Positions 1-64,000 of a stretch of DNA of 64,000 nucleotides are shown in pieces. A program made the translations under genes and the position numbers. The stretch comes from Sphingopyxis sp. (lineage in GTDB: Bacteria; Pseudomonadota; Alphaproteobacteria; Sphingomonadales; Sphingomonadaceae), in assembly GCA_016793775.1 (NCBI GenBank), contig JAEULK010000030.1, forward strand, positions 33,813 through 97,812. Reading direction: 5' to 3'. Position 1 is the stretch's first letter. Each line of letters begins with the position of its first letter. Under the pieces are notes generated by a model that made no database searches, was not told the DNA's origin, and saw only the letters and a program-made list of their open reading frames with translations.

Positions 1-485
1 GCAGCTATATCGAGGACGAACTGCCGTCGCTGATCCTGCGCAATTTCCCGACCGCCGACCTGTCGCGGCAGGCGATCACCGGCCATTCGATGGGCGGCCA
101 TGGCGCTTTGACCATAGGCCTCCGCAATCAGGACCGTTTCCGCTCGGTGTCGGCCTTCTCGCCGATCGTCGCGCCGCTGCAATGCCCGTGGGGCGAAAAG
201 GCGCTCGATCGTTACCTGGGGCAGGAGCGCGAGGACTGGTACGCCTATGACGCGTGCATGCTGCTCGAACAGGGGCTGCGCGTGCCCGACCTGCTCGTCG
301 ATCAGGGAGAGGCCGACAACTTCCTCGCCGAACAGCTCAAGACGCATCTGCTGGTCGAGGCGTGCGAGCGCAACGGGCAGAAAGCCGAGATCCGCATGCA
401 GCCGGGCTACGACCACAGCTATTATTTCATCTCGAGCTTTCTGGCCGAGCATGTGGCGTGGCATGCGGAGCGGTTGAAGGCTTAA
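1..485 (+). CDS. fghA: S-formylglutathione hydrolase, C-terminal part (cut by window edge)
   Basis: Esterase of glutathione-dependent formaldehyde detoxification, hydrolysing S-formylglutathione to formate and glutathione in the cytoplasm. The frame is open from the first base (codons start at base 3), so the gene begins upstream. The nucleophile elbow GHSMGGHGA (bases about 81-107) carries the catalytic Ser. The Asp (in LLVDQGEADNF) and the His (in GYDHSYYF) of the alpha/beta-hydrolase triad follow in the expected order. The combination of GHSMGGHGA and the GYDHSYYFI ending is typical of FghA/esterase D. The matching alcohol dehydrogenase is probably upstream, outside the window. Confidence 0.93.
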   Translation, partial: SYIEDELPSLILRNFPTADLSRQAITGHSMGGHGALTIGLRNQDRFRSVSAFSPIVAPLQCPWGEKALDRYLGQEREDWYAYDACMLLEQGLRVPDLLVDQGEADNFLAEQLKTHLLVEACERNGQKAEIRMQPGYDHSYYFISSFLAEHVAWHAERLKA

Positions 486-490
486 ACGTC

Positions 491-510
491 GCCCCCGCGA
501 AGGCGGGGGC
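491..510. repeat. GC-rich hairpin of REP type
   Basis: Perfect 8-bp inverted repeat (491-498 and 503-510) with a 4-base loop, 5 bases after the fghA stop. There is no T-run, so it is more likely a repeat of the GCCCCCGC family (another copy follows groES) than a classical terminator, although it may act as an RNA-stabilising 3' hairpin. Confidence 0.6.
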
Positions 511-600
511 CGCTGGCGATTTACGCAGCCGCGCAGAGAAAAGCCGACAGCGGCCGTGTCGGGAGGCACGTGACTCCCGGCACCCTTCGCGGTGGCGACG

Positions 601-1578
601 CTATGGAATCAACACCGTCGATCCGGTCGTACGCCCGGCCTGCAAGTCGGCATGCGCCCGCGCAACATCCTGCAAGCCATAGCTTTGTCCGACATTGATC
701 TTCACCGCGCCGCTTTCGATCATCTCGAACACCCGTGCCGCGCCGGCGGCACGTTCGCCGGGGTGGAGATAATAGTCGAACAGGGTCGGGCGCGTCACGA
801 ATTGCGAGCCGTTCTGCGCGAGCACGCCGAGGTTGATGCCGTTCACCGGCCCGCCGGCGTTCCCGTAACTTACGATCAGACCGCGCCGCGCGGTGGCCTT
901 CAGCGAGACCTCCCACGTCGCCATGCCGATGCCGTCGAAGGTTACCGGCACGCCCTGGCCGTCGGTCAGGCTGCGCACATGCGCGGCGACATCGTCGCTC
1001 TTGTAGAGCAGCACATGGTCGGCGCCCGCCGCGTGCGCGGCCTCCGCCTTGGCTTCGGTGCTGACGGTGCCGATCACCGTCGCGCCGATCGCCTTCAGCC
1101 ATTGCACGAGGATCAGCCCGACCCCGCCCGCGGCGGCGTGCACGAGTACGGGCCAGCCCGCCTCGACCTTCGCGCAGCGCTCGACGAGCATCTCGACGGT
1201 TGCCGCCTTGAGCAGCGCCGCCGCGGCGGTCTCGTCCTCGATCCCGGCTGGGAGCTTGAACAGCGACGATGCGGGCAGCAGGCGCGCGCTGGCATAGGCG
1301 CCCATGGCGGGGCCGAAGGTCGCGGCGCGGTCGCCGGGCTGGAAGCCGTGCACGCCGTCGCCGACCGCGATCACCTCGCCCGCCGATTCGACGCCGAGGC
1401 CGGTGGGCAGCGGGATCCGGTAGGTCCCGTCGCGGTGATAGATGTCGAGATAGTTGAGCCCGATCGCGGTCTGGCGCAGCAGTATCTCGCCGGGACCGGG
1501 CGCCCCGAGCGTGACCTCGCGCCAGTCGATGACCTCGGGCCCGCCCTGGGTTTCGATGAAGGCCTGGACTGCTTGCAT
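601..1578 (-). CDS. qor: NADPH:quinone oxidoreductase, zinc-independent medium-chain dehydrogenase
   Basis: 325-residue quinone reductase-like protein of the MDR superfamily. It has an N-terminal GroES-like fold (GPGEILLRQTAIGLNYLDIYHRDGTY) and a Rossmann domain with HAAAGGVGLILVQWLK around the nucleotide-binding turn. The catalytic-zinc cysteines of alcohol dehydrogenases are absent, as expected for QOR. I chose the ATG at 1578 rather than an upstream in-frame start: it is preceded by AGGAGAG at good spacing, and residues before it do not match the family. Length is normal for the family. It converges on fghA. Confidence 0.88.
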   Translation of the reverse strand: MQAVQAFIETQGGPEVIDWREVTLGAPGPGEILLRQTAIGLNYLDIYHRDGTYRIPLPTGLGVESAGEVIAVGDGVHGFQPGDRAATFGPAMGAYASARLLPASSLFKLPAGIEDETAAAALLKAATVEMLVERCAKVEAGWPVLVHAAAGGVGLILVQWLKAIGATVIGTVSTEAKAEAAHAAGADHVLLYKSDDVAAHVRSLTDGQGVPVTFDGIGMATWEVSLKATARRGLIVSYGNAGGPVNGINLGVLAQNGSQFVTRPTLFDYYLHPGERAAGAARVFEMIESGAVKINVGQSYGLQDVARAHADLQAGRTTGSTVLIP

Positions 1579-1652
1579 CACGCGCTCTCCTGCTGTCCGC
1601 CCGATTTGGTGGATCGGCAGGGTGGGCGCAAGGGTTCCGCGCCAATATGCCT

Positions 1653-1737
1653 CGTCATTGCGAGCGAAGCGAAGCAATCCAGGGCGGGTTACGCCGCTCT
1701 GGATTGCCGCGTCGCCCTCGGCTCCCTAGCAACGACG
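1653..1737. repeat. Dispersed palindromic (REP-like) element between qor and the helicase gene
   Basis: Two arms in inverted orientation, beginning CGTCATTGCGAGCGAAGC and ending CCCTAGCAACGACG, with an inner CAATCCAG / CTGGATTG pair. From memory, elements starting CGTCATTGCGAGCGAAGCGAAGC are common in sphingomonad intergenic regions. No coding capacity. Confidence 0.7.
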
Positions 1738-1741
1738 GAAT

Positions 1742-3592
1742 TCAATATTTCCCGGTCTTGCGCGGGCCGCGCTGGCCATAGGGCTTGGGCTTGTAGCGTT
1801 CGGTGGGGGCGCCCGGCGTGCCGGGTCCACGCGGTCCGCGCGGACCCGGACGGTCGCGGTCGCCGCCCGGCGCACGGCCCAGCGTGGCGCGCGGCGCATG
1901 GTCGCGGGGCGGGCGGTCGCCCGACCCCTTTTCGCGGCGCGGCGGATAGGTCGGGCCGTCGGGCGCGGGGGTGATCGCGACGCCGCTGTCGTCCTCGCCG
2001 TCCTCGTTGGCGCTGCGCACCACGGCTTCGGCGAAGCGGTCGGCGATCGCGCGCGGGATGTTGAACATCGTCTCGCTCGGACCGATGCGGATCGCGCCGA
2101 TCTCCTGCTTGGTCACATGGCCGCGGCGGCAGAGCAGGGGCAGGATCCAGCGCGGGTCGGCGTTCTGGCGGCGGCCGATGTTGAGTTTGAACCAGACGCT
2201 GTCGTCGAAGCCTTCGCGGCGCTCGCCGCGCTCGGGACGCTCGAACCGTTCGCCGCGTTCGGGACGCTCGCCGCGCGGACGCGCGCTGTTGTCGATCAGA
2301 TCCTCGGGCGCGGGCATCAGGGCGCGGTGCGCGCGGACGAGCGACGCGGCGATATCCTCGGCGCTGCGCTCGGCCATCAGCCGCTGCGCCAGTTCGATAT
2401 CCTCGGATTCATGCTCGACGGGGGCGAGCAATTTCTCGATCAGCCGTTCCTGATCCTTCAGGCGGACATCGGCGGCGGTCGGCGCGTCCATCCATTCGGC
2501 GTTGATCCGCGCGCCGCGCAGCATGCCGTCGACGCGGCGGCGGCGCGGATAGGGGACGATGATGACCGCGGTGCCCTTCTTGCCCGCGCGGCCGGTGCGG
2601 CCCGAGCGGTGCTGGAGCGTTTCGGCATCGCGCGGGATCTCGACATGGATCACCAGGGACAGGCTGGGCAGGTCGATGCCGCGCGCGGCGACGTCGGTCG
2701 CGACGCACACCTTGGCGCGGCGGTCGCGCAGCGCCTGCAGCGCGGCGTTGCGCTCGTTCTGGCTATGCTCGCCCGACAAAGCGACGGCGGCGAAGCCGCG
2801 GTCGGTCAGGCTGGCATGGAGGCGGCGGACATTGTCGCGCGTCGCGCAGAACAGCATCGCGGTCTCGGCATCGTGCAGGCGCAGCAGATTGATGACCGCG
2901 CCCTCGATATCGGCGGGGGCTACGGTCACCGCCTGATAGCTGATGTCGCCATGGCCGCGATCCTCACCGACGGTCGAGATGCGCAGCGCGTCGCGCTGGT
3001 AGCGCTTCGCCATGTTCGCGATCGGCTTGGGGATGGTCGCCGAGAACATCAAAGTGCGGCGCGTCTCGGGCGTCGCGTCGAGTATCTCCTCGAGGTCTTC
3101 GCGAAAGCCCATGTCGAGCATCTCGTCGGCCTCGTCGAGCACCGCGACGCGCAGCGCGGCAAGGTCGAGCGCGCCGCGTTCGAGATGATCGCGCAGGCGC
3201 CCGGGGGTGCCGACGACGATCTGTACGCCCTGGTTGAGCGCGCGGCGCTCCTTGCTGGCGTCCATGCCGCCGACGCAGGTCGCGATGCGCGCGCCGGCCT
3301 TGGCATAGAGCCAGCCGAGTTCGCGGCTGACCTGCATCGCCAGCTCGCGCGTCGGCGCGATGATCAGCGCCAGCGGCGAGGTCGCGAAGGGCAGACGCCC
3401 GTCCTCGATCAGCTGCTCGGCCATCGCAAGGCCGAAGGCGACGGTCTTGCCCGATCCGGTCTGGGCGGAGACGAGCAGGTCGCGGCCGATCGCTTCGGGT
3501 TCGACGACATGGGTCTGGACGGGGGTGAGATTTTCGTAACCGCGCGCGGTCAGGGCGTCCGCAAGGACGGGAGACATTGTTTCGAAAGCCAT
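1742..3592 (-). CDS. DEAD-box RNA helicase with C-terminal DbpA-type RNA-binding domain
   Basis: 616-residue ATP-dependent RNA helicase. All canonical motifs are visible in order: Q motif (NLTPVQTHVV), Walker A AQTGSGKT, PTRELA, TPGR, DEADEMLDMGF, SAT, ATDVAARGID and HRSGRTGRAGKKG. The C-terminal region carries a DbpA-like RNA-binding fold (from SVWFKLNIGRRQNADPRWI to RAIADRFAEAV), followed by an Arg/Gly/Pro-rich basic tail, as in CsdA/DeaD-type proteins of ribosome assembly and cold growth. Start placed at 3592 (MAFETMSPVLADAL), with AAGAAGAA upstream; the longer upstream frame has non-family sequence. Confidence 0.92.
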   Translation of the reverse strand: MAFETMSPVLADALTARGYENLTPVQTHVVEPEAIGRDLLVSAQTGSGKTVAFGLAMAEQLIEDGRLPFATSPLALIIAPTRELAMQVSRELGWLYAKAGARIATCVGGMDASKERRALNQGVQIVVGTPGRLRDHLERGALDLAALRVAVLDEADEMLDMGFREDLEEILDATPETRRTLMFSATIPKPIANMAKRYQRDALRISTVGEDRGHGDISYQAVTVAPADIEGAVINLLRLHDAETAMLFCATRDNVRRLHASLTDRGFAAVALSGEHSQNERNAALQALRDRRAKVCVATDVAARGIDLPSLSLVIHVEIPRDAETLQHRSGRTGRAGKKGTAVIIVPYPRRRRVDGMLRGARINAEWMDAPTAADVRLKDQERLIEKLLAPVEHESEDIELAQRLMAERSAEDIAASLVRAHRALMPAPEDLIDNSARPRGERPERGERFERPERGERREGFDDSVWFKLNIGRRQNADPRWILPLLCRRGHVTKQEIGAIRIGPSETMFNIPRAIADRFAEAVVRSANEDGEDDSGVAITPAPDGPTYPPRREKGSGDRPPRDHAPRATLGRAPGGDRDRPGPRGPRGPGTPGAPTERYKPKPYGQRGPRKTGKY

Positions 3593-3720
3593 TATTGTTC
3601 TTCTTATCCTGTGCGGCGTTATGCCGTTTTCTTGGGTATCCTCGCCGCCATCAGGCAATTGATGCAAAGCGACCGGACCATCGCCCAGCCAGCATCCCGA
3701 GGAATATTCTTGGTTTTTTC

Positions 3721-4899
3721 CTAAAGCGCCTGTCCGGCAGCGTGTCCGCTGGCCCAGGCCCATTGAAAATTATAGCCGCCCAGCCACCCGGTGACGTCAA
3801 CGGCTTCGCCGATCGCATAGAGGTTTTGGACGCTTTTGGCCATCATTGTTTGCGAGGACAGCCCGGCGGTCGCGATTCCGCCGATCGTCACCTCGGCTTT
3901 CGCGAAACCCTCGGTGCCATTGGGGCGGAAGGTCCAGCGGGCGAGGCGTGCCTCGGCATCGGCCAGTTTGCGGTCGGTCAAGGCGCCGAGTTCGCCCGGC
4001 ACCGCGAGCCGGTCGGCCAGCGTTTCGCCGAGCCGGTCGGGCAAGTGCGCCCCCAGCGCGGCGCGCACGGTCGCACGTGGGCGGCTGCGTTTCGCCTCGG
4101 TCAGCCAGCCTTGCGGCGCGTCGGGGAGGAAGTCGATCGTCACCGGCTCGCCGTGCCGCCAGTAACTGCTGATCTGCAGGATCGCGGGGCCGGAGAGGCC
4201 CTTGTGGGTGAACAGCGCCGCCTCGCGGAACGCCGCCTTGCCCGCGCGCGCTTCGACCGGCGCGGCGATGCCCGACAATTCGCGGAACAGCACATCGTCG
4301 CCGCCGAGGGTGAGCGGGACGAGCGCGGGGCGCGGCTCGACGACCTTCATCCCGAACTGGCGCGCGAGGTCATAGGCGAAGCCGGTCGCGCCCATCTTGG
4401 GGATCGAGGGGCCGCCGGTCGCGATGACGAGCGCGGGGGCGGCGAAGCGGAAGTTGTCGAAAGTGCCGCGGAACGTACCGTCGGTATGCTCGACCTGTCT
4501 TACAGGTTGGCCGCAACGGATGTCGACGCCGCCCTTTTCGCATTCGGCGAGCAGCATCGCGACGATCTGTTTCGCCGAGCCGTCGCAGAACAATTGCCCC
4601 AAGGTTTTTTCATGGAAAGCAATGCCATAGGACTGGACCAGCGCGATGAAGTCGGTGGGAGTGTAGCGCGCGAGCGCCGATTTGGCGAAATGGGGGTTCG
4701 CCGAGATATAAGCTTCGGGTCGGGTGTGGATGTTGGTGAAGTTACACCGGCCGCCCCCCGAGATGAGGATTTTCTTGCCCACCTGGTCGGCGTGATCGAG
4801 CAACAGCACGCGCCGCCCGCGCTGCCCCGCGACCGCAGCGCACATCAGCCCGGCCGCGCCGGCACCCAGCACGATGGCATCATAATCGGCGGCGGACAT
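3721..4899 (-). CDS. BaiN/YhiN (HI0933) family NAD(P)/FAD-dependent oxidoreductase
   Basis: 392-residue flavoprotein. The N-terminal FAD dinucleotide-binding motif [10 protein letters not shown] is followed by the family hallmark [16 protein letters not shown], and the protein ends with the conserved [22 protein letters not shown] block. Length and motif order fit the HI0933/BaiN family. The Clostridium BaiN protein acts in bile-acid reduction, but the physiological reaction of proteobacterial members is not established, so no substrate is assigned. It is downstream of, and co-oriented with, the Gre-like pair. Confidence 0.88.
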
Positions 4900-4905
4900 G
4901 GCGGA

Positions 4906-5085
4906 TCAGTGCAGCTTCGCAATCGCCAGGCCATCGGCCTTGGCGCGGACCTTCACCGATTCCTCGCTGCGCGTCAGCGCCTTGGCGATCGCCTTCAGCG
5001 CCATGCCCTTCTTGGCGAGCGTGTGCAGCTTATCGATCTCGGCCGCTGTCCACGGCTGTTTGTGGCGTTCGAACTTGTCCTTCAT
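4906..5085 (-). CDS. Small basic SANT/Myb-like helical protein, 59 aa
   Basis: 59-residue Lys-rich protein. It begins [20 protein letters not shown] and continues with two short amphipathic helices. The [17 protein letters not shown] segment followed by [18 protein letters not shown] resembles the helix pattern of SANT/Myb-like or HTH proteins (W-TxxE...IAxxLxRSxxSVxxR). Its ATG overlaps the stop of the Gre-like gene by 4 bases (ATGA), which implies translational coupling. I infer a small nucleic-acid-binding protein; its target is unknown. Confidence 0.7.
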
Positions 5086-5558
5086 GCCTGCGTCTCCGGA
5101 TCGGTCGCGGCGGCGAGGATTTCTATCGCATCCTCGCTGCCCTGATAGTCGAGCGTCTCGCCGACTTCGGCGCCCATCATCGCGCGGGCGAGCGGCGCGG
5201 AAAAGGCGATGCTGCCTTGCGCCGGGTCGGCCTCGTCATGCCCGACGATCGTGAGGGTTCGTTCCGCGCCGTTCAGCGTGAAGGTCACCCGGCTGCCGAT
5301 GCCGACCACATCGGCGTCGGGCGCGGCCTGCACCTCGGCGGTCGACTGGCGCGTGTGGACATAGCGCTGGCGCTTGAGCAATTTCTTGCGCGCCTCCTCG
5401 TCGGCGGCGTTCGCAATCGCATCCGCGAGCCGCGCCGCCTCGTCGCCGAGCAGCCGCAATCCGCGCGGGGTGACCAGGTTCGGACCGTTGGGGATCGGCC
5501 ATTCGAACGCGGGTTCCATATGCTCGTCGTCGCTTTCGCGGCGAAACGCTACGCTCAT
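5082..5558 (-). CDS. GreA/GreB-family factor with shortened N-terminal coiled coil
   Basis: 158-residue Gre-like protein. The C-terminal FKBP-like domain is clear ([28 protein letters not shown]... [19 protein letters not shown]), and this part docks on RNA polymerase in Gre factors. The N-terminal half has the [15 protein letters not shown] start of the Gre hairpin. However, the tip motif that carries the catalytic acids in GreA/GreB (GDxSENAxY) is missing and the coiled coil looks shortened. The ATG at 5558 has GAGAG 7 bases upstream and is preferred to a GTG at 5564. Coupled to the downstream 59-aa gene. Confidence 0.8.
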
Positions 5559-5640
5559 CGTCACTCTCTCGGATCAAGGGGGAATACCGTCTCTGGCCCA
5601 GGAAGGTGGCGACAAGATGGCGCGAAATTTCGACCCTCGC

Positions 5641-5666
5641 GTAACCCCGCGGCGCGCCCCCGCGAA
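5641..5666 (+). promoter_or_regulatory. Probable SigF-type ECF promoter of the buf operon
   Basis: Exact GTAACC (5641-5646), a 16-base spacer, then CGAA (5663-5666), 51 bases before the bufA start. As I recall, GTAACC-N16-CGAA is the motif reported for promoters of the Caulobacter ECF factor SigF. A SigF-like sigma gene lies at the end of this operon, so autoregulation is likely. Confidence 0.75.
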
Positions 5667-5717
5667 CAGCAGCACGATGCCATCCCCCGCATCGTCCATT
5701 TAAAAGGGAGCAACCCC

Positions 5718-6014
5718 ATGTCGAATAGCCTCAAACTCTCGCTGGCCGCCTCGGCCGTCCTCGCCATGGCCGCCGGCGCCATCGCCGTCCCCGCCGCGTC
5801 GGCCGCCGAAGGCAAGACCGAAAAATGCTATGGCATCGCACTGAAGGGCAAGAACGACTGCGCCGCGGGTCCGGGCACCAGCTGCGCCGGCACCTCGACG
5901 GTCAATTATCAGGGCAATGCCTGGAAACACGTCAAGCCCGGCACCTGCGTCAAGCTGGGCGGCACGCTGAGCGCGCATCAGGGCAATGCCAAGCCGGTCG
6001 CCAAGAAGGGCTGA
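5718..6014 (+). CDS. bufA1: Bufferin-1 precursor (DUF2282 family), secreted copper-binding RiPP
   Basis: 98-residue precursor. A Sec signal peptide (basic start, hydrophobic core, AASAA near residues 26-30) precedes a short mature part with four cysteines at 37, 48, 56 and 77. The [14 protein letters not shown] block is the DUF2282 hallmark. In Caulobacter, related peptides (bufferins) are modified on cysteines by a BufB/BufC pair, exported to the periplasm and bind copper. The next two genes here are that pair. AAGGGAG lies 8 bases upstream of the ATG, and a SigF-type motif lies upstream. First gene of the operon. Exact modified residues are not deducible. Confidence 0.9.
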
Positions 6015-6024
6015 TCGCAAAGCC

Positions 6025-6894
6025 ATGACACCTCCCCGCCCGCTCCGTGACTTGCCGCGATGCGCCGGCTTCGGGCTCAAGCCCGAACACCATGCCGACG
6101 TGCTGGCGGCGGCGGAGCGGTCGACCCTGCCCGCCTGGGCCGAAATACACCCCCAAAATTATTTCGGCGCAGGCGGGCCTCCGCATCGCTGGCTGGCCGC
6201 GATCGCGGCGCATCTGCCGCTGAGTTTCCACTCGGTCGGGCTGTCGCTCGGTTCGGCGGCCGGGGTCGATGAGGCGGAACTCGAAGCGCTCGCCGCGCTG
6301 TGCGACCGCTATCGCCCCGCGATGGTTTCCGACCATCTGAGCTGGAGCAACGGCGGCGACGAGAAATTTCCCGACCTCTTGCCCATCCCCTATAGCCATG
6401 CCGCGCTCGACCATTTCGTGGCGCAGGTGGTCCGGGTGCAGAACCGGCTGGGGCGCCCGATCCTGATCGAAAATCCGTCGCGCTATGTCGCTTTTGCCGG
6501 TGATGCCTGGTCCGAGGTCGATTTCCTCCACGAACTTTGCCGCCGCAGTGGCTGCGGGCTGATCCTCGACATCAACAATGTCGAGGTGTCGGCGCATAAT
6601 CTCGGGCTCGATGCCGATGCCTGGCTTGCCGCCTTCGACCCCGCGCTGGTCGGCGAAATCCATGTCGCGGGCCATGCGGTCAAGGACGACGGACTGGGCG
6701 GGACGATCGCGATCGACGACCATGGTTCGGCGGTGCGCGCCAGCTGCTGGGACCGGCTCGCCACCTTCCTGCGCCGCGCCGGGCCGAAACCGGTGCTCGT
6801 CGAATGGGACAGCGATATTCCCGATTTCGCGACGCTGATGGCCGAGGTCGCGACCGCCGACGCGCTGCTGCAGGCCGAACCCGGCGATGCTTGA
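6025..6894 (+). CDS. bufB: BufB: MNIO (DUF692) multinuclear iron oxidase
   Basis: 289-residue TIM-barrel enzyme of the DUF692/MNIO family, which oxidises cysteine residues in RiPP precursors using a multi-iron centre. Diagnostic blocks are AWAEIHPQNYF (36-47), SFHSVGLSLGS (67-77), VSDHLSW (101-107), LIENPSRY, LDINNVEVSAHNLG (181-194) and EIHVAGH (211-217). Candidate metal ligands are His69, His104, Glu149, Asp182, His213 and Glu260. Start at 6025, 10 bases after bufA; upstream in-frame codons belong to bufA. Overlaps bufC by 8 bases. The expected substrate is the adjacent BufA peptide. Confidence 0.92.
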   Translation: MTPPRPLRDLPRCAGFGLKPEHHADVLAAAERSTLPAWAEIHPQNYFGAGGPPHRWLAAIAAHLPLSFHSVGLSLGSAAGVDEAELEALAALCDRYRPAMVSDHLSWSNGGDEKFPDLLPIPYSHAALDHFVAQVVRVQNRLGRPILIENPSRYVAFAGDAWSEVDFLHELCRRSGCGLILDINNVEVSAHNLGLDADAWLAAFDPALVGEIHVAGHAVKDDGLGGTIAIDDHGSAVRASCWDRLATFLRRAGPKPVLVEWDSDIPDFATLMAEVATADALLQAEPGDA

Positions 6895-7600
6895 GCGGGA
6901 TCAGGCGGCGATCGTCGCGACGCTCCTCGAAGGGCCGGCGCGCCTGCCGACCGATTTATTCGCCGGCGCATGGCGGCAGGTGCTGCGCGCGATGACGGTC
7001 CACGCCAACACCATTTCGCACGCGCGGCTGGTCGCGCTCGAAGACACCTTCCCGCGCACTCGCGCGTATCTGGGCAACGCCGAATTCAACCGCCTGTCGC
7101 GCGATTTCCTCGACCGTGGCGGCGCCAGGGGCCGCGCCCATGCGCAGATCGGTGCGGGCTTCCCCGATTTCCTGGCACACGAAGCCGGCGTCATCGCGAC
7201 CGACCTCGCGCGTATCGAATGGGCCTGGCTCGCCGCCTATCATGCTGCCGACGCGCCCGCACTGACGCTTGCCGATGTCGCGGGGCAGGGCGAGGCGAGC
7301 CTGCTCGCGCTGCCGGTGCGGCTACACCCTGCGGCGATGATGCTGATGCTGGCCAGCGACGCCGCGCCGATCCTCGATCCCGCGTTGCCCGCCGGGACCG
7401 CCGCGCTGCTCCTCACCCGGCCCGAGGCCGAGGTGCGACTGCTTCCGGCTACCCCCGCGACGCTCGCGCTGCTCGATGCCGCCCGAAAAATCATCCCCCT
7501 CGGTAACCTGATCGAACGCCTCGCCGAACAGCAGGACGGAGGCGGGGCTGCCGTCGTGCCGCTGATCGCGGCGGGCGCGTTCGAGAGGGTCCGACGATGA
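6887..7600 (+). CDS. bufC: BufC: DUF2063 partner protein of the MNIO enzyme
   Basis: 237-residue protein with the DUF2063 N-terminal pattern (LFAGAWRQVLRAMTVHANTISHARLVALEDTFP). It is mostly helical and normally encoded beside DUF692 enzymes, where it acts as precursor-recognition partner. Its start lies inside bufB (8-base overlap) and its stop overlaps the doxX start (ATGA), so the genes are translationally coupled. A second SigF-type motif sits inside its 3' end. Confidence 0.9.
   Translation: MLERDQAAIVATLLEGPARLPTDLFAGAWRQVLRAMTVHANTISHARLVALEDTFPRTRAYLGNAEFNRLSRDFLDRGGARGRAHAQIGAGFPDFLAHEAGVIATDLARIEWAWLAAYHAADAPALTLADVAGQGEASLLALPVRLHPAAMMLMLASDAAPILDPALPAGTAALLLTRPEAEVRLLPATPATLALLDAARKIIPLGNLIERLAEQQDGGGAAVVPLIAAGAFERVRR
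7503..7528 (+). promoter_or_regulatory. Candidate internal SigF-type promoter ahead of doxX-sigma-anti-sigma
   Basis: A second exact GTAACC (7503-7508)-N16-CGAA (7525-7528), inside the bufC coding sequence and 68 bases before the doxX start. About a dozen other GTAACC hexamers noticed on either strand of the window do not have CGAA at this spacing. It could give an extra transcript for doxX, sigma factor and NrsF. No experimental support is visible. Confidence 0.55.
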
Positions 7601-8055
7601 CGAAGGCGATGCAATATTACGACCGCGCGGTGCAACTCGCCAGCGCGCGTCTTCCCGAAGGGCTGGTACTGCTGTTGCTGCGCGTCGCGCTGGCCGGCGT
7701 CTTCTGGCGCTCGGGCCGGACCAAGGTGGCCGAGGGCAGCTGGCTGCAAATCGACCCCGGCACCTACGAGCTGTTCAAGAGCGAATTTTCGGGCCTGCCG
7801 CTCGACCCGTCGATCGCCGTGCCGCTGACCACCTTCGCCGAACATTTCTTTCCGATGCTGCTCTTGCTAGGCTTGGCGACGCGCCTTTCGGCGGGCGCGT
7901 TGCTGGTGATGACGCTGGTGATCCAGATTTTCGTCTTTCCCGATGCCTGGTGGCCCGTGCACAGCCTGTGGGCGGCGATGGCGGCGGTGCTGATCGTGCG
8001 CGGCGGCGGCCTCTTTTCGCTCGACGCGCTGGCACTGAAATCGCGCCGCCGGTGA
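7597..8055 (+). CDS. DoxX-family membrane protein of the buf operon
   Basis: 152-residue protein with four predicted membrane helices (for example LVLLLLRVALAGVFW, MLLLLGLATRLSAGALLVMTL and a C-terminal WAAMAAVLIVRGGGLF segment). It has the DoxX pattern, including an Arg in the first helix region (FWRSGRTK). DoxX proteins are frequent companions of bufABC, probably in respiratory or redox support of the pathway, but their role is not known. ATGA overlap with bufC upstream and GTGA overlap with the sigma gene downstream. Confidence 0.85.
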   Translation: MTKAMQYYDRAVQLASARLPEGLVLLLLRVALAGVFWRSGRTKVAEGSWLQIDPGTYELFKSEFSGLPLDPSIAVPLTTFAEHFFPMLLLLGLATRLSAGALLVMTLVIQIFVFPDAWWPVHSLWAAMAAVLIVRGGGLFSLDALALKSRRR

Positions 8056-8573
8056 GTATCGACGAACCCTCGCTGGCACGGCTGATGGCGGCGGCGCAGC
8101 GCGGCGACCGCGCCGCGTACCGCGCGCTGCTGACCGATTGCCAGCGCTGGTTGTCGCGCTATTTCGCGCGCCGTATCGCGCCGCACCAGATCGACGACCT
8201 GGTGCAGGAAACATTGGTGTCGATGCACCGCAAGCTCGCGACCTGGGACAGCAGCCGCGCCTTCCTGCCCTGGCTCGCGGCGATCGCGCGCTATCGCTGG
8301 ATCGACGCGCTGCGCCGCCGGCGCGACGCCGCCGAACTCCATGACGACGACGCCTTCGTCGATGCCGAGGACGAGGCGGTGCATGCGCGGCTCAGCCTCG
8401 ATCGCATGCTGATGCACCTGCCCTCGGGGCAGGCGCAGGCGATCACTTTGGTCAAGATCGAAGGCGCCTCGATCGCGGAGGCCGCGCAAATTTGCGGCCA
8501 GAGCGAATCGCTGGTCAAGGTGAATATCCATCGCGGGCTGAAGAAGCTCGCGCTCCTGATTGAAAGTGAATGA
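8052..8573 (+). CDS. sigF: ECF sigma factor, SigF-like
   Basis: 173-residue RNA polymerase sigma factor of the extracytoplasmic-function type. It has region 2 (RYFARRIAPHQIDDLVQETLVSMHRKL then WLAAIARYRWID) and region 4 with a helix-turn-helix (EGASIAEAAQICGQSESLVKVNIHRGLKKL). I chose the GTG at 8052, which overlaps the doxX stop and leaves the family N-terminus; the longer upstream frame is doxX antiparallel noise. Followed 1 base later by its predicted membrane anti-sigma. By synteny with Caulobacter SigF, it should drive the buf operon under copper/chromate/cadmium-type stress. Confidence 0.88.
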   Translation: MSIDEPSLARLMAAAQRGDRAAYRALLTDCQRWLSRYFARRIAPHQIDDLVQETLVSMHRKLATWDSSRAFLPWLAAIARYRWIDALRRRRDAAELHDDDAFVDAEDEAVHARLSLDRMLMHLPSGQAQAITLVKIEGASIAEAAQICGQSESLVKVNIHRGLKKLALLIESE

Positions 8574-8574
8574 G

Positions 8575-9225
8575 ATGACGGACGCATCGATCGACGAACT
8601 GATCGAGGGCCTGACCGGCGACCTCCAGCCGTTGAAACCGCGCCGGATCGCGCGCGGCTCGCTGTGGGTCGCGGCGGGCTGGCTTGCGGGGGCGGCCGCC
8701 TTGCTTTGGGTCGCGGGCATGCGCCACGACCTTGCGGCGGGCATCATGATGCCGCCGCTGCCGATGCTCGCCTTCTGGACGATCGTCGCGCTCGGCGTCG
8801 CGGCGGCGTGGAGCGCGCTGCGCATGGGACTGCCCGGGGTCGGCCGCGATTACAGCGGCTGGTATTGGGCCGGGCTCGCCGCGCTCGCGCTGCCGCTCAC
8901 CGCGCTCGTCATCGGGTTCGGCGACCATCGCGCCGCGATGGAGGCGGCACGGCCCGAGAACGGGCTGCGCTGCATGATCGAGGGCGCCATGTCGGGGCTG
9001 GGCGTCGGCCTGGCCCTGTTCGCCTGGCTGAAGCGCGCCGCGCCGACCTCGCCCGCCCGCGCGGGCTGGGCGATCGGCATCGCCGCGGGCGCCGCGGGCG
9101 CGACGATCATCGCGCTCCATTGCGCGTCGAACGACATGATGCATATCGCGCTGTGGCACGGCCTCGCGGTTGCGCTGTCGGGCATCGCCGGACGCGTGCT
9201 GCTCGCGCCGCTGCTGCGCTGGTAG
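8575..9225 (+). CDS. nrsF: NrsF-type (DUF1109) membrane anti-sigma factor
   Basis: 216-residue integral membrane protein with about six hydrophobic segments and a short cytoplasmic N-terminus (TDASIDELIEGLTGDLQPLKPRR) of the DUF1109 family, which binds the cognate ECF sigma. It has only two cysteines, C133 and C183, each in a short loop between membrane segments. As I recall, Caulobacter NrsF has two functionally important cysteines at nearly the same positions (131 and 181), used to sense oxidising metals. The ATG at 8575 is preferred to an upstream TTG at 8560, which overlaps the sigma gene. Confidence 0.9.
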   Translation: MTDASIDELIEGLTGDLQPLKPRRIARGSLWVAAGWLAGAAALLWVAGMRHDLAAGIMMPPLPMLAFWTIVALGVAAAWSALRMGLPGVGRDYSGWYWAGLAALALPLTALVIGFGDHRAAMEAARPENGLRCMIEGAMSGLGVGLALFAWLKRAAPTSPARAGWAIGIAAGAAGATIIALHCASNDMMHIALWHGLAVALSGIAGRVLLAPLLRW

Positions 9226-9240
9226 CGTCTGGACAGCCAA

Positions 9241-9274
9241 TCCTTCGTGTGTTATCGAAATAACACACGAAGGA
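9241..9274. promoter_or_regulatory. Perfect 15-bp inverted repeat covering the RBS of the first GIN gene
   Basis: Arms 9241-9255 and 9260-9274 are exact reverse complements around a CGAA loop. The right arm contains AAGGA of the ribosome binding site (AAGGAG at 9270-9275). A possible -35 TGGACA (9231-9236) and -10 TATCGA (9253-9258) would place it across the promoter. It may be a repressor operator, an RBS-masking RNA hairpin, or a 3' hairpin for nrsF. Confidence 0.75.
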
Positions 9275-9282
9275 GATTTGCG

Positions 9283-10041
9283 ATGCGTAACTGGACGATG
9301 GCGATGCTGCCGCTGGCCCTGGCGATGACGGCGTCGGGTTGCAGCGGGTCGATCACCCGCGACGACAAGGACGGTGAAAAGACCACGCGCGTCGATGCCG
9401 GCCCGCCGACGACCAAGAATTTCGCGCTGACCGGTTTCACCGGGGTCGAGGTCGCGGGCCCCGACGATGTCACCATCCGCCAGGGCGAGACCTTCGCGAT
9501 CAGCGCCAAGGGGCCGCAGGCCGAGATCGACGAACTCGACATCAAGCTCGACGGATCGACGCTGTCGATCGGGCGCAAGCGCGAGGGCTTCAGCTTCCGC
9601 GGCGGCGACCATGACGGAGTCGAGATCGCGATCACCATGCCCAAGCTCGATACGGTTCGGCTGACGGGGTCGGGCTCGGTCGATGCCGACAGCGTCGACG
9701 GCGACGCGGTCAAGGCGTCGCTGACCGGATCGGGCGACCTCAAGATCGCCAGGATGACCGGCAAGACCGCCGACCTGACCGTGTCGGGCTCGGGCGACCT
9801 CGCCATCGCCGCCGGCACGATCGCCTCGGGCGAAGTCGGCATCACCGGGTCGGGCGATATCGATGCGGGCGGGCTGGCCGCGCAGACGCTCGACATCTCG
9901 ATCACCGGATCGGGCAATGTCGAGGCGCAGGCGACCGGCAAGGCCGATATCCGCATCCTGGGGTCGGGCGACGTCGATCTGATCGGCGGCGGCAGCTGTT
10001 CGACCAAGACGATGGGATCGGGCACCGCGACCTGCAAATAA
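9283..10041 (+). CDS. GIN-domain (DUF2807) lipoprotein with repeated GSGD motifs
   Basis: 252-residue exported protein. The signal sequence ends in a lipobox-like TASGC, so membrane anchoring is likely. The body is the GIN/DUF2807 head domain: an auto-transporter-adhesin-like beta-helix built on repeated (L/V/I)(T/S)GSG(D/S/N) turns, six of which are visible. The family's function is unknown, with suggested roles in envelope stress. The ATG at 9283 follows AAGGAG and is preferred to an earlier in-frame GTG inside the hairpin. A second GIN protein is encoded 43 bases downstream. Confidence 0.85.
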   Translation: MRNWTMAMLPLALAMTASGCSGSITRDDKDGEKTTRVDAGPPTTKNFALTGFTGVEVAGPDDVTIRQGETFAISAKGPQAEIDELDIKLDGSTLSIGRKREGFSFRGGDHDGVEIAITMPKLDTVRLTGSGSVDADSVDGDAVKASLTGSGDLKIARMTGKTADLTVSGSGDLAIAAGTIASGEVGITGSGDIDAGGLAAQTLDISITGSGNVEAQATGKADIRILGSGDVDLIGGGSCSTKTMGSGTATCK

Positions 10042-10084
10042 GGCCGATCTGGCGCCGCCCGTCGTCACGGGCTAGGGTGGCGCC

Positions 10085-10795
10085 ATGGCTTCATTGATCC
10101 GATCCGCCGCGCTCGCGGCCGCCGCCTTCCTGACCGTTCCTTCCGCATCGGCGGCCGAGAAACGTTTCGGCCTCACCAGTTTCGAGGCGATCGAGGTGAC
10201 CGCCGACGTCGCGGTCGAGGTGGTGGCGCGCGCGCCGGTCAGCGCGATCGCGACCGGTCCGTCCGACGCGCTCGACCGGCTGACCGTCGAGGCGCGCGAC
10301 GGCAAGCTGGTGATCGGCCAGAAAATCTATGCCGGCGACGGGGACCGGCGCCAGCCGCTCGGCCGGGTGACCTTGCGCATCAACGCCGCCAATCTGCAGT
10401 CGGCGACCGTCGTCGGCGCGGGATCGCTGCAGATCGATGGGCTGAAAGGCACCCGCGTCGCGATCGGCCTGCGCGGCCCAGGGCGGATCACTGTCGGCAC
10501 CGTCACCACCGACCGGCTCGTCGTCGCGATGGTCGGCAATGGCACGCTGGCGCTCGGCGGCACCGCGAAGACGGCGCAGATGACGCTGTCGGGCGCGGGG
10601 CAGGTCGATGCGAGCGCGCTCGCGGTCGGCGAACTGATCAGCGACAGCGAAGGCACCGGCGACCATATTTTCCAGGCGGTGAAGACCGCCGCGATCACGA
10701 CGCGCGGGCTGGGCAAGACCGTGGTGCTCGGCAAACCCGTGTGCACCGTGCGCAACGTCGGCAGCGGTACGGTGCAATGCGGCACGAAGAAATAG
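10085..10795 (+). CDS. GIN-domain (DUF2807) secreted protein, divergent paralogue
   Basis: 236-residue protein with a Sec signal peptide (AAAAFLTVPSASAAEKRF) and a degenerate GIN-type beta-helix. Glycine turns such as VVGAGSLQI, LRGPGRI, LSGAGQVDAS and GSGTVQCG replace the strict GSGD repeats of the upstream gene. Two cysteines near the C-terminus (CTVRN...VQCG) match the CSTK...TATC pair of the first GIN protein and may form a disulfide. Probably co-transcribed with the upstream gene. Confidence 0.8.
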   Translation: MASLIRSAALAAAAFLTVPSASAAEKRFGLTSFEAIEVTADVAVEVVARAPVSAIATGPSDALDRLTVEARDGKLVIGQKIYAGDGDRRQPLGRVTLRINAANLQSATVVGAGSLQIDGLKGTRVAIGLRGPGRITVGTVTTDRLVVAMVGNGTLALGGTAKTAQMTLSGAGQVDASALAVGELISDSEGTGDHIFQAVKTAAITTRGLGKTVVLGKPVCTVRNVGSGTVQCGTKK

Positions 10796-10844
10796 CGCTT
10801 GGGCGGGTTTCGGGCGGGAGCGGGCGAACTGCCCTTTAACTCCC

Positions 10845-10922
10845 GTTCGTGTCGAGCGAAGTCGAGACACCCGGAAGGCCGGCGCTCCCCAAACATGTCT
10901 CGACTACGCTCGACACAAACGG
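10845..10922. repeat. Dispersed palindromic repeat (GTGTCGAGCGAAGTCGAG family)
   Basis: An arm beginning CGTTCGTGTCGAGCGAAG (10845 onward) is mirrored by CTACGCTCGACACAAACG near 10904-10921, with an unpaired GC-rich centre. It sits between the convergent GIN and SDR genes, where it may also act as a bidirectional 3' hairpin. Confidence 0.7.
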
Positions 10923-10966
10923 AAAGAGGGATGGTCTTGAATCCACCCCAAAGCGGCCCTTGAGAT

Positions 10967-11773
10967 TCAATGCCCCGCGGCGGTCCCCAGCCCGTCGATC
11001 TTCTTCGACTGCTTCATGATCAACCCCGGGAACCAGCGCGCGAGGCGCGCGAGGCGTTTGGCCATCTTGCCCACGGTGACATGGACCTTGTCGCCGTGCA
11101 CCGCCTCCCACGCCGCTTCGCCGACGCGCTCGACGGGGACGATCTCGAAGCCGCTCGACGCCAGCCGGTCGCGCGCGGGCTCGTTGCTGTCGGCGCTGAC
11201 CTGGTCGAGCAGGGGCGTGTCGATGAAGCCGGGCATCAGCGAGCGCACCTTGATGCCATATTTGGCGAACTCGATCTCCAGCGCCTCGGTCAGCCCGCGC
11301 ACTGCGAATTTGGTCGCCGAATAGACCGCGAGCCCCGCGACGCCATAGAAACCCGACGCCGACCCGGTGTTGAGGATCGCCGATCCGGGTGTGGCGCGGA
11401 GCAGGGGCAGCGCGGCATAGATGCCGTTGACGACGCCGCCGAAATTGATCGCGATCAGCCGGTCGGCCTCTTCCGGCGCCATGTCGATATATTGCCCGCC
11501 CGATCCGATGCCGGCGTTGTTGAACAACACGTCGAGCCGCCCGCCGCTCGCCGCCGCGAAGGCGTCGAGCGCCGCCTTCCATTGGTCGCGGTCGCGCACG
11601 TCCATGATGTGGCGCGACGAGGCGCCGGCGGGGAGCAGGGCGGCGGTCTCGTCGATGCCGGCGCTGTTGACGTCGGCAATGCCGACGAACCAGCCCTGGC
11701 CAGCAAAATGGCGCGCCGTCGCGCGGCCGATGCCCGATCCGCCGCCGGTGATGAAAATCGCCTTCCTCGTCAT
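10967..11773 (-). CDS. Short-chain dehydrogenase/reductase (SDR)
   Basis: 268-residue classical SDR. It has the cofactor motif TGGGSGIG (residues 9-16), the NNAGIG block, catalytic Ser (in LNTGSASGFYG) and the YxxxK pair (YSATK), then the usual PGFIDT block. An acidic residue at the end of strand 2 (IADVN) suggests NAD(H) preference. The substrate cannot be read from the sequence. GGAGAGGG lies just upstream of the ATG. Confidence 0.88.
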   Translation of the reverse strand: MTRKAIFITGGGSGIGRATARHFAGQGWFVGIADVNSAGIDETAALLPAGASSRHIMDVRDRDQWKAALDAFAAASGGRLDVLFNNAGIGSGGQYIDMAPEEADRLIAINFGGVVNGIYAALPLLRATPGSAILNTGSASGFYGVAGLAVYSATKFAVRGLTEALEIEFAKYGIKVRSLMPGFIDTPLLDQVSADSNEPARDRLASSGFEIVPVERVGEAAWEAVHGDKVHVTVGKMAKRLARLARWFPGLIMKQSKKIDGLGTAAGH

Positions 11774-11933
11774 GCGCGCCCTCTCCTTACATTCTTGTCA
11801 GTGGCAGATGATGCGATGGAGGCGGCAAGGTCAAGCCGCAATCGCGGCTTGGCAAGGCTGCGGCGCGCTGGCAATCGGGTGTGACGGCCGCCGACGCCCG
11901 ATCGCGTCGCGCCGGGCACAGGGAGGAAAGTCG

Positions 11934-12956
11934 ATGCCGTTTTTCGCCGCGATACTGGCACTTGCCGCGCCGGGGGCGGCCGCGCCGCCGCCGGTGGAGG
12001 CGGAACAGCCGGGCGAAGCCATGGTGCCCGCGACCAATCCGGGAAGCTGGGTCACCAACGACGATTACCCTGCCGCCGCGATGCGCGACGAGCGCGAGGG
12101 GACGACGGGCTTTCGCCTGACGATCTCGGCCGACGGGTTGCCGCAGCAGTGCGAGGTCACCGCGCCCAGCGGGCATCCCGACCTCGATGCCACGACCTGT
12201 CGCCTGCTGATGGAGCGCGCGCGGTTCAAGGCCGGCCGGGACGCCGGGGGCACGCGCGTGGGCGGCACCTATAGCAACCGTATCCGCTGGCAGATTCCGG
12301 ACGGTTATCAGTCACAGCTTGCCAGTGCGGGTTTCAGCGTCGACGAGGCGCGCGCCAGCTGGCCGCGCGGACCATTGCCGCTTCCCGCGATGCAGGGCAT
12401 CGACCTCGAACCCCTTTACCCCGCTGCCGCACGCGCCGCCGGCCATGAGGGCGACGTCCATATGGATGTCAGCGTCGATGCGCTGGGCAAGGTCACCGGC
12501 TGCAGCGTCGCCGAGGGGAGCATGTCGCCCGATCTCGACAAGGCCGCCTGCGCCGTGATGCGCAGCGACGGCGCGTTCGAACCCGCGCTCGACAGCGTCG
12601 GCAAGCCGACCAGCGGTGTCGTGCCCGCGCTATTCCGCTGGGTGCTGCCGCGCGCCGACGGCGCGGGCGAGGAAGCGCCGCGTGCGCTGCGCAAATTTCC
12701 GATGACCGTGCCGGGATCCGCGACGATGTCGGTGCTGGTCGATGCCGAAGGCAAGGCCAGCGATTGCAGCTTTACGGGTGAATTGACCGAGGGCGCCGCC
12801 GTCAGTCCGTGCGACATGTTTGGCGGCAAGCAGCGTTATATTCCTTTCCGGGATGCAAACGGCAACCCGGTCGGCAAGCGCGTCACCTTTCGGTCCGAGC
12901 TGAAGATCGAGGATGCTGCGACCACCAAAGAGGCCGCGCCGCCATCCTCGCCCTAG
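11934..12956 (+). CDS. Secreted protein with three TonB_C-like repeats
   Basis: 340-residue exported protein. After a signal peptide (FFAAILALAAPGAAAPP) come two clear TonB C-terminal-like domains: YPAAAMRDEREGTTGFRLTISADGLPQQCEV at about 45-120 and YPAAARAAGHEGDVHMDVSVDALGKVTGCSV at about 155-230. A third, more divergent copy (TMSVLVDAEGKASDCSF) lies at about 250-325. Each keeps the G-V-DxxGxxxxC strand pattern with a Cys. There is no N-terminal TonB anchor or Pro-rich linker, so it is probably periplasmic rather than a true TonB. GGGAGGAAAG precedes the ATG. Confidence 0.75.
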   Translation: MPFFAAILALAAPGAAAPPPVEAEQPGEAMVPATNPGSWVTNDDYPAAAMRDEREGTTGFRLTISADGLPQQCEVTAPSGHPDLDATTCRLLMERARFKAGRDAGGTRVGGTYSNRIRWQIPDGYQSQLASAGFSVDEARASWPRGPLPLPAMQGIDLEPLYPAAARAAGHEGDVHMDVSVDALGKVTGCSVAEGSMSPDLDKAACAVMRSDGAFEPALDSVGKPTSGVVPALFRWVLPRADGAGEEAPRALRKFPMTVPGSATMSVLVDAEGKASDCSFTGELTEGAAVSPCDMFGGKQRYIPFRDANGNPVGKRVTFRSELKIEDAATTKEAAPPSSP

Positions 12957-13023
12957 GGGATATGGACCCTAGACGTCGCACCACTTTCACCCTATGTTCA
13001 GCATCCAGCGTGCTATAAGCGGC

Positions 13024-13317
13024 ATGTTGATCGAAAAGGGGCTTATTTCTTTGCGTTTGTTGCTGACCCTGTTGGCTTTGCTCACCGGACTCGCGGGCGC
13101 TGATCGCGCCGTCGCGGCGCCGGCGGTGCCGGCTGCGATGGGGTCGATGCTGCTGCTCGCCGAAACCGGGCAGCAGGCGGAAACCAACGACAATGAACGC
13201 CGCCCCGTCACGACGGCGCCGACCCGGCGCACCGTCACCACGGGCCGCAAGCCGCGCAAGGCGGCCCCGCCGCATCTGCCCGGCATGCTCATCGGCAGCG
13301 ACCGCGCGCTCGAATAG
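13024..13317 (+). CDS. Hypothetical small exported protein
   Basis: About 97 residues. A hydrophobic signal-like segment (LRLLLTLLALLTGLAG) ends near AVAAPAVP, followed by a polar Thr/Arg/Pro-rich tail (TAPTRRTVTTGRKPRK). No domain recognised. The start is uncertain: ATG at 12994, ATG at 13024, or TTG at 13051, which has GAAAAGGGG nine bases upstream. A TATAAG at 13014-13019 could be a -10 element. Lies between the TonB_C protein and secA, all co-oriented. Confidence 0.5.
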   Translation: MLIEKGLISLRLLLTLLALLTGLAGADRAVAAPAVPAAMGSMLLLAETGQQAETNDNERRPVTTAPTRRTVTTGRKPRKAAPPHLPGMLIGSDRALE

Positions 13318-13431
13318 CTTCGTTTAACCGGGCGCTCGTCGCCCGTTCCTGATTTCGCGTCCGCCCTCGTGCGTGGCGCGCGCGACCGCATCGCCGGTCC
13401 TCTCTCTTTTCATATCCCAAGGGAATCCGCC

Positions 13432-16167
13432 ATGTTTGCTGGCATTGCCAAGAGCCTGTTCGGCTCGTCCAACGACCGTTATGTCGCCTCGATCCGCAAG
13501 ATCGTCGACAAGATCAACAGCTTCGAGCCGACGATGCAGTCGTTCGACGACGCGGCGCTGAAGGCGCAGACCCCGAAGTTCCGCGAGCGGCTCGAAGCCG
13601 GCGAAAGCCTCGACGACATCCTGCCCGAAGCCTTTGCGACGGTGCGCGAGACCGCGGTGCGCACCCTCGGCATGCGCCATTTCGACGTCCAGATGATCGG
13701 CGGCATCGTCATGCACCGCGGCGAGATTGCCGAAATGGGCACGGGCGAGGGCAAGACGCTCGTCGCAACGCTCGCCGCTTATCTCAACGCGCTCGAGGGC
13801 AAGGGCGTCCATGTCGTCACCGTCAACGACTATCTCGCCCGCCGCGACGCCGAATGGATGGGACAGGTTTACGGCTTCCTCGGTCTCACCACCGGGATCA
13901 TCGTCCCCAATCTCAACGAGGTCCAGCGCCGCGAGGCCTATAACGCCGACATCACCTATGCGACGAACAACGAGCTCGGCTTCGATTATCTGCGCGACAA
14001 TATGAAGTTCGACCGCCAGCAGATGGTCCACCGCGAATTCAATTTCGGCATCGTCGATGAGGTCGATTCGATCCTGATCGACGAAGCGCGCACCCCGCTG
14101 ATCATCTCGGGCCCCACCGACGACAAGTCCGAACTTTATATCCGCGTCAACGCGGTGGTCCACGAACTGGTCGAGGATGATTATGAGAAGGACGAAAAGT
14201 CCAAGTCGATCAGCCTGACCGAGGACGGCACCGAGCATGTCGAACGCCTGCTCGAAACCGCCGGGCTGCTCCAGGGCAGCAACCTCTACGACATCGAGAA
14301 CACCCAGGTCGTCCATCACGTCAATCAGGCGCTGAAGGCGATCCTGATGTTCAAGCTCGACACCGACTATATCGTCAAGGACGGCAAGGTCGTCATCATC
14401 GACGAATTCACCGGCCGCATGATGGACGGGCGCCGCTGGTCCGACGGCCTGCACCAGGCGGTCGAGGCCAAGGAAAACGTCCAGATCGAGCCCGAGAACC
14501 AGACGCTCGCGTCGATCACCTTCCAGAATTATTTCCGCATGTATCCCAAGCTCAGCGGCATGACCGGCACCGCGGCGACCGAGGCGGCCGAATTCTTCGA
14601 CATCTACAAGATGAATGTCGTCAACATCCCGACCAACCGCCCGATCGCGCGCATCGACGACGAGGATGAATTCTACAAGAATATCACCGACACGTTCGGC
14701 GCGATCGCCAAGACGATCCGCGAAGCGAACGAGCGCGGCCAGCCGGTGCTCGTCGGCACCGTGTCGATCGAAAAGTCCGAACTGCTGTCGTCTTTCCTCG
14801 AAAAGGAGGGCGTCCCGCACAGCGTGCTCAACGCGCGCTTCCACGAAAGCGAGGCGCATATCGTCGCGCAGGCGGGCCGCACCGGCGCGGTCACCATCGC
14901 GACCAACATGGCGGGCCGCGGCACCGACATCAAACTGGGCGGCAACGAGGAATTCCGCGTCGAGGACGAGCTGAAGGATACGCCCGAAGGTCCCGACCGC
15001 GACGCCGCGATCGCCCGCATCCAGGCCGAGGTCGCCGCCGAGCGCGAAGCGGTCAAGGCCGCGGGCGGGCTGTTCGTGCTCGCCACCGAACGCCACGAAA
15101 GCCGCCGTATCGACAACCAGCTCCGCGGACGCTCTGGGCGCCAGGGCGACCCCGGCCTGTCGAAATTCTACCTCTGCCTCGACGATGACCTGCTGCGCAT
15201 CTTCGGCCCCGACACGCTCTTTTCCAAGATGATGAACAAGAATCTGGAGGATGGCGAGGCGATCGGATCGAAATGGCTGTCGAAGGCGATCGAGACCGCG
15301 CAGAAGAAGGTCGAGGCGCGCAACTACGACATCCGCAAACAGGTCGTCGAGTACGACAACGTCATGAACGACCAGCGCAAGGTCATCTATGAACAGCGCG
15401 GCGACATCATCGACAGCGAGACCGTCGACGACGTCATGTATGCGATGCGCGCCGAGACGGTGAACGCGATCGTCGCCGACGCCTGCCCGCCGGGCAGCTA
15501 TCCCGAACAGTGGGACGTCGCCGGGCTGAAGGCGCGTGCGCAGAACATCCTCGAACTCGACCTGCCGATCGAAGACTGGATGCAGGAAGATGCCGTCGAT
15601 CCTGAAATCTTCGAGGAACGCATCCAGCAACAGGCCGATGCGGTCGCGGCGCAAAAGGCCGGGCTGGTCGACGACGATACCTGGAAGGGCATCGAAAAGT
15701 CGATCCTGCTCCAGACCCTCGACCATCATTGGAAAGAGCATCTGTCGACCCTCGACGCGCTGCGCCAGGTCGTGTTCCTGCGCGCCTATGCGCAGAAACA
15801 GCCGATCAACGAATATAAGCAGGAGGCGTTCGGCCTGTTCGAGCGCATGTTGTCGAACATCCGCGAGGATGTGACGCGCACCGTCGCGCGGCTCGACCTG
15901 CGCTTCGAAGATCCCGAACCGATGCCGCTGCCCGACCTGCCCGATTTCCTGACGACGCATATCGACCCGTTCACGGGCGAGGACGACAGCGGCGACATCG
16001 ATGGCGGTTCGCTGGGCGTGATCGCGAACACGCTGCCGCCGATGCAGGCGCCGCGCCCCGACCTGCCGCAGGGTGAAAATCCCTATGCCGAGCTCGAACT
16101 CAGCCGCAACGCGCCGTGCCCGTGCGGATCGGGCCGCAAATACAAGCATTGCCACGGCGCGCTGTGA
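13432..16167 (+). CDS. secA: Preprotein translocase ATPase SecA
   Basis: 911-residue motor of the Sec pathway, pushing unfolded preproteins through SecYEG at the inner membrane. Walker A is GTGEGKT (103-109), followed by the [15 protein letters not shown] block, the preprotein-binding region, the [11 protein letters not shown] motif and the [10 protein letters not shown] block. It ends in the zinc-binding SEC-C tail ([13 protein letters not shown]), which contacts SecB. The ATG at 13432 ([16 protein letters not shown]) matches the family N-terminus. The stop overlaps the next gene by one base. Confidence 0.98.
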
Positions 16168-16511
16168 TGGCGGACGCCGGGCGGATCGAGCTTCGGCTGC
16201 GCATCCGGCTCGGCGATGCCATCGCGATGGGGCCGGGCAAGGCCGACCTGCTCGACGCGATCGACGCGCATGGCTCGATCTCGGCCGCGGCGCGCGCGAT
16301 CGGCATGAGCTATCGCCGGGCGTGGCTGCTCGTCGAGGAAATGAACGCCTGCTTCGCGGCGCCGCTGGTCGAAACGCGGCCGGGGGCGGGGGCGATGCTC
16401 AGCGAGCCGGCGCGCGCGGTGCTGGCGGCTTATCGCAGGGCGGAGATGGCGGCGAAGGCGGCGGCGGCGAGTGAGTTGGCGGCGATCGGGGCGATGCTGA
16501 AGCGGGAATGA
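16167..16511 (+). CDS. ModE-N-like winged-helix transcriptional regulator
   Basis: 114-residue LysR/ModE-type DNA-binding protein consisting only of the winged HTH: LLDAIDAHGSISAAARAIGMSYRRAWLLVEEMN, then LVETRPGAGAMLSEPARAVLAAYRRAE. The second half of full ModE (TOBE molybdate-binding domains) is absent, so metal sensing is not supported by the sequence. Its ATG overlaps the secA stop by one base, but no functional link with SecA is known. Confidence 0.8.
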   Translation: MADAGRIELRLRIRLGDAIAMGPGKADLLDAIDAHGSISAAARAIGMSYRRAWLLVEEMNACFAAPLVETRPGAGAMLSEPARAVLAAYRRAEMAAKAAAASELAAIGAMLKRE

Positions 16512-16547
16512 TCACGGGTCGCGGGTGGCTGCGGATATTCCCTTTCC

Positions 16548-16637
16548 CGTCACCCCGGGCTTGACCCGGGGCCCGCCTTCTCTTCAATCCAGCCTCGAAA
16601 GGAGGCAGGCGGGTCCCGGGTCAAGCCCGGGATGACG
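16548..16637. repeat. Dispersed palindromic repeat (CGTCACCCCGGGCTTGACCC family)
   Basis: CGTCACCCCGGGCTTGACCC (16548 onward) is mirrored by GGTCAAGCCCGGGATGACG at about 16619-16637. Located between convergent genes. Elements with these arms are widespread in alphaproteobacterial genomes, from memory. Confidence 0.75.
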
Positions 16638-16697
16638 ATGAAATAGGCGTTCGCTACCCACCCAAACCCGTCAAATGGCCCCGGAGGGCAAAATCCC

Positions 16698-17126
16698 TCA
16701 CTTCCCCCGCACCACCATCACCCGCAAACTCGCCGCCTCACCCTTCGTCAGCGCCAGCTCATAAGTCCCGGCCGCCAGATCGAACCACACCACCTTGCGG
16801 ATGCCCGAACAGGCCGGGCCGTGGCCGTGCTCGACCGAGGTCTGCACCGCGCCATTGGCGATCAGGTCGATCCACACCTTGCTGCCCGCCGCGACGCCGT
16901 AGCGCCCCGCGCTGTCGATCGTCAGGCGGCGCGACGCCGCGCCATCGTCCAGCGTCAGGGTGACGGGCGCACCCACCGCGAGGTCCGCCGCGTCCGCGCC
17001 GCTCCAGGCGGCATAGGGCGTCGCCGCCAGATCGGCGGGCGCGGTGCAGGCCGTGGGCTCGGGGTTGGCCGCGACGGCAGGCGCCGCCGCGCAGAGCAAG
17101 GGGAGGAAAAGCGCGGCGCGGAACAT
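16698..17126 (-). CDS. Hypothetical periplasmic protein
   Basis: 142 residues. A signal peptide (FRAALFLPLLCAAAPAVAA) is followed by a beta-rich domain with a conserved-looking end (GTYELALTKGEAASLRVMVV), reminiscent of beta-sandwich domains that report on accessory solutes, but no family was identified. Two cysteines in the mature part (TACTAP and GPACSGI) could form a disulfide. Of two ATGs, 17126 has GAAGGA at better spacing than 17132. Divergent from the TauE gene. Confidence 0.65.
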   Translation of the reverse strand: MFRAALFLPLLCAAAPAVAANPEPTACTAPADLAATPYAAWSGADAADLAVGAPVTLTLDDGAASRRLTIDSAGRYGVAAGSKVWIDLIANGAVQTSVEHGHGPACSGIRKVVWFDLAAGTYELALTKGEAASLRVMVVRGK

Positions 17127-17200
17127 GGGCATAATCCTTCGGGCTGGCAAAGCTGTATCGCGCTGTATATGGCCAGGGCCGACAGGCAAAGGGGGATTTC

Positions 17201-17935
17201 ATGGCGGGTCTGGCGATCGCATTCGGTTTTACCGCCTTGCTCTATGCGGCGGTCGGTTTCGGCGGCGGCTCGACCTATACCGCGCTGCTGCTGCTCGGCG
17301 GCGTATCGGTGGGCCTCGTCCCCGCGATCAGCCTCGCGTGCAACGTCATCGTCGTCACCGGCGGCACGATCCGCTTCGCGCGCTCGGGGGTGATGCCCTG
17401 GGCCAAGGCGCTGCCGCTGATCGTCGTCGCGGCGCCGCTTGCCTTTCTCGGCGGGCTGACCCCGGTGAAGCAGGGCGTGCTCGTCATCCTGCTCGGGGCT
17501 TCGCTGCTCGCCTCGGCGATCGCGCTGATGGTGCAGCCGCAGACCGCGAAACCTATCGACCTATCTCCCAAGCTGCTGCTGCCGATCGCGGCGGGGCTCG
17601 GCTATCTCGCGGGCGTCGTCGGCATCGGCGGCGGCATCTTCCTCGCCCCGATCCTCCACCTTGTCCGCTGGGCCGAGGCGCGGGCCGTGGCGGCGACCGC
17701 CAGCCTGTTCATCCTCGTCAACAGCCTGTTCGGGCTGACCGGCCAGATGATCAAGGGCAAGGGCGGCGAGATGCTCCACGCGGTCGCCGACCATTGGCCG
17801 CTGCTGGTCGCGGTGCTGATCGGCGGCACGATCGGCACGCAGATCGCGGTGAAGACCGGCCCTGCGGTGCTGATCCGGCGGCTGACCGCGCTGCTGGTGG
17901 GCTTTGTCGCGGTGCGCCTGCTCTTTGGTTTCTGA
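17201..17935 (+). CDS. TauE/SafE-family membrane permease
   Basis: 244-residue polytopic membrane protein. It has two related halves, each carrying the family glycine-rich signature (FGGGSTYTALLLLGG near the start and GVVGIGGGIFLAPIL near residue 145). Members export sulfite, sulfoacetate or other organic anions; the substrate here is unknown. AAAGGGGGA lies a few bases before the ATG. Confidence 0.87.
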   Translation: MAGLAIAFGFTALLYAAVGFGGGSTYTALLLLGGVSVGLVPAISLACNVIVVTGGTIRFARSGVMPWAKALPLIVVAAPLAFLGGLTPVKQGVLVILLGASLLASAIALMVQPQTAKPIDLSPKLLLPIAAGLGYLAGVVGIGGGIFLAPILHLVRWAEARAVAATASLFILVNSLFGLTGQMIKGKGGEMLHAVADHWPLLVAVLIGGTIGTQIAVKTGPAVLIRRLTALLVGFVAVRLLFGF

Positions 17936-18070
17936 CGCCTTTTACCCATCTTGCCTTCCCGCGCCGGAGTGCTAGCATCGACCGCATAAGTTCAGCGGCC
18001 ATGTAGCCGAGGGGCGTGCCGGAGCTGGAACAATCGGGTGCCGCATGGTCGCGGCGCGGTCGCATGTTGC

Positions 18071-19504
18071 GTGGAAAGGGCCGGCTCCATTAATTTCTTC
18101 GACGAGATGCGAGGCCAGACGGGCGACACACGGGCGCCCTACAGCGAATTTTGCGAATGGTTCGACGCCGAGGAACCCGCGCGCATTCATCGCAAGGCGC
18201 AGCAGGCCGAGGCCTTTTTCCGCACCACCGGCATCACCTTCAACGTCTATGGCCAGGACGACGCCGACGAGCGGCTGATCCCCTTCGACGTCGTGCCGCG
18301 GATCATCTCGGCGAGCGAGTGGCGGCGCCTGTCGCGCGGCATCGAACAGCGCGTGCGTGCGCTCAATGCCTTCCTCTACGACATCTATCACCGCCAGGAG
18401 ATTTTGCGCGCCGGGCGCGTGCCGGTCGAGCTGATCTCGCGCAACGAGGCCTTCCTGCCGATGATGATGGGCATGGACCCGCCGGGCGGCGTCTATACGC
18501 ATATCAGCGGCACCGACATCGTCCGCACCGGCCCGAATGAGTTTTACGTGCTCGAGGACAATGCCCGCACCCCGTCGGGCGTATCCTATATGCTCGAGAA
18601 CCGCGAAACGATGCTCCAGATGTTTCCGGAACTGTTCGCGAAAGTGCCGGTGCGCGAGGTCAGCGATTATCCGATCAACCTGCTGCGCTCGCTTGCCGCC
18701 TGCGCGCCGCCGCTGTGCGAAGGGACGCCGACGGTCGCGGTGCTGACCCCGGGCATCCACAACAGCGCCTATTTCGAGCATAGCTTCCTCGCCGACCAGA
18801 TGGGCGCCGAGCTGGTCGAGGGGCATGATCTGCGCGTCGTCGGCGGCCGCGTCGCGATGCGCACGACGCAGGGTTACAAGCCGATCGACGTGATCTATCG
18901 CCGCGTCGACGACGATTTCCTCGATCCGCTCAATTTCCGGCCCGATTCGGTGCTGGGGGTGCCGGGCATCTGGGACGTCTATCGCGCCGGCGGCATCACC
19001 ATCGCCAATGCGCCGGGCACCGGAATCGCCGATGATAAGGCGCTGTACAGCTACATGCCCGACATCATCGAATTCTACACCGGCGAGCGCGCGCTGCTGC
19101 CCAATGTGCCGACCTGGCGGTGCAGCGAGCCCGATCATCTGAAGGAGGTGCTCGACCGCCTGCCCGAGCTGGTGGTCAAGGAGGTGCATGGGTCGGGCGG
19201 CTACGGCATGCTCGTCGGCCCCGCCGCGAGCAAGAAGGAGATCGCCGCGTTCAGGGCGAAGCTGGAGGCGAACCCGCGCAACTATATCGCGCAGCCGACG
19301 CTGTCGCTCTCGACCGTGCCGATCTTCACGCGCAGCGGCCTCGCGCCGCGTCACGTCGATCTTCGCCCCTTCGTGCTGATGTCGCCCGCGGGCATCACCA
19401 TCACCCCCGGCGGGCTGACCCGCGTCGCGATGACCAAGGGGTCGCTGGTGGTGAATTCGAGCCAGGGCGGCGGCACCAAAGACACCTGGGTGCTGGAAGA
19501 CTGA
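18071..19504 (+). CDS. Circularly permuted ATP-grasp protein (COG2308) of the Anbu cluster
   Basis: About 477 residues. The NFFDEM start, FNVYGQ...IPFDVVPRIIS block, EDNARTPSGVSYMLENR and VKEVHGSGGYGMLVGP (glycine-rich ATP-binding loop) identify the circularly permuted ATP-grasp family, predicted to form peptide or amide bonds. The start is uncertain: GTG at 18071 keeps the conserved INFFDEM sequence, while ATG at 18107 would remove it. The stop overlaps the alpha-E gene by one base. First of four genes that recur together with Anbu. Confidence 0.88.
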   Translation: MERAGSINFFDEMRGQTGDTRAPYSEFCEWFDAEEPARIHRKAQQAEAFFRTTGITFNVYGQDDADERLIPFDVVPRIISASEWRRLSRGIEQRVRALNAFLYDIYHRQEILRAGRVPVELISRNEAFLPMMMGMDPPGGVYTHISGTDIVRTGPNEFYVLEDNARTPSGVSYMLENRETMLQMFPELFAKVPVREVSDYPINLLRSLAACAPPLCEGTPTVAVLTPGIHNSAYFEHSFLADQMGAELVEGHDLRVVGGRVAMRTTQGYKPIDVIYRRVDDDFLDPLNFRPDSVLGVPGIWDVYRAGGITIANAPGTGIADDKALYSYMPDIIEFYTGERALLPNVPTWRCSEPDHLKEVLDRLPELVVKEVHGSGGYGMLVGPAASKKEIAAFRAKLEANPRNYIAQPTLSLSTVPIFTRSGLAPRHVDLRPFVLMSPAGITITPGGLTRVAMTKGSLVVNSSQGGGTKDTWVLED

Positions 19505-20445
19505 TGCTCGGCAAGACCGCAGGCAGCCTCTTCTGGATGGCACGCTATCTCGAACGCAGCGAGAATAATGCACGGCTGATCGACGCCGGGTTCCGCATCG
19601 CGCTGACCCGGTCGAGCACCGCCCGGGCCGAATGGAAATCGATCCTCGTGACCGCGGGGTCGAACCAGGCCTATGCCGCGACGGGGCAGGAATATAACTC
19701 GGCGAAGGTCGTCGATTTCATGCTGCGCGACACGCACAACCCGTCGAGCATATTGTCGGTGGTCAAACAGGCGCGCGACAATGCCCGCACCGCGCGCACC
19801 TATCTGACCCGCGAGGTGTGGGAGGCGGTCAATACCAGCTGGATGACGCTCGGCGCCCTGCTCAAGCGCCAGGTGCGCGACGACGATCTGCCCGACGTCC
19901 TCTCGGCGATCCGCCAGCAGAGCGCCCAGGTGCGCGGCGCCTTTTCGGGCACGATGCTGCGCAACGACGGCTATAATTTCGCGCGCCTCGGCACCTTTCT
20001 CGAACGCGCCGACAACACGGCGCGCATCCTCGACGTCAAATATTATCTGCTGCTGCCCTCGGTCGCGCATATCGGCACCTCGATCGACAATGTGCAGTGG
20101 GAAACGATCCTGCGCTCGGTGTCGGCGCACCGCGCCTATCACTGGCTCTACGGGACCGAGATCAGCGCGCTCAAGATCGCCGAATTCCTGATCCTCTACA
20201 AACAGATGCCGCGCAGCCTGGCCTTTTGCGCGCAGAAGATGCAGGACAATATCGGCTGGCTGCAGCGCGGCTACAGGCACGAGACCGAGGCCGGGCGCAT
20301 GGTCGAGGCGCTGCACCAGAAAAAGCTCGCGGGGCCGATCCAGGCGATCTTCGACAATGGCCTTCACGAATATATCACCGACTTCCTTCGCGCCAATGCC
20401 GCGCTCGCGCAGCAGATCGAGCGCGACTATCGGTTTGTCGTATGA
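19504..20445 (+). CDS. Alpha-E domain protein (COG2307) of the Anbu cluster
   Basis: 313-residue all-helical protein that begins MLGKTAGSLFWMARYLERSENNARL, the standard opening of the alpha-E family, with a second related block FARLGTFLERADNTARILDVKYY. Biochemical role unknown; almost always encoded with the permuted ATP-grasp and a transglutaminase. One-base overlap upstream and ATGA overlap downstream imply a tight operon. Confidence 0.92.
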   Translation: MLGKTAGSLFWMARYLERSENNARLIDAGFRIALTRSSTARAEWKSILVTAGSNQAYAATGQEYNSAKVVDFMLRDTHNPSSILSVVKQARDNARTARTYLTREVWEAVNTSWMTLGALLKRQVRDDDLPDVLSAIRQQSAQVRGAFSGTMLRNDGYNFARLGTFLERADNTARILDVKYYLLLPSVAHIGTSIDNVQWETILRSVSAHRAYHWLYGTEISALKIAEFLILYKQMPRSLAFCAQKMQDNIGWLQRGYRHETEAGRMVEALHQKKLAGPIQAIFDNGLHEYITDFLRANAALAQQIERDYRFVV

Positions 20446-21251
20446 CCATGAAGCTGCGCGTCGAACACACCACCCGTTACGAATATGACGCCCCCGTCAG
20501 CTATGCGCTGCAACAGCTGAAACTGACGCCCAAGGAGCGGCCGGGGCAGCAGCTGATCCACCATTGGACCATTGAGATTTCGGGCGGCACCAACCAGCTC
20601 CACTACACCGACCATCATGGCAATGGCGTCGATCTGGTCGCGGTCGATGCGGGGTCGCGCGAACTCGTCATCCATTGCATCGGCGAGGTCGAGCTGATCA
20701 CCTGGGACGGCGTGATCGGCACCCACCGCGGCGCGATGCCGCTATGGACCTTCCTCCGCCCGACCCCGCTGACCCGCGCCGGGCGGCATGTCCGCGCGCT
20801 CGCGGCCGAGCTGAAGCGCGATTTCGGCTCCGACATCGAACGCGCGCATGCGCTGTCGGCGCTGATCCTCCAGAAACTGCCCTACAGCCTCGGGTTCACC
20901 GGCGCCGAGACGACCGCCGAACAGGCGCTCGGCGGCAGCGGCGGGGTGTGCCAGGACCATGCCCATATCTTCATCTCGGCGATGCGCCACCTCGGCCATC
21001 CGGCGCGCTATGTGTCGGGCTATCTGATGATGAACGACCGCACCCAGCAGGATGCGACCCACGGCTGGGCCGAGGCGCATTTCGACAATATCGGCTGGGT
21101 CGGTTTCGACGTGTCGAACGGCTATTCGCCCGACCAGCGCTATATCCGCGTCGCGACCGGGCTCGACTATCACGACGCCGCGCCGGTGCGCGGCATGCGT
21201 TTTGGTGCAGCGCAAGAAAATCTGGTTGTCCAATTGCAGGTCCAGCAATAA
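20442..21251 (+). CDS. Transglutaminase-like cysteine protease of the Anbu cluster
   Basis: 269 residues. An N-terminal beta domain (LRVEHTTRYEYDAPVSYALQQLKLTP) is typical of the bacterial transglutaminase N family. The papain-like core has its triad in order: Cys170 (GSGGVCQDHAH), His207 (DATHGWAEA) and Asp223 (GFDVSNG). Probably a peptidase or amidase acting on the product of the ATP-grasp/alpha-E pair. Starts inside the alpha-E stop (ATGA). Confidence 0.92.
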   Translation: MTMKLRVEHTTRYEYDAPVSYALQQLKLTPKERPGQQLIHHWTIEISGGTNQLHYTDHHGNGVDLVAVDAGSRELVIHCIGEVELITWDGVIGTHRGAMPLWTFLRPTPLTRAGRHVRALAAELKRDFGSDIERAHALSALILQKLPYSLGFTGAETTAEQALGGSGGVCQDHAHIFISAMRHLGHPARYVSGYLMMNDRTQQDATHGWAEAHFDNIGWVGFDVSNGYSPDQRYIRVATGLDYHDAAPVRGMRFGAAQENLVVQLQVQQ

Positions 21252-21299
21252 GCCGGACGCGCGACTCTATCGGGGCAGGCTGGGGGGCCGAAAGACAAG

Positions 21300-22031
21300 A
21301 TGACTTATTGCGTGGGGATGCGCCTGAACAAGGGACTGGTGTTCATGTCGGACACCCGCACCAACGCGGGTGTCGACGACATCGCCCAGGTGCGCAAGAT
21401 GCGCAGCTGGCATGTGCCGGGCGAGCGCGTTATCACGTTAATGTCGGCGGGCAATCTGGCGACGACGCAGGCGGTGGTCAGCCTGCTCGACGAGCGCACC
21501 AAGGCGCCCGGGGACCGGCATCCCTCGATCCTGGCCGCGCCCTCGATGTTCCAGATCGCGACGATCGTCGGCGAGACCCTGCGCCAGATCGTGATGCGCC
21601 ACAGCGCCGAGGGGCCCGCGGCGGCCTCGCCCTTTCGCGCCTCGCTGATCGTCGGCGGGCAGATCAAGGGGTCCGAGCCGCGGCTGTTCATGATCTATCC
21701 CGAGGGCAATTTCATCGAGGCGGGCGAGGACAATCCCTTCTTCCAGATCGGCGAGACCAAATACGGCCGCCCGATCATCGTGCGCTCCTACGATCCCGCG
21801 ATGTCGTTCGAGGATGCGGTGAAACTGCTCTGCGTCTCCTTCGATTCGACGATCCGCGCCAACGCCGGGGTCGACCTGCCGATCGACCTCAAGATCCACG
21901 AGCGCGACGATTACAGCACGGTACGCGAACGCCGCTTCGAACGCGGCGACCCCTATTTCCAGAGCGTTGCCGACGGCTGGGCCGAGGCGCTGGGGATTGC
22001 GCTGGCGGAATTGCCGGATTTTCATTTTTAG
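21300..22031 (+). CDS. Anbu: proteasome-related peptidase (COG3484)
   Basis: 243-residue Ntn-hydrolase of the Anbu (ancestral beta subunit) family. It starts MTYCVGMRLNKGLVFMSDTR, so removal of Met exposes Thr2 as the nucleophile. The SDTRTNAG block contains Asp18 in the proteasome position, and a Lys follows (QVRKMRSW). Anbu proteins assemble into open ring or spiral structures, and their substrates are unresolved. The gene ends the ATP-grasp/alpha-E/transglutaminase operon, 48 bases after the preceding stop. Confidence 0.9.
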   Translation: MTYCVGMRLNKGLVFMSDTRTNAGVDDIAQVRKMRSWHVPGERVITLMSAGNLATTQAVVSLLDERTKAPGDRHPSILAAPSMFQIATIVGETLRQIVMRHSAEGPAAASPFRASLIVGGQIKGSEPRLFMIYPEGNFIEAGEDNPFFQIGETKYGRPIIVRSYDPAMSFEDAVKLLCVSFDSTIRANAGVDLPIDLKIHERDDYSTVRERRFERGDPYFQSVADGWAEALGIALAELPDFHF

Positions 22032-22099
22032 CTCGGGCGCGACGAAAGGCGTTCCGCCTTTGGATCGGTGAAGTCCAAGATTATATTCTGTGGGGAAAG

Positions 22100-22516
22100 A
22101 TGAGGCGAGTAGAGCTATCGATACCGTCCGAACGGCTGATCGGATTTACGATACCTCGAGACAAGAGCTTCTTGGTTTGCGATCACGACGAAGTGTGGGG
22201 AGTCATCGCGGATAACCCGGCTAGCATCGAGCCGACCAATCATGCGCCATATGAAATCGCAGCCAGATCGGACTTTGTAGGCTGGGGCCGTGAAGATTCC
22301 GCACCGATTCTGACGACAGGCGAATCAACGATCTCTTATGCATTCGATCCCCGCGCTGACGCCTTGGATTTGCATTACGCTAGGGGCGAGACACGAAGCA
22401 CAATAAAATTTCCGATACTGTCCGGCGACTGGTTCGCGGCATCATTCTCAGAGGAGGGCGATTTAGTCGTGCTGGCCGAACCTTATCGAGTCGATCTCTA
22501 TCAGATCGATCCCTAG
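22100..22516 (+). CDS. Hypothetical protein in AT-richer DNA
   Basis: 138 residues, no recognised domain and no signal or membrane segment. It looks beta-rich with short repeated hydrophobic-acidic strands (FVGWGREDSAP... DWFAASFSEEGDLVVLAEPYRVDLYQID). Base and codon usage are visibly less GC-rich than either neighbour, suggesting recent acquisition. A GGGGA sits 4 bases before the ATG, and a small hairpin (AAAGGC...GCCTTT) separates it from Anbu. Convergent with the amidotransferase gene. Confidence 0.6.
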   Translation: MRRVELSIPSERLIGFTIPRDKSFLVCDHDEVWGVIADNPASIEPTNHAPYEIAARSDFVGWGREDSAPILTTGESTISYAFDPRADALDLHYARGETRSTIKFPILSGDWFAASFSEEGDLVVLAEPYRVDLYQIDP

Positions 22517-22588
22517 CGGCGCTCGCTACTCCACTTTTTGAGGCGTAATATATTGGAATGGCGTGCCCTCGCGGCGCCGGTATTGGCT

Positions 22589-23515
22589 TCAACGCGCCAG
22601 CGGCACCACCCGGAACTTCGGCCGGTCGCCCGTCATCTCGGCGTGCACCATCGCATATTCGGGGACGGGCATCCATGTCGCGCTGTTCGACGACAGCGGC
22701 TCCGATGCGACGATGATCGCGCGGGGTTCCTCCTCGCCGCCGACCATCTGCCACTCGCCGTCGTGGAGGCCGTAATCGCGGCCGGTCGTAAACCACATCG
22801 ACAGGAAATTCATGTTCGCCTCGTGCACCTGCTCGGGCGATCCGGTGCGGTAATGGCCGAAGTCGAAGCAGTGGCGCAGGCCCAGGATCTGGCGGCCGGT
22901 GGTGAGGAACAGATTGCAGCTCGACGAGATGGCGATGCCATGGTGGCGCCGCGCGCGCTCGAGGATGTCGACCGTCGCCTGCGCCGCGGCGATCAGTTCC
23001 TCGCCCGCGGGCTCGGCGCGCCAGTCGGGAAGCTGCGAGAGCAGCAGCGCATAGACCCATTCGCTGTCGGTCGATCCCGATATCTGCGCGAGCAGCTCGG
23101 GGGCGATGTCGGGCATGAGCGTGCCCTTCATCTCGCCGATGCGATAGATGTCGCCGTTGTGCGCCATCGCGACCGCGGCGCCGGGGAAATGGAAGGGGTG
23201 GGTGTTCTGCTCGCTGACCTTGACCGTCGTCGAATAAGCGACGCCGCGAACGTGCGCGATCACGCATTCGGCGCGCGTCTTGGTCGCCAGCGACTTGAGG
23301 TTCCCGTCGAAGATCGGCAGCGAGGGCGAGCGGTAGCGGTGCGGCTCGTGCGCCTCGTGCGAGGCCGAATCCCACGCCATCATCCCGAACCCCGCGAGGT
23401 TCAGCATGTGCAGCATCTTGGGCATATAGGCCTGATTGACCAAGCTGCTATCGGGCTTGAACAACAGGTCGTCGAGCGTGACGCGCTCGCCCAGATACAT
23501 CATCGCCCGGCACAT
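22589..23515 (-). CDS. Class II glutamine amidotransferase (YafJ/EgtC-like)
   Basis: 308-residue N-terminal nucleophile amidotransferase. The start MCRAMMYLG exposes Cys2 after Met removal. The family's IAHVRGVAYST and NTHPFHFPGAAVAMAHNGDIY blocks hold the substrate-binding Arg and Asn-Gly, followed by STDSEWVYALLLSQL. No synthase domain is fused, so the acceptor is unknown. The frame continues upstream past the ATG into DUF1501 antisense noise, so 23515 is the start. Confidence 0.88.
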   Translation of the reverse strand: MCRAMMYLGERVTLDDLLFKPDSSLVNQAYMPKMLHMLNLAGFGMMAWDSASHEAHEPHRYRSPSLPIFDGNLKSLATKTRAECVIAHVRGVAYSTTVKVSEQNTHPFHFPGAAVAMAHNGDIYRIGEMKGTLMPDIAPELLAQISGSTDSEWVYALLLSQLPDWRAEPAGEELIAAAQATVDILERARRHHGIAISSSCNLFLTTGRQILGLRHCFDFGHYRTGSPEQVHEANMNFLSMWFTTGRDYGLHDGEWQMVGGEEEPRAIIVASEPLSSNSATWMPVPEYAMVHAEMTGDRPKFRVVPLAR

Positions 23516-23565
23516 AGGCTGCCCCCGTCTTGGCCCACCTCGCGAGGCTACACGAGGGGAAGGGC

Positions 23566-24693
23566 TTAGGCCAGAACCTCCGGATAGAGCGCCTTCTTCG
23601 CGCGCGCCGGGTCGATCCCGTAATGATGCGCCACCGCATCGGCGATCACCGCCTCGAGGCTGCGTGTCGGTTTGAGGTCGCGGCCGTCGAGCAGCGCGCC
23701 CGCGCCCAGCCCCGGCCAGTCGGCCGAGACCTTGCCGCCTGCCGCCAGCGCGCCGCCGAACAGCAAGGCCGCCGAGCCGGTGCCATGATCGGTGCCGCCG
23801 GTGCCGTTGACCGCGACCGTGCGCCCAAACTCGGTCGCGACGATAACCAGCGTGTTCGCCCATTCGGTGCCGAGCCCCGTCTTGACCGCACCGACGAGCT
23901 GGTCGAGCCCGCGCAGCTGCGCCGCGAGCCGGCCGCGCTGGCCGCTGTGCGTGTCCCAGCCACCGGTTTCGACCATCATCACCCGCGCGCCGTCGGCCGG
24001 CGCCATCAGCGAGGCCGCGAGCGTGCCGAGCTCGGCGCCGTTGCGGCCGTTGTTGCCGCCGATGTCGCCCGCCAGCTCCTGCGTCTTGATCGCGCTGTCC
24101 CACAGGGGATGGAGCAATTCGTCCTTGGCATAGAGCGCCGACAATCGCGCGATCAGGTCGCCGTCGGCCTGCGGCAGACGGCTCGGCGCATAGGTGCCGA
24201 CGGGCAGCGCGCCGCGCAGCGCCAGCGGCACCGCGGGGGCGATCGCCAGCGCGTCGCGCTCGGAGGCGGGAAGCAGGGTGAGCAGCCGGTTGAGCCAGCC
24301 GTCGTCGCGGCCATAGGGGCGCGTGCCGCCGCCCTCGAGCATATTCTGCCCGTCGAAATGCGAGCGGTCGCGATACGCCGTCGCCACCGCATGCGCGACA
24401 TGCGCCTCGCGCGCGGCGAACAGCCCCGCCGCGCCGGTCAGCGCCGGGTGGAGCGTGAACATGCCGTCGAGCTTCGCCCCCGTCGGCGCCTCGTCGGCGA
24501 GCGCGCCGCGCGCCGCGGCAAAGGCGGGGTCGCCGGTCGGCGCGGCGATCGCCAGCCCGTCGGCGGCGCCGCGCTGGATCACGAACAGCAGCCGCCGGTC
24601 GGTCGGCGCGGCGGCAAAGGCCAAGCCGGGCAATGTCCCGGCGGCAAAGGTGCCAAGGCCGGCGGCGAGGGCGGTGCGGCGCGAAATCATCAT
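23566..24693 (-). CDS. DUF1501 protein with Tat signal
   Basis: 375 residues. It starts MMISRRTALAAGLGTFAAG, a twin-arginine signal. The body has the DUF1501 pattern (LLFVIQRGAADGLAIAAPTGD, ETGGWDTHSGQ, and TEFGRTVAVNGTGGTDHGTGSAALLFGG), which resembles an alkaline-phosphatase/sulfatase-like fold with metal-binding Asp and His. Function unknown. Normally paired with a DUF1800 gene, as here (3 bases apart), which implies one exported complex or pathway. Confidence 0.9.
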   Translation of the reverse strand: MMISRRTALAAGLGTFAAGTLPGLAFAAAPTDRRLLFVIQRGAADGLAIAAPTGDPAFAAARGALADEAPTGAKLDGMFTLHPALTGAAGLFAAREAHVAHAVATAYRDRSHFDGQNMLEGGGTRPYGRDDGWLNRLLTLLPASERDALAIAPAVPLALRGALPVGTYAPSRLPQADGDLIARLSALYAKDELLHPLWDSAIKTQELAGDIGGNNGRNGAELGTLAASLMAPADGARVMMVETGGWDTHSGQRGRLAAQLRGLDQLVGAVKTGLGTEWANTLVIVATEFGRTVAVNGTGGTDHGTGSAALLFGGALAAGGKVSADWPGLGAGALLDGRDLKPTRSLEAVIADAVAHHYGIDPARAKKALYPEVLA

Positions 24694-24696
24694 GGT

Positions 24697-26121
24697 CTAT
24701 CTCCGCAAAAAGGCGGGGCTGGCGAACAGCATTGCCAGACCCTGGCCCGGACTGTCGGCGCGCGCAATCGCTTCGCGCGTGTCGGCGTCGAGCGCGTCGG
24801 CAAGCAGCAGCGGCGCGAGGGTGCGGGCGTCGGCGCGGTCGCCGATCCGCCCCGCGATGCGGCTGGCGAGTTCGACGCGCTGCATCAGCGCCGCCGATCC
24901 CGCCCAGGTCGCGACCCGGTCGTCATAACCCGCGGGCGACCCGGGCCGCCACACCGGTTGGCCGAGCTGGGTGAAGAGTGCGGGGATATTCTGTCTCTCG
25001 CCGAGCGGGGGCAGTTTCAGCCCGCGCATCATCGACACCGTCCAGTCCCACGGCGATTTGAACAGCGCGGGGGCCGCCTGCCACGCCTCGGGCGAGGCGA
25101 TCAGGGTGCGATAGAGCGAGGGCAGGTCGCCGCCGGTCTTGCGGAAATCGGCGGCGAGCCGTTCGACGAGCGCGGGCGGCGGGGTGTCGCCGGCGAAATG
25201 GCGCGCCAGCTTGGTCGCGATGTGCGTCGCGGTCGCGGGATGCACGGCGAGGTCGCGCAGCACCGCTTCGGCCTGCCGCGCGCCGGGCTGGTCGTATCTC
25301 TTGCCGAGGATCGTCTGCGCGCCGGGTTCATGAAGCGGGCCGACGAATAGCGTCTCGCCGGGCGAGGCATCGGCGGGCATCAGCCGCTGCCCCGCCCCGC
25401 GCCCGAGTCCCGCGACGGTCAGCCCGGTCAGCGCCTTGGCGAAGGACGTGACATCGGTCTGCGTATAGCCGGTGCGCACGCCGAGCGTGTGCAGCTCCAA
25501 TATCTCGCGCGCCAGATTTTCGTTGAGGCCGAGGTCCTTCTTGCCCTGCCGCCGCTGGCGCCGCGCCGCGACCGGGCTGGCGGGGCCGAAACTCTGCGCC
25601 TGGTCGAGATAGAGCAGCATCGCCGGGTGGCGCACCGCCGCGATCAGCAGGTCGGCAAATTTGCCCATGATGTGCGGGCGGATCGCCTGGTTCTCGTAAT
25701 TTCCGACAAAGCCGATCACCGTCTGCTTGTCGGCCGACACCGCGAAATGATTGGCCCAGAAATAAGTGAGCCGTTCGGGGAAGGGGGTCGGCGTCGCGAC
25801 CGCATGGCTCAGCCTCGCCCTTGCCGCCTCGACATAATGGCGGCGGATTTCCGAGCGCGACAGGCGCCGCAGTTCGGGGTCCATCGCCTTTTCCTCGTCG
25901 GTCATCGCGGCGGCCTCCTGCCGCATCGCCTGCCGCTCCTCGCGATAGTCGATATAGGCGGCGGCGATCGCCGCGCGCCCCGCCAGCCCGGCGATTGCCG
26001 CGGGTGCTGGGTCATAGGCGGCAAGCTGGCGCGTCAGCCACGCCCCGGGATCGTCGATCGCGGGATCGTCCCAGCGCCGCCCGAGCCCGAAACGGTTGGC
26101 GGCAAGATATTGGATCGCCAT
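24697..26121 (-). CDS. DUF1800 protein
   Basis: 474-residue DUF1800 protein: RFGLGRRWDD near the start, LTYFWANHFAVSADK, NENLAREILELHTLGV and FAKALTGLTV in the family order. Function unknown; reported members are secreted and co-encoded with DUF1501 proteins. I see no convincing N-terminal signal peptide, so export could depend on the Tat-tagged partner. AGGAAAGG precedes the ATG. Confidence 0.9.
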   Translation of the reverse strand: MAIQYLAANRFGLGRRWDDPAIDDPGAWLTRQLAAYDPAPAAIAGLAGRAAIAAAYIDYREERQAMRQEAAAMTDEEKAMDPELRRLSRSEIRRHYVEAARARLSHAVATPTPFPERLTYFWANHFAVSADKQTVIGFVGNYENQAIRPHIMGKFADLLIAAVRHPAMLLYLDQAQSFGPASPVAARRQRRQGKKDLGLNENLAREILELHTLGVRTGYTQTDVTSFAKALTGLTVAGLGRGAGQRLMPADASPGETLFVGPLHEPGAQTILGKRYDQPGARQAEAVLRDLAVHPATATHIATKLARHFAGDTPPPALVERLAADFRKTGGDLPSLYRTLIASPEAWQAAPALFKSPWDWTVSMMRGLKLPPLGERQNIPALFTQLGQPVWRPGSPAGYDDRVATWAGSAALMQRVELASRIAGRIGDRADARTLAPLLLADALDADTREAIARADSPGQGLAMLFASPAFLRR

Positions 26122-26197
26122 GACTCTGCCTTTCCTGTCGGAAAACGCATCATCGGCCCCTTTTGTCGCAAAACCGTCCCAGCGGGAACGGTTCGTC

Positions 26198-27367
26198 TCA
26201 GCTCAGCGGCTTGTCGTAGATCTGATAGACGCGGTTGACCTTGGCATCGATCGCCTTGGCGACCGCGTTCATGCCCTGATTGTCGTCGAGCACCCAGCCG
26301 AGGTCGCCGCGCTTGGTGCCATAATGCGCGACCGCGTCGCGGCGGATATATTCGATCATCATGAAGGCCAGCGTGCTCGCCATGCGGCTGTTCTGCAGGC
26401 TTTTCGCGACGCCCATCAGCGGCACGCGCAGCGTCCGGCTCTTGGGCTTGCGCAGCCACCACAGCAGGCGCGCCCAGTTGAAGGGCAGCAGCGATCCTTC
26501 CATGTCGATCAGCAATTCGTTGATGTTGGGCAGCACGATGATGAAGGCGACCGCGACGCCGTCGAGCTCCGCCACCCGCACAAAATCCTCGAACACCAGC
26601 GTTTTGAGCTTCTTGCCGACAAAGGCGATCTCGCTGTCGGTCAGCGGGACGAAGCCCCAATTGTCCGACCAGGCGTCGTTGAGCAGCCCCATGATGAGCG
26701 TCGCTTCGGCGTCGAAATTCTTCTTGTTGACCTTGCGGATGCGAATGCGCTCATTCTTGGCGCCCGCCGCGACGATGCGATCGATCAGCGGCGGGAAACC
26801 CTCTTCGACGGGCAGGTCGTAATTGATCAGCTTCTTGACCGGGCGATAACCATCGGCCTCGATCCACGCCCGATAGAGCGGGCTGTTGTGGCCCATCATC
26901 ACCGTCGGCGGATTGTCGAAGCCCTCGACGAGCAGGCCGGGTTCGTCCCAGATCGAGATCGACAGCGGGCCGAGCGAGCGGTGCATGCCCTGGCCGCGCA
27001 GCCAGTCTTCGGCGGTGACGAGCAGCGCGTGGGCCACTTCGGCATCCTCGGCCTCGAGAAGGCCCCAATTGCCGGTGCCGGGTCCCATGCCCTGTTCGAC
27101 CGGCTGCGCGAGCGCGAGGTCGTCGATATGCGCCGAGATGCGGCCGACCGTCCGGCCATCGCGGCGCGCGGTGAACAGCTGTGCCTTGCCATGTTCGAAC
27201 CAGGGATTTTTGCCCGGGGTGAGCAGCGCGAGAGCCTCGCCCTTCAGCGGCGGCACCCACGCCGGATCGCCGCGGTTCAGGCGATAGGCGAGCTCGACGA
27301 ACTCGCGCTTGTCGGCCTTGGTCTTGACGGGATGGATGGTGACGGGGCCCTGATGATGTGCGGCCAT
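26198..27367 (-). CDS. GNAT-superfamily-like protein, 389 aa
   Basis: Cytosolic protein with an N-terminal block (NRGDPAWVPPLKGEALALLTPGKNPWFEHG) and a C-terminal acyltransferase-like part (DNQGMNAVAKAIDAKVNRVYQIYDKPL), the pattern of long GNAT-like proteins of unknown substrate found in many alphaproteobacteria. RTVGRISAHID fits the central GNAT beta strand. AGGAAA precedes the ATG. Divergent from the desaturase gene. Confidence 0.72.
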   Translation of the reverse strand: MAAHHQGPVTIHPVKTKADKREFVELAYRLNRGDPAWVPPLKGEALALLTPGKNPWFEHGKAQLFTARRDGRTVGRISAHIDDLALAQPVEQGMGPGTGNWGLLEAEDAEVAHALLVTAEDWLRGQGMHRSLGPLSISIWDEPGLLVEGFDNPPTVMMGHNSPLYRAWIEADGYRPVKKLINYDLPVEEGFPPLIDRIVAAGAKNERIRIRKVNKKNFDAEATLIMGLLNDAWSDNWGFVPLTDSEIAFVGKKLKTLVFEDFVRVAELDGVAVAFIIVLPNINELLIDMEGSLLPFNWARLLWWLRKPKSRTLRVPLMGVAKSLQNSRMASTLAFMMIEYIRRDAVAHYGTKRGDLGWVLDDNQGMNAVAKAIDAKVNRVYQIYDKPLS

Positions 27368-27479
27368 GGCTGGTTTCCTGAACGATGTGCCCTATATCTG
27401 TGGCGAGGCATTAGGGCATGACGATGGCGCTGGCGACCCGCATTCGGCCATTTTGCTGCCATGAAATCATGGTGAGGAC

Positions 27480-28622
27480 ATGGATATGACGACGATCAAT
27501 CCCCCCGCCGATCGGATCGCGACCCCCTTCGTGTCCGGTGCGGCCAAGACGCCCCCATCGGCGGACGCCGACAAGAGTCGGAAGTCGTCCATCGCCGACG
27601 ACAAGGCGATGCTGCGTGCGGCGTCGGAGCTGACGCGCGATCTCGTCAACCCCAGCGCGCGCATCTATTGGACCGATTTCCTCGGCTCGGCGCTGCTCGG
27701 CTATGCAGGCGTCGCGGGCGCGATCCTGTCGCCGTCGACCGGCTGGGCGCTGGCATCGGCGCTGGTCGCGGTGCTCGCGCTCTACCGCGCGGGCAGCTTC
27801 ATTCACGAACTCACCCATATCCGCAAAAATGCGCTCCCGGGCTTCCGCCTCGCGTGGAATATCCTCGTCGGCGTGCCGATGCTGATCCCGTCCTTCCTCT
27901 ACGAAGGCATCCACAGCCTGCATCACAACCGCACCAAATATGGCACGGTCGAGGACCCCGAATATCTGCCGCTCGCGCTGATGAAACCGTGGACGGTGCC
28001 GCTGTTCGTCATCGTCGCGGCCTTTGCGCCGATCGCGTTGCTGTTCCGCTTCGCGGTGCTGACGCCTTTGTCTTTCCTGATCCCGCCGCTGCGCAAGCTG
28101 GTGATGGAACGCTATTCGGGCCTTATCATCAACCCGCTGTTCCGCCGCCGCCCGCCCGAGGGCGAGTTCCGCCGCCAATGGGCGTGGCAGGAGGGCGGCG
28201 CCTGGGTCTGGTCGACCTTGCTGATCGTCGCGGGCGTGCTCGGTTGGATTCCGCTGCGCGCGCTGCTGATCTTCGGCGCGATCGCCTCGACGACTTTGGT
28301 GTTCAACCAGATCCGTACGCTCGTCGCGCATCTGTGGGAGAATGACGGCGGCGAACTCACCGTCACCGCGCAGTTCCTCGACAGCGTCAATGTGCCGCCG
28401 CCGGGGCTGTTGCCCGAACTGTGGGCGCCGGTCGGGCTGCGTTATCACGCGCTGCACCACTTGCTGCCCGGCGTGCCTTACCACGGCCTCGCCGAGGCGC
28501 ACCGCCGGCTGAAGGACGCGCTGCCCACAGACTCGCAATATCATGGCGCCAATTATAACGGGCTGCCGGGGCTGGTCGTGCGGCTGGTGCAGGGATCGGC
28601 GCGGGGCGGGGCTGCGGTCTGA
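27480..28622 (+). CDS. Membrane fatty acid desaturase family protein
   Basis: 380-residue di-iron membrane enzyme. The three histidine boxes are FIHELTH (about residue 105), HSLHHNRTKYG (about 143) and HALHHLLPGVPYH (about 324), with hydrophobic helices between them. The family includes acyl-lipid desaturases and related hydroxylases; the substrate cannot be assigned. The long polar N-terminus (about 60 residues) is unusual but in frame with GAGG before the ATG. Confidence 0.87.
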   Translation: MDMTTINPPADRIATPFVSGAAKTPPSADADKSRKSSIADDKAMLRAASELTRDLVNPSARIYWTDFLGSALLGYAGVAGAILSPSTGWALASALVAVLALYRAGSFIHELTHIRKNALPGFRLAWNILVGVPMLIPSFLYEGIHSLHHNRTKYGTVEDPEYLPLALMKPWTVPLFVIVAAFAPIALLFRFAVLTPLSFLIPPLRKLVMERYSGLIINPLFRRRPPEGEFRRQWAWQEGGAWVWSTLLIVAGVLGWIPLRALLIFGAIASTTLVFNQIRTLVAHLWENDGGELTVTAQFLDSVNVPPPGLLPELWAPVGLRYHALHHLLPGVPYHGLAEAHRRLKDALPTDSQYHGANYNGLPGLVVRLVQGSARGGAAV

Positions 28623-28671
28623 TCTGGAGCGCTTTCGCGAATATTCGCTTGGCGGAGTTGCCCCCAATTCT

Positions 28672-28775
28672 CGTCATGCTGAACTTGTTTCAGCATCCAT
28701 GGCCTGAACTCGAATGTGACCGCTGCGCCGAAGGGAACGACAGGCCATGGATGCTGAGACGAGTTCGGGATGACG
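28672..28775. repeat. Dispersed palindromic repeat (CGTCATGCTGAACTTG family)
   Basis: CGTCATGCTGAACTTGTTTC with CAGCATCCATGGCCTG (28672-28706) is mirrored by CAGGCCATGGATGCTGAG and GTTCGGGATGACG (28741-28775). Between the convergent desaturase and lptG genes. This family is very common in sphingomonads and relatives, from memory. Confidence 0.75.
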
Positions 28776-28811
28776 ATGCGATGAACCGTCGCCTTTCGCC
28801 CGAAACGAACC

Positions 28812-29909
28812 CTATTCCTCGGTCCGGATCAGGATCATTTCGCCGATCAGCGCGAACAGGATGAACGGTCCCCACGCCGCCAGGAACGGCGAATAAGCCC
28901 CCAGATCGCCCATCGCGAGCGCAAAATTGTCGGCGACGAAATAGGCGAAGCCGAGCGCCATGCCCAAAATCGCGCGCACGAACAATTTGCCCGAACGCGC
29001 CAGCCCGAACGCCGCGACGGCGCCGAGCAGCGGCATCAATATCGCCGACAGCGGCCCCGAAATCTTGTGCCACAGCACGCCCTTCAGCGCGCTCACCGGG
29101 CGCCCCGCGGCCTCGAGTTCGTCGATGGCGCGGCTCAGCTCGAGGAAGGGCAGTTGCTCGCCCTTGACCTGCGCCAGCGTGAATTGGTCGGGCGCCACGC
29201 CCTTCGCCGCGATGATCGTGCCCAGCGGCTGGAGCGTGCCCGAGCGGCGGATGAAGCGTTTGGCGTTCGTCAGCTCCCACCCGCCCGCGACCGCACGCGC
29301 GCTGTCGGCCGACAGGATCGACGACAGCACCCCGCCGGTGCGTTCATAGATGGTGACCTTGTTCAGAACCACCGCCGGGCCGCCGGTCTGCACCGTGCCC
29401 GCGTTGATCAGATCGTCGCCGGCGCGCACCCAGATGTTGCTGCGCACGCCATTGTCGATCGGGACCTTGGCATATTGGACCTTTTGCCACGCCGCGAGCG
29501 CGGCGGTCGAGCGGGTGACGATGCGTTCGTTGAACGCAAAACTGATCCCGGCGACAAGGAAAGCGGCGAGGAACAATGGCGCGAGCACCTGATGCGCCGA
29601 CATGCCGGCGCCCTTCATCGAGATCACTTCGCTGTTCTGGTTGAGCGTCATCAGCGTCAATATGGTGCCGAGCAGCACCGAAAAGGGCAGGAAGGTCTCG
29701 ATGATCTGCGGGATGCGCATGCCGACATAGCGCCACACGTCGCTGTCGCTGTTGCCAGCGACCGCCAGGATCTTGCCGCTCTCGCCGAGCAGGTCGAGCG
29801 TCTGGAGGATCAGCACCAGCGCGAACAGGATCGCGAAGGTGCGGACCAGGAACAGGCGGCCGACATAAAGCGCCATCGTGCGCGACGGGAAAAAGGACAA
29901 TTGATGCAT
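28812..29909 (-). CDS. lptG: LptG-type permease of the Lpt lipid-export ABC transporter
   Basis: 365 residues in the YjgP/YjgQ pattern: three N-terminal membrane helices (LYVGRLFLVRTFAILFALVLILQTLDL...), a periplasmic beta-jellyroll, then three C-terminal helices. LptF and LptG form the inner-membrane core that extracts lipopolysaccharide for transport to the outer membrane. Sphingomonads replace LPS by glycosphingolipids, so the cargo here may differ. Start inside the lptF stop (ATGA overlap), second gene of the pair. Confidence 0.9.
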   Translation of the reverse strand: MHQLSFFPSRTMALYVGRLFLVRTFAILFALVLILQTLDLLGESGKILAVAGNSDSDVWRYVGMRIPQIIETFLPFSVLLGTILTLMTLNQNSEVISMKGAGMSAHQVLAPLFLAAFLVAGISFAFNERIVTRSTAALAAWQKVQYAKVPIDNGVRSNIWVRAGDDLINAGTVQTGGPAVVLNKVTIYERTGGVLSSILSADSARAVAGGWELTNAKRFIRRSGTLQPLGTIIAAKGVAPDQFTLAQVKGEQLPFLELSRAIDELEAAGRPVSALKGVLWHKISGPLSAILMPLLGAVAAFGLARSGKLFVRAILGMALGFAYFVADNFALAMGDLGAYSPFLAAWGPFILFALIGEMILIRTEE

Positions 29910-31129
29910 CAGGCGGCGCCCTCGGCAAGCCGCGGCTTGCGCTGGAACAGGCGGGCGAGCGCGCGGACGCGCTGGCCGACCTTTGCCGCGACCCGTTCGA
30001 GCGCGCCGATCGGCTGGCCGCCCGGCACATGCGCGGTCTGATAATACATCCACACCGCGAGCGCGGCGAACAGCAGGAAGGGCACCCATAGCGCGATCAG
30101 CGGATCGACCCCGCCGCGCGCGCCCAGATCCTCGGCATATTCGTTGATCTTGTGCTGGGTGACCAGCAGCACGATCGACAGGAAAATGCCGAGCGACGAG
30201 GTCGATCTCTTCGGCGGGATGGCGAGCGCGATCGCGATCAGCGGGATCAGGAACATCGACACCACCTCGACGATGCGGAAATGGAAATTCGCGCGCGATT
30301 CGAGGCGGGTCTGCACGGTCTGGCGGCTGTCCTTGCCCGCGACGAACAGCTCGGGGATGGTCATTTCGCGGTCGGCGCCGCCGCGGGTGCGAAAGGCGTC
30401 GATCTTGGGCAGGGGGATCGGCAGGTCGTGATTGTCGAAGGTCAGCACGCGCGGCACCGCGAATTTCGGCGATTCGTGGATCAGCACCCCCTGGGTCAGG
30501 CGCAGGATGATCGTGTTCGGATCGTCGGTGGCGAGGAACTGGCCGCGCGCCGCGGTCGCCGACACGCTCTGTCCGTCCTTCTGCTCGCCGCGCACGAAAA
30601 TCCCGCGCAGCGACCGGCCCTCGTTCGAGCTTTCCTCGATGCGCAATGTCATCCGCTCGCCGAGGTTGGTGAATTCGCCGACCTTGATCGATGCGCCGAG
30701 CGCCCCCGACCGCAGCTCGAACTGCAGGCCTTCATAGGCGTAGCGCGCATAGGGCTGGATGAACCCGACGATCGCAAGGTTGAGCAGCGCGAGCGTGATC
30801 GCGAAGGCATAGGGCACGCGCAGCAGCCGCCCGAAGCTCATGCCCACGCCCTTCAGCACATCGAGCTCGCTCGACGTCGCGAGCCGGCGAAAGGCCAGCA
30901 GGATACCGAGCATCAGCCCGATGGGGATGCCGAGCGACAGATATTCGGGGATCAGATTGGCGAGCATCTTCCACACGACGCTGACCGGGCCGCCTTCGGT
31001 GGCGACGAAATCGAACAGCCGCAGCATCTTCTCCAGCACCAGCAGCATCGCGGACAGGACCAGCGTGCCGAGCATGGGAAAGAAGATGAGACGCGCGATG
31101 TAGCGGTCGATGGCGGGCAATCTATTCAA
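29909..31129 (-). CDS. lptF: LptF-type permease of the Lpt lipid-export ABC transporter
   Basis: 406 residues. The start MNRLPAIDRYIARLIFFPMLG and the SLGIPIGLMLGILLAFRRLATSSELDVLKGVGMS block are characteristic of LptF, with a periplasmic domain (FTNLGERMTLRIEESSNEGRSLRGIFV) and C-terminal helices. Partner of LptG and LptB. ATGA coupling to lptG. An Arg-rich C-terminal tail of about 40 residues follows the last helix. Confidence 0.92.
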   Translation of the reverse strand: MNRLPAIDRYIARLIFFPMLGTLVLSAMLLVLEKMLRLFDFVATEGGPVSVVWKMLANLIPEYLSLGIPIGLMLGILLAFRRLATSSELDVLKGVGMSFGRLLRVPYAFAITLALLNLAIVGFIQPYARYAYEGLQFELRSGALGASIKVGEFTNLGERMTLRIEESSNEGRSLRGIFVRGEQKDGQSVSATAARGQFLATDDPNTIILRLTQGVLIHESPKFAVPRVLTFDNHDLPIPLPKIDAFRTRGGADREMTIPELFVAGKDSRQTVQTRLESRANFHFRIVEVVSMFLIPLIAIALAIPPKRSTSSLGIFLSIVLLVTQHKINEYAEDLGARGGVDPLIALWVPFLLFAALAVWMYYQTAHVPGGQPIGALERVAAKVGQRVRALARLFQRKPRLAEGAA

Positions 31130-31251
31130 GCTTTCGTCGCCCCATCACCATGATTTGGCCGCAAATGATTCCGATATGCCGATTCAAGGGCGACAGGGAC
31201 CCGTGCCGGCTTTTGGCTGGCATGGCTATAGCCACTGGGAGCTAATGCGTC

Positions 31252-31725
31252 ATGTCGAAATTTGTGTCGACGTCACTCTGCATCATTCTGCTGGCGGCCA
31301 CGGCGCCGGCGCAGGCTTTGGGGCAGGTCCTGTCGAACGACCTGTCGAAGTGCAAGAGCGGACCGTCCACGCTGGTCCAGATCAGCGGAATCAAGAGCGG
31401 CGGCGGCAAGCTGCGCATTCAAAGCTATCGCGCCACGTCCGCCGACTGGCTGGCCAAGGGCCGTTGGGTCACCCGGACCGAGATTCCCGCGCGCGCCGGG
31501 TCGATGACCGTGTGCGTGCCGCTGCCCGCGGCGGGCAGCTATGGCATCGCGGTGCGTCATGACGTCAACGGCAACGGCAAGACCGACCTGTCCTCGGACG
31601 GCGGCGGCATGTCGAACAACCCGAGCATCAACATCTTCAACCTCGGCAAGCCGAACTACAAGAAGACCGCCTTTGCGGTCGGCGATGCGCCAAAGACGAT
31701 CACGATCAGCATGAAATATATGTAA
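31252..31725 (+). CDS. DUF2141 exported protein
   Basis: 157 residues with a signal peptide (STSLCIILLAATAPAQA). The DUF2141 fold is recognisable by GGGKLRIQSYRAT, VCVPLPAAGSYGIAVRHDVNGNGKTD and FAVGDAPKTITISMKYM. Function unknown; the D-x-N-x-N-x-D motif (DVNGNGKTD) looks like a calcium-type loop. Six bases before the diacylglycerol kinase-family gene, so probably co-transcribed. Confidence 0.85.
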   Translation: MSKFVSTSLCIILLAATAPAQALGQVLSNDLSKCKSGPSTLVQISGIKSGGGKLRIQSYRATSADWLAKGRWVTRTEIPARAGSMTVCVPLPAAGSYGIAVRHDVNGNGKTDLSSDGGGMSNNPSINIFNLGKPNYKKTAFAVGDAPKTITISMKYM

Positions 31726-31731
31726 GGATAT

Positions 31732-32703
31732 ATGTCCAGCGTCGCGCTCCTTTCCAATCCACGCTCGACGGGCAACCGTGCCCTGTTGCCGCGGGTTCGC
31801 GAAATTTGCGCCGCGCATCCGGACATTTTCCATTATGAGGTCGAGGACGTCGACCAGATCGGCGAAGCGATCCGCACCATCGCGATGGTGTCCCCGCGCA
31901 TCATCGTCATCAACGGCGGCGACGGCACCGTCCAGGCGGCGCTGACCGAGCTGTATTCGGGCGGCCATTTCGACGGCTCGCCGCCGCCGGTCGCGGTGCT
32001 GCCCAACGGCAAGACCAATTTGATTGCGCTCGACCTCGGCGCCGAGGGCGATCCGCTGAAGGCGCTCGAGCGCGTGATCGAGCTGGTCGAAGCCGGCCGG
32101 ATCGAGGATCATGTCGTCCAGCGCCAGCTGATCTCGCTCGACAGCGGCACCACCCGCCCGGTGCTCGGCATGTTCCTCGGCGGCGCCTATCTCGCCGACG
32201 TGATGCTCTATTGCCGCAACCGCATCTATCCGCTCGGCCTGCCCAACGGGCTGTCGCATGTGCTGGCGGCGATCCTCGGCCTGTTCGCGATGCTGCTCGG
32301 CATCGGCGGCGGCCGGCTGCCGCCCAAGCCGCAGCCGATGGTCGTGTCGCTGGTCCGCCAGGGCGAATTGCACGGCAAATTCTCGCTGCTGATCATCACG
32401 ACGCTCGAAAAATTGCTGCTCAGCATCCGCACCAACGACAGCCCGGGCCCGCGCGGCCAGATGAAATTGCTCGCGGTCGAGCGCGGCGCCGGCGCGCTGC
32501 TCCGCATGCTCGGCGCGACCTTCCGTGGTACGCTGGGGCAAAACCCGCTCGAGGGCGTGCATTTCCAGCGCGGCGACGAGATTCGTATCGAGGGCGAGAA
32601 GTCGAACGTCATCCTCGACGGCGAGATTTTCGTGGCCAAGGCGGGGCGCCCGATCGTGCTGACCTCGACCGAGCCGGTGCCCTTCCTGCGCCTTGCCGCC
32701 TGA
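31732..32703 (+). CDS. Diacylglycerol kinase-family lipid kinase
   Basis: 323 residues of the DAGK catalytic superfamily. VALLSNPRSTGN at the N-terminus, INGGDGTVQAALTEL (nucleotide-binding GGDGT, about residues 63-67) and AVLPNGKTNLIALDLG are clear. The usual GGTxNDFAR reads NGKTNLIA here, which suggests a substrate other than plain diacylglycerol (sphingoid or glycolipid are possible). AAGGAT precedes the ATG. Followed by a Tam41-like gene, with serine palmitoyltransferase nearby. Confidence 0.85.
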   Translation: MSSVALLSNPRSTGNRALLPRVREICAAHPDIFHYEVEDVDQIGEAIRTIAMVSPRIIVINGGDGTVQAALTELYSGGHFDGSPPPVAVLPNGKTNLIALDLGAEGDPLKALERVIELVEAGRIEDHVVQRQLISLDSGTTRPVLGMFLGGAYLADVMLYCRNRIYPLGLPNGLSHVLAAILGLFAMLLGIGGGRLPPKPQPMVVSLVRQGELHGKFSLLIITTLEKLLLSIRTNDSPGPRGQMKLLAVERGAGALLRMLGATFRGTLGQNPLEGVHFQRGDEIRIEGEKSNVILDGEIFVAKAGRPIVLTSTEPVPFLRLAA

Positions 32704-32713
32704 GGGCGCGATC

Positions 32714-33577
32714 ATGTCCGACAGCCTGACCGACCTGGTCCGCGCCGAACTGTCCACCCCCGTCGATCCGCGCGCGCGCGCGATGGCGGCGGCGATCGCG
32801 GCCTTATATCCGGGGTCGGCGCGCGCGGTGCTGTTTTACGGCTCCTGCCTGCGCGAAAGCGAACTCGACGGGCTGATGCTCGACTTCTACCTCATCGTCT
32901 CGGACTATGGCGACGCCTATGACCGGCGCTGGCTGGTGGCGGCGAACCGGCTGATTCCGCCGAACGTCTTTCCGTTCCAGCACGACGGGCTGATCGCCAA
33001 ATATGCGGTGCTCAGCGAGGCCGACTTCGACCGGCTGAACGGTCCCGAGACGCGCAACGTATCGGTTTGGGCGCGCTTCGCCCAGCCGTCGCGGCTGGTG
33101 TGGGCGGTCGACGATACGGCGGCCGCGCGCGCGGTGGCGGCGGTGTCGCGTGCGGCGCCGACTTTGCTCGCCGCGGCGGGCCGTATCGACGGCGAAGACA
33201 CGCTCGATTGGTGGCGCCGCGCCTTTTCGCTGACCTATTCGGCCGAACTGCGCGCCGAACGCCAGAGCCGCGCCCAGTCGGTGGTCGATGCCGATCCCGA
33301 CCGCTACCGCCGCTTCGGCCCGCCCGCGATCGCCGCGATCGCCGCGGGCGCGCGCAGCGGCGGCTGGCTGCGCCGCCGCGCTGAAGGCAAGGCGCTCAGC
33401 ATCGTCAGGCTGGCCAAGGCCAGCCTGACCTATGCCGGCGGGATCGATTATCTGGCGTGGAAGATCAACCGCCACGCTGGCACCAAGATCGAGATCAAAC
33501 CCTGGCAGCGGAGATGGCCGCTGGTGGCGGCGCTGACCCTGGTGCCGAAGCTGATGAAGAGCGGGGCGATACGGTAG
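32714..33577 (+). CDS. Nucleotidyltransferase-like protein resembling Tam41 CDP-DAG synthase
   Basis: 287 residues, soluble. FYGSCLRESELDGLMLDFYLIV (split at 41-62) has the nucleotidyltransferase GS motif (43-44) and acidic residues at 52 and 57. It is followed by AANRLIPPNVFPF, IAKYAVLSEADF and a QPSRLVW segment. Their order (YGS, DFI, N-rich, KYGV, RxxKPV) resembles mitochondrial Tam41, which makes CDP-diacylglycerol from phosphatidate and CTP. The preceding lipid kinase could supply the substrate. Assignment is by motif pattern only. 10 bases after the kinase gene. Confidence 0.6.
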   Translation: MSDSLTDLVRAELSTPVDPRARAMAAAIAALYPGSARAVLFYGSCLRESELDGLMLDFYLIVSDYGDAYDRRWLVAANRLIPPNVFPFQHDGLIAKYAVLSEADFDRLNGPETRNVSVWARFAQPSRLVWAVDDTAAARAVAAVSRAAPTLLAAAGRIDGEDTLDWWRRAFSLTYSAELRAERQSRAQSVVDADPDRYRRFGPPAIAAIAAGARSGGWLRRRAEGKALSIVRLAKASLTYAGGIDYLAWKINRHAGTKIEIKPWQRRWPLVAALTLVPKLMKSGAIR

Positions 33578-33580
33578 GTT

Positions 33581-35542
33581 TTAGCCGAACGCCGCGACCT
33601 TCTCCGCCGAGCGCGGTTCGCCGCTCCGCCGGATCGCCTGTTCGAGCTGGGTCAGCGTAAAGGGTTTCCGCAGCACGTCATGGTCGCCGAAACTCGCGAT
33701 CTCGCTCGCGTCGCCCGCGAAGCCGGTGACGAACAGGATCGCGATATCGGGCCAGCGCGCCTTCAGCCCCGCGACCATCTCCGGCCCGGTCAGCTCGGGC
33801 ATCAGCACGTCGGACAGGATCAGGTCGAAACCATGCGCCTCGACCAGCGCCTCGGCGGCGCGCGGGTCGCTGCACGCGACCGCGCGGTGCCCCAGTTCCT
33901 CGACCGCTTCGACCGTCGCGGTCAGCACGCGCGGGTCGTCCTCGACCACCAATATATGGAGCGCGTCGCTCGCCAGCGGCGCGGTGGCGGCCGGGGCGGC
34001 GGCGGTTTCGACCGGCATCGCGGCGGGCTGGCGCGCGACGGGCAGCAGCATCGCGACGCTGGTGCCTTCGCCCTCGGTCGACTGGATCTGCACCTCGCCG
34101 TCCGACTGGCGGCAGAAAGCGAAGACCTGGCTCATGCCCAGGCCGGTGCCCTGGCCCGCGGGCTTGGTCGTGTAAAAGGGATCGAAGACGCGCTCGAGCA
34201 CCTCGGGCGACATGCCGCAGCCGGTGTCGATCACCTGCACCGCGAGCGCCGCGGGCTCGTCCTTTTCGTCGTGCAAAGTGCGGATCGTCAGCGAACCATG
34301 GCCCTCCATCGCATCCCGCGCATTGACCGCGAGGTTGAGCAGCGCATTTTCGAACTGCTGGCGGTCGAGCCACGCCGCCAGCCCCGGCGCCTGCAAATCG
34401 AGCGTCAGCGCGATGCGGTCGCCGATCGTGCGTTCGATCAGTTCGGCGAAGGCGGCGATGCTTTCGTCGACGACCATCATCTCGGGCCGCGCCGGCTCCG
34501 ACCGCGCGAAGGCGAGCAGGCGGCGGGTCAGGTCGGCGGCGCGGTTGGCGCCGTCGAGCGCGTTGTGGATGTGCCGCTGCGCCTTGTCGGGCGCGTCGGC
34601 GAGCCAGCGCTGCGCGAGTTCGAGCCCGCCGACGACGACCGCGAGCATGTTGTTGAAGTCGTGCGCGATGCCGCCGGTCAGCTGGCCGACCGCTTCCATC
34701 TTCTGCGCCTGGCGCAGCTGGTCCTCGGCCGCCGCGCGGTCGGCCATTTCGCTGCGCAATGCGACGTTGGCGCGCGCCAGCTCGGCGGTGCGGTCGGCGA
34801 CCGCCGCCTCCAGCTCGGCGGCGCGCTCGCTTTCGGCGAACTGCTCGCGCCGTGCCAGCCGCCGTTCGCTCTCGGCGCGGATGAGCGAGAAGGTCGCGGT
34901 GATCGCGATGATCGCCGCTGCGGCGCCGAGCAGCGAAAAGAGCAATATCGCCTGGTTCAGGCTGTCGCGGTCCGACGCCGCGATCCGGTTGCGTTCGGCA
35001 AGCAGGGTGCGTTCATTCTGGATCAGCTGGGTGAGCAGCCGGTCGATGCGGATCAGCGCCGCGTCATGGCCCGCGGCATTATATTTGGAGATGGCGGCGA
35101 CGGTCTGCCGGTAATTGGCGCTGAGCGCCGCATCGCCGAGCTGCGTGCCGCGCCGGTCGAGTTCGGTCGTCAGCTGCGCGACCAGTTCGGCTGCCTTGGG
35201 ATTGTCGCGGACGTTGCGCCGCAGCAGGTTCAGATATTGCCGCGCCACCCCCCATTGCTGCTGATAGACGCGGCCATCCTCTTTCTGCAGCCCGACCGCG
35301 AAGCGCCCGAGCGCGGCCTCGGCGCGCGCCAGCGCGGCGTCGAGGCTGCGTGTTTGCGAGATCACCTCCAGGCTGTGCGCCTGCCAGCCGAGCGAGCGGT
35401 CGTAATTGTCGTTGGCGCGGGTGACGAGCAGGACGAGCGCGACGACGACCCCGGTCAGGATCGCGCCGACGCCGATCGTCAGCCAGAAGCGAACCCGCTC
35501 CCGCCGACTGTCGTTTTCGCTGTCATAATCCCGCTCGAACAC
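33581..35542 (-). CDS. CHASE3 hybrid sensor histidine kinase with receiver domain
   Basis: 653-residue membrane sensor kinase. Order: TM helix (about 21-41), periplasmic CHASE3-like helical domain (about 45-195), TM helix (197-221), coiled coil, HisKA with phosphorylated His294 in GGIAHDFNNML, HATPase (N407 box, DTGCGM, GQGTGLGMS), then a C-terminal receiver (VVEDD, phospho-acceptor Asp578, Lys626). The HDFNN box places it in the HWE-independent NtrB/PdhS-like hybrid group. Starts at a GTG. The separate response partner is not in the window. Confidence 0.9.
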   Translation of the reverse strand: MFERDYDSENDSRRERVRFWLTIGVGAILTGVVVALVLLVTRANDNYDRSLGWQAHSLEVISQTRSLDAALARAEAALGRFAVGLQKEDGRVYQQQWGVARQYLNLLRRNVRDNPKAAELVAQLTTELDRRGTQLGDAALSANYRQTVAAISKYNAAGHDAALIRIDRLLTQLIQNERTLLAERNRIAASDRDSLNQAILLFSLLGAAAAIIAITATFSLIRAESERRLARREQFAESERAAELEAAVADRTAELARANVALRSEMADRAAAEDQLRQAQKMEAVGQLTGGIAHDFNNMLAVVVGGLELAQRWLADAPDKAQRHIHNALDGANRAADLTRRLLAFARSEPARPEMMVVDESIAAFAELIERTIGDRIALTLDLQAPGLAAWLDRQQFENALLNLAVNARDAMEGHGSLTIRTLHDEKDEPAALAVQVIDTGCGMSPEVLERVFDPFYTTKPAGQGTGLGMSQVFAFCRQSDGEVQIQSTEGEGTSVAMLLPVARQPAAMPVETAAAPAATAPLASDALHILVVEDDPRVLTATVEAVEELGHRAVACSDPRAAEALVEAHGFDLILSDVLMPELTGPEMVAGLKARWPDIAILFVTGFAGDASEIASFGDHDVLRKPFTLTQLEQAIRRSGEPRSAEKVAAFG

Positions 35543-35655
35543 CGGAACCTTGTACCGGACAAGCGCCGTGCCGCAAAGCCGCGAACGAGTCGCGCGGCGC
35601 CCGCCAAATCAACTCGCCCCGAAAAGGAGTCGGGTTGTCGGCGGACGCGCTCGCT

Positions 35656-36858
35656 TCAGCCGATAATGCCCACGCGTTTGCCCGCGCGCTCGAAGCGGGC
35701 CAGAATCTCGATGACCTGGTCGCTGCTATGCTCGGCGCACAACGAACAGCGAAGTAGCGTCATGCCCGCGGGCGTCGCGGGCGGGCGCGCGAGATTGACG
35801 TACAGCCCTTCCTCGAGCAGCGCTTCCCACATCATCGCGCCCATTTCGAGGTCGGGCATGATGACCGCGATGATCGCCGACTGGGGCTCGTCGGTGCCGA
35901 GCGTGAAGCCCAGATCGCGCAGCCCCTTGTGCAAAACCTTTGAATTTTCCCACAGATGGGCGCGTTTGTTCGACCCGTGCATCAGCTTGCGGATGCTCGT
36001 CGCGGCGGTCGCGACGACGCTCGGCGGCAGCGAGGCGGTGAACACATAGGGGCGGCAGACGAGCCGCAGAATCTCGAACTTCGGGTGGTTCGAGACGCAG
36101 AAGCCGCCGACGGTGCCGACGCTCTTGCTGAACGTGCCGATGATGAAATCGACATCGTCGATGACGCCCTGCGCTTCGGCGACGCCGCGGCCATGTTCGC
36201 CGATGAAGCCCATCGAATGCGCCTCGTCGACCAGTATCATCGCGCCGGCTTCCTTGGAGACGCGGATCATCTCTTTCAGCGGCGCGATGTCGCCGAGCAT
36301 CGAATAGACGCCCTCGAGCACGACGAGCTTGCCCGCTTCGGGGGGCAGGCGCTTCAGCCGTTTTTCGAGCGCATCGACGTCGTTGTGGCGAAAGGCGACG
36401 ATTTCGGCATTGCCCATCGCGCAGCCGTCATAGATCGAGGCATGGCTGTCGATGTCGAGGATGACATAGTCGCCCTTGCCGGCGATCGTCGAAATGATGC
36501 CGAGGTTCGCCTGGTATCCGGTCGAGAACACCATGGCATGGTCCATGGCGTAAAATTCCTTCAGCGCCTCTTCGCACTCCTTGTGCCCCTGATAGGTGCC
36601 GTTGAGCACGCGGCTGCCGGTGGTGCCGGCGCCGAACTTGTCGAGCGCATCCTTGCCCGCGGCGATGACATCCGCGTCGAAGGTCATGCCCATATAATTA
36701 TAGGTGCCGAGCAGGATCGTCTCGCGCCCGTTGCAGATCGCGACGGTGGGGGAGACCACGCGCTCCATCACCAGGCTGAACGGATCGGTCACCCCGGTCG
36801 CGAGCAGGTCCTCGCGCTGCCGGATCAGCGGGTCGAATTTGCTGAAGAGGTCGGTCAT
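35656..36858 (-). CDS. spt: Serine palmitoyltransferase
   Basis: 400-residue PLP enzyme of the alpha-oxoamine synthase family that condenses serine with a fatty acyl thioester to 3-ketodihydrosphingosine, the first step of sphingolipid synthesis. PLP-binding Lys245 is in GTFSKSVGTVGG, Asp211 in VDEAHSMG, and the SHAS motif is near 138. NYMGMTFD and GTTGSRVLNGTYQGH are typical of sphingomonad SPT. Soluble, without the membrane anchor of the eukaryotic enzyme. Seven bases after a dedicated ACP gene, a known arrangement. Confidence 0.93.
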   Translation of the reverse strand: MTDLFSKFDPLIRQREDLLATGVTDPFSLVMERVVSPTVAICNGRETILLGTYNYMGMTFDADVIAAGKDALDKFGAGTTGSRVLNGTYQGHKECEEALKEFYAMDHAMVFSTGYQANLGIISTIAGKGDYVILDIDSHASIYDGCAMGNAEIVAFRHNDVDALEKRLKRLPPEAGKLVVLEGVYSMLGDIAPLKEMIRVSKEAGAMILVDEAHSMGFIGEHGRGVAEAQGVIDDVDFIIGTFSKSVGTVGGFCVSNHPKFEILRLVCRPYVFTASLPPSVVATAATSIRKLMHGSNKRAHLWENSKVLHKGLRDLGFTLGTDEPQSAIIAVIMPDLEMGAMMWEALLEEGLYVNLARPPATPAGMTLLRCSLCAEHSSDQVIEILARFERAGKRVGIIG

Positions 36859-36865
36859 GCGTGGC

Positions 36866-37099
36866 TCAGCCCTGCAGCTTTTCGACCGCGGCGATCAGCT
36901 GCCCGACATTTTCGATCTCGGCCTGCATGTTCATGCTGATGATGATGTCGAACGTGTCTTCGACTTCGGCGACGAAGTCCATTACCGTCAGGCTGTCCCA
37001 TTCGAGGTCGCCGGCAAAGGTGGTGGCGTCGGTCAGTTCGACGCCCTTTTTGTTGAAGGGCTCGATCAGGTCGTGGATCTGGTCCTTGAGGCTGCTCAT
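36866..37099 (-). CDS. Acyl carrier protein of the sphingolipid pathway
   Basis: 77 residues. The phosphopantetheine site is Ser36 in LEWDSLTVMDFV. The acidic four-helix ACP pattern is present, but the protein differs from the fatty-acid ACP (DSLTVMDF rather than DSLDTVEL). Encoded directly upstream of spt and co-oriented, as in Caulobacter and sphingomonads, where this ACP delivers the acyl chain to SPT. AAGGGACG precedes the ATG. Confidence 0.9.
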   Translation of the reverse strand: MSSLKDQIHDLIEPFNKKGVELTDATTFAGDLEWDSLTVMDFVAEVEDTFDIIISMNMQAEIENVGQLIAAVEKLQG

Positions 37100-37261
37100 T
37101 GGCTGCGTCCCTTGAAGAAAGAATGTTGCGCGCGGGCATGCCGCTATGATGCCCGCTTGGCAAGTGAATGCGGCGGTATTCGGGCAGCATCTTGCCCGCG
37201 CCGGACGGACGTGCCATCGCTGACCCGGGTCGCACCAGGGGGGCAGGTCAGGGGCAAGCCG

Positions 37262-37855
37262 ATGGACGACAAGAGCAGCGAGACGAAAGCGGCATCGCCG
37301 CCGCCGGCGATCGGCTTTCCGCCGAATGCGGTTCACCTGGTGCGCACCAACCAGCAGATCACGCTGACCCTGTCGCAAATGGCGGATCAAAAGGCGTCGA
37401 TCCTGATGGGCGCGACCTTCGTCGTCTTCACCCTCGCGATCGGTCAGGCGCGCGCCGGAGCCGGGGCGCTGGCCATACCGCTCGCGATCCTGGCGACCTT
37501 TTCCTTCCTCTCGGCGCTGCTTGCGATCTCGGCGGTGCTGCCGCGCGTGGGCAAGGCGCCACCGATCGTCTATCGCGACGGCAAGGACCACAGCAATATC
37601 CTCTTCTTCGGGCGCTTTTCGCAGATGGAGGAGGATGAGTTCATCGATGCGGTGAAAACCCGGCTGCGTACCGAGGAAGACATCTACGAAACGATGCTGC
37701 GCGATACCTATCAGAACGGCATCGTGCTGGCCCGGCGCAAATATCGCTATCTGGCCTATGCCTATCGCCTGTTCGTCGTCGGCCTGACCGCGACCTTCAT
37801 CGCCTTCGCCGCAGAAATGGCGCTCTTGTGGAGCAACTGGCTCGCTGGCGCATAA
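37262..37855 (+). CDS. PycTM-like (DUF5706) membrane protein
   Basis: 197 residues. NAVHLVRTNQQITLTLSQMADQKASILMGA leads into two hydrophobic helices (about 49-66 and 70-92). A soluble linker (YRDGKDHSNILFFGRFSQMEEDEFI) and a last helix (about 170-192) follow. The order matches DUF5706, the effector family (PycTM) of Pycsar phage defence. No cyclase (PycC) gene is beside it, so a defence role is not shown; housekeeping DUF5706 members may exist. GGGGCAAGCCG precedes the ATG. Confidence 0.7.
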   Translation: MDDKSSETKAASPPPAIGFPPNAVHLVRTNQQITLTLSQMADQKASILMGATFVVFTLAIGQARAGAGALAIPLAILATFSFLSALLAISAVLPRVGKAPPIVYRDGKDHSNILFFGRFSQMEEDEFIDAVKTRLRTEEDIYETMLRDTYQNGIVLARRKYRYLAYAYRLFVVGLTATFIAFAAEMALLWSNWLAGA

Positions 37856-37946
37856 TGCGAGGGGCCTTTGCGAGCTTCAGCGCCGTCGAGGTTGGAAGTA
37901 AAATGGCCTCGTTGCTTTTGGTTTGGGTGGATGCCACAGGGGGAAA

Positions 37947-38517
37947 ATGCGAATTCGTCTCCTGTTCTTCATCATCGGCGGCATCGCCGGTGCGGTGACG
38001 GGGTTGGGAGCTGGCTATTGGCGTTGGCATGAACCCTTCGATCCCTATGCGCGCCAGCGATGGGCAATAGTGAACGCCGCGGATGATGCCGCAACGGGAG
38101 GCGCATTGCTGATCGGCGATAGCATCGTACAGCGCCTCGTGATGACCGATCTTTGTGGATTGCCCGTATTTAACGCGGGCATGGCGGGCGCTCGATCTGA
38201 TCAAATTGCGCCGCTCGCGAAGCCGCTGGTCGAAAAACTGAAGCCGCGCATCATTGTGTTGTCAGCTGGGACTAACGATCGGCAGCAGGGCCGGATGCCC
38301 GATCTTGGCTTAATTTTGCCCCCCCCCCCCCCCGCGTAGCGCGCGCTCGGATAGGCAGGACTCGCACAAGATACGTTTAATCGTCATCGGCCGCGACATT
38401 GACATGCCGGCGCAGCGTCTTTCCGATGGCGTTCACCTGAATATGGAAGGGCGCACGGAATTGAAGCGAAGGCTGGAACAGTCCTGTAGTGGCTCGCTCG
38501 ATCCGCCTGCACGGTAA
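37947..38517 (+). pseudogene. SGNH hydrolase interrupted at a poly-C tract
   Basis: The first frame (37947-38339) encodes a membrane anchor (RIRLLFFIIGGIAGAVTGLGAG), the SGNH nucleophile block (ALLIGDSIVQRL), FNAGMAGAR and VLSAGTND, then stops just after 15 Cs (38319-38333). The C-terminal catalytic block (LSDGVHLNMEGRTELKRRLE, Asp-His dyad) is present downstream in another frame. It ends with TAA at 38515-38517. Removing one C or adding two would join them into about 190 residues. Either a pseudogene, a phase-variable gene, or a sequencing error in the homopolymer. Confidence 0.75.
38319..38333 (+). repeat. 15-base poly-C tract inside a coding sequence
   Basis: Uninterrupted run of 15 Cs at the frameshift point of the SGNH hydrolase gene. 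Such tracts slip readily during replication and are also prone to miscalling. Confidence 0.95.
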
Positions 38518-38661
38518 GCGCGGAATGCCCTTCGACCGCTAACGCCCGATATCGGACACGCGCCCCCCTGTTGCCAATATGCCACCCTCGCCCGCGAAAC
38601 ACCCCCCCTCATCCAATCCCCCGATTGAAACCCCGTCGAGCCGCGCCTATCCGGGCCGGCT

Positions 38662-40059
38662 GTGTTGCATCAGGCCACCCCCCTGACCGCGGAGGTTCCG
38701 CAGGGTCTCGGCGCCGAATTCCGCGCGACGCTGGCGCTTGCCTGGCCGCTGGCGGCGGCGAACCTGCTCCAGATGCTGGTCCATGCGATCGACGTGATCT
38801 TCGTGGCGCGCCTCGGCGACGCCGCGCTCGCCGCCTCGTCGCTCGGCGTGTCGATCTTCGGGCTGCTGCTCTGGACCGGCTCTGGGCTGGTGGGCGCGGC
38901 GGCGCCGCTGATCGCCGCCGAGTTCGGTCGCCGCAAGCACGCGGTGCGCGAGGTGCGGCGTACCGTGCGTATGGCGCTCTGGCTCAGCGCGCTCGTCTCG
39001 CTGGTCTTCATGGGCGTCTGCGCCGCGGGCGGCCCGATCATGCGCGCGACGGGGCAGCAGCCCGAAACCTCGGCGCGCGCCGCGGGTTTCCTGCTCATCC
39101 TGCTGTGGGGCATGTTCCCGATGATCGCCGCCAGCGTGCTGCGCATCTTCGTGTCGGCGCTCGGCCGGCCCAAGATCGCGACCGCGATCACCTTCGCCGC
39201 GCTCGGGGTCAATGCGCTCGGAAACTGGGCGCTGGTGTTCGGCCACCTGGGCCTGCCCGCGCTCGGCCTGCACGGCTCGGCGATTTCCAGCGTGCTGACC
39301 AGCACGCTGATGCTGCTCGCCTATGTCGTCGTCATCCAGTCCGACCGGCGGCTGCGCCGCTATCATCTGTTCGGCAATTGGTGGCGCAGCGAATGGACGC
39401 GTTTTTTCGACATGCTGCGCATCGGATCGCCGATCGCGCTCACCATTTTGGCCGAGGCGGGGCTGTTCACCGGCGCCGCCTTCCTGATGGGTCGCATCGG
39501 CGAGGCCGAGTTGGCGGGCCATACCATCGCGCTGCAGGTCGCGGCGCTCGCCTTCCAGATTCCGTTCGGCGTCGCGCAGGCGGCAACGATCCGCGTCGGC
39601 CTCGCCTATGGCGCACGCGACCATCGCGGCATTGCGCACGCGGGGACCGCGTCGATGATACTCGGCATCGGCTTCATGGCCTTCACCGCGCTGACCATCT
39701 GGCTGTTCCCGAAGCTGGTGCTGTCGATCTATGTCGATGCCGACGCCGCAAAGAACGCCGCGCTCGTCGGCTTCGCGATGCAGTTTCTGGTCGTCGCCGC
39801 CGCTTTCCAGCTTTTCGACGGCGCGCAAGCGGTCGCGGCGGGCGCGCTGCGCGGACTGCAGGACACCCGCACCCCGATGATCATCGCGATCTGCGGTTAC
39901 TGGATCGGCGGTTACGGCACCGCGATCTATCTCGGCTTCTTCACGCCTTGGGCAGGGGTCGGGGTGTGGATCGGGCTGGCGGTCGGGCTGGTGCTCGTCG
40001 CCGGGCTGCTGCTGCTCAGGTGGCGGATTAGAGAGCGGTTGGGGCTGTTGCCTTCATAG
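38662..40059 (+). CDS. MATE-family efflux transporter
   Basis: 465-residue membrane protein with about twelve hydrophobic helices in two related halves. Typical MATE segments include LALAWPLAAANLLQMLVHAIDVIFVARLG at the start of half one and GSPIALTILAEAGLFTGAAFLMGRIGEAELAGH at the start of half two. It exports cationic drugs or metabolites using Na+ or H+. The GTG start at 38662 is tentative. The 3' end overlaps the convergent HEPN-like gene by 32 bases. Confidence 0.9.
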   Translation: MLHQATPLTAEVPQGLGAEFRATLALAWPLAAANLLQMLVHAIDVIFVARLGDAALAASSLGVSIFGLLLWTGSGLVGAAAPLIAAEFGRRKHAVREVRRTVRMALWLSALVSLVFMGVCAAGGPIMRATGQQPETSARAAGFLLILLWGMFPMIAASVLRIFVSALGRPKIATAITFAALGVNALGNWALVFGHLGLPALGLHGSAISSVLTSTLMLLAYVVVIQSDRRLRRYHLFGNWWRSEWTRFFDMLRIGSPIALTILAEAGLFTGAAFLMGRIGEAELAGHTIALQVAALAFQIPFGVAQAATIRVGLAYGARDHRGIAHAGTASMILGIGFMAFTALTIWLFPKLVLSIYVDADAAKNAALVGFAMQFLVVAAAFQLFDGAQAVAAGALRGLQDTRTPMIIAICGYWIGGYGTAIYLGFFTPWAGVGVWIGLAVGLVLVAGLLLLRWRIRERLGLLPS

Positions 40060-40516
40060 GCTGGTCGTTGAGATGCTTGGTCGCCGTTTTTACGCGGCTT
40101 ACCAGTATTTTGAACTCATCCGGCGTTAAAGCGCGAAGCTGCCTGCCGGTGCAATCGGCGAGGGTCGAAACATTCCGAAAGATAAAATAGCTGCTCGTCT
40201 CGCCGCCGGTCATTTCCGCCAATGACAGGGTAGAGTGGACGATATCGTTGCGACAATCCACCAAGGGGCGAATTTCGGTGATCCGCTGCTTGGCTTTCGC
40301 CGGGTAGCGGAAGGGCGCTCTTTCCAAGTCATTCAGCTTTTGCGCGAGGGACGAGCAAGCCGGAGCCTTGCCCTCCTGGCCCAGTTTTTGGACAATCACT
40401 TCTTCGAGTCGGGCAAAGGCATCGAGAAGCTCGCTGCGCAAGCGTGCGCCACGGTCCAGCAACTCGCGCTGAATCGAGGCATCCGCCCCCTTGCCGATCG
40501 GAATCTCGCACCCCAT
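40028..40516 (-). CDS. Hypothetical HEPN-like helical protein
   Basis: 162 residues from the ATG at 40516 (a GTG at 40594 would extend it, close to the groES control region). The protein is helical and contains CRNDIVHS, an Rx4H motif (residues 89-94) placed in the last third, which is the hallmark of HEPN domains (often RNases in toxin or defence systems). AT-richer than its surroundings. Convergent with the MATE gene and overlapping its end. No antitoxin-type partner is adjacent. Function not assigned. Confidence 0.55.
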   Translation of the reverse strand: MGCEIPIGKGADASIQRELLDRGARLRSELLDAFARLEEVIVQKLGQEGKAPACSSLAQKLNDLERAPFRYPAKAKQRITEIRPLVDCRNDIVHSTLSLAEMTGGETSSYFIFRNVSTLADCTGRQLRALTPDEFKILVSRVKTATKHLNDQPMKATAPTAL

Positions 40517-40560
40517 CTGGCCATCGTAACGCGCTGCCGAAAATATTCCCTTAACCCGGC

Positions 40561-40589
40561 TTGACGCTCCTATAGGTGCCGCCCATATG
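40561..40589 (+). promoter_or_regulatory. Candidate sigma-70 promoter of groESL
   Basis: TTGACG (40561-40566), 17-base spacer and CATATG (40584-40589). Transcription would begin near 40596, immediately before the CIRCE operator. Confidence 0.55.
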
Positions 40590-40597
40590 GCCACCTG

Positions 40598-40624
40598 TTA
40601 GCACTCTCGATATGTGAGTGCTAA
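40598..40624 (+). promoter_or_regulatory. CIRCE operator (HrcA binding site)
   Basis: Perfect TTAGCACTC (40598-40606), 9-base spacer, GAGTGCTAA (40616-40624), matching the CIRCE consensus. HrcA represses groESL here until heat shock depletes its GroEL-dependent activity. Confidence 0.97.
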
Positions 40625-40659
40625 GAACGACATCATTTGCATCTCTGGAGGAATATCCC

Positions 40660-40947
40660 ATGCAATTTCGTCCGCTGCACGACCGCGTGCTCGTCCGCCG
40701 TATCGAAGCCGAAGAAAAGACTGCGGGCGGGATCATCATCCCCGACACCGCCAAGGAAAAGCCGCAGGAAGGCGAAGTCGTCGCCGTCGGCACCGGCATC
40801 AAGGCCGAAGACGGCAAGGTCACGCCGCTCGACGTCAAGTCGGGCGACCGCATCCTGTTCGGCAAATGGTCGGGCACCGAGGTCAAGGTCGACGGCGAAG
40901 AGCTGCTGATCATGAAGGAATCCGACATCCTCGGCGTCATCGCCTGA
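40660..40947 (+). CDS. groES: Co-chaperonin GroES
   Basis: 95-residue lid of the GroEL chamber. [24 protein letters not shown], the mobile loop ([17 protein letters not shown]), [22 protein letters not shown] and [10 protein letters not shown] are all canonical. CTGGAGGAAT precedes the ATG, 35 bases after CIRCE. First gene of the operon. Confidence 0.98.
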
Positions 40948-40954
40948 GTTTAGC

Positions 40955-41040
40955 CGTCACCCCCGCGCAGGCGGGGGCCGCTGTCGGTCTTGAATGCGGT
41001 TCGAGACTTCCAGCGATCCCCGCCTTCGCGGGGATGACGA
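40955..41040. repeat. REP-type palindromic element between groES and groEL
   Basis: CGTCACCCCCGCGCAGGCGG at 40955 onward and CCCCGCCTTCGCGGGGATGACG at the far end form outer inverted arms, each with its own inner hairpin. Lies inside the operon, between the groES stop and the groEL ribosome binding site. Confidence 0.8.
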
Positions 41041-41077
41041 TCGTAAGTGAAGTTACGCAGTTTTCTGCGAATTTTGA

Positions 41078-42733
<1,656 letters not shown>

Positions 42734-42770
42734 GTCCTTGCGCCCACCGCTCGGCGCAAGCTGACAGGAA

Positions 42771-42803
42771 GGGCCGGGAGAGCGATCTCCCGGCCCTTTC
42801 TTT
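42771..42803 (+). terminator. Rho-independent terminator of groESL
   Basis: Perfect 11-bp stem (42771-42781 with 42786-42796), GCGA loop, followed by TTTCTTTATGTTTT. Confidence 0.95.
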
Positions 42804-42810
42804 ATGTTTT

Positions 42811-42845
42811 CCCTCCCGCTTGCGGGAGGGGCAAGGGGAGGGCAT
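42811..42845. repeat. Palindromic CCCTCCCGC repeat
   Basis: CCCTCCCGC (42811-42819), TT, GCGGGAGGG (42822-42830), followed by an AGGGGAGGGC tail. The same family recurs between the two metH genes. Confidence 0.7.
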
Positions 42846-42855
42846 GTAGCGGGCG

Positions 42856-44034
42856 ATGACCATAGCGACCCCCATCGACCGCCTCCGCGCCGCGTTGCTC
42901 GCCGACGAAGCGGCGCAGCTCCGGCTCGCGCCGATCGCCGACACCGCGGCCTTCCTCGACGCGATCGCCGCTTATGCCGCGGGGCTGGGCCTGCCGATCA
43001 CCCGCGACGCCTTCGCCGCCGGCCTCGCCCGCGCCGCGACGCCGCAGATGATGCAGGAGCTTCCGGCGCTGCGGCTGGCCGATGCGCCGCCGCGCCAATG
43101 GTTGCCGGTCGAGCTCAAGGATTTTCAGGGCACGATCGTCGTCGAATGGCTGCATTTCGCAGGGCTGCCGCTGACCGATCCCTTTTTCGACGATACGTGG
43201 CGCAAGGTGCAGATTCTGCCGTTCAACCGGCTGATGCGCTGCGCCACGCCGCTGGCGGCGATCGACGCTTTTGCCGATGCCCCCGCGCCCGATGGACTGG
43301 TCTTTCACATGTCGCGCTGCGGCTCGACGCTGGCGGGACAGATGCTCGGTGCCGATCCGGGCCATATCGTCGCGGCCGAGCCGCCCGTCGTCGATACGGT
43401 GATCCAGCTGGTCGGCATGGGTCACCTGCCGCCGTCGACGATCCATGCCATGGCGGCGGCGGTGATGCGCGACCGCTTGGGGCAGGCACGGCACCGCTTC
43501 ATCAAGGTCGACGCCTGGCACGCACTGGTGCTGCCGTTGCTGCGCGGCGTCTGGCCCGACACGCCCTGGACCTTTCTCTACCGCGATCCGGTCGAGGTGC
43601 TGGTATCGCAGCAGCGACGACCGGGCATGCATTGCCGCCCGGGGGTGCTGCCGCTTCAGGCTTATGGCGTCGATCCTGCCGAGGGCGCGGCGGCGGACGA
43701 TTATGCGGCGTGGATCCTCGGCCGCATCTGTACCGGCGCGCTGGCGGGCATCGACGACGCCTGCCTGCTCGTCAATTACGACCAGCTCCCCGCGGCCCTG
43801 ACCGATGCGATCCTGCCGCATTTCGGGGTCGCGCCCGGCGCGGCGGCGCTGGAAAGGATCGCCGCGGCGGGCCAGCGCTATTCAAAGGCGCCCGACCGCG
43901 CCTTCACCGGCGATTCCGACGCCAAGCAGCGCGCGGCGTCGCCCGAACTGCGCGCCGCCGCAGCGCCCCTGCTCGCCACCTATGCGCAGCTCGAGGAGCG
44001 GCGGCTGGCCGCGCATGCGGAGTCGATGGCATGA
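42856..44034 (+). CDS. Sulfotransferase-like protein with Nif11-like N-terminus
   Basis: 392 residues. FHMSRCGSTLAGQML (about 154-168) matches the PAPS 5'-phosphosulfate loop of sulfotransferases, and WTFLYRDPVEVLVSQ (about 236) matches their 3'-phosphate-binding Arg/Ser region. The first 60 residues (AQLRLAPIADTAAFLDAIAAYAAGLGLPITRDAFAAGL, shown in part) follow the Nif11 leader-domain pattern. The acceptor is unknown. Translationally coupled (ATGA) to a glutaminyl cyclase, so a peptide-modifying role is conceivable but unproven. Confidence 0.62.
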   Translation: MTIATPIDRLRAALLADEAAQLRLAPIADTAAFLDAIAAYAAGLGLPITRDAFAAGLARAATPQMMQELPALRLADAPPRQWLPVELKDFQGTIVVEWLHFAGLPLTDPFFDDTWRKVQILPFNRLMRCATPLAAIDAFADAPAPDGLVFHMSRCGSTLAGQMLGADPGHIVAAEPPVVDTVIQLVGMGHLPPSTIHAMAAAVMRDRLGQARHRFIKVDAWHALVLPLLRGVWPDTPWTFLYRDPVEVLVSQQRRPGMHCRPGVLPLQAYGVDPAEGAAADDYAAWILGRICTGALAGIDDACLLVNYDQLPAALTDAILPHFGVAPGAAALERIAAAGQRYSKAPDRAFTGDSDAKQRAASPELRAAAAPLLATYAQLEERRLAAHAESMA

Positions 44035-44837
44035 CGATGCGCCGTCTGTCGCTCGCCGCCGCTGCGATGCTGGCGTTGCCCGCGATCGCGGCGCCGCCCG
44101 CGCCCGAACCCGCCGAGGCGGAGGCCGCGCCGCCGAAAGTTCCGCGCTGCGGTTACCGCATCGTCCAGACCCATCCGCACGAGCGCAGCAGCTTCACCCA
44201 GGGGCTCTTCTGGCACGATGGCCATCTTTACGAGGGCACCGGCCAATATGGCCGCTCGCGGCTCGCGCGGCTCGACCTCGCGACCGGCAAGACGCTCGCC
44301 GAAACGCCGCTTCCTGCCGACGAGTTCGGCGAAGGTATCGCGCGATGGCGCGACCAGATCATCGGCGTCACCTGGCAGGGCGGAGTCGGGCACCGTTGGC
44401 GGCTCAGGGACCTCAAACCGCTCGGCGACTTCCGCTATGCGGGCGAGGGCTGGGGGGTAACGCTGCACGGCGAGGATCTGGTACTCAGCGACGGCACCCC
44501 CGACCTTCGCTTTTTCGACCCCGCGACGATGACCGAAAGGAGCAAGGTGACGGTGCGCTTCGCCGGCACGCCGCTGCCGATGCTCAACGAACTCGAGGCG
44601 ATCGACGGCGAAATCTGGGCCAATGTCTGGATGACCGATGCGATCGTGCGCATCGACCCGGCCAGCGGCACGGTCAAATCCTTCATCGACCTGACCGGCC
44701 TCAAACAGACCGCGGGCGCCCATGGCGGCGACGCCGTGCTCAACGGCATCGCCTGGGATGCGAAGAAAAAGCGGCTGTTCGTCACCGGCAAATATTGGCC
44801 GCAATTGTTCGAGATCGCGCTGACCGACTGCGTCTAG
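44031..44837 (+). CDS. Glutaminyl-peptide cyclotransferase, plant/bacterial type
   Basis: 268-residue exported enzyme. After a signal peptide (SLAAAAMLALPAIAAPP) the five-bladed propeller of the glutamine cyclotransferase family is clear: HERSSFTQGLFWHDGHLYEGTGQYGRS, GEGIARW, GVTWQ, LVLSDGT, LNELEAIDGEIWANVW and LNGIAWDAKKKRLFVTGKYWP. It converts N-terminal Gln of peptides to pyroglutamate in the periplasm. Overlaps the sulfotransferase-like gene by 4 bases. Confidence 0.9.
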   Translation: MTMRRLSLAAAAMLALPAIAAPPAPEPAEAEAAPPKVPRCGYRIVQTHPHERSSFTQGLFWHDGHLYEGTGQYGRSRLARLDLATGKTLAETPLPADEFGEGIARWRDQIIGVTWQGGVGHRWRLRDLKPLGDFRYAGEGWGVTLHGEDLVLSDGTPDLRFFDPATMTERSKVTVRFAGTPLPMLNELEAIDGEIWANVWMTDAIVRIDPASGTVKSFIDLTGLKQTAGAHGGDAVLNGIAWDAKKKRLFVTGKYWPQLFEIALTDCV

Positions 44838-45514
44838 CTCGCGTTGAGCGCCGCCGCCATCCGCGCCGCTGCGGCGTCATAGACGCGCGCCTTCAGCCCT
44901 CCGGTAACCGCCGCGGGCGCGCGGTCGGGATGGCCGCCGGCAAAAGGCGGGGCGGGATCATATTCGATCGCCAGCTGGATCGCCTGCGCGACCGCATCGC
45001 CCTTCAGCCGCGCGATCAGGGTCAGCGCGAAATCGAGCCCCGACGTCACCCCGCCGCTGGTGACGACATTGCCGTCCTCGACGACGCGCGCGTTCACGGA
45101 CTCGGCACCGACCAGCGGCAGCAGGTGCGTATAGCCCCAATGCGTCGTTGCGCGCTTGCCCGTCAGCAACCCCGCGCGGCCGAGCAGGAAGGCGCCGGTG
45201 CACACGCTCGTCACCCAGGTGGCGCCCGCCGCCTGAACTGCGATGAAGGCGATCGTCGCTGCGTCCCCCAGCGCCTCGACGACGCCATGCCCGCCGGGGA
45301 TGCAGAAGATGTCGGCCTGCGGCGCCGAGGCGAAATCATGCGTCGGCACGATGGAAAAGCCGCTGTCGGTGGCGATCGGGTCGAGACTGGCCGCGGCCCC
45401 GATGAGCGTGGCACCGGGCACGCGGCACAGCGCCTGCGCGGGCGCGGTGAAATCGAGCTGGGTGATGCCGGGGAACAGCAGGAATACGACGGTGGTGGGC
45501 GAGGTATCGGTCAT
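44834..45514 (-). CDS. DJ-1/PfpI-family protein, isonitrile hydratase/ThiJ-like
   Basis: 226-residue class I glutamine amidotransferase-like protein. FLLFPGITQLDFTAPAQAL at the start, CIPGGHG, and the nucleophile elbow WVTSVCTGAFLLGRAGLLTGKRATTHW (Cys at its centre) match the isonitrile hydratase/GlxA-N group. No AraC domain follows, so it is an enzyme rather than a regulator. Physiological substrate unknown. Convergent with the cyclase gene, overlapping its end by 4 bases. Confidence 0.85.
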   Translation of the reverse strand: MTDTSPTTVVFLLFPGITQLDFTAPAQALCRVPGATLIGAAASLDPIATDSGFSIVPTHDFASAPQADIFCIPGGHGVVEALGDAATIAFIAVQAAGATWVTSVCTGAFLLGRAGLLTGKRATTHWGYTHLLPLVGAESVNARVVEDGNVVTSGGVTSGLDFALTLIARLKGDAVAQAIQLAIEYDPAPPFAGGHPDRAPAAVTGGLKARVYDAAAARMAAALNAS

Positions 45515-45662
45515 GGGCCTGTCCTTGCGCGGCGTTGGATCACCCAGGCGCGCGGCTCGCAGGACCATCGGGTCCGTCCCGCTTCCCGATGGGTCTCCAT
45601 CTTCAGCGCCAGTCGCGGGACGCCCCTATTCTAACGCCGCACCGGCGCGAGCGGAAGGGTCG

Positions 45663-45872
45663 TTATCGCTTGTCCTGGTCCGGGTCGGCTGCCGGCGCTT
45701 CTGCGGTCGCCTCACCGTCGCGGCTTTCGAGCATCTCGGCGGCATCGTCGAGCGCCTTCGCTTCGCCCACGGTCACCCCGCCGGGGCCGGGTTCATTGTC
45801 GGTGCGGTCGCACGCCGCGACCGTCATCGCCGCGGCAGCGACCGCGATCAGCGCGGCCTTCCGGTTCGGCAT
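45663..45872 (-). CDS. Small predicted lipoprotein, 69 aa
   Basis: Signal sequence (RKAALIAVAAAAMTVAAC) ending in a lipobox with Cys21, followed by an acidic, low-complexity tail (LDDAAEMLESRDGEATAEAPAADPDQD). No family recognised. GGGAGAGA lies upstream of the ATG. Confidence 0.65.
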   Translation of the reverse strand: MPNRKAALIAVAAAAMTVAACDRTDNEPGPGGVTVGEAKALDDAAEMLESRDGEATAEAPAADPDQDKR

Positions 45873-45950
45873 CGTCTCTCTCCCGCAAAAAGGGCCCCAT
45901 CCGCACGCGAATGGAGCCCCTTCCGTTACACGCCTTGGCGCAGCAACGAC

Positions 45951-46280
45951 TTATTTCTTGTCGTTGGCTTCGGCCTTCTTGGTTTCTTCGGCGATCTTGT
46001 CGCCGGCCTTGGCGGCGGCGTCGCCGGCGGCGTTCACCGTGCCTTCGACGGCATTGCCGGCCTTGTCGGCGGCGCCTTCGACGGCGGCGGCGCCATCCTT
46101 GGCGGCGGCTGCGGTCGCGTCGGCGGCATCGGCAGCGCCTTCGGCGGCGGCATCGCCGGCAGTGGCGACGTCGGCGGCGGCCGAGTCAGCGGTTTCCGAA
46201 GCGGCGTCCTGCGTCTTTTCCGAGCAGGCGGCCAGGCTGAACGCCGCGGCGGCGATCGAGGTGATGATGAGTTTGCGCAT
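45951..46280 (-). CDS. Ala-rich repeat lipoprotein A
   Basis: 109 residues. Signal and lipobox (IITSIAAAAFSLAAC, Cys19) followed by an Ala-rich helix of 11-residue-like repeats (GAADAADATAAAAKDGAAA..., GAADKAGNAVEG) that resembles LEA-type or colicin-like coiled helices. Paralogous to the neighbouring gene at 46500-46817. AAAGGAATATCC precedes the ATG. Probably an envelope stress lipoprotein; function unknown. Confidence 0.7.
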   Translation of the reverse strand: MRKLIITSIAAAAFSLAACSEKTQDAASETADSAAADVATAGDAAAEGAADAADATAAAAKDGAAAVEGAADKAGNAVEGTVNAAGDAAAKAGDKIAEETKKAEANDKK

Positions 46281-46499
46281 GGATATTCCTTTCAAAACCA
46301 AAGAGACCGGCAACCTGCCGCTTGTCCGCAGGCCTAACGCGGTGCGGCGCGGTTAGCAACTGCGCAGCGGCAACGCGCGAACTGCGCGCCCGTTCCCAAC
46401 AAAAATCGTCCCAAAACGGCAATCGCCCAAAACGGAAAAGGGGCCGCCGGCACGCGCCGACGACCCCCCAATCCTTTGGCCGAAAAGCCGGAAAGAAGC

Positions 46500-46817
46500 T
46501 TACTTCTTGGCTTCTTCGGTCGCGGCCTTGGCTTCGCCGACGGCGTCCTTGGCAGCGGCAGCGGCTTCGCCGGCCTTGTCGGCAGCTTGGCCAGCCTTGT
46601 CGGCAGCGCCGGTCGCGGCGTCGGCAGCTTCGCCAGCGGCAGCGGCGGTCGCGTCGGCGGCACCGGCAGCGGCATCCATCGCACCGTCGGCAGCGCCTTC
46701 GGTGGTCGCTTCGGTCGTCGCTTCGGGGGTCGCGGCTTCGTCAGCCTTCTTTTCGCCGCAAGCGGCGAGGCCCAGCGAGGCGGCGAGGACGAGCGACAGA
46801 GTGATGGTCTTTTTCAT
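46500..46817 (-). CDS. Ala-rich repeat lipoprotein B
   Basis: 105 residues. Signal and lipobox (ITLSLVLAASLGLAAC, Cys20), then acidic Thr/Ala repeats (PEATTEATTEGAADG) and GAADKAGQAADKAGEAAAAAKDAVGEAKAATEEAKK, an LEA-like amphipathic helix. The tail (AKAATEEAKK) and body resemble lipoprotein A (EETKKAEANDKK), so the two are probably tandem duplicates. GAGGGG precedes the ATG. Confidence 0.7.
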   Translation of the reverse strand: MKKTITLSLVLAASLGLAACGEKKADEAATPEATTEATTEGAADGAMDAAAGAADATAAAAGEAADAATGAADKAGQAADKAGEAAAAAKDAVGEAKAATEEAKK

Positions 46818-47025
46818 ATGGGAATACCCCTCTCGATTGAACTGATCGGTAGCCTTCCGAATAGGGTCCATTTCCGACCCGGCGAATTGCCAACCGACGT
46901 CCTCGCTACAATTTCGCAAAAAGCGGCGCAACGGGGTTTTTGCGCGCTTTGGCGCAAATGAGCCAAGGCGCTTGTTCATCTTTGCGCAAGGTGCCGGAAA
47001 TGCGGCACGGCGCTTGGTTGACTGG

Positions 47026-47045
47026 ATATAAAGAAATCTTTATAT
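47026..47045. promoter_or_regulatory. Palindromic operator ahead of the methionine operon
   Basis: Perfect ATATAAAG-AAAT-CTTTATAT, ending 8 bases before the GTG start of the ArsR-type gene. The A/T-rich palindrome stands out from GC-rich surroundings and is the likely autoregulatory site of that repressor. Confidence 0.75.
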
Positions 47046-47053
47046 GTTGCTCC

Positions 47054-48040
47054 GTGACCGAGTTGATCGACATTTTCCGCGCCTTGGCGGACCCGACCCG
47101 CCTGCGAGTCGTCGCGCTGCTGCGCGAGATGGAATTGGCGATCGGCGAACTCGCTATCGTCCTCGAACAAAGCCAGCCGCGCGTGTCGCGCCACGTCCGC
47201 ATCCTCGCCGACGCCGGGATCATCGAGCGCCGCCGCGAAGGCAGCTGGGTTTTCCTTCGCATCGCCGAGGGCGGCCCGGTCGGCCAGATCCTTGCCCACG
47301 CCGAACTCTGGCCCTTTTCGCCGCGCGAGGCGCTGATCATCGGTTACGACGCGCAGCGGCTCGCCGCCATCCGCACCGAACGCGCCGCGGTCGCCGAACG
47401 CTATTTCGCCGACCATGCCGCCGAATGGGACAAGATCCGCTCGCGCCATGTCGCCGAGAGCGAGGTCGAGGCGGCGATGCTGGCGATGGTGGCCGGCCGC
47501 CGGCTCGGCCATCTGCTCGACATCGGTACCGGTACCGGCCGCATGGCGGAGATTTTCGCGCCGACGGTGCGCCGCATCACGGCGCTCGACCGCAGCCCCG
47601 AAATGTTGCGCATCGCGCGCGCCAAGCTCGCCGACCAGCCGGTGCCGATCGACCTGGTGCAGGGCGATTTCCTCAACCTGCCGCTCGCCGACGCCAGCAT
47701 CGACAGCATCGTCATCCATCAGGCCTTGCACTTCGCGCACGAACCCGACCGGGTGATCGCCGAGGCGAGCCGCGTGCTGCGCGGCGGCGGCCATTTGCTG
47801 ATCGTCGATTTCGCGCCGCACGAGGACGAGGAAATGCGCAGCGTCGCGGCGCACGCGCGCCTGGGCTTTTCCGACGCGCAGATCCGCGGCTGGTTCGCCT
47901 CGGCGGGCATGGTGCTCGAAACGGCGCAGACGCTCGAAGGCGGCGACCTTGCGGTCAAGCTCTGGCTCGGCCGCCGCCGCTCCGACGAAGATCAGAACCC
48001 CGCCCAATCGGACGGCCAACGCAAAAGGCTTGCGGCATGA
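47054..48040 (+). CDS. ArsR-family regulator fused to SAM-dependent methyltransferase
   Basis: 328 residues. The N-terminal winged helix is ArsR-like (IFRALADPTRLRVVALLREMELAIGELAIVLEQSQPRVSRHVRIL). It lacks the CxC metal site. The C-terminal half is a class I methyltransferase (LLDIGTGTGRMAEIF for SAM binding, HQALHFAHEPDRVI). In such fusions the methyltransferase fold probably senses SAM or SAH to control methionine genes, as for SahR-type regulators. GTG start at 47054. ATGA overlap with metF; the palindrome upstream suits autoregulation. Confidence 0.85.
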   Translation: MTELIDIFRALADPTRLRVVALLREMELAIGELAIVLEQSQPRVSRHVRILADAGIIERRREGSWVFLRIAEGGPVGQILAHAELWPFSPREALIIGYDAQRLAAIRTERAAVAERYFADHAAEWDKIRSRHVAESEVEAAMLAMVAGRRLGHLLDIGTGTGRMAEIFAPTVRRITALDRSPEMLRIARAKLADQPVPIDLVQGDFLNLPLADASIDSIVIHQALHFAHEPDRVIAEASRVLRGGGHLLIVDFAPHEDEEMRSVAAHARLGFSDAQIRGWFASAGMVLETAQTLEGGDLAVKLWLGRRRSDEDQNPAQSDGQRKRLAA

Positions 48041-48978
48041 CGACCAATCTCAACTCGCTGGCGGAGGCGCACCGCGCCGCCGCGTCGCCGCTCTTCGCGG
48101 GGCTGGCCGGCGACATCGGCATCAGCTTTGAATTTTTCCCGCCCAAGACCGACAAGATGGGCGAGACCTTGTGGGACTCGATCCGCACGCTCGAACCGCT
48201 CGGGCCGAATTTTGTGTCGGTGACTTATGGCGCGGGCGGGTCGACGCGCGAGCGCACCCATGCGACCGTCGCGCGCATCGTCCAGGAAACCAGCATCCCC
48301 GCCGCCGCGCACCTGACCTGCGTCGATGCCAGCCGCGACGAGATCGCCGAGGTGGCGCAGGCCTATTGGGATGCCGGGGTGCGCCATATCGTCGCGCTGC
48401 GCGGCGACCCGCCGGTGCAGGGCGAGACCTTCCAGGCGCGGGCGGATGGCTATAGCTGCGCCGCCGAGCTGGTGTCGGGGCTGCTGAAGATTGCGCCCTT
48501 CGAAATCTCGGTCGCCGCCAATCCCGAAACGCACCCCGAGGCGCTGAGCCCCGCGGCCGACATCGACAATCTCAAGCGCAAGCTCGACGCCGGAGCGACG
48601 CGCGCGGTGTCGCAATTCTTCTTCGAGCCCGACACCTTCTTCCGCTTCCGCGACGCCGCGGCGGCGGCGGGCATCACCGCGCCGATCCTGCCCGGAATCA
48701 TGCCGGTCAGCAATTTCGGTGCGATCATACGCATGTCGGCGATGTGCGGCACCGACGTGCCGCGCTGGCTCGCGCAACTCTTCGACGGGCTCGACGACCT
48801 GCCCGCCGCGCGCCAGCTCGTCGCCGCGACGACCGCCGCCGAACTCTGCCGCCGGTTGTACGCCGGCGGAGTGCGCGATTTCCATTTCTACACGCTCAAC
48901 CGCGCCGAGCTCAGCTATGCGATCTGCCATATGCTGGGGGTTCGCCCGGCGGCCCCCGCAACGGAGAAAGCCGCATGA
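48037..48978 (+). CDS. metF: 5,10-methylenetetrahydrofolate reductase
   Basis: 313-residue FAD enzyme reducing methylene-THF to 5-methyl-THF, the methyl donor for MetH. SFEFFPPKTDKM carries the conserved Glu. VTYGAGGSTRERT, HLTCVDASRDEI, ALRGDPP and SQFFFEPDTFFRF are all family blocks. Start overlaps the regulator stop (ATGA), so it is in the same operon. Confidence 0.97.
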   Translation: MTTNLNSLAEAHRAAASPLFAGLAGDIGISFEFFPPKTDKMGETLWDSIRTLEPLGPNFVSVTYGAGGSTRERTHATVARIVQETSIPAAAHLTCVDASRDEIAEVAQAYWDAGVRHIVALRGDPPVQGETFQARADGYSCAAELVSGLLKIAPFEISVAANPETHPEALSPAADIDNLKRKLDAGATRAVSQFFFEPDTFFRFRDAAAAAGITAPILPGIMPVSNFGAIIRMSAMCGTDVPRWLAQLFDGLDDLPAARQLVAATTAAELCRRLYAGGVRDFHFYTLNRAELSYAICHMLGVRPAAPATEKAA

Positions 48979-48989
48979 CCGCCGCAGGG

Positions 48990-49082
48990 CCAATAAATAG
49001 GGACAGTCCCTATTTATCGTCGACTAACTTTGGCGATCCGATTGCCGCTGTCCGAAAAATAGGGACTGTCCCTATTTATTGG
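48990..49082. mobile_element. 93-bp MITE/REP-like element with 26-bp terminal inverted repeats
   Basis: The 26-bp ends 48990-49015 and 49057-49082 are exact reverse complements. Each is itself a near-palindrome around AAATAGGGAC-N-GTCCCTATTT. The 41-bp centre is unrelated and non-coding. The right end runs into the GGAGG ribosome binding site of metH1. Resembles REP/RAYT-associated elements. Confidence 0.75.
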
Positions 49083-49093
49083 AGGAACCGCCC

Positions 49094-50143
49094 ATGACCA
49101 CCGCCCGTGAAGCCTTGCTCGCCGCCGCGAGGGACCGCATCCTGATCACCGACGGCGCGTTCGGGACCGAGATCCAGAACTGGAAATTGTCGGAAGGCGA
49201 CTATGCCGGAACGCTAGGGCTCAGCCACGACCAGAAGGGCAATAACGATATCCTCGCGCTGACCCGTCCCGACGTACCCGAAAGCATTCACCGCGCCTAT
49301 TTCGCGGCGGGCGCCGACATCGCCGAGACAAACACCTTCAGCGCCAACCGGATCAGCCAGGCCGATTATGGCGCCGAACATCTGGTGCGCGAGATCAACG
49401 TCGAAAGCGCGAAACTGGCGCGCCGCGTCGCCGACGAATTTCAGGCCAAGGATGGTCGCCCGCGCTTCGTCGCCGGCGCGATCGGCCCGACGAACAAGAC
49501 GCTGTCGCTGTCGCCCGACGTCAACGATCCCGGCTTTCGCGAGATCGACTTCGACTATCTGAAAGACGTGTATCGCGAACAGATCGACGCGCTGGTCGAG
49601 GGCGGGGTGGACTTCATCCTGATCGAGACGATCTTCGACACGCTCAACGCTAAGGCCGGGATCATGGCGGCGATCGAGGCCGGCGACGCGCTGGGCCGCG
49701 ACCTGCCGATCATGTTGTCGATGACGCTGACCGACCTGTCGGGGCGCAACCTGTCGGGGCATACGGTCGAGGCCTTCTGGCACGCGGTGCGCCATGCGCG
49801 GCCGCTGACGATCGGGCTCAACTGCTCCTTCGGCGCGACGCAGCTCCGCCCGCACGTCAAGACGCTCAGCGAGATCGCCGACACGCTGATCATGGTCTAT
49901 CCCAATGCCGGGCTGCCCAACGAACTCGGCGAATATGACGAGATGCCCGACACCACCGCCGGACTCGTCCGCGAATGGGCGGGGCATGGCCAGGTCAACA
50001 TCCTCGGCGGCTGCTGCGGCTCGACCCCGGCGCATATCGCCGCGATCGCGAAGGCGGTCGAAGGGCTGCCGGCGCGCGCGCTGCCCGAGGTGATGGTGCG
50101 GACGAGGCTGGCGGGGCTGGAACCCTTCACGATGGCGGCCTAG
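49094..50143 (+). CDS. metH1: Methionine synthase part 1: homocysteine-binding module
   Basis: 349-residue homocysteine S-methyltransferase domain of cobalamin-dependent methionine synthase. ILITDGAFGTEIQ is at the N-terminus. The three zinc cysteines are Cys244 (LNCSFG) and Cys307-Cys308 (GGCCGSTP). The other MetH modules are on the next gene. Split metH is known from Caulobacter and other alphaproteobacteria. GGAGG lies directly before the ATG. Confidence 0.95.
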   Translation: MTTAREALLAAARDRILITDGAFGTEIQNWKLSEGDYAGTLGLSHDQKGNNDILALTRPDVPESIHRAYFAAGADIAETNTFSANRISQADYGAEHLVREINVESAKLARRVADEFQAKDGRPRFVAGAIGPTNKTLSLSPDVNDPGFREIDFDYLKDVYREQIDALVEGGVDFILIETIFDTLNAKAGIMAAIEAGDALGRDLPIMLSMTLTDLSGRNLSGHTVEAFWHAVRHARPLTIGLNCSFGATQLRPHVKTLSEIADTLIMVYPNAGLPNELGEYDEMPDTTAGLVREWAGHGQVNILGGCCGSTPAHIAAIAKAVEGLPARALPEVMVRTRLAGLEPFTMAA

Positions 50144-50145
50144 TT

Positions 50146-50273
50146 CCCCCTCCCGCTTGCGGGAGGGGTTAGGGGAGGGCCTGTTCCTTTCCGGCGCCGC
50201 CCGTTGATTTGACAAGCCCTCCCGTGATGGGAGGCATGTGACTCCCATCACCCCCTCCCGCCAGCGGGAGGAA
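50146..50273. repeat. Tandem CCCTCCCGC-type palindromes between metH1 and metH2
   Basis: CCCCCTCCCGCTTGCGGGAG at 50146-50165, then CCCTCCCGTGATGGGAGG and a final CCCCCTCCCGCCAGCGGGAG ending near 50271. Non-coding, inside the operon. Confidence 0.7.
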
Positions 50274-50286
50274 GAAGAAGAGCCCG

Positions 50287-52911
<2,625 letters not shown>

Positions 52912-52923
52912 CGAAGGCCGCCG

Positions 52924-53892
52924 ATGACCGAAGCCCTTGAAATCGCCTGCCTCGAAGAGTTCTGGGCGTCGCATTCGGGCAAGGGGCCGCCGCTCGACGA
53001 GATGGTCGGGAAATTGCTGCTCGACACGCTGGGTCTCGGCAACCAGCAGGTGTTCGAGCAGCTCTATTTGGTGAAGCCGGATTTTGCCGGTTTCCAGCGG
53101 TGGATAATCGAAACCGCAGGTCAGCCCGACCCGTGCCTCGTCGATCGCTACCACGCATGGCTGTACGACATGCCGCCGGGCGAAGAGGCGCAGGCGCAGC
53201 TCGATGCGATCGCCGCCATGCCCGACGTGCTCGACGCCGCCGCGCTCGCGCATTGGGACGAGCATGGCTATGTCATCCTGTCCGATGCGATTTCGGCTGA
53301 CGAGATAGACGCTGTGAAAACCCTGCTGTGGAGCGTTATCGAGGCATCCCCCGACGATGTCGAAAGCTGGTACAACGCCAGGACGAACGGCATCATGGTC
53401 CCGCATTTCCAGCACCCCGCGCTCGAAGCCGCGCGCCGCAGCCCGCACATTCATAAGGCCTTTGCCCAGCTATGGGGCGCCGAAAACCTGTGGGTGATCA
53501 TCGATCGCATGGGCTTCAACCCGCCCGAGCGCCCCGGCCATCCGTTCAGCGGTTCGGATATCCATTGGGACGCCAGCCTCGTCCAGCCGATCCCCTTCCA
53601 TACCCAGGCGGTGCTCTATCTGTCGGATACCGAGGCGGATCAGGGCGCCTTCCGCTGCGTCCCCGGCTTCCACAAGCGCATCGACGACTGGCTCGCCGGG
53701 CTGAACGGCGCCAACCCGCGCGAGGCCGACCTGTCGGCCGGGGTGAAGCATGTCGCGGGCCGGGCGGGCGACCTGATCATCTGGCGTCAGGACCTGCCCC
53801 ACGCCGCCAGCCCGAACCGGTCGGACAAGCCCCGGCTGGCGCAATATCTGACCTATTATTCGCCCGACATGGTGATCCGGCCCTGGCGTTAA
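52924..53892 (+). CDS. Phytanoyl-CoA dioxygenase (PhyH) family protein
   Basis: 322 residues. A helical N-terminal extension of about 95 residues precedes a 2-oxoglutarate/Fe(II) oxygenase core (HWDEHGYVILSDAISADEI). Iron ligands are HWD in DIHWDASLV and a distal His in DLPHAASPNRS, with Arg as the likely 2-oxoglutarate contact (PHAASPNRSDKPR). The substrate is unknown. Twelve bases after metH2, so co-transcription is possible. Confidence 0.85.
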   Translation: MTEALEIACLEEFWASHSGKGPPLDEMVGKLLLDTLGLGNQQVFEQLYLVKPDFAGFQRWIIETAGQPDPCLVDRYHAWLYDMPPGEEAQAQLDAIAAMPDVLDAAALAHWDEHGYVILSDAISADEIDAVKTLLWSVIEASPDDVESWYNARTNGIMVPHFQHPALEAARRSPHIHKAFAQLWGAENLWVIIDRMGFNPPERPGHPFSGSDIHWDASLVQPIPFHTQAVLYLSDTEADQGAFRCVPGFHKRIDDWLAGLNGANPREADLSAGVKHVAGRAGDLIIWRQDLPHAASPNRSDKPRLAQYLTYYSPDMVIRPWR

Positions 53893-53985
53893 CGGCTTGG
53901 GCGGCCCCCGTCCGCTTTCGGGACGCCGCGCCCATTAACCAGCCTTGCAAACGACTGGCGCGCGGCAATCGCCTATAGCCGCGCC

Positions 53986-54939
53986 ATGATCCGCATCCGT
54001 CCCAGCCTCGTCGCCGCGCTGCTCATTGCCGCCGTGGTCGCCTCCGCCCCCGCCCCCGCGCAGACCGGCGGCGCACCCTACAGTATCGACGGGCGGGGCT
54101 TTTCGCGCCTGCAGGATGCGGTCGATGCGATCGGCGACGGGCAGGGGACGATCACCATCGCGTCGGGCTATCACCGCGACTGCGCGGTGCAGACCGCGGG
54201 GCGCATCGCTTTCGTGGCCGCCGAACCCGGCCAGGCGATCTTCGACGGGGTGACCTGCGAGGGCAAGGCGGCGCTGGTGCTGCGCGGCGCGGGCGCCAAA
54301 GTGGACGGCATCGTCTTTCAGAACATGCGCGTGCCCGATGGCAATGGGGCGGGCATCCGGCTTGAAAAAAGCGACCTCGACATCGTCAATGCGATGTTCC
54401 GCAACAGCGAGGAAGGCCTGCTGTCGGCCGACGATCCCGAAGCGACGCTGACCATCGACCGCTCGACCTTCTCGCGCCTCGGCCGCTGCGACCGCGGGCT
54501 GAGCTGCGCGCACAGCGTCTATACCGGCATATACGGCCGCGTCATCGTCACCCGCACCCGCTTCGAAAAGGGCAGCGGCGGCCATTATTTCAAGTCGCGC
54601 GGGATCGCCATCGACATCCGCGACAACAGCTTCGACGACACCCAGGGCACCGGCACCAATTATATGATCGACCTGCCCTCGGGCTCGGTCGGCCAGATCG
54701 CGGGCAATATGTTCGTACAGGGGCGCGACAAGGAAAATTATTCGGCGCTGATCGCGGTCGCCGCGGAAGAGCGCAAGAACCCGTCGCGCGGGCTGGTCAT
54801 CCAGGGCAACCGCGCCAGTCTGCCCGCGGGCATGGATCGCAAGTCGGTGTTCGTCGCCGACTGGAGCGGCGAAGCGCTGGCGATCGGCGCGAACGAACTG
54901 GGGGCGGGGCTGACGCGGTTCGAGAAGCGCTCGAACTAA
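53986..54939 (+). CDS. Secreted right-handed parallel beta-helix protein
   Basis: 317 residues. Signal peptide (LVAALLIAAVVASAPAPAQT), then repeated beta-helix turns: GFSRLQDAVDAIGDGQGTITIASGYH, VDGIVFQNMRVPDGNGAGIRLEKSDLDIVNAMFRNSEEG and the YGRVIVTRTRFEKGSGGHYFKSR series. The opening resembles pectin-lyase-like folds, but catalytic residues are not identifiable. Probable carbohydrate-binding or lyase-like periplasmic protein. Confidence 0.78.
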   Translation: MIRIRPSLVAALLIAAVVASAPAPAQTGGAPYSIDGRGFSRLQDAVDAIGDGQGTITIASGYHRDCAVQTAGRIAFVAAEPGQAIFDGVTCEGKAALVLRGAGAKVDGIVFQNMRVPDGNGAGIRLEKSDLDIVNAMFRNSEEGLLSADDPEATLTIDRSTFSRLGRCDRGLSCAHSVYTGIYGRVIVTRTRFEKGSGGHYFKSRGIAIDIRDNSFDDTQGTGTNYMIDLPSGSVGQIAGNMFVQGRDKENYSALIAVAAEERKNPSRGLVIQGNRASLPAGMDRKSVFVADWSGEALAIGANELGAGLTRFEKRSN

Positions 54940-54972
54940 AACGCCCTCTCACCAACGGATCGTGGGTAGAGT

Positions 54973-55479
54973 TTAAGCTTCCCCACGCGTTTCGATCAGC
55001 GAGGCGGCCAGCGCCTCGGCGGGCGACTTCCCGCCCCACAGCACGAACTGGAACACCGGGTAAAAGCGCTCGCACTCGTCGATCGCGCTTTCGATCAACG
55101 TCTCGGTCAGGTCGAGCGGCAGCGCCGCGTCGCTGCCCAGCAGCAGGCCGTGGCGGAACAATATCGTGCCGCTGTTCGACCACAGCTCGAAATGGCCGAG
55201 CCAGAGCTGTTCGTTGATCAGCGCCAGCGCCTCATGCGCCACGGCGCGCTTGTCCTCGACGACGCGGATGTCGGGAAAGGCGAGCAGCTGGATGACGCCG
55301 TCGTCGGCGCGCCACACCGCGCGCAGTTCATAGGTCGTCCAGCTGCCCTGCGCGGTCGCGACGATCTCGTCCTCGCCGACCATCTCGTGCGGCCAGTCGT
55401 GCGCGGCGAAATAGGACGCCAGCATTTCCATCGGCGCCGCGTCCTGGCCGTCGTCTTCGTCGTAGATATCGTCGCTCAT
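54973..55479 (-). CDS. YbjN domain protein
   Basis: 168 residues, acidic. ASYFAAHDWPHEMVGEDEIVATAQGSWTTYELRAVWRADDGVIQLLAF is the YbjN core (T3SS-chaperone-like fold), followed by FELWSNSGTILFRHGL. E. coli YbjN affects motility and stress tolerance; the role here is unknown. Co-oriented with ubiK and tspO-like genes. Confidence 0.85.
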   Translation of the reverse strand: MSDDIYDEDDGQDAAPMEMLASYFAAHDWPHEMVGEDEIVATAQGSWTTYELRAVWRADDGVIQLLAFPDIRVVEDKRAVAHEALALINEQLWLGHFELWSNSGTILFRHGLLLGSDAALPLDLTETLIESAIDECERFYPVFQFVLWGGKSPAEALAASLIETRGEA

Positions 55480-55524
55480 GCGCGCGCCTTTAGCGGGAAA
55501 CGCGCAAGGTGGCGAGTCGCTGCA

Positions 55525-55827
55525 TCAGGCCTGGGGTTTGCGCGCCGCGGGCTTCGCCGCCGCCTTGGGGGCCGCCGCAGCTTTGGGCGCCGCGCCTTCC
55601 AGCTTGTCGAGCCGCGCCTTCAGCGCTTCGGCGTCGGCGCGCGCGGTTGCGGCCATTTGTTTGACGGCGTCAAATTCCTCGCGGCTGACGAAATCCATGC
55701 GGCCTATCCATTCCTTGGCGCGCTCGCGCATCGCGGATTCGGCCTCGCGGCCGGCGCCGGCGACGGTTCCGGCGACGCCGTTCACCATCTTGGCCAGATC
55801 GTCGAAAAAGCGGTTTTCGCTCTGCAT
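55525..55827 (-). CDS. ubiK: UbiK-family accessory factor of ubiquinone synthesis
   Basis: 100 residues. NRFFDDLAKMVNGVAGTVAGAGREAESAMRERAKEWIGRMDFVSREEFDAVKQMA is the membrane-fusogenic/UbiK helix-coil pattern, followed by an Ala/Lys/Pro tail. UbiK binds the UbiJ complex in aerobic ubiquinone biosynthesis. The ATG at 55827 has AAAGGAAG upstream, and family similarity begins there. Confidence 0.82.
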   Translation of the reverse strand: MQSENRFFDDLAKMVNGVAGTVAGAGREAESAMRERAKEWIGRMDFVSREEFDAVKQMAATARADAEALKARLDKLEGAAPKAAAAPKAAAKPAARKPQA

Positions 55828-55867
55828 GTTCGTCACTTCCTTTGTCGGGGGAGAACCCCTTGCCGGT

Positions 55868-56416
55868 CTATATCTGGGTGCTGGCCGCGTGCGGCACAAG
55901 GGTTTCGGCCTCGGGATTGGCCTGGTCGATCTGGAAATTGAGGATCGCGGCAAAGCTCAGCCACACCATATAGGGCACCAGCAGCCACGCCGCGGCCTTG
56001 CGGATCGGCGCAAAGGCAAAGGCGGTGGCGATCGTCATCAGCAGCATGAAGACGATCACATAAAAGGCCTTGGTCACTTCATGCGCCCCGAAAAACAGCG
56101 GCGACCAGGCGAAATTGGCGATCAGCTGGATGAAGAAGAGCGCGAGCGCCAGCCCGCGCCCCTTCGCCCCGCGCGCGTGCAGCACCATCGCGAGCGACAG
56201 GCCGAGCAGGACGTAGAGGATCGGCCATACCGTGCCGAACACCCAGCCCGGCGGCGTGATCGCGGGCAGGTCGAGCGCCGCGAACCAGCGATTGGCATAG
56301 CCGCTGTTCGACAGCAGCCCCGACAGGCTGCCGATCAGCACGATCGCCGGCACCGTCACCAGCGCCCAGCGGAGGTAGGACATGCGTAGCTGACCCGGCG
56401 TGGCGATTTCACTCAT
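55868..56416 (-). CDS. TspO/MBR-family membrane protein
   Basis: 182 residues, five hydrophobic helices. LPAITPPGWVFGTVWPILYVLLGLSLAMV and FFIQLIANFAWSPLFFGAHE are TspO hallmarks (PxW near the second helix, NxxWxxLFF). TspO proteins bind tetrapyrroles and modulate porphyrin or stress responses. Co-oriented with ubiK. Confidence 0.9.
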   Translation of the reverse strand: MSEIATPGQLRMSYLRWALVTVPAIVLIGSLSGLLSNSGYANRWFAALDLPAITPPGWVFGTVWPILYVLLGLSLAMVLHARGAKGRGLALALFFIQLIANFAWSPLFFGAHEVTKAFYVIVFMLLMTIATAFAFAPIRKAAAWLLVPYMVWLSFAAILNFQIDQANPEAETLVPHAASTQI

Positions 56417-56476
56417 CGATGGCGGCCCCTGTTCGCGATTCTGCGCGGCAAGGTGTCGCGATTGCGCGGCGCAGCG

Positions 56477-57217
56477 TCAAGCGGGTCCTTTGACCGCCGC
56501 GATCAGGAATTCCATATTGCCCTCGGGGCCGGTGATCGGGCTTTCGACGAGGTCGAGGGCCGCCCAGCCTTCGCCCTCCAGCCAGACGCGGACTTCGCCG
56601 CATATGCGCGTGTGCACGGCGGGGTCGCGCACTACGCCCTTCTTGCCGACTTCGCCGCGCTCGGCCTCGAACTGCGGCTTGATCAGCGCGACCAGGCGCG
56701 CGCCCGGCTTCGCGAAGGACATCGGCACCGGCAGCACCTTCGCCAGGGCGATGAAGCTCGCGTCGCAGACGATCAGGTCGACCGGTTCGGTTATGTGCGC
56801 CGCCGTCAAAATGCGCGCGCTCGTCTGTTCGTGGACGGTGACGCGCGCGTCCTGCCGCAGCTTCCACGCGAGCTGGTTCGTCCCCGAATCGACCGCATAG
56901 ACCCGTGCCGCGCCGCGGCTCAGCAGCACGTCGGTGAAGCCGCCGGTCGACGATCCGACATCGATCGCCACCGCGCCCGCGACGTCCCAGCCGAGATGCG
57001 TCAGCGCATGGTCCAGCTTGATCCCGCCGCGCGACACCCACGGATGGTCGCGGCCCTTGACGCTGATCTCGGCATCCGCGGCGACCTGCTGCCCCGCCTT
57101 GTCGATCTTGCGGTCGCCGATGAAGGCGAGGCCCGCGAGGATCAGCGCCTGCGCGCGCGTCCGGCTCTCGGCCAGCCCGCGATCGACGAGCAACTGGTCG
57201 GCACGCTGCTTCGCCAT
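56477..57217 (-). CDS. tlyA: TlyA-family rRNA methyltransferase
   Basis: 246 residues. N-terminal S4 RNA-binding domain (RADQLLVDRGLAESRTRAQALILAG) and an FtsJ-like methyltransferase core (AIDVGSSTGGFTDVLLSRGAARVYAVD; IVCDASFIALAKVLP; LIKPQFEAERGEV). Methylates ribosomal RNA 2'-hydroxyls (and in mycobacteria confers capreomycin sensitivity). ATG at 57217, abutting the dsbD stop by one base. Confidence 0.9.
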   Translation of the reverse strand: MAKQRADQLLVDRGLAESRTRAQALILAGLAFIGDRKIDKAGQQVAADAEISVKGRDHPWVSRGGIKLDHALTHLGWDVAGAVAIDVGSSTGGFTDVLLSRGAARVYAVDSGTNQLAWKLRQDARVTVHEQTSARILTAAHITEPVDLIVCDASFIALAKVLPVPMSFAKPGARLVALIKPQFEAERGEVGKKGVVRDPAVHTRICGEVRVWLEGEGWAALDLVESPITGPEGNMEFLIAAVKGPA

Positions 57218-59307
57218 CAGCGGTCCGCCAGCTCGGTCAGCGTGGCGGGGGTCAGGATCTGCGGCAAAATCTCGGGCTTGGCGGCGCCCGGCGCGTACCA
57301 GAGATACAGCGGCACGCTGTTGCGGCCATGCTCGGCGAGCGTGCGCGTGATCGCGGGATCGCCATTGGTCCAGTCGCCGACCAGCGTCACGACGCCCTTC
57401 GCCTTGAACACCTCCTGCACCGCCGCGCGGTTGATCGCGCCTGCTTCGTTCGCCTTGCACGACAGGCACCAGTCGGCGGTGAAATAGACGAAGACGGGTT
57501 TGCCCGTTGCGCGCGCTTTGGTGAGAGCGGCGGAGGTGAATTCCTGACCTGTCGCACCGGTGGCGACGCCCAATGCCGGTTGGTTGGCCAGTATCACGGC
57601 GTTATTGCCGTTGATGAAGAGCGCGCCCACCGCAACCAAGGCGACGAGCCAGCCCCACCGTGGTTGCCGCTGGTAACTCCCCAAGGCAGTCAAGGCGACT
57701 GCGCTGAAGATCAGGGCGTCCCGTGCCGCCGACCAGCCGCCGTCGCCGGCTTGCCGCAACAACAGCCATGCCAGTGCCAGCGCCGTCAGTCCCATCGGCA
57801 GCGCCATCCATTTGCGGAAAGTCGCCATCCACGGCCCCGGCCTGGGCAGGCGATTGCGCAGCGCGGGTACGAAACCGATCGCGAGGAAAGGTAGGGCGAG
57901 GCCGAGGCCCAACCCGCCGAAGATCGGCAGCGCCGCCCAGGCGGGCAGCACCAAAGTCGCGCCGAGCGCGGCGCCGAGCAAAGGTCCGCTGCACGGCGTC
58001 GCGACGAACGCCGCGAGCGCCCCGGTCCAGAACCCGCCCGCCGCGCCGCCCTTGTTCGCCAATTTCTGTCCGCCGCCGAACGACCGCAATTCATAGACGC
58101 CGAGCAGGTTGAGCGTGATCGCGATCGCAAGCAGCAACAGGATCAGCACGCTCACCGGATGCTGCAACTGGAACGCCCAGCCGACCTGCTCGCCCGCCGC
58201 GCGCAGCGCGAGCAGGACGCCGCCGAGCGCGAGGCTGACCAGCACCGCGCCCGCGGTATAGGCCAGCGCCTCGACCTTCGCCTCGCGCGCATTGCTGCCC
58301 GAGCGCGCGAGGCTCAGCGCCTTCAGGCTCAGGATAGGAAAGACGCAGGGCATCAGGTTCAGGATCAGCCCGCCGAGGATCGCGCCGCCCAGCGCCGCCC
58401 AGAAAAGTCCGGCGTCGATGCCGGGCTTTGCGGTCGCGACCGGATCGCCCGCCGCCCGCACCGCCGCCGGCTCGAACTGCACCGTCAGCCCGCGCCCGTC
58501 GGCCAGCTTTATCAGCCCGCGCGCCGGCCCCGCCGCATCGCCCTTGCCGCGCGTCTCGACGACGATCCAGTCGCCGTTGCGGCTGAAGCTTTGCGGGGCG
58601 CCATAATCGATCAGATTCTGCGTCTCCAGGAACAGGTGCGGCGCCTCGATCGCGACCCCGGCGGGCAGCGGGATATCGAAGCGCAGCGTGTCGCCGCGCC
58701 GCTCCCAATGGCCCCCGCGGTCGAGCGGCTGCGGCAGCCGCGCGCGCCAGGCGTCGAAGCGCGTCCGCGCGTCCGGCGCGATCACGCCGTCGCCCGCCTT
58801 CAGCCTGACCGAAATCACCGCCTTCTCGGGCACGCAGACCTTGTCGGTGCAGGCGAGCCAGTTGGCGACCCCCGCCAATGTCAGGTCGGTCCCCGGCGCC
58901 ACCGACTTCGCGACATGGACGTCGGCGAGCAGCGCATAGGGATGCTCATAGACATGGTTCATCAGTCCGAAGAGGACGAGCGCCTCGGGCACGGGATAAC
59001 GGAAGGCGTCGACCGTTACCCCCTCGGGCAGGTTCCAGTCGACCGACAGGCCGAAACCCGCGTCGCCGCCGTTGAGCCAATAGCCGTGCCAGCCCTTGGC
59101 GGGCGTCATGCTCAGCGCGAGGGTCGATGTCGTGCCGGGCGCGGGGGCGGGCGATTCGGCGATCAGCTCTGGCGTGATGTTCACCGCCGCCGGCGGCGGG
59201 CCCATCGGCTGCGCCCGCGCCGGACCGGTCGCCAGCAGGACGAACGCCAGCATCGCGAACGCCGCGCGCCACGCGCCTGTCACAAATTTGTCCCTAGTGC
59301 AGCCCAT
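57217..59307 (-). CDS. DsbD-like thiol:disulfide reductase (ScsB-type)
   Basis: About 696 residues from the ATG at 59307 (a TTG at 59334 is an alternative). Signal, then a DsbD-alpha-like periplasmic domain (ANWLACTDKVCVPEKA), a membrane electron-transfer domain (NLMPCVFPILSLKAL and VATPCSGPLLG, the two conserved Cys), and a C-terminal thioredoxin-like domain (FTADWCLSCKANEAG). It transfers reducing power from the cytoplasm to periplasmic proteins. Tightly followed by tlyA. Confidence 0.9.
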   Translation of the reverse strand: MGCTRDKFVTGAWRAAFAMLAFVLLATGPARAQPMGPPPAAVNITPELIAESPAPAPGTTSTLALSMTPAKGWHGYWLNGGDAGFGLSVDWNLPEGVTVDAFRYPVPEALVLFGLMNHVYEHPYALLADVHVAKSVAPGTDLTLAGVANWLACTDKVCVPEKAVISVRLKAGDGVIAPDARTRFDAWRARLPQPLDRGGHWERRGDTLRFDIPLPAGVAIEAPHLFLETQNLIDYGAPQSFSRNGDWIVVETRGKGDAAGPARGLIKLADGRGLTVQFEPAAVRAAGDPVATAKPGIDAGLFWAALGGAILGGLILNLMPCVFPILSLKALSLARSGSNAREAKVEALAYTAGAVLVSLALGGVLLALRAAGEQVGWAFQLQHPVSVLILLLLAIAITLNLLGVYELRSFGGGQKLANKGGAAGGFWTGALAAFVATPCSGPLLGAALGATLVLPAWAALPIFGGLGLGLALPFLAIGFVPALRNRLPRPGPWMATFRKWMALPMGLTALALAWLLLRQAGDGGWSAARDALIFSAVALTALGSYQRQPRWGWLVALVAVGALFINGNNAVILANQPALGVATGATGQEFTSAALTKARATGKPVFVYFTADWCLSCKANEAGAINRAAVQEVFKAKGVVTLVGDWTNGDPAITRTLAEHGRNSVPLYLWYAPGAAKPEILPQILTPATLTELADR

Positions 59308-59390
59308 GCCCGCGCCGTTCCGTCCATCGTTCAAGGCTTGCCATATAGGCGGCTTTCGTCGAGAGGACAGCCCGCGCTGAAACCCCCGCT

Positions 59391-61094
59391 ATGGAGACGA
59401 CGCCCGTGACGATCAAACGCCTGACCCTCGCTCTCGCCGCCGCCCTGTCTTTTGCCGCTACCGGCGCCGGTTTCGCCCAGGATTCGGCGCCACCGGCACA
59501 GAGGGTTACAGCCGACACCCCGCCGCCCAAGCTGATCGTGATGGTCGCGGTCGACCAATTCTCCGCCGACCTCTTCGCCGAATATCGCAGCAAGTTCACC
59601 GGCGGCCTCGCGCGCCTCGCTTCGGGCGCGGTGTTCCCGTCGGGTTATCAGTCGCACGCCGCGACCGAAACCTGCCCCGGCCATTCGACGATCCTGACCG
59701 GCAACCACCCCGCGCACACCGGAATCGTCGCGAACAATTATTTCGACCTCGCGGTCGGCCGCGAAGACAAGCGCGTCTATTGCGCCGAGGACGAGAGCGT
59801 TGCCGGGACCAGTTCGGGCAGCGGCAAATATGCGGCGTCGGTCGGGCATCTGCTGGTGCCGACGCTCGGCGACCTGATGAAGGCGCGCGATCCCAAGACG
59901 CAGGTCGTCTCGGTCGCGGGCAAGGACCGCGCCGCGATCATGATGGGTGGGCGCCAGGCCGACGAACTGATGTGGCTCGTGCCCACCGGGCTCACCGGCT
60001 ATCGCGGCACCGCGCTGTCGCCCACCGCGACGCAGGCGAGCGCCGCGATCGCCGCCGCGATGGCGCAGCCGCGCCCCGCGCTGACCTTGCCCGCCGATTG
60101 CGCGTCGCACGATATCGCGATCCCCATCGGCGGCAATGACGGTAGGGGCGGCACCGTCGGCACCGGCCGCCTTGCGCGCGACGGCGGCAATTTTCGCGGA
60201 TTCATGGCCTCACCCGAAGCCGACGGCGCGGTCCTCGCCACCGCCGCGGCGCTGCGCCAGGTGCGCAAGATGGGCGAGGGCAGCGGCACCGACCTGCTCG
60301 TCGTCGGCCTGTCGGCGACCGACTATGTCGGCCACACCTATGGCACCGAAGGCAGCGAAATGTGCCTGCAGATGGCGGGGCTCGACCGCGAACTCGGCGA
60401 TTTCTTCGCGCGCCTCGACGCGACGGGCATCGACTATGCCGTCGCGCTGACCGCCGACCATGGCGGCCACGACCTGCCCGAACGCAACCGCCAGAACGCC
60501 TGGCCCGCCGCCGAACGCGTCGACCCGGCGCTCGACCCCGACAAGCTGGGCCAGGCGGTCGCCGAAAAGCTCGGCCTGCCGCAGCCTTTGCTCTACAGCG
60601 ACGGCCCGTTCGGCGATATGTATCTGGCAAAGACGCTGACCCCGGCGCAGCGCAAGGCGGCCTCGGCCGAACTGCTCGCCCGCTGGCGCGCGCACCCGCA
60701 GGTCGAGGCGGTGGTCACCGCTGAGGAACTCGCCAAATATCCGATCTCGAAACGCTCGCCCGACGTGTGGAGCCTGATGGACAAGCTGCGCGCCTCCTAT
60801 AATCCGGCGCGCTCGGGCGATTTCCTCGTCGTGCTCAAGCCGCGCGTCACGCCGATCCCCGAATCGGGCCTCGGCTATGTCGCGACCCATGGCTCGGTGT
60901 GGGATTATGACCGCCGCGTGCCGATCCTCTTCTGGCGCAAGGGGCTGGCCGGTTTCGAACAGCCCAATGCGGTGATGACGGTCGATATCATGCCGACGCT
61001 GGCGGGCGTGATCGGCCTGCCGGTCGATTCTGCAAAGGTCGACGGCCGCTGCCTCGACCTGCTCTCGGGCCCGGCGACCAGTTGCCGCCCATAA
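59391..61094 (+). CDS. Secreted alkaline phosphatase-superfamily enzyme (PafA-like)
   Basis: 567 residues. Signal peptide (LTLALAAALSFAATGAGFAQ). IVMVAVDQFSADL holds the metal Asp; HAATETCPGHSTILTGNHP contains the Thr nucleophile; DLLVVGLSATDYVGHTYG and LTADHGGHD supply metal ligands. This order fits phosphate-irrepressible PafA/nucleotide pyrophosphatase-type enzymes in the periplasm. Start is ATG 59391 or GTG 59406. Divergent from dsbD. Confidence 0.88.
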   Translation: METTPVTIKRLTLALAAALSFAATGAGFAQDSAPPAQRVTADTPPPKLIVMVAVDQFSADLFAEYRSKFTGGLARLASGAVFPSGYQSHAATETCPGHSTILTGNHPAHTGIVANNYFDLAVGREDKRVYCAEDESVAGTSSGSGKYAASVGHLLVPTLGDLMKARDPKTQVVSVAGKDRAAIMMGGRQADELMWLVPTGLTGYRGTALSPTATQASAAIAAAMAQPRPALTLPADCASHDIAIPIGGNDGRGGTVGTGRLARDGGNFRGFMASPEADGAVLATAAALRQVRKMGEGSGTDLLVVGLSATDYVGHTYGTEGSEMCLQMAGLDRELGDFFARLDATGIDYAVALTADHGGHDLPERNRQNAWPAAERVDPALDPDKLGQAVAEKLGLPQPLLYSDGPFGDMYLAKTLTPAQRKAASAELLARWRAHPQVEAVVTAEELAKYPISKRSPDVWSLMDKLRASYNPARSGDFLVVLKPRVTPIPESGLGYVATHGSVWDYDRRVPILFWRKGLAGFEQPNAVMTVDIMPTLAGVIGLPVDSAKVDGRCLDLLSGPATSCRP

Positions 61095-61119
61095 GAAAAG
61101 ACAACGAAAAGAAAAGATC

Positions 61120-61950
61120 ATGACCAGGACATTGCGCAACTTTTCGGGCCGGCTGCTGCTTATCGGCTGCGGCAATATGGCGGGCGCGATGCTCGACCGC
61201 TGGCTCGGCGCGGGGCTCGACCCGGCGGCGGTCGCGATCGTCGATCCGCTGGCGCCGCCGCGCGCGGGCATCGTCCAGCACGCATCGCTGGCCGAATGGC
61301 AGGCCGCGGGCGGCGACGCCGACTGGATCATGCTCGGCATGAAGCCGCAGCAGCTCGGCGACATCGCCGGCGAACTCGCGCCGCGGGTGACCGACGACGT
61401 GCATCTGCTCTCGATCCTCGCCGGGGTGTCGCTCGGCGATCTCGCGGGGCGCTTCCCCGATGCGCGGGCGCAGGTGCGCATCCTGCCCAATCTCGCCGCG
61501 CGCATCGGCGCCGGCGTCTCGGCGGTCGCCAGCCTCGGCCGCAGCGACGACAAGGCGATCGCCGCGCTGCTGAAGCCGCTCGGCCAGGTCGTGGCGCTCG
61601 ATGACGATTCGACCATGGATCTCGTCACCGCCTTCACCGGCAGCGGCCCGGCCTTCGTCTTCCGCCTGATCGAATCCTATGCCGCGGCGGGCGAACGCCT
61701 CGGACTGTCGCACGACGATGCCCTGCAACTGGCGATCGCGACCTTCGGCGGCTCGACCGCGCTGCTTGCCGACAGCGGCGAAGAACCGGGCGCGCTGGTC
61801 GCGCAGGTCGCGAGCAAGGGCGGCACGACCCAGGCGGGCCTCGACATCCTCGACGAGGGCGGCCAGCTGGTGGCGCTGATGACGAACGTTCTGCGCGCCG
61901 CGCGCGACCGCGGCCGCGAACTCGCCGACATCGCGCGGGGTGAGGGTTAG
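61120..61950 (+). CDS. proC: Pyrroline-5-carboxylate reductase
   Basis: 276-residue last enzyme of proline synthesis. LLLIGCGNMAGAMLDRWL (Rossmann motif), MLGMKPQQL, LSILAGVSLGDL, RILPNLAARIGAGVSA and the C-terminal TGSGPAFVFRLIESYAAAGERLGL block followed by SKGGTTQAGLDILDEGG are canonical. 25 bases after the phosphatase gene. Confidence 0.95.
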   Translation: MTRTLRNFSGRLLLIGCGNMAGAMLDRWLGAGLDPAAVAIVDPLAPPRAGIVQHASLAEWQAAGGDADWIMLGMKPQQLGDIAGELAPRVTDDVHLLSILAGVSLGDLAGRFPDARAQVRILPNLAARIGAGVSAVASLGRSDDKAIAALLKPLGQVVALDDDSTMDLVTAFTGSGPAFVFRLIESYAAAGERLGLSHDDALQLAIATFGGSTALLADSGEEPGALVAQVASKGGTTQAGLDILDEGGQLVALMTNVLRAARDRGRELADIARGEG

Positions 61951-62456
61951 CCGTCGCTTCCCAGCCCGGCTATCCGCGCGCGCTCGCGCACCGGCAACAA
62001 CGCCTCGCTGACCTGCCAGAATCCCGTCACCGCCTGCTGCCCCGCCTGCGTATAGGCGCTGCTCATCGCGTCGCGCAGCAGGTCGAAGATCGCGCCCTCG
62101 ACGGCGCGGCCCTCCTCCGTCAGCCGCAATTCCTTCGCACGGCGGTCACGCCCGCCGGGCCGCGTCGCGATCATCGCGCGCGCCTCCAGCTCTTTCACCA
62201 CCCGCCCCAGCGACTGTTTGGTGATGCCCAGCAGCGCGAGCAGGTCCGAAATCGTCAGCCCCGGCTGGCGCGCGATGAAATAGAGCGCGCGATAATGCGC
62301 CCGCCCCAGCCCGGTTTCGGCGAGTTTCGCGTCGATCGACCGCCACAGCGCGGCATGGGCGAAGAACAGAAATTCGATGCCGCGGCGTACCTCGGCCTCG
62401 CGCAAGAAAAGAGCGGAGGCGGCGGGCACTTGTGAAAGAAAATTATCGTTCGGCAT
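61947..62456 (-). CDS. MarR-family transcriptional regulator
   Basis: 169 residues. The winged HTH is clear: HYRALYFIARQPGLTISDLLALLGITKQSLGRVVKELEARAMIATRPGGRDRRAKELRLTEEG (shown in part order). The HTH helix sequence ITKQSLGRVVKEL and the wing DRRAKELRLT fit MarR. Divergent from ilvE, whose start is 79 bases away, so it may control ilvE and itself. The ligand is unknown. Start at the ATG 62456. Confidence 0.88.
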   Translation of the reverse strand: MPNDNFLSQVPAASALFLREAEVRRGIEFLFFAHAALWRSIDAKLAETGLGRAHYRALYFIARQPGLTISDLLALLGITKQSLGRVVKELEARAMIATRPGGRDRRAKELRLTEEGRAVEGAIFDLLRDAMSSAYTQAGQQAVTGFWQVSEALLPVRERARIAGLGSDG

Positions 62457-62534
62457 AGTCACTAGCGTTGCGCGAAGGGCCGCGCTTTGGCAAGAGGCGG
62501 CCACGATTCACCCCCAGACCGAGTAGGTTCCCGC

Positions 62535-63620
62535 ATGTCCGCTCTCGCTTTCACCCATCTGCCGCACCCGAATAAGGTCGCGGACGAGGTCCGCGCGGCG
62601 GCGATTGCGGACCCGGTGTTCGGGCGCGTCTTCACCGACCATATGGTGTCGATCCGCTATGCGGAGGACAAGGGCTGGCACGATGCGCAGGTGATGCCGC
62701 GCGGCCCGCTGACGCTCGATCCCGCGACCGCGGTGCTCCATTATGCGCAGGAAATCTTTGAGGGGCTGAAGGCCTATCGTCTCGACGACGGCTCGATGGC
62801 GCTGTTCCGTGTCGATGCCAACGCCGCCCGCTTCAACGCCAGCGCGCGGCGCATGGCGATGGCCGAACTGCCCGAGGAACTGTTCATCGCGGCGGTCAAG
62901 GAAGCCGTCGCCGCCGACGCCGCATGGTTCCCGCCGGTCGACGGCGGCGCCCTGTACCTGCGCCCCTTCATGTATGCGAGCGAGGTGTTCCTTGGCGTCA
63001 AGCCCGCGAGCGAATATCATTTCCTCGTCATCGTCTCGCCGTCGGGCAATTATTTCAAATCGGGCGCTCCGGCGATCTCGCTCTGGGTGTCGGAACATTA
63101 TACCCGCGCCGCGCCGGGCGGCACCGGCGCCGCCAAATGCGGCGGCAATTACGCCTCCAGCCTGATCGCGCAGCAGGAGGCGATCGCCAAGGGGCACGAC
63201 CAGGTCGTCTTCCTCGACGCCGCCGAAAACCGCTGGATCGAGGAACTGGGCGGCATGAACATGTTTTTCGTGTTCGACGACGGCAGCATCGTGACGCCGC
63301 CGCTGACCGGCACCATCCTGCCCGGCATCACGCGCGACGCGATCATCACCCTCGCGAAGGATGCGGGGCTGACGGTGCGCGAGGAACCCTATGCGATCGA
63401 CCAGTGGCAGGCCGATGCCGAAAGCGGCCGTCTGACCGAAAGCTTCGCCTGCGGCACCGCGGCGGTGGTGACTCCGGTCGGCAAGGTGACGCGCGGCGAC
63501 ATCGCCTTCGCCATCGGCGCGGGCGGCCCCGGACAGGTGACCGGCATGCTCAAGGACAGGCTCGTCGACATCCAGCGCGGTCGCGCGGCCGACCCGCACG
63601 GCTGGGTCACGCGGCTCTGA
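62535..63620 (+). CDS. ilvE: Branched-chain amino acid aminotransferase
   Basis: 361-residue fold-type IV PLP aminotransferase forming Leu, Ile and Val. The PLP-binding Lys is residue 201 in GAAKCGGNYASSL. Other family blocks: LHYAQEIFEGLKAYR, YLRPFMYASEVFLGV, FLDAAENRWIEELGGMN and GTILPGITRD. Start ATG 62535 matches the family N-terminus (TGLHPLPHPNK-like LPHPNKV). Divergent from the MarR gene. Confidence 0.95.
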   Translation: MSALAFTHLPHPNKVADEVRAAAIADPVFGRVFTDHMVSIRYAEDKGWHDAQVMPRGPLTLDPATAVLHYAQEIFEGLKAYRLDDGSMALFRVDANAARFNASARRMAMAELPEELFIAAVKEAVAADAAWFPPVDGGALYLRPFMYASEVFLGVKPASEYHFLVIVSPSGNYFKSGAPAISLWVSEHYTRAAPGGTGAAKCGGNYASSLIAQQEAIAKGHDQVVFLDAAENRWIEELGGMNMFFVFDDGSIVTPPLTGTILPGITRDAIITLAKDAGLTVREEPYAIDQWQADAESGRLTESFACGTAAVVTPVGKVTRGDIAFAIGAGGPGQVTGMLKDRLVDIQRGRAADPHGWVTRL

Positions 63621-63627
63621 TCTTTAG

Positions 63628-63648
63628 GCCTTCCGCGAAGCGGAAGGC
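63628..63648. terminator. Hairpin 3' of ilvE, probable terminator
   Basis: Perfect 9-bp stem (63628-63636 with 63640-63648), GAA loop, 7 bases after the ilvE stop. No T-run follows, so termination is likely but not classical. Confidence 0.6.
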
Positions 63649-63649
63649 G

Positions 63650-63755
63650 GCGGCACCGGCCCGCTCCCCCACCCGGCCTCCCTAGGTTACTATCGTTGGG
63701 GAGGCGGGTTGGGGTAGCGGGCCGGTGCCGCTTCCAAGCTGGCCACGGCCAGCTT
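63650..63755. repeat. Large imperfect palindrome and small hairpin before the tRNA
   Basis: Arms 63650-63665 and 63716-63731 are exact 16-bp reverse complements. They enclose a second, imperfect pair of C-rich and G-rich arms, making one long hairpin. A separate 9-bp hairpin (63736-63744 with 63747-63755) follows. The sequence has no coding frame that I can support. Confidence 0.65.
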
Positions 63756-63802
63756 GCCAAAAAGAGCGGCGCGTTCTAGAGCGCCGCCTCGCACCGGCCC
63801 GT

Positions 63803-63877
63803 TGGGGCGTCGCCAAGTGGTAAGGCAGCGGCTTTTGATGCCGCCATTCGCAGGTTCGAATCCTGCCGCCCCAGCCA
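63803..63877 (+). tRNA. tRNA-Gln (TTG)
   Basis: Cloverleaf: acceptor TGGGGCG pairs with CGCCCCA (63867-63873), D arm, anticodon stem GCGGC/GCCGC with loop TTTTGAT, T arm with GGTTCGAATCC, discriminator G63874 and encoded CCA (63875-63877). Anticodon TTG (63835-63837) reads CAA/CAG. The U1-A72 pair is typical of tRNA-Gln. Confidence 0.97.
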
Positions 63878-64000
63878 GCCGGTGCTGTGCCTCAGCCAAG
63901 GGACGGAAAACCCCAGGTTTCTCCCTTAACTGAGCAAGGCCGACCATCGCAGTGGCATCAATTGCTACCAGTGGGTGGAGCCAGTGCCTGATGCCAGCAA
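63878..64000. other. Unassigned right edge downstream of the tRNA
   Basis: 123 bases after tRNA-Gln. I see no coding region, terminator or recognisable attachment repeat here. Composition is less GC-rich than the chromosome upstream, so an integrated element could begin here, but no integrase is visible in the window. Confidence 0.4.

Follow-up and report, generated by a model that had tools for sequence, protein, structure and literature searches.

A Buf1 bufferin operon at the predicted centre of a Sphingopyxis stress regulon governed by SigF-NrsF

Sigma factor and NrsF genes have already been described in Buf1-type bufferin clusters (PMC12452194; here and below, papers are cited for the available parts of their text). 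Which genes would such a switch control, and to which signal would it respond? These questions are raised by a locus in a 64,000-nucleotide stretch of Sphingopyxis sp. DNA (the window), in which an initial annotation had proposed a complete bufferin operon with its own ECF sigma/anti-sigma pair. We estimate at about 0.8 the probability that this operon stands, as its sequence and those of its relatives suggest, at the centre of a stress regulon controlled by SigF-NrsF.

Gene content of the operon

Reading of the open reading frames gave an operon of six genes at 5718-9225, all on the + strand. Together with two promoter motifs, the features are as follows.

5641-5666, + strand: ECF16/SigF-type promoter motif GTAACC-N16-CGAA, exact match, 51 nt before the bufA start codon
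5718-6014, + strand: bufA, Buf1 (DUF2282) bufferin precursor, 98 aa; Pfam DUF2282, 78.5 bits
6025-6894, + strand: bufB, MNIO (DUF692) bufferin maturase; Pfam MbnB_TglH_ChrH, 302.8 bits
6887-7600, + strand: bufC, MNIO partner protein, DUF2063; Pfam, 45.9 bits, cut-off 27.2
7503-7528, + strand: second ECF16/SigF-type promoter motif, inside the coding region of bufC and 68 nt upstream of doxX
7597-8055, + strand: doxX, DoxX-family membrane protein, no cysteine; Pfam DoxX, 59.5 bits
8052-8573, + strand: sigF, ECF sigma factor, GTG start; Pfam Sigma70_r4_2, 53.2 bits, and Sigma70_r2, 43.7 bits
8575-9225, + strand: nrsF, DUF1109/NrsF anti-sigma factor with Cys133 and Cys183; Pfam NrsF, 128.2 bits

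The Pfam matches of all six genes exceed each model's curated cut-off, including those to the DUF2282, DUF692 and DUF2063 profiles proposed as a check in the initial annotation, and the genes that it had named were found in the order stated. Its overlaps of 1-8 bases hold at three junctions (8, 4 and 4 nt), whereas the first and the last junctions are gaps of 10 nt and 1 nt. In genome-wide profile searches, the DUF2282 match and the NrsF match of the operon were each the only one of the genome. The MNIO gene is one of two.

The bufA product carries a Sec-type signal peptide, with a cleavage site judged by eye, and Cys 37, 48, 56 and 77, the four cysteines of Buf1 peptides. The enzyme passes the NCBIfam model MNIO_BufB (324.5 bits, cut-off 310). 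Compared motif by motif with 3BWW, it keeps H-x3-LSLG, SDHLS, EN, D-x-NN, IH-x-AGH and D-x-HG, a set compatible with the iron-site residues of an MNIO; the roles of MNIO residues are known for HvfB (PMC13419390). Matches to NCBIfam HvfC and HvfX lie below cut-off (36.3 of 142 and 45.8 of 80 bits), and a sequence search up to E = 1 returned no solved structure for the DUF2063 protein. Both NrsF cysteines are present in all 55 distinct NrsF sequences aligned (56 rows, the window copy being entered twice). The window protein scores 51.8 bits with the AntiSigF_NrsF equivalog of NCBIfam (cut-off 300); from its sequence, it is an NrsF family member outside that equivalog. By sequence, the sigma factor is of the ECF16/SigF type, a group assigned from its anti-sigma factor and promoter.

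Several other identities were considered. The window peptide reaches 33.4 bits with NCBIfam BufA2 (cut-off 60) and is thus not of the Buf2 type, while the other bufferin cluster of the genome passes that model with 98.8 and 86.6 bits. A methanobactin cluster (MbnB equivalog, 50.7 of 325 bits) and a chryseobactin cluster (ChrH equivalog, 27.8 of 600 bits) were rejected, and the EGKCG/oxazolin type was ruled out because the precursor belongs to DUF2282. From its sequence, the cluster is one further member of the known Buf1 type. A palindrome at 9241-9274 was also rejected as operon terminator or shared operator: its core occurs once in the genome and a similar one is found in 2 of 12 relatives' loci (L365, L367).

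A SigF-type promoter motif upstream of bufA

The motif before bufA equals the published ECF16 consensus, tGTAACc-N16-CGAA (PMC3420878). With spacers of N15-18, it has three matches in the window for 0.12 expected. One match with an N17 spacer, upstream of a DsbD-like gene (59483-59509), was left out of the count. In a survey of the family, the motif with at most one mismatch preceded the precursor gene in 96 of 111 cases in genomes with NrsF and in 0 of 5 in genomes lacking it. In this survey, NrsF elsewhere means an NrsF gene in the genome outside the fetched stretch, and includes stretches cut by a contig end; five MNIO places were left out (two G018 fragments, G174:C24, G195 and G022). A match on the opposite strand was also present before 38 of the 116 precursor genes, most of them in divergent layouts. 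Of 67 family promoters, 65 have an N16 spacer, one N17 and one N15. The single N15 belongs to the Buf2 promoter of the genome studied here.

The proposal of a bufferin locus with its own sigma/anti-sigma pair is supported by the four Buf1 cysteines, the two NrsF cysteines and the SigF-type motif before bufA. Position 5641, where the initial annotation began, is exactly the first base of this motif, which went unmentioned there; both promoter motifs and the wider regulon were absent from it.

Predicted targets in the genus

Orthologous genes preceded by the motif were then compared across 13 NrsF-containing genomes of the genus. The search used N16 only and would miss N15 promoters such as that of the Buf2 cluster. 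BLAST served to group the orthologs, and the family name of each group was checked on a single member; G042 (loci L159 and L193) was added by hand and is excluded from the counts out of 13. As the genomes all belong to one genus, the following counts do not represent independent observations. The motif precedes the glutathione reductase gene gor in 12 of 13 genomes, msrA in 12 of 13 and egtB in 11 of 13, the window's genome not being among the latter. It precedes a cytochrome b561 gene in 9 of 13, with an oxidoreductase gene next in 9/9; in G201 the motif lies 159 nt upstream, not 8, so that the fixed distance holds for 8 of 13. In 6 of 13 genomes, it precedes a small secreted protein heading a metal-efflux operon, followed in 6/6 by the same second gene and then a TolC-like gene. 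CusB and the RND pump were observed in the window's genome only, because the remaining sequences stop inside the TolC-like gene. In three genomes, a motif target weakly matches RclC (61.1 bits, cut-off 275).

In the two genomes lacking NrsF, none of the four N16 places inspected (of five) precedes these targets. In the wider family, the gor motif was found in 4 of 10 genomes with NrsF vs 0 of 20 without, among the 30 best loci of 195 matching genomes. As a conserved target, msrB was discarded: among the 30 best loci of 192 matching genomes, its motif is confined to the window's own genome (1 of 15 with NrsF, 0 of 15 without). No report of gor, egtB or cus under ECF16 control was found in the available text of the open-access literature searched. 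In S. granuli TFA, egtB and egtD are reported to be under EcfG control (PMC7083833), and by analogy EcfG may be a rival regulator for the egtB target alone.

Under such a regulon, bufferins would belong to a broader response that includes thiol and methionine repair as well as metal export. It is relevant to the question of whether bufferins act on copper only or on copper-driven oxidation.

Copper or redox as the signal

Depending on the species, the inducers of related switches are metals (Cu, Cr or Cd), H2O2 or HOCl (PMC3511200, PMC8224329, PMC8315932, PMC3420878). The switch could be primarily a sensor of oxidants or reactive chlorine, the bufferin being a redox buffer or scavenger and not a copper store. 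Redox repair indeed accounts for most of the footprinted targets (gor, msrA, egtB and the cytochrome b561/molybdopterin oxidoreductase pair, besides the weak RclC match), and the inducers of ECF16 relatives include HOCl in Brucella (PMC8315932) and, in Bradyrhizobium, both H2O2 and singlet oxygen (PMC3420878). However, the Cus-like efflux operon recurs as a target. The SigF regulon of Caulobacter includes the homologous cluster, a second MNIO cluster and MsrPQ; it is induced by copper in both media tested, and the sigF::Tn5 mutant is copper sensitive (PMC8224329), whereas H2O2, tBOOH, paraquat and diamide raised two regulon genes at most twofold (PMC3511200). Two observations in other relatives count against the proposed regulon: in S. 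meliloti, reporters of the homologous system showed no response to H2O2, Cd or chromate, according to the available text of PMC6180224, and the C. metallidurans cluster had no effect on copper resistance, as reported in the corresponding part of PMC8224329. Overall, we regard a primarily oxidative sensor as a possible but less likely explanation than a switch answering to copper as well.

A second motif within bufC

Among the 31 sphingomonad operons in which sigF-nrsF was observed further downstream, 27 keep the motif embedded in bufC (the first set gave 27 of 30, and operon L372, without motif, was added later). It is likewise absent from the contig-cut operon L160, outside this count. A further 12 sphingomonad clusters have no NrsF within the fetched stretch; 10 of them belong to NrsF-containing genomes, yet only two keep the motif.

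The motif is read in frame, and its codons for Asn, Leu/Phe and Glu specify residues that are conserved in the operons carrying it, as would be the case if it were no promoter and arose simply from conservation of the DUF2063 protein (x-N-L...E). We consider this improbable. The residue before Asn varies among operons between Gly, Arg, Cys and Ser, that is, the four NGT codons, and GGT represents just 6 of the 96 Gly codons of the window operon. Moreover, 10 of the 12 sphingomonad clusters lacking NrsF in the stretch have DUF2063 proteins without the N-L...E pattern, as do 15 of 15 other named loci (L174-L188), among which two possess NrsF. If the motif is a promoter, it would be one kept in a coding sequence by selection at the DNA level in 27 of 31 operons, a clean and easily tested case of overlapping code.

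Motif counts across genomes

The window's genome contains 10 N16 places, three of which (L008, L011, L015) lie inside coding sequences without conserved orthologs and were taken as chance matches, and the looser N15-18 pattern is less frequent genome-wide than its reversed control (23 vs 29 places). That the operon is a plain six-gene unit and all outside matches are due to chance is nevertheless very hard to sustain, since N16 places outnumber the reversed pattern by 146 to 70 in the 13 NrsF-containing genomes, as compared to 5 vs 10 in the two lacking NrsF, and since, in 6-12 of 13 genomes, the motif stands at a nearly constant distance from orthologous first genes.

Proposed regulatory circuit

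Genes, motifs, their positions and their conservation were directly observed, and a circuit can be proposed from them, although a motif match is by itself no proof of function. NrsF would keep SigF at the inner membrane. Judging from relatives, the signal that acts on Cys133 and Cys183 of NrsF and frees SigF may be copper, or else a related stress by an oxidant or a thiol-binding agent. RNA polymerase carrying SigF would then start after 5641-5666 and transcribe bufABC-doxX-sigF-nrsF, as predicted from the motif. A second predicted start, after 7503-7528 inside bufC, would yield doxX-sigF-nrsF alone, and the switch would therefore be refilled separately from the peptide genes. As in relatives, BufB and BufC may convert the two central BufA cysteines to 5-thiooxazoles, and BufA, exported by Sec, may bind copper in the periplasm; metal induction and cysteine modification, both put forward in the initial annotation, are thus expected here by analogy. 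The same sigma factor would induce gor, MsrA, the cytochrome b561/molybdopterin oxidoreductase pair and the Cus-like efflux operon. The separate Buf2 cluster of the genome is probably also SigF-driven, despite the N15 spacer of its promoter.

We lean towards Sphingopyxis SigF-NrsF being a joint regulator of copper and envelope redox. One cysteine-based anti-sigma factor would couple a copper-binding RiPP to gor, to the repair of methionine sulfoxide, to Cus-type efflux and, in most relatives, to the synthesis of ergothioneine through egtB. It would feed itself from a promoter kept by selection within the RiPP partner gene, doxX-sigF-nrsF being made without the peptide.

Comparison with known systems

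Captophorins (oxazolin HvfABC, fontiphorin, gonophorin) share an MNIO and a DUF2063 partner, which in their case install 5-thiooxazole on a Cu-binding Cys peptide. They differ by their EGKCG-repeat precursors, and SigF-NrsF is unmentioned in the available text (PMC13097082). Bradyrhizobium EcfF-OsrA and Brucella BcrS-AbcS also combine an ECF16 sigma factor and a DUF1109 anti-sigma factor with two conserved cysteines, and have methionine sulfoxide reductases in their regulons; in contrast, the available parts of PMC3420878 and PMC8315932 mention no bufferin cluster, and the inducers are H2O2/singlet oxygen and HOCl, respectively. In Sinorhizobium meliloti, the ECF16 pair RpoE7-EcfR7 stands over the DUF692/DUF2063 operon SMb20530-SMb20527 with the same promoter type, but the layout is divergent and the system differs by the lack of induction by H2O2, Cd and chromate already cited (PMC6180224).

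Caulobacter vibrioides CC3254-CC3257 and SigF-NrsF (CC3253-CC3252) likewise comprise DUF2282, DUF692, DUF2063, DoxX, SigF and NrsF; there too, the precursor gene is preceded by a SigF promoter, and the two conserved cysteines of NrsF are spaced by 50 residues. The same order, claimed for Caulobacter in the initial annotation, does not hold there, sigF-CC3252 and CC3254-CC3257 being two transcription units with their own promoters. Caulobacter sigF-nrsF is not strongly autoregulated, whereas in the window the pair comes last in the operon, with a promoter motif upstream of it in bufC; gor, msrA, egtB and cus do not figure in the available Caulobacter target table (PMC3511200). The kind of operon is thus already known, and what is new here is its wiring, with two promoter motifs and a wider predicted regulon.

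Gene content of the operon

Six plus-strand genes lie in a row between positions 5718 and 9225, as the initial annotation had read them: DUF2282 peptide, MNIO enzyme, DUF2063 partner, DoxX protein, sigma factor and anti-sigma factor. The junctions measure +10, -8, -4, -4 and +1 nt, so that the claimed overlaps of 1-8 bases hold for three of them and the other two are gaps. Genes (as called) and promoter motif matches in the window are as follows.

5641-5666, +, promoter motif before bufA, N16 spacer
5718-6014, +, bufA, Buf1 (DUF2282) precursor
6025-6894, +, bufB, MNIO (NCBIfam MNIO_BufB)
6887-7600, +, bufC, DUF2063 partner
7503-7528, +, promoter motif inside bufC, N16 spacer
7597-8055, +, doxX
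8052-8573, +, sigF, ECF sigma factor
8575-9225, +, nrsF, anti-sigma factor
59483-59509, -, third motif match, N17 spacer

With NCBIfam profiles, the bufB enzyme scored 324.5 bits, above the MNIO_BufB cut-off of 310, and the window peptide 33.4 bits, below the BufA2 cut-off of 60. The partner, DoxX and the anti-sigma factor gave only sub-cut-off matches to the HvfC, HvfX and AntiSigF_NrsF equivalogs, and are therefore family members rather than close equivalogs. The whole genome (3.93 Mb, 106 contigs) contains a single DUF2282 match, a single NrsF and two MNIO genes. The nearest five named relatives of the MNIO enzyme (L169-L173, 72-85% identity) all come from Sphingopyxis, and on this basis the window and the related genomes of its genus are assigned to Sphingopyxis.

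BufA has a single N-terminal hydrophobic segment, an Ala-x-Ala cleavage site judged plausible by eye, and cysteines at positions 37, 48, 56 and 77. In Buf1 peptides, modification is reported on the central two cysteines, with a disulfide between the outer two (PMC12452194). Alignment of the MNIO enzyme with 3BWW showed the common motifs H-x3-LSLG, SDHLS, EN, D-x-NN, IH-x-AGH and D-x-HG. N175, D242 and H244 of HvfB are reported as essential (PMC13419390); an N-N and a D-x-H in the window enzyme may correspond to them. Both Cys133 and Cys183 of NrsF are conserved across the 55 distinct NrsF proteins of the alignment. They are spaced by 50, as are C131 and C181 of Caulobacter, and serine replacement of the Caulobacter pair derepressed the regulon (PMC3511200).

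Downstream of the operon are two neighbouring genes (9283-10041 and 10085-10795) whose products are DUF2807 (head GIN domain) proteins. Between nrsF and the first, a perfect 15-bp inverted repeat with a 4-nt loop (9241-9274) overlaps, by its right arm, most of the AAGGAG ribosome-binding site of the DUF2807 gene. The predicted RNA fold of 9226-9300 has an energy of -31.1 kcal/mol (z -5.4). The core of the repeat occurs once genome-wide; among 12 loci from relatives, two (L365 and L367) have a like palindrome. Its role might be that of an operator or of a switch in translation.

SigF-type promoter motifs and their conservation with NrsF

The published ECF16 consensus is tGTAACc-N16-CGAA (PMC3420878). 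Searching GTAACC-N15-18-CGAA gave three matches in the window against 0.12 expected. Genome-wide this loose pattern was not enriched (23 places versus 29 for the reversed pattern) and the N16 pattern occurred at 10 places versus 5 reversed, so conservation has to decide. The N17 match has an atypical spacer and falls inside a divergent reading frame; it lies upstream of a gene for a DsbD-like thiol:disulfide protein (57220-59388, minus strand). A DsbD-like gene is listed among the EcfF targets of Bradyrhizobium (PMC3420878).

Across 199 genomes of the Sphingomonadaceae, NrsF was found in 95 and MNIO in 70, with 64 of the MNIO genomes also containing NrsF. A further observation is that 31 of the 199 have NrsF without any MNIO, which means that this family also has other regulons under the switch. 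We then considered 82 MNIO loci (80 fetched, plus two of the window's genome). The one-direction layout of the window was found in 18, including one with sigF ahead of doxX and one with no precursor detected. In 33 divergent loci, the Buf1 gene and doxX point away from the MNIO-DUF2063 unit; in 30 of the 33, that unit contains a Buf2 gene. Three loci have sigF-nrsF immediately ahead of Buf2-MNIO, and 28 have no NrsF within the fetched stretch.

The region searched ran from 40 to 250 nt ahead of the conserved part of each precursor. It contained the exact N16 motif for 64 of 116 precursor genes and the reversed motif for none of the 116. When one mismatch was allowed, the motif preceded 96/111 precursors in NrsF-containing genomes versus 0/5 in genomes lacking NrsF; 20,000 pieces of 210 nt drawn at random from these loci gave backgrounds of 1.2% and 2.1%. 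One-mismatch motifs preceded 49/55 Buf1 and 32/33 Buf2 genes with NrsF in the stretch, and 8/13 and 7/10, respectively, with NrsF elsewhere in the genome. In this family, Buf1 and Buf2 are often found together at a single locus and under the same type of promoter. In divergent clusters such as L094-L096, L098 and L101-L103, Buf1 (with doxX-sigF-nrsF) and Buf2 accompany the sole MNIO found in the genome, and this single MNIO may serve both bufferin families.

An embedded motif in bufC

Inside bufC, the 7503-7528 match is in frame. Of 30 sphingomonad operons in which sigF-nrsF follows, 27 have a motif near the bufC end (15/18 survey loci, 5/5 named Sphingopyxis, 7/7 further genus loci); two of the three exceptions carry GTAACT. 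It is absent from a 31st operon, L372 (hence 27/31), and from L160, a contig-cut locus with no sigF in the sequence. Twelve sphingomonad clusters lack NrsF in the fetched stretch; 2 of them have the motif (L143 and L145, both in NrsF-containing genomes), and 8 of the 10 clusters without it also sit in NrsF-containing genomes. The motif is absent from 15 further named loci (L174-L188), two of which have NrsF. The residue ahead of the motif's Asn varies among operons (Gly, Arg, Cys, Ser), as any NGT codon allows, whereas GGT is used for 6 of the 96 glycines encoded by the window operon. The pattern suggests that selection acts on the DNA. If functional, the embedded motif would give a SigF-driven transcript of doxX-sigF-nrsF alone.

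The second cluster of the genome

Another contig of the same genome carries a tandem pair of Buf2 precursors (98.8 and 86.6 bits, BufA2 cut-off 60), an MNIO gene and a DUF2063 gene, with no sigma factor of SigF's family within the surrounding 12 kb. GTAACC-N15-CGAA lies 52 nt upstream of the likely start. Of 67 family promoters, 65 have N16 spacers and one N17; this is the sole N15. SigF therefore probably controls the cluster, though perhaps weakly. A second MNIO cluster is also reported to be under SigF control in trans in Caulobacter (PMC3511200, PMC8224329).

Predicted SigF regulon in the genus

In 15 genomes of the genus, N16 motifs numbered 146 versus 70 reversed in the 13 with NrsF, and 5 versus 10 in the two without (Fisher p = 0.009, species taken as independent). 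Within the 13, the motif precedes gor in 12 (start 28-33 nt past the motif), a short ORF and msrA in 12, egtB in 11 (the window's genome not among them), bufA in 10, the embedded bufC site recurs in 9, and cytochrome b561 follows in 9 (at a distance of 8 nt in 8 of them), a small secreted Cys protein in 6 and a stand-alone sigF in 5. A molybdopterin oxidoreductase gene follows cytochrome b561 in 9/9, and the same 87-aa protein and TolC-like genes follow the small secreted protein gene in 6/6. The window's genome continues from there with CusB-like and RND genes. None of four places seen in the NrsF-lacking genomes falls in these common target groups. Names derive from profile matches of one member per group: glutathione-disulfide reductase 626.7 bits, MsrA 151.9, EgtB 573.9, ACR_tran 436.2, and the CusB model 337.5, under its cut-off of 390.

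In the wider family, the 30 best gor loci of 195 matching genomes were compared: the motif precedes gor in 4/10 NrsF-containing versus 0/20 NrsF-lacking genomes (p = 0.008). Since three of these four belong to the window's genus, the predicted SigF-gor link is mainly a trait of that genus. For msrB, among the 30 best loci of 192 matching genomes, only the window's genome has the motif. Methionine sulfoxide reductases are reported ECF16 targets in Bradyrhizobium (PMC3420878), Caulobacter (PMC3511200, PMC8224329) and Brucella (PMC8315932).

Loci L370-L374 (G203:C23, G201:C17, G206:C530) combine a complete bufferin-sigF-nrsF operon with several additional SigF-type promoters. G203:C23 has nine such promoters within about 31 kb, two of which fall inside the operon. 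These stretches resemble a mobile stress-resistance island. Downstream of SigF-type promoters, L373 and L312 encode small peptides that resemble lipoproteins and contain many Lys-Pro-Cys and Lys-Gly-Cys repeats; the one peptide tested had no Pfam match. They are possible further MNIO substrates.

Nature of the inducing signal

Onto the observed operon genes, conserved residues, promoter motifs and co-conservation of motifs with NrsF, a mechanism can be placed by analogy. As in relatives, NrsF would hold SigF and release it through its cysteines (PMC3511200, PMC3420878). MNIO and its DUF2063 partner would make 5-thiooxazoles, which bind Cu (PMC13097082). The inducer may be copper, as in Caulobacter, where a strain without sigF is copper sensitive (PMC8224329). 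Against a signal of copper only, relatives are reported to respond to HOCl or H2O2 (PMC8315932, PMC3420878). Moreover, most of the footprinted targets repair oxidised thiols and methionines. Thiols and methionine are oxidised by copper itself, so both sets of evidence are compatible with a joint copper/redox response.

Comparison with Caulobacter

The window cluster is a Buf1 bufferin cluster with regulators, of an already described kind. Open-access literature searches found no report of the embedded promoter motif or of gor, efflux and egtB genes as ECF16 targets. The initial annotation had given the cluster the same order as in Caulobacter, which proved incorrect: here, unlike in Caulobacter, sigF-nrsF closes the bufferin operon, a promoter motif is embedded in it, and the footprinted regulon takes in gor and an efflux operon, with egtB included in relatives. 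Overall, the cluster is ordinary, but its control scheme is unusual, well conserved and directly testable.
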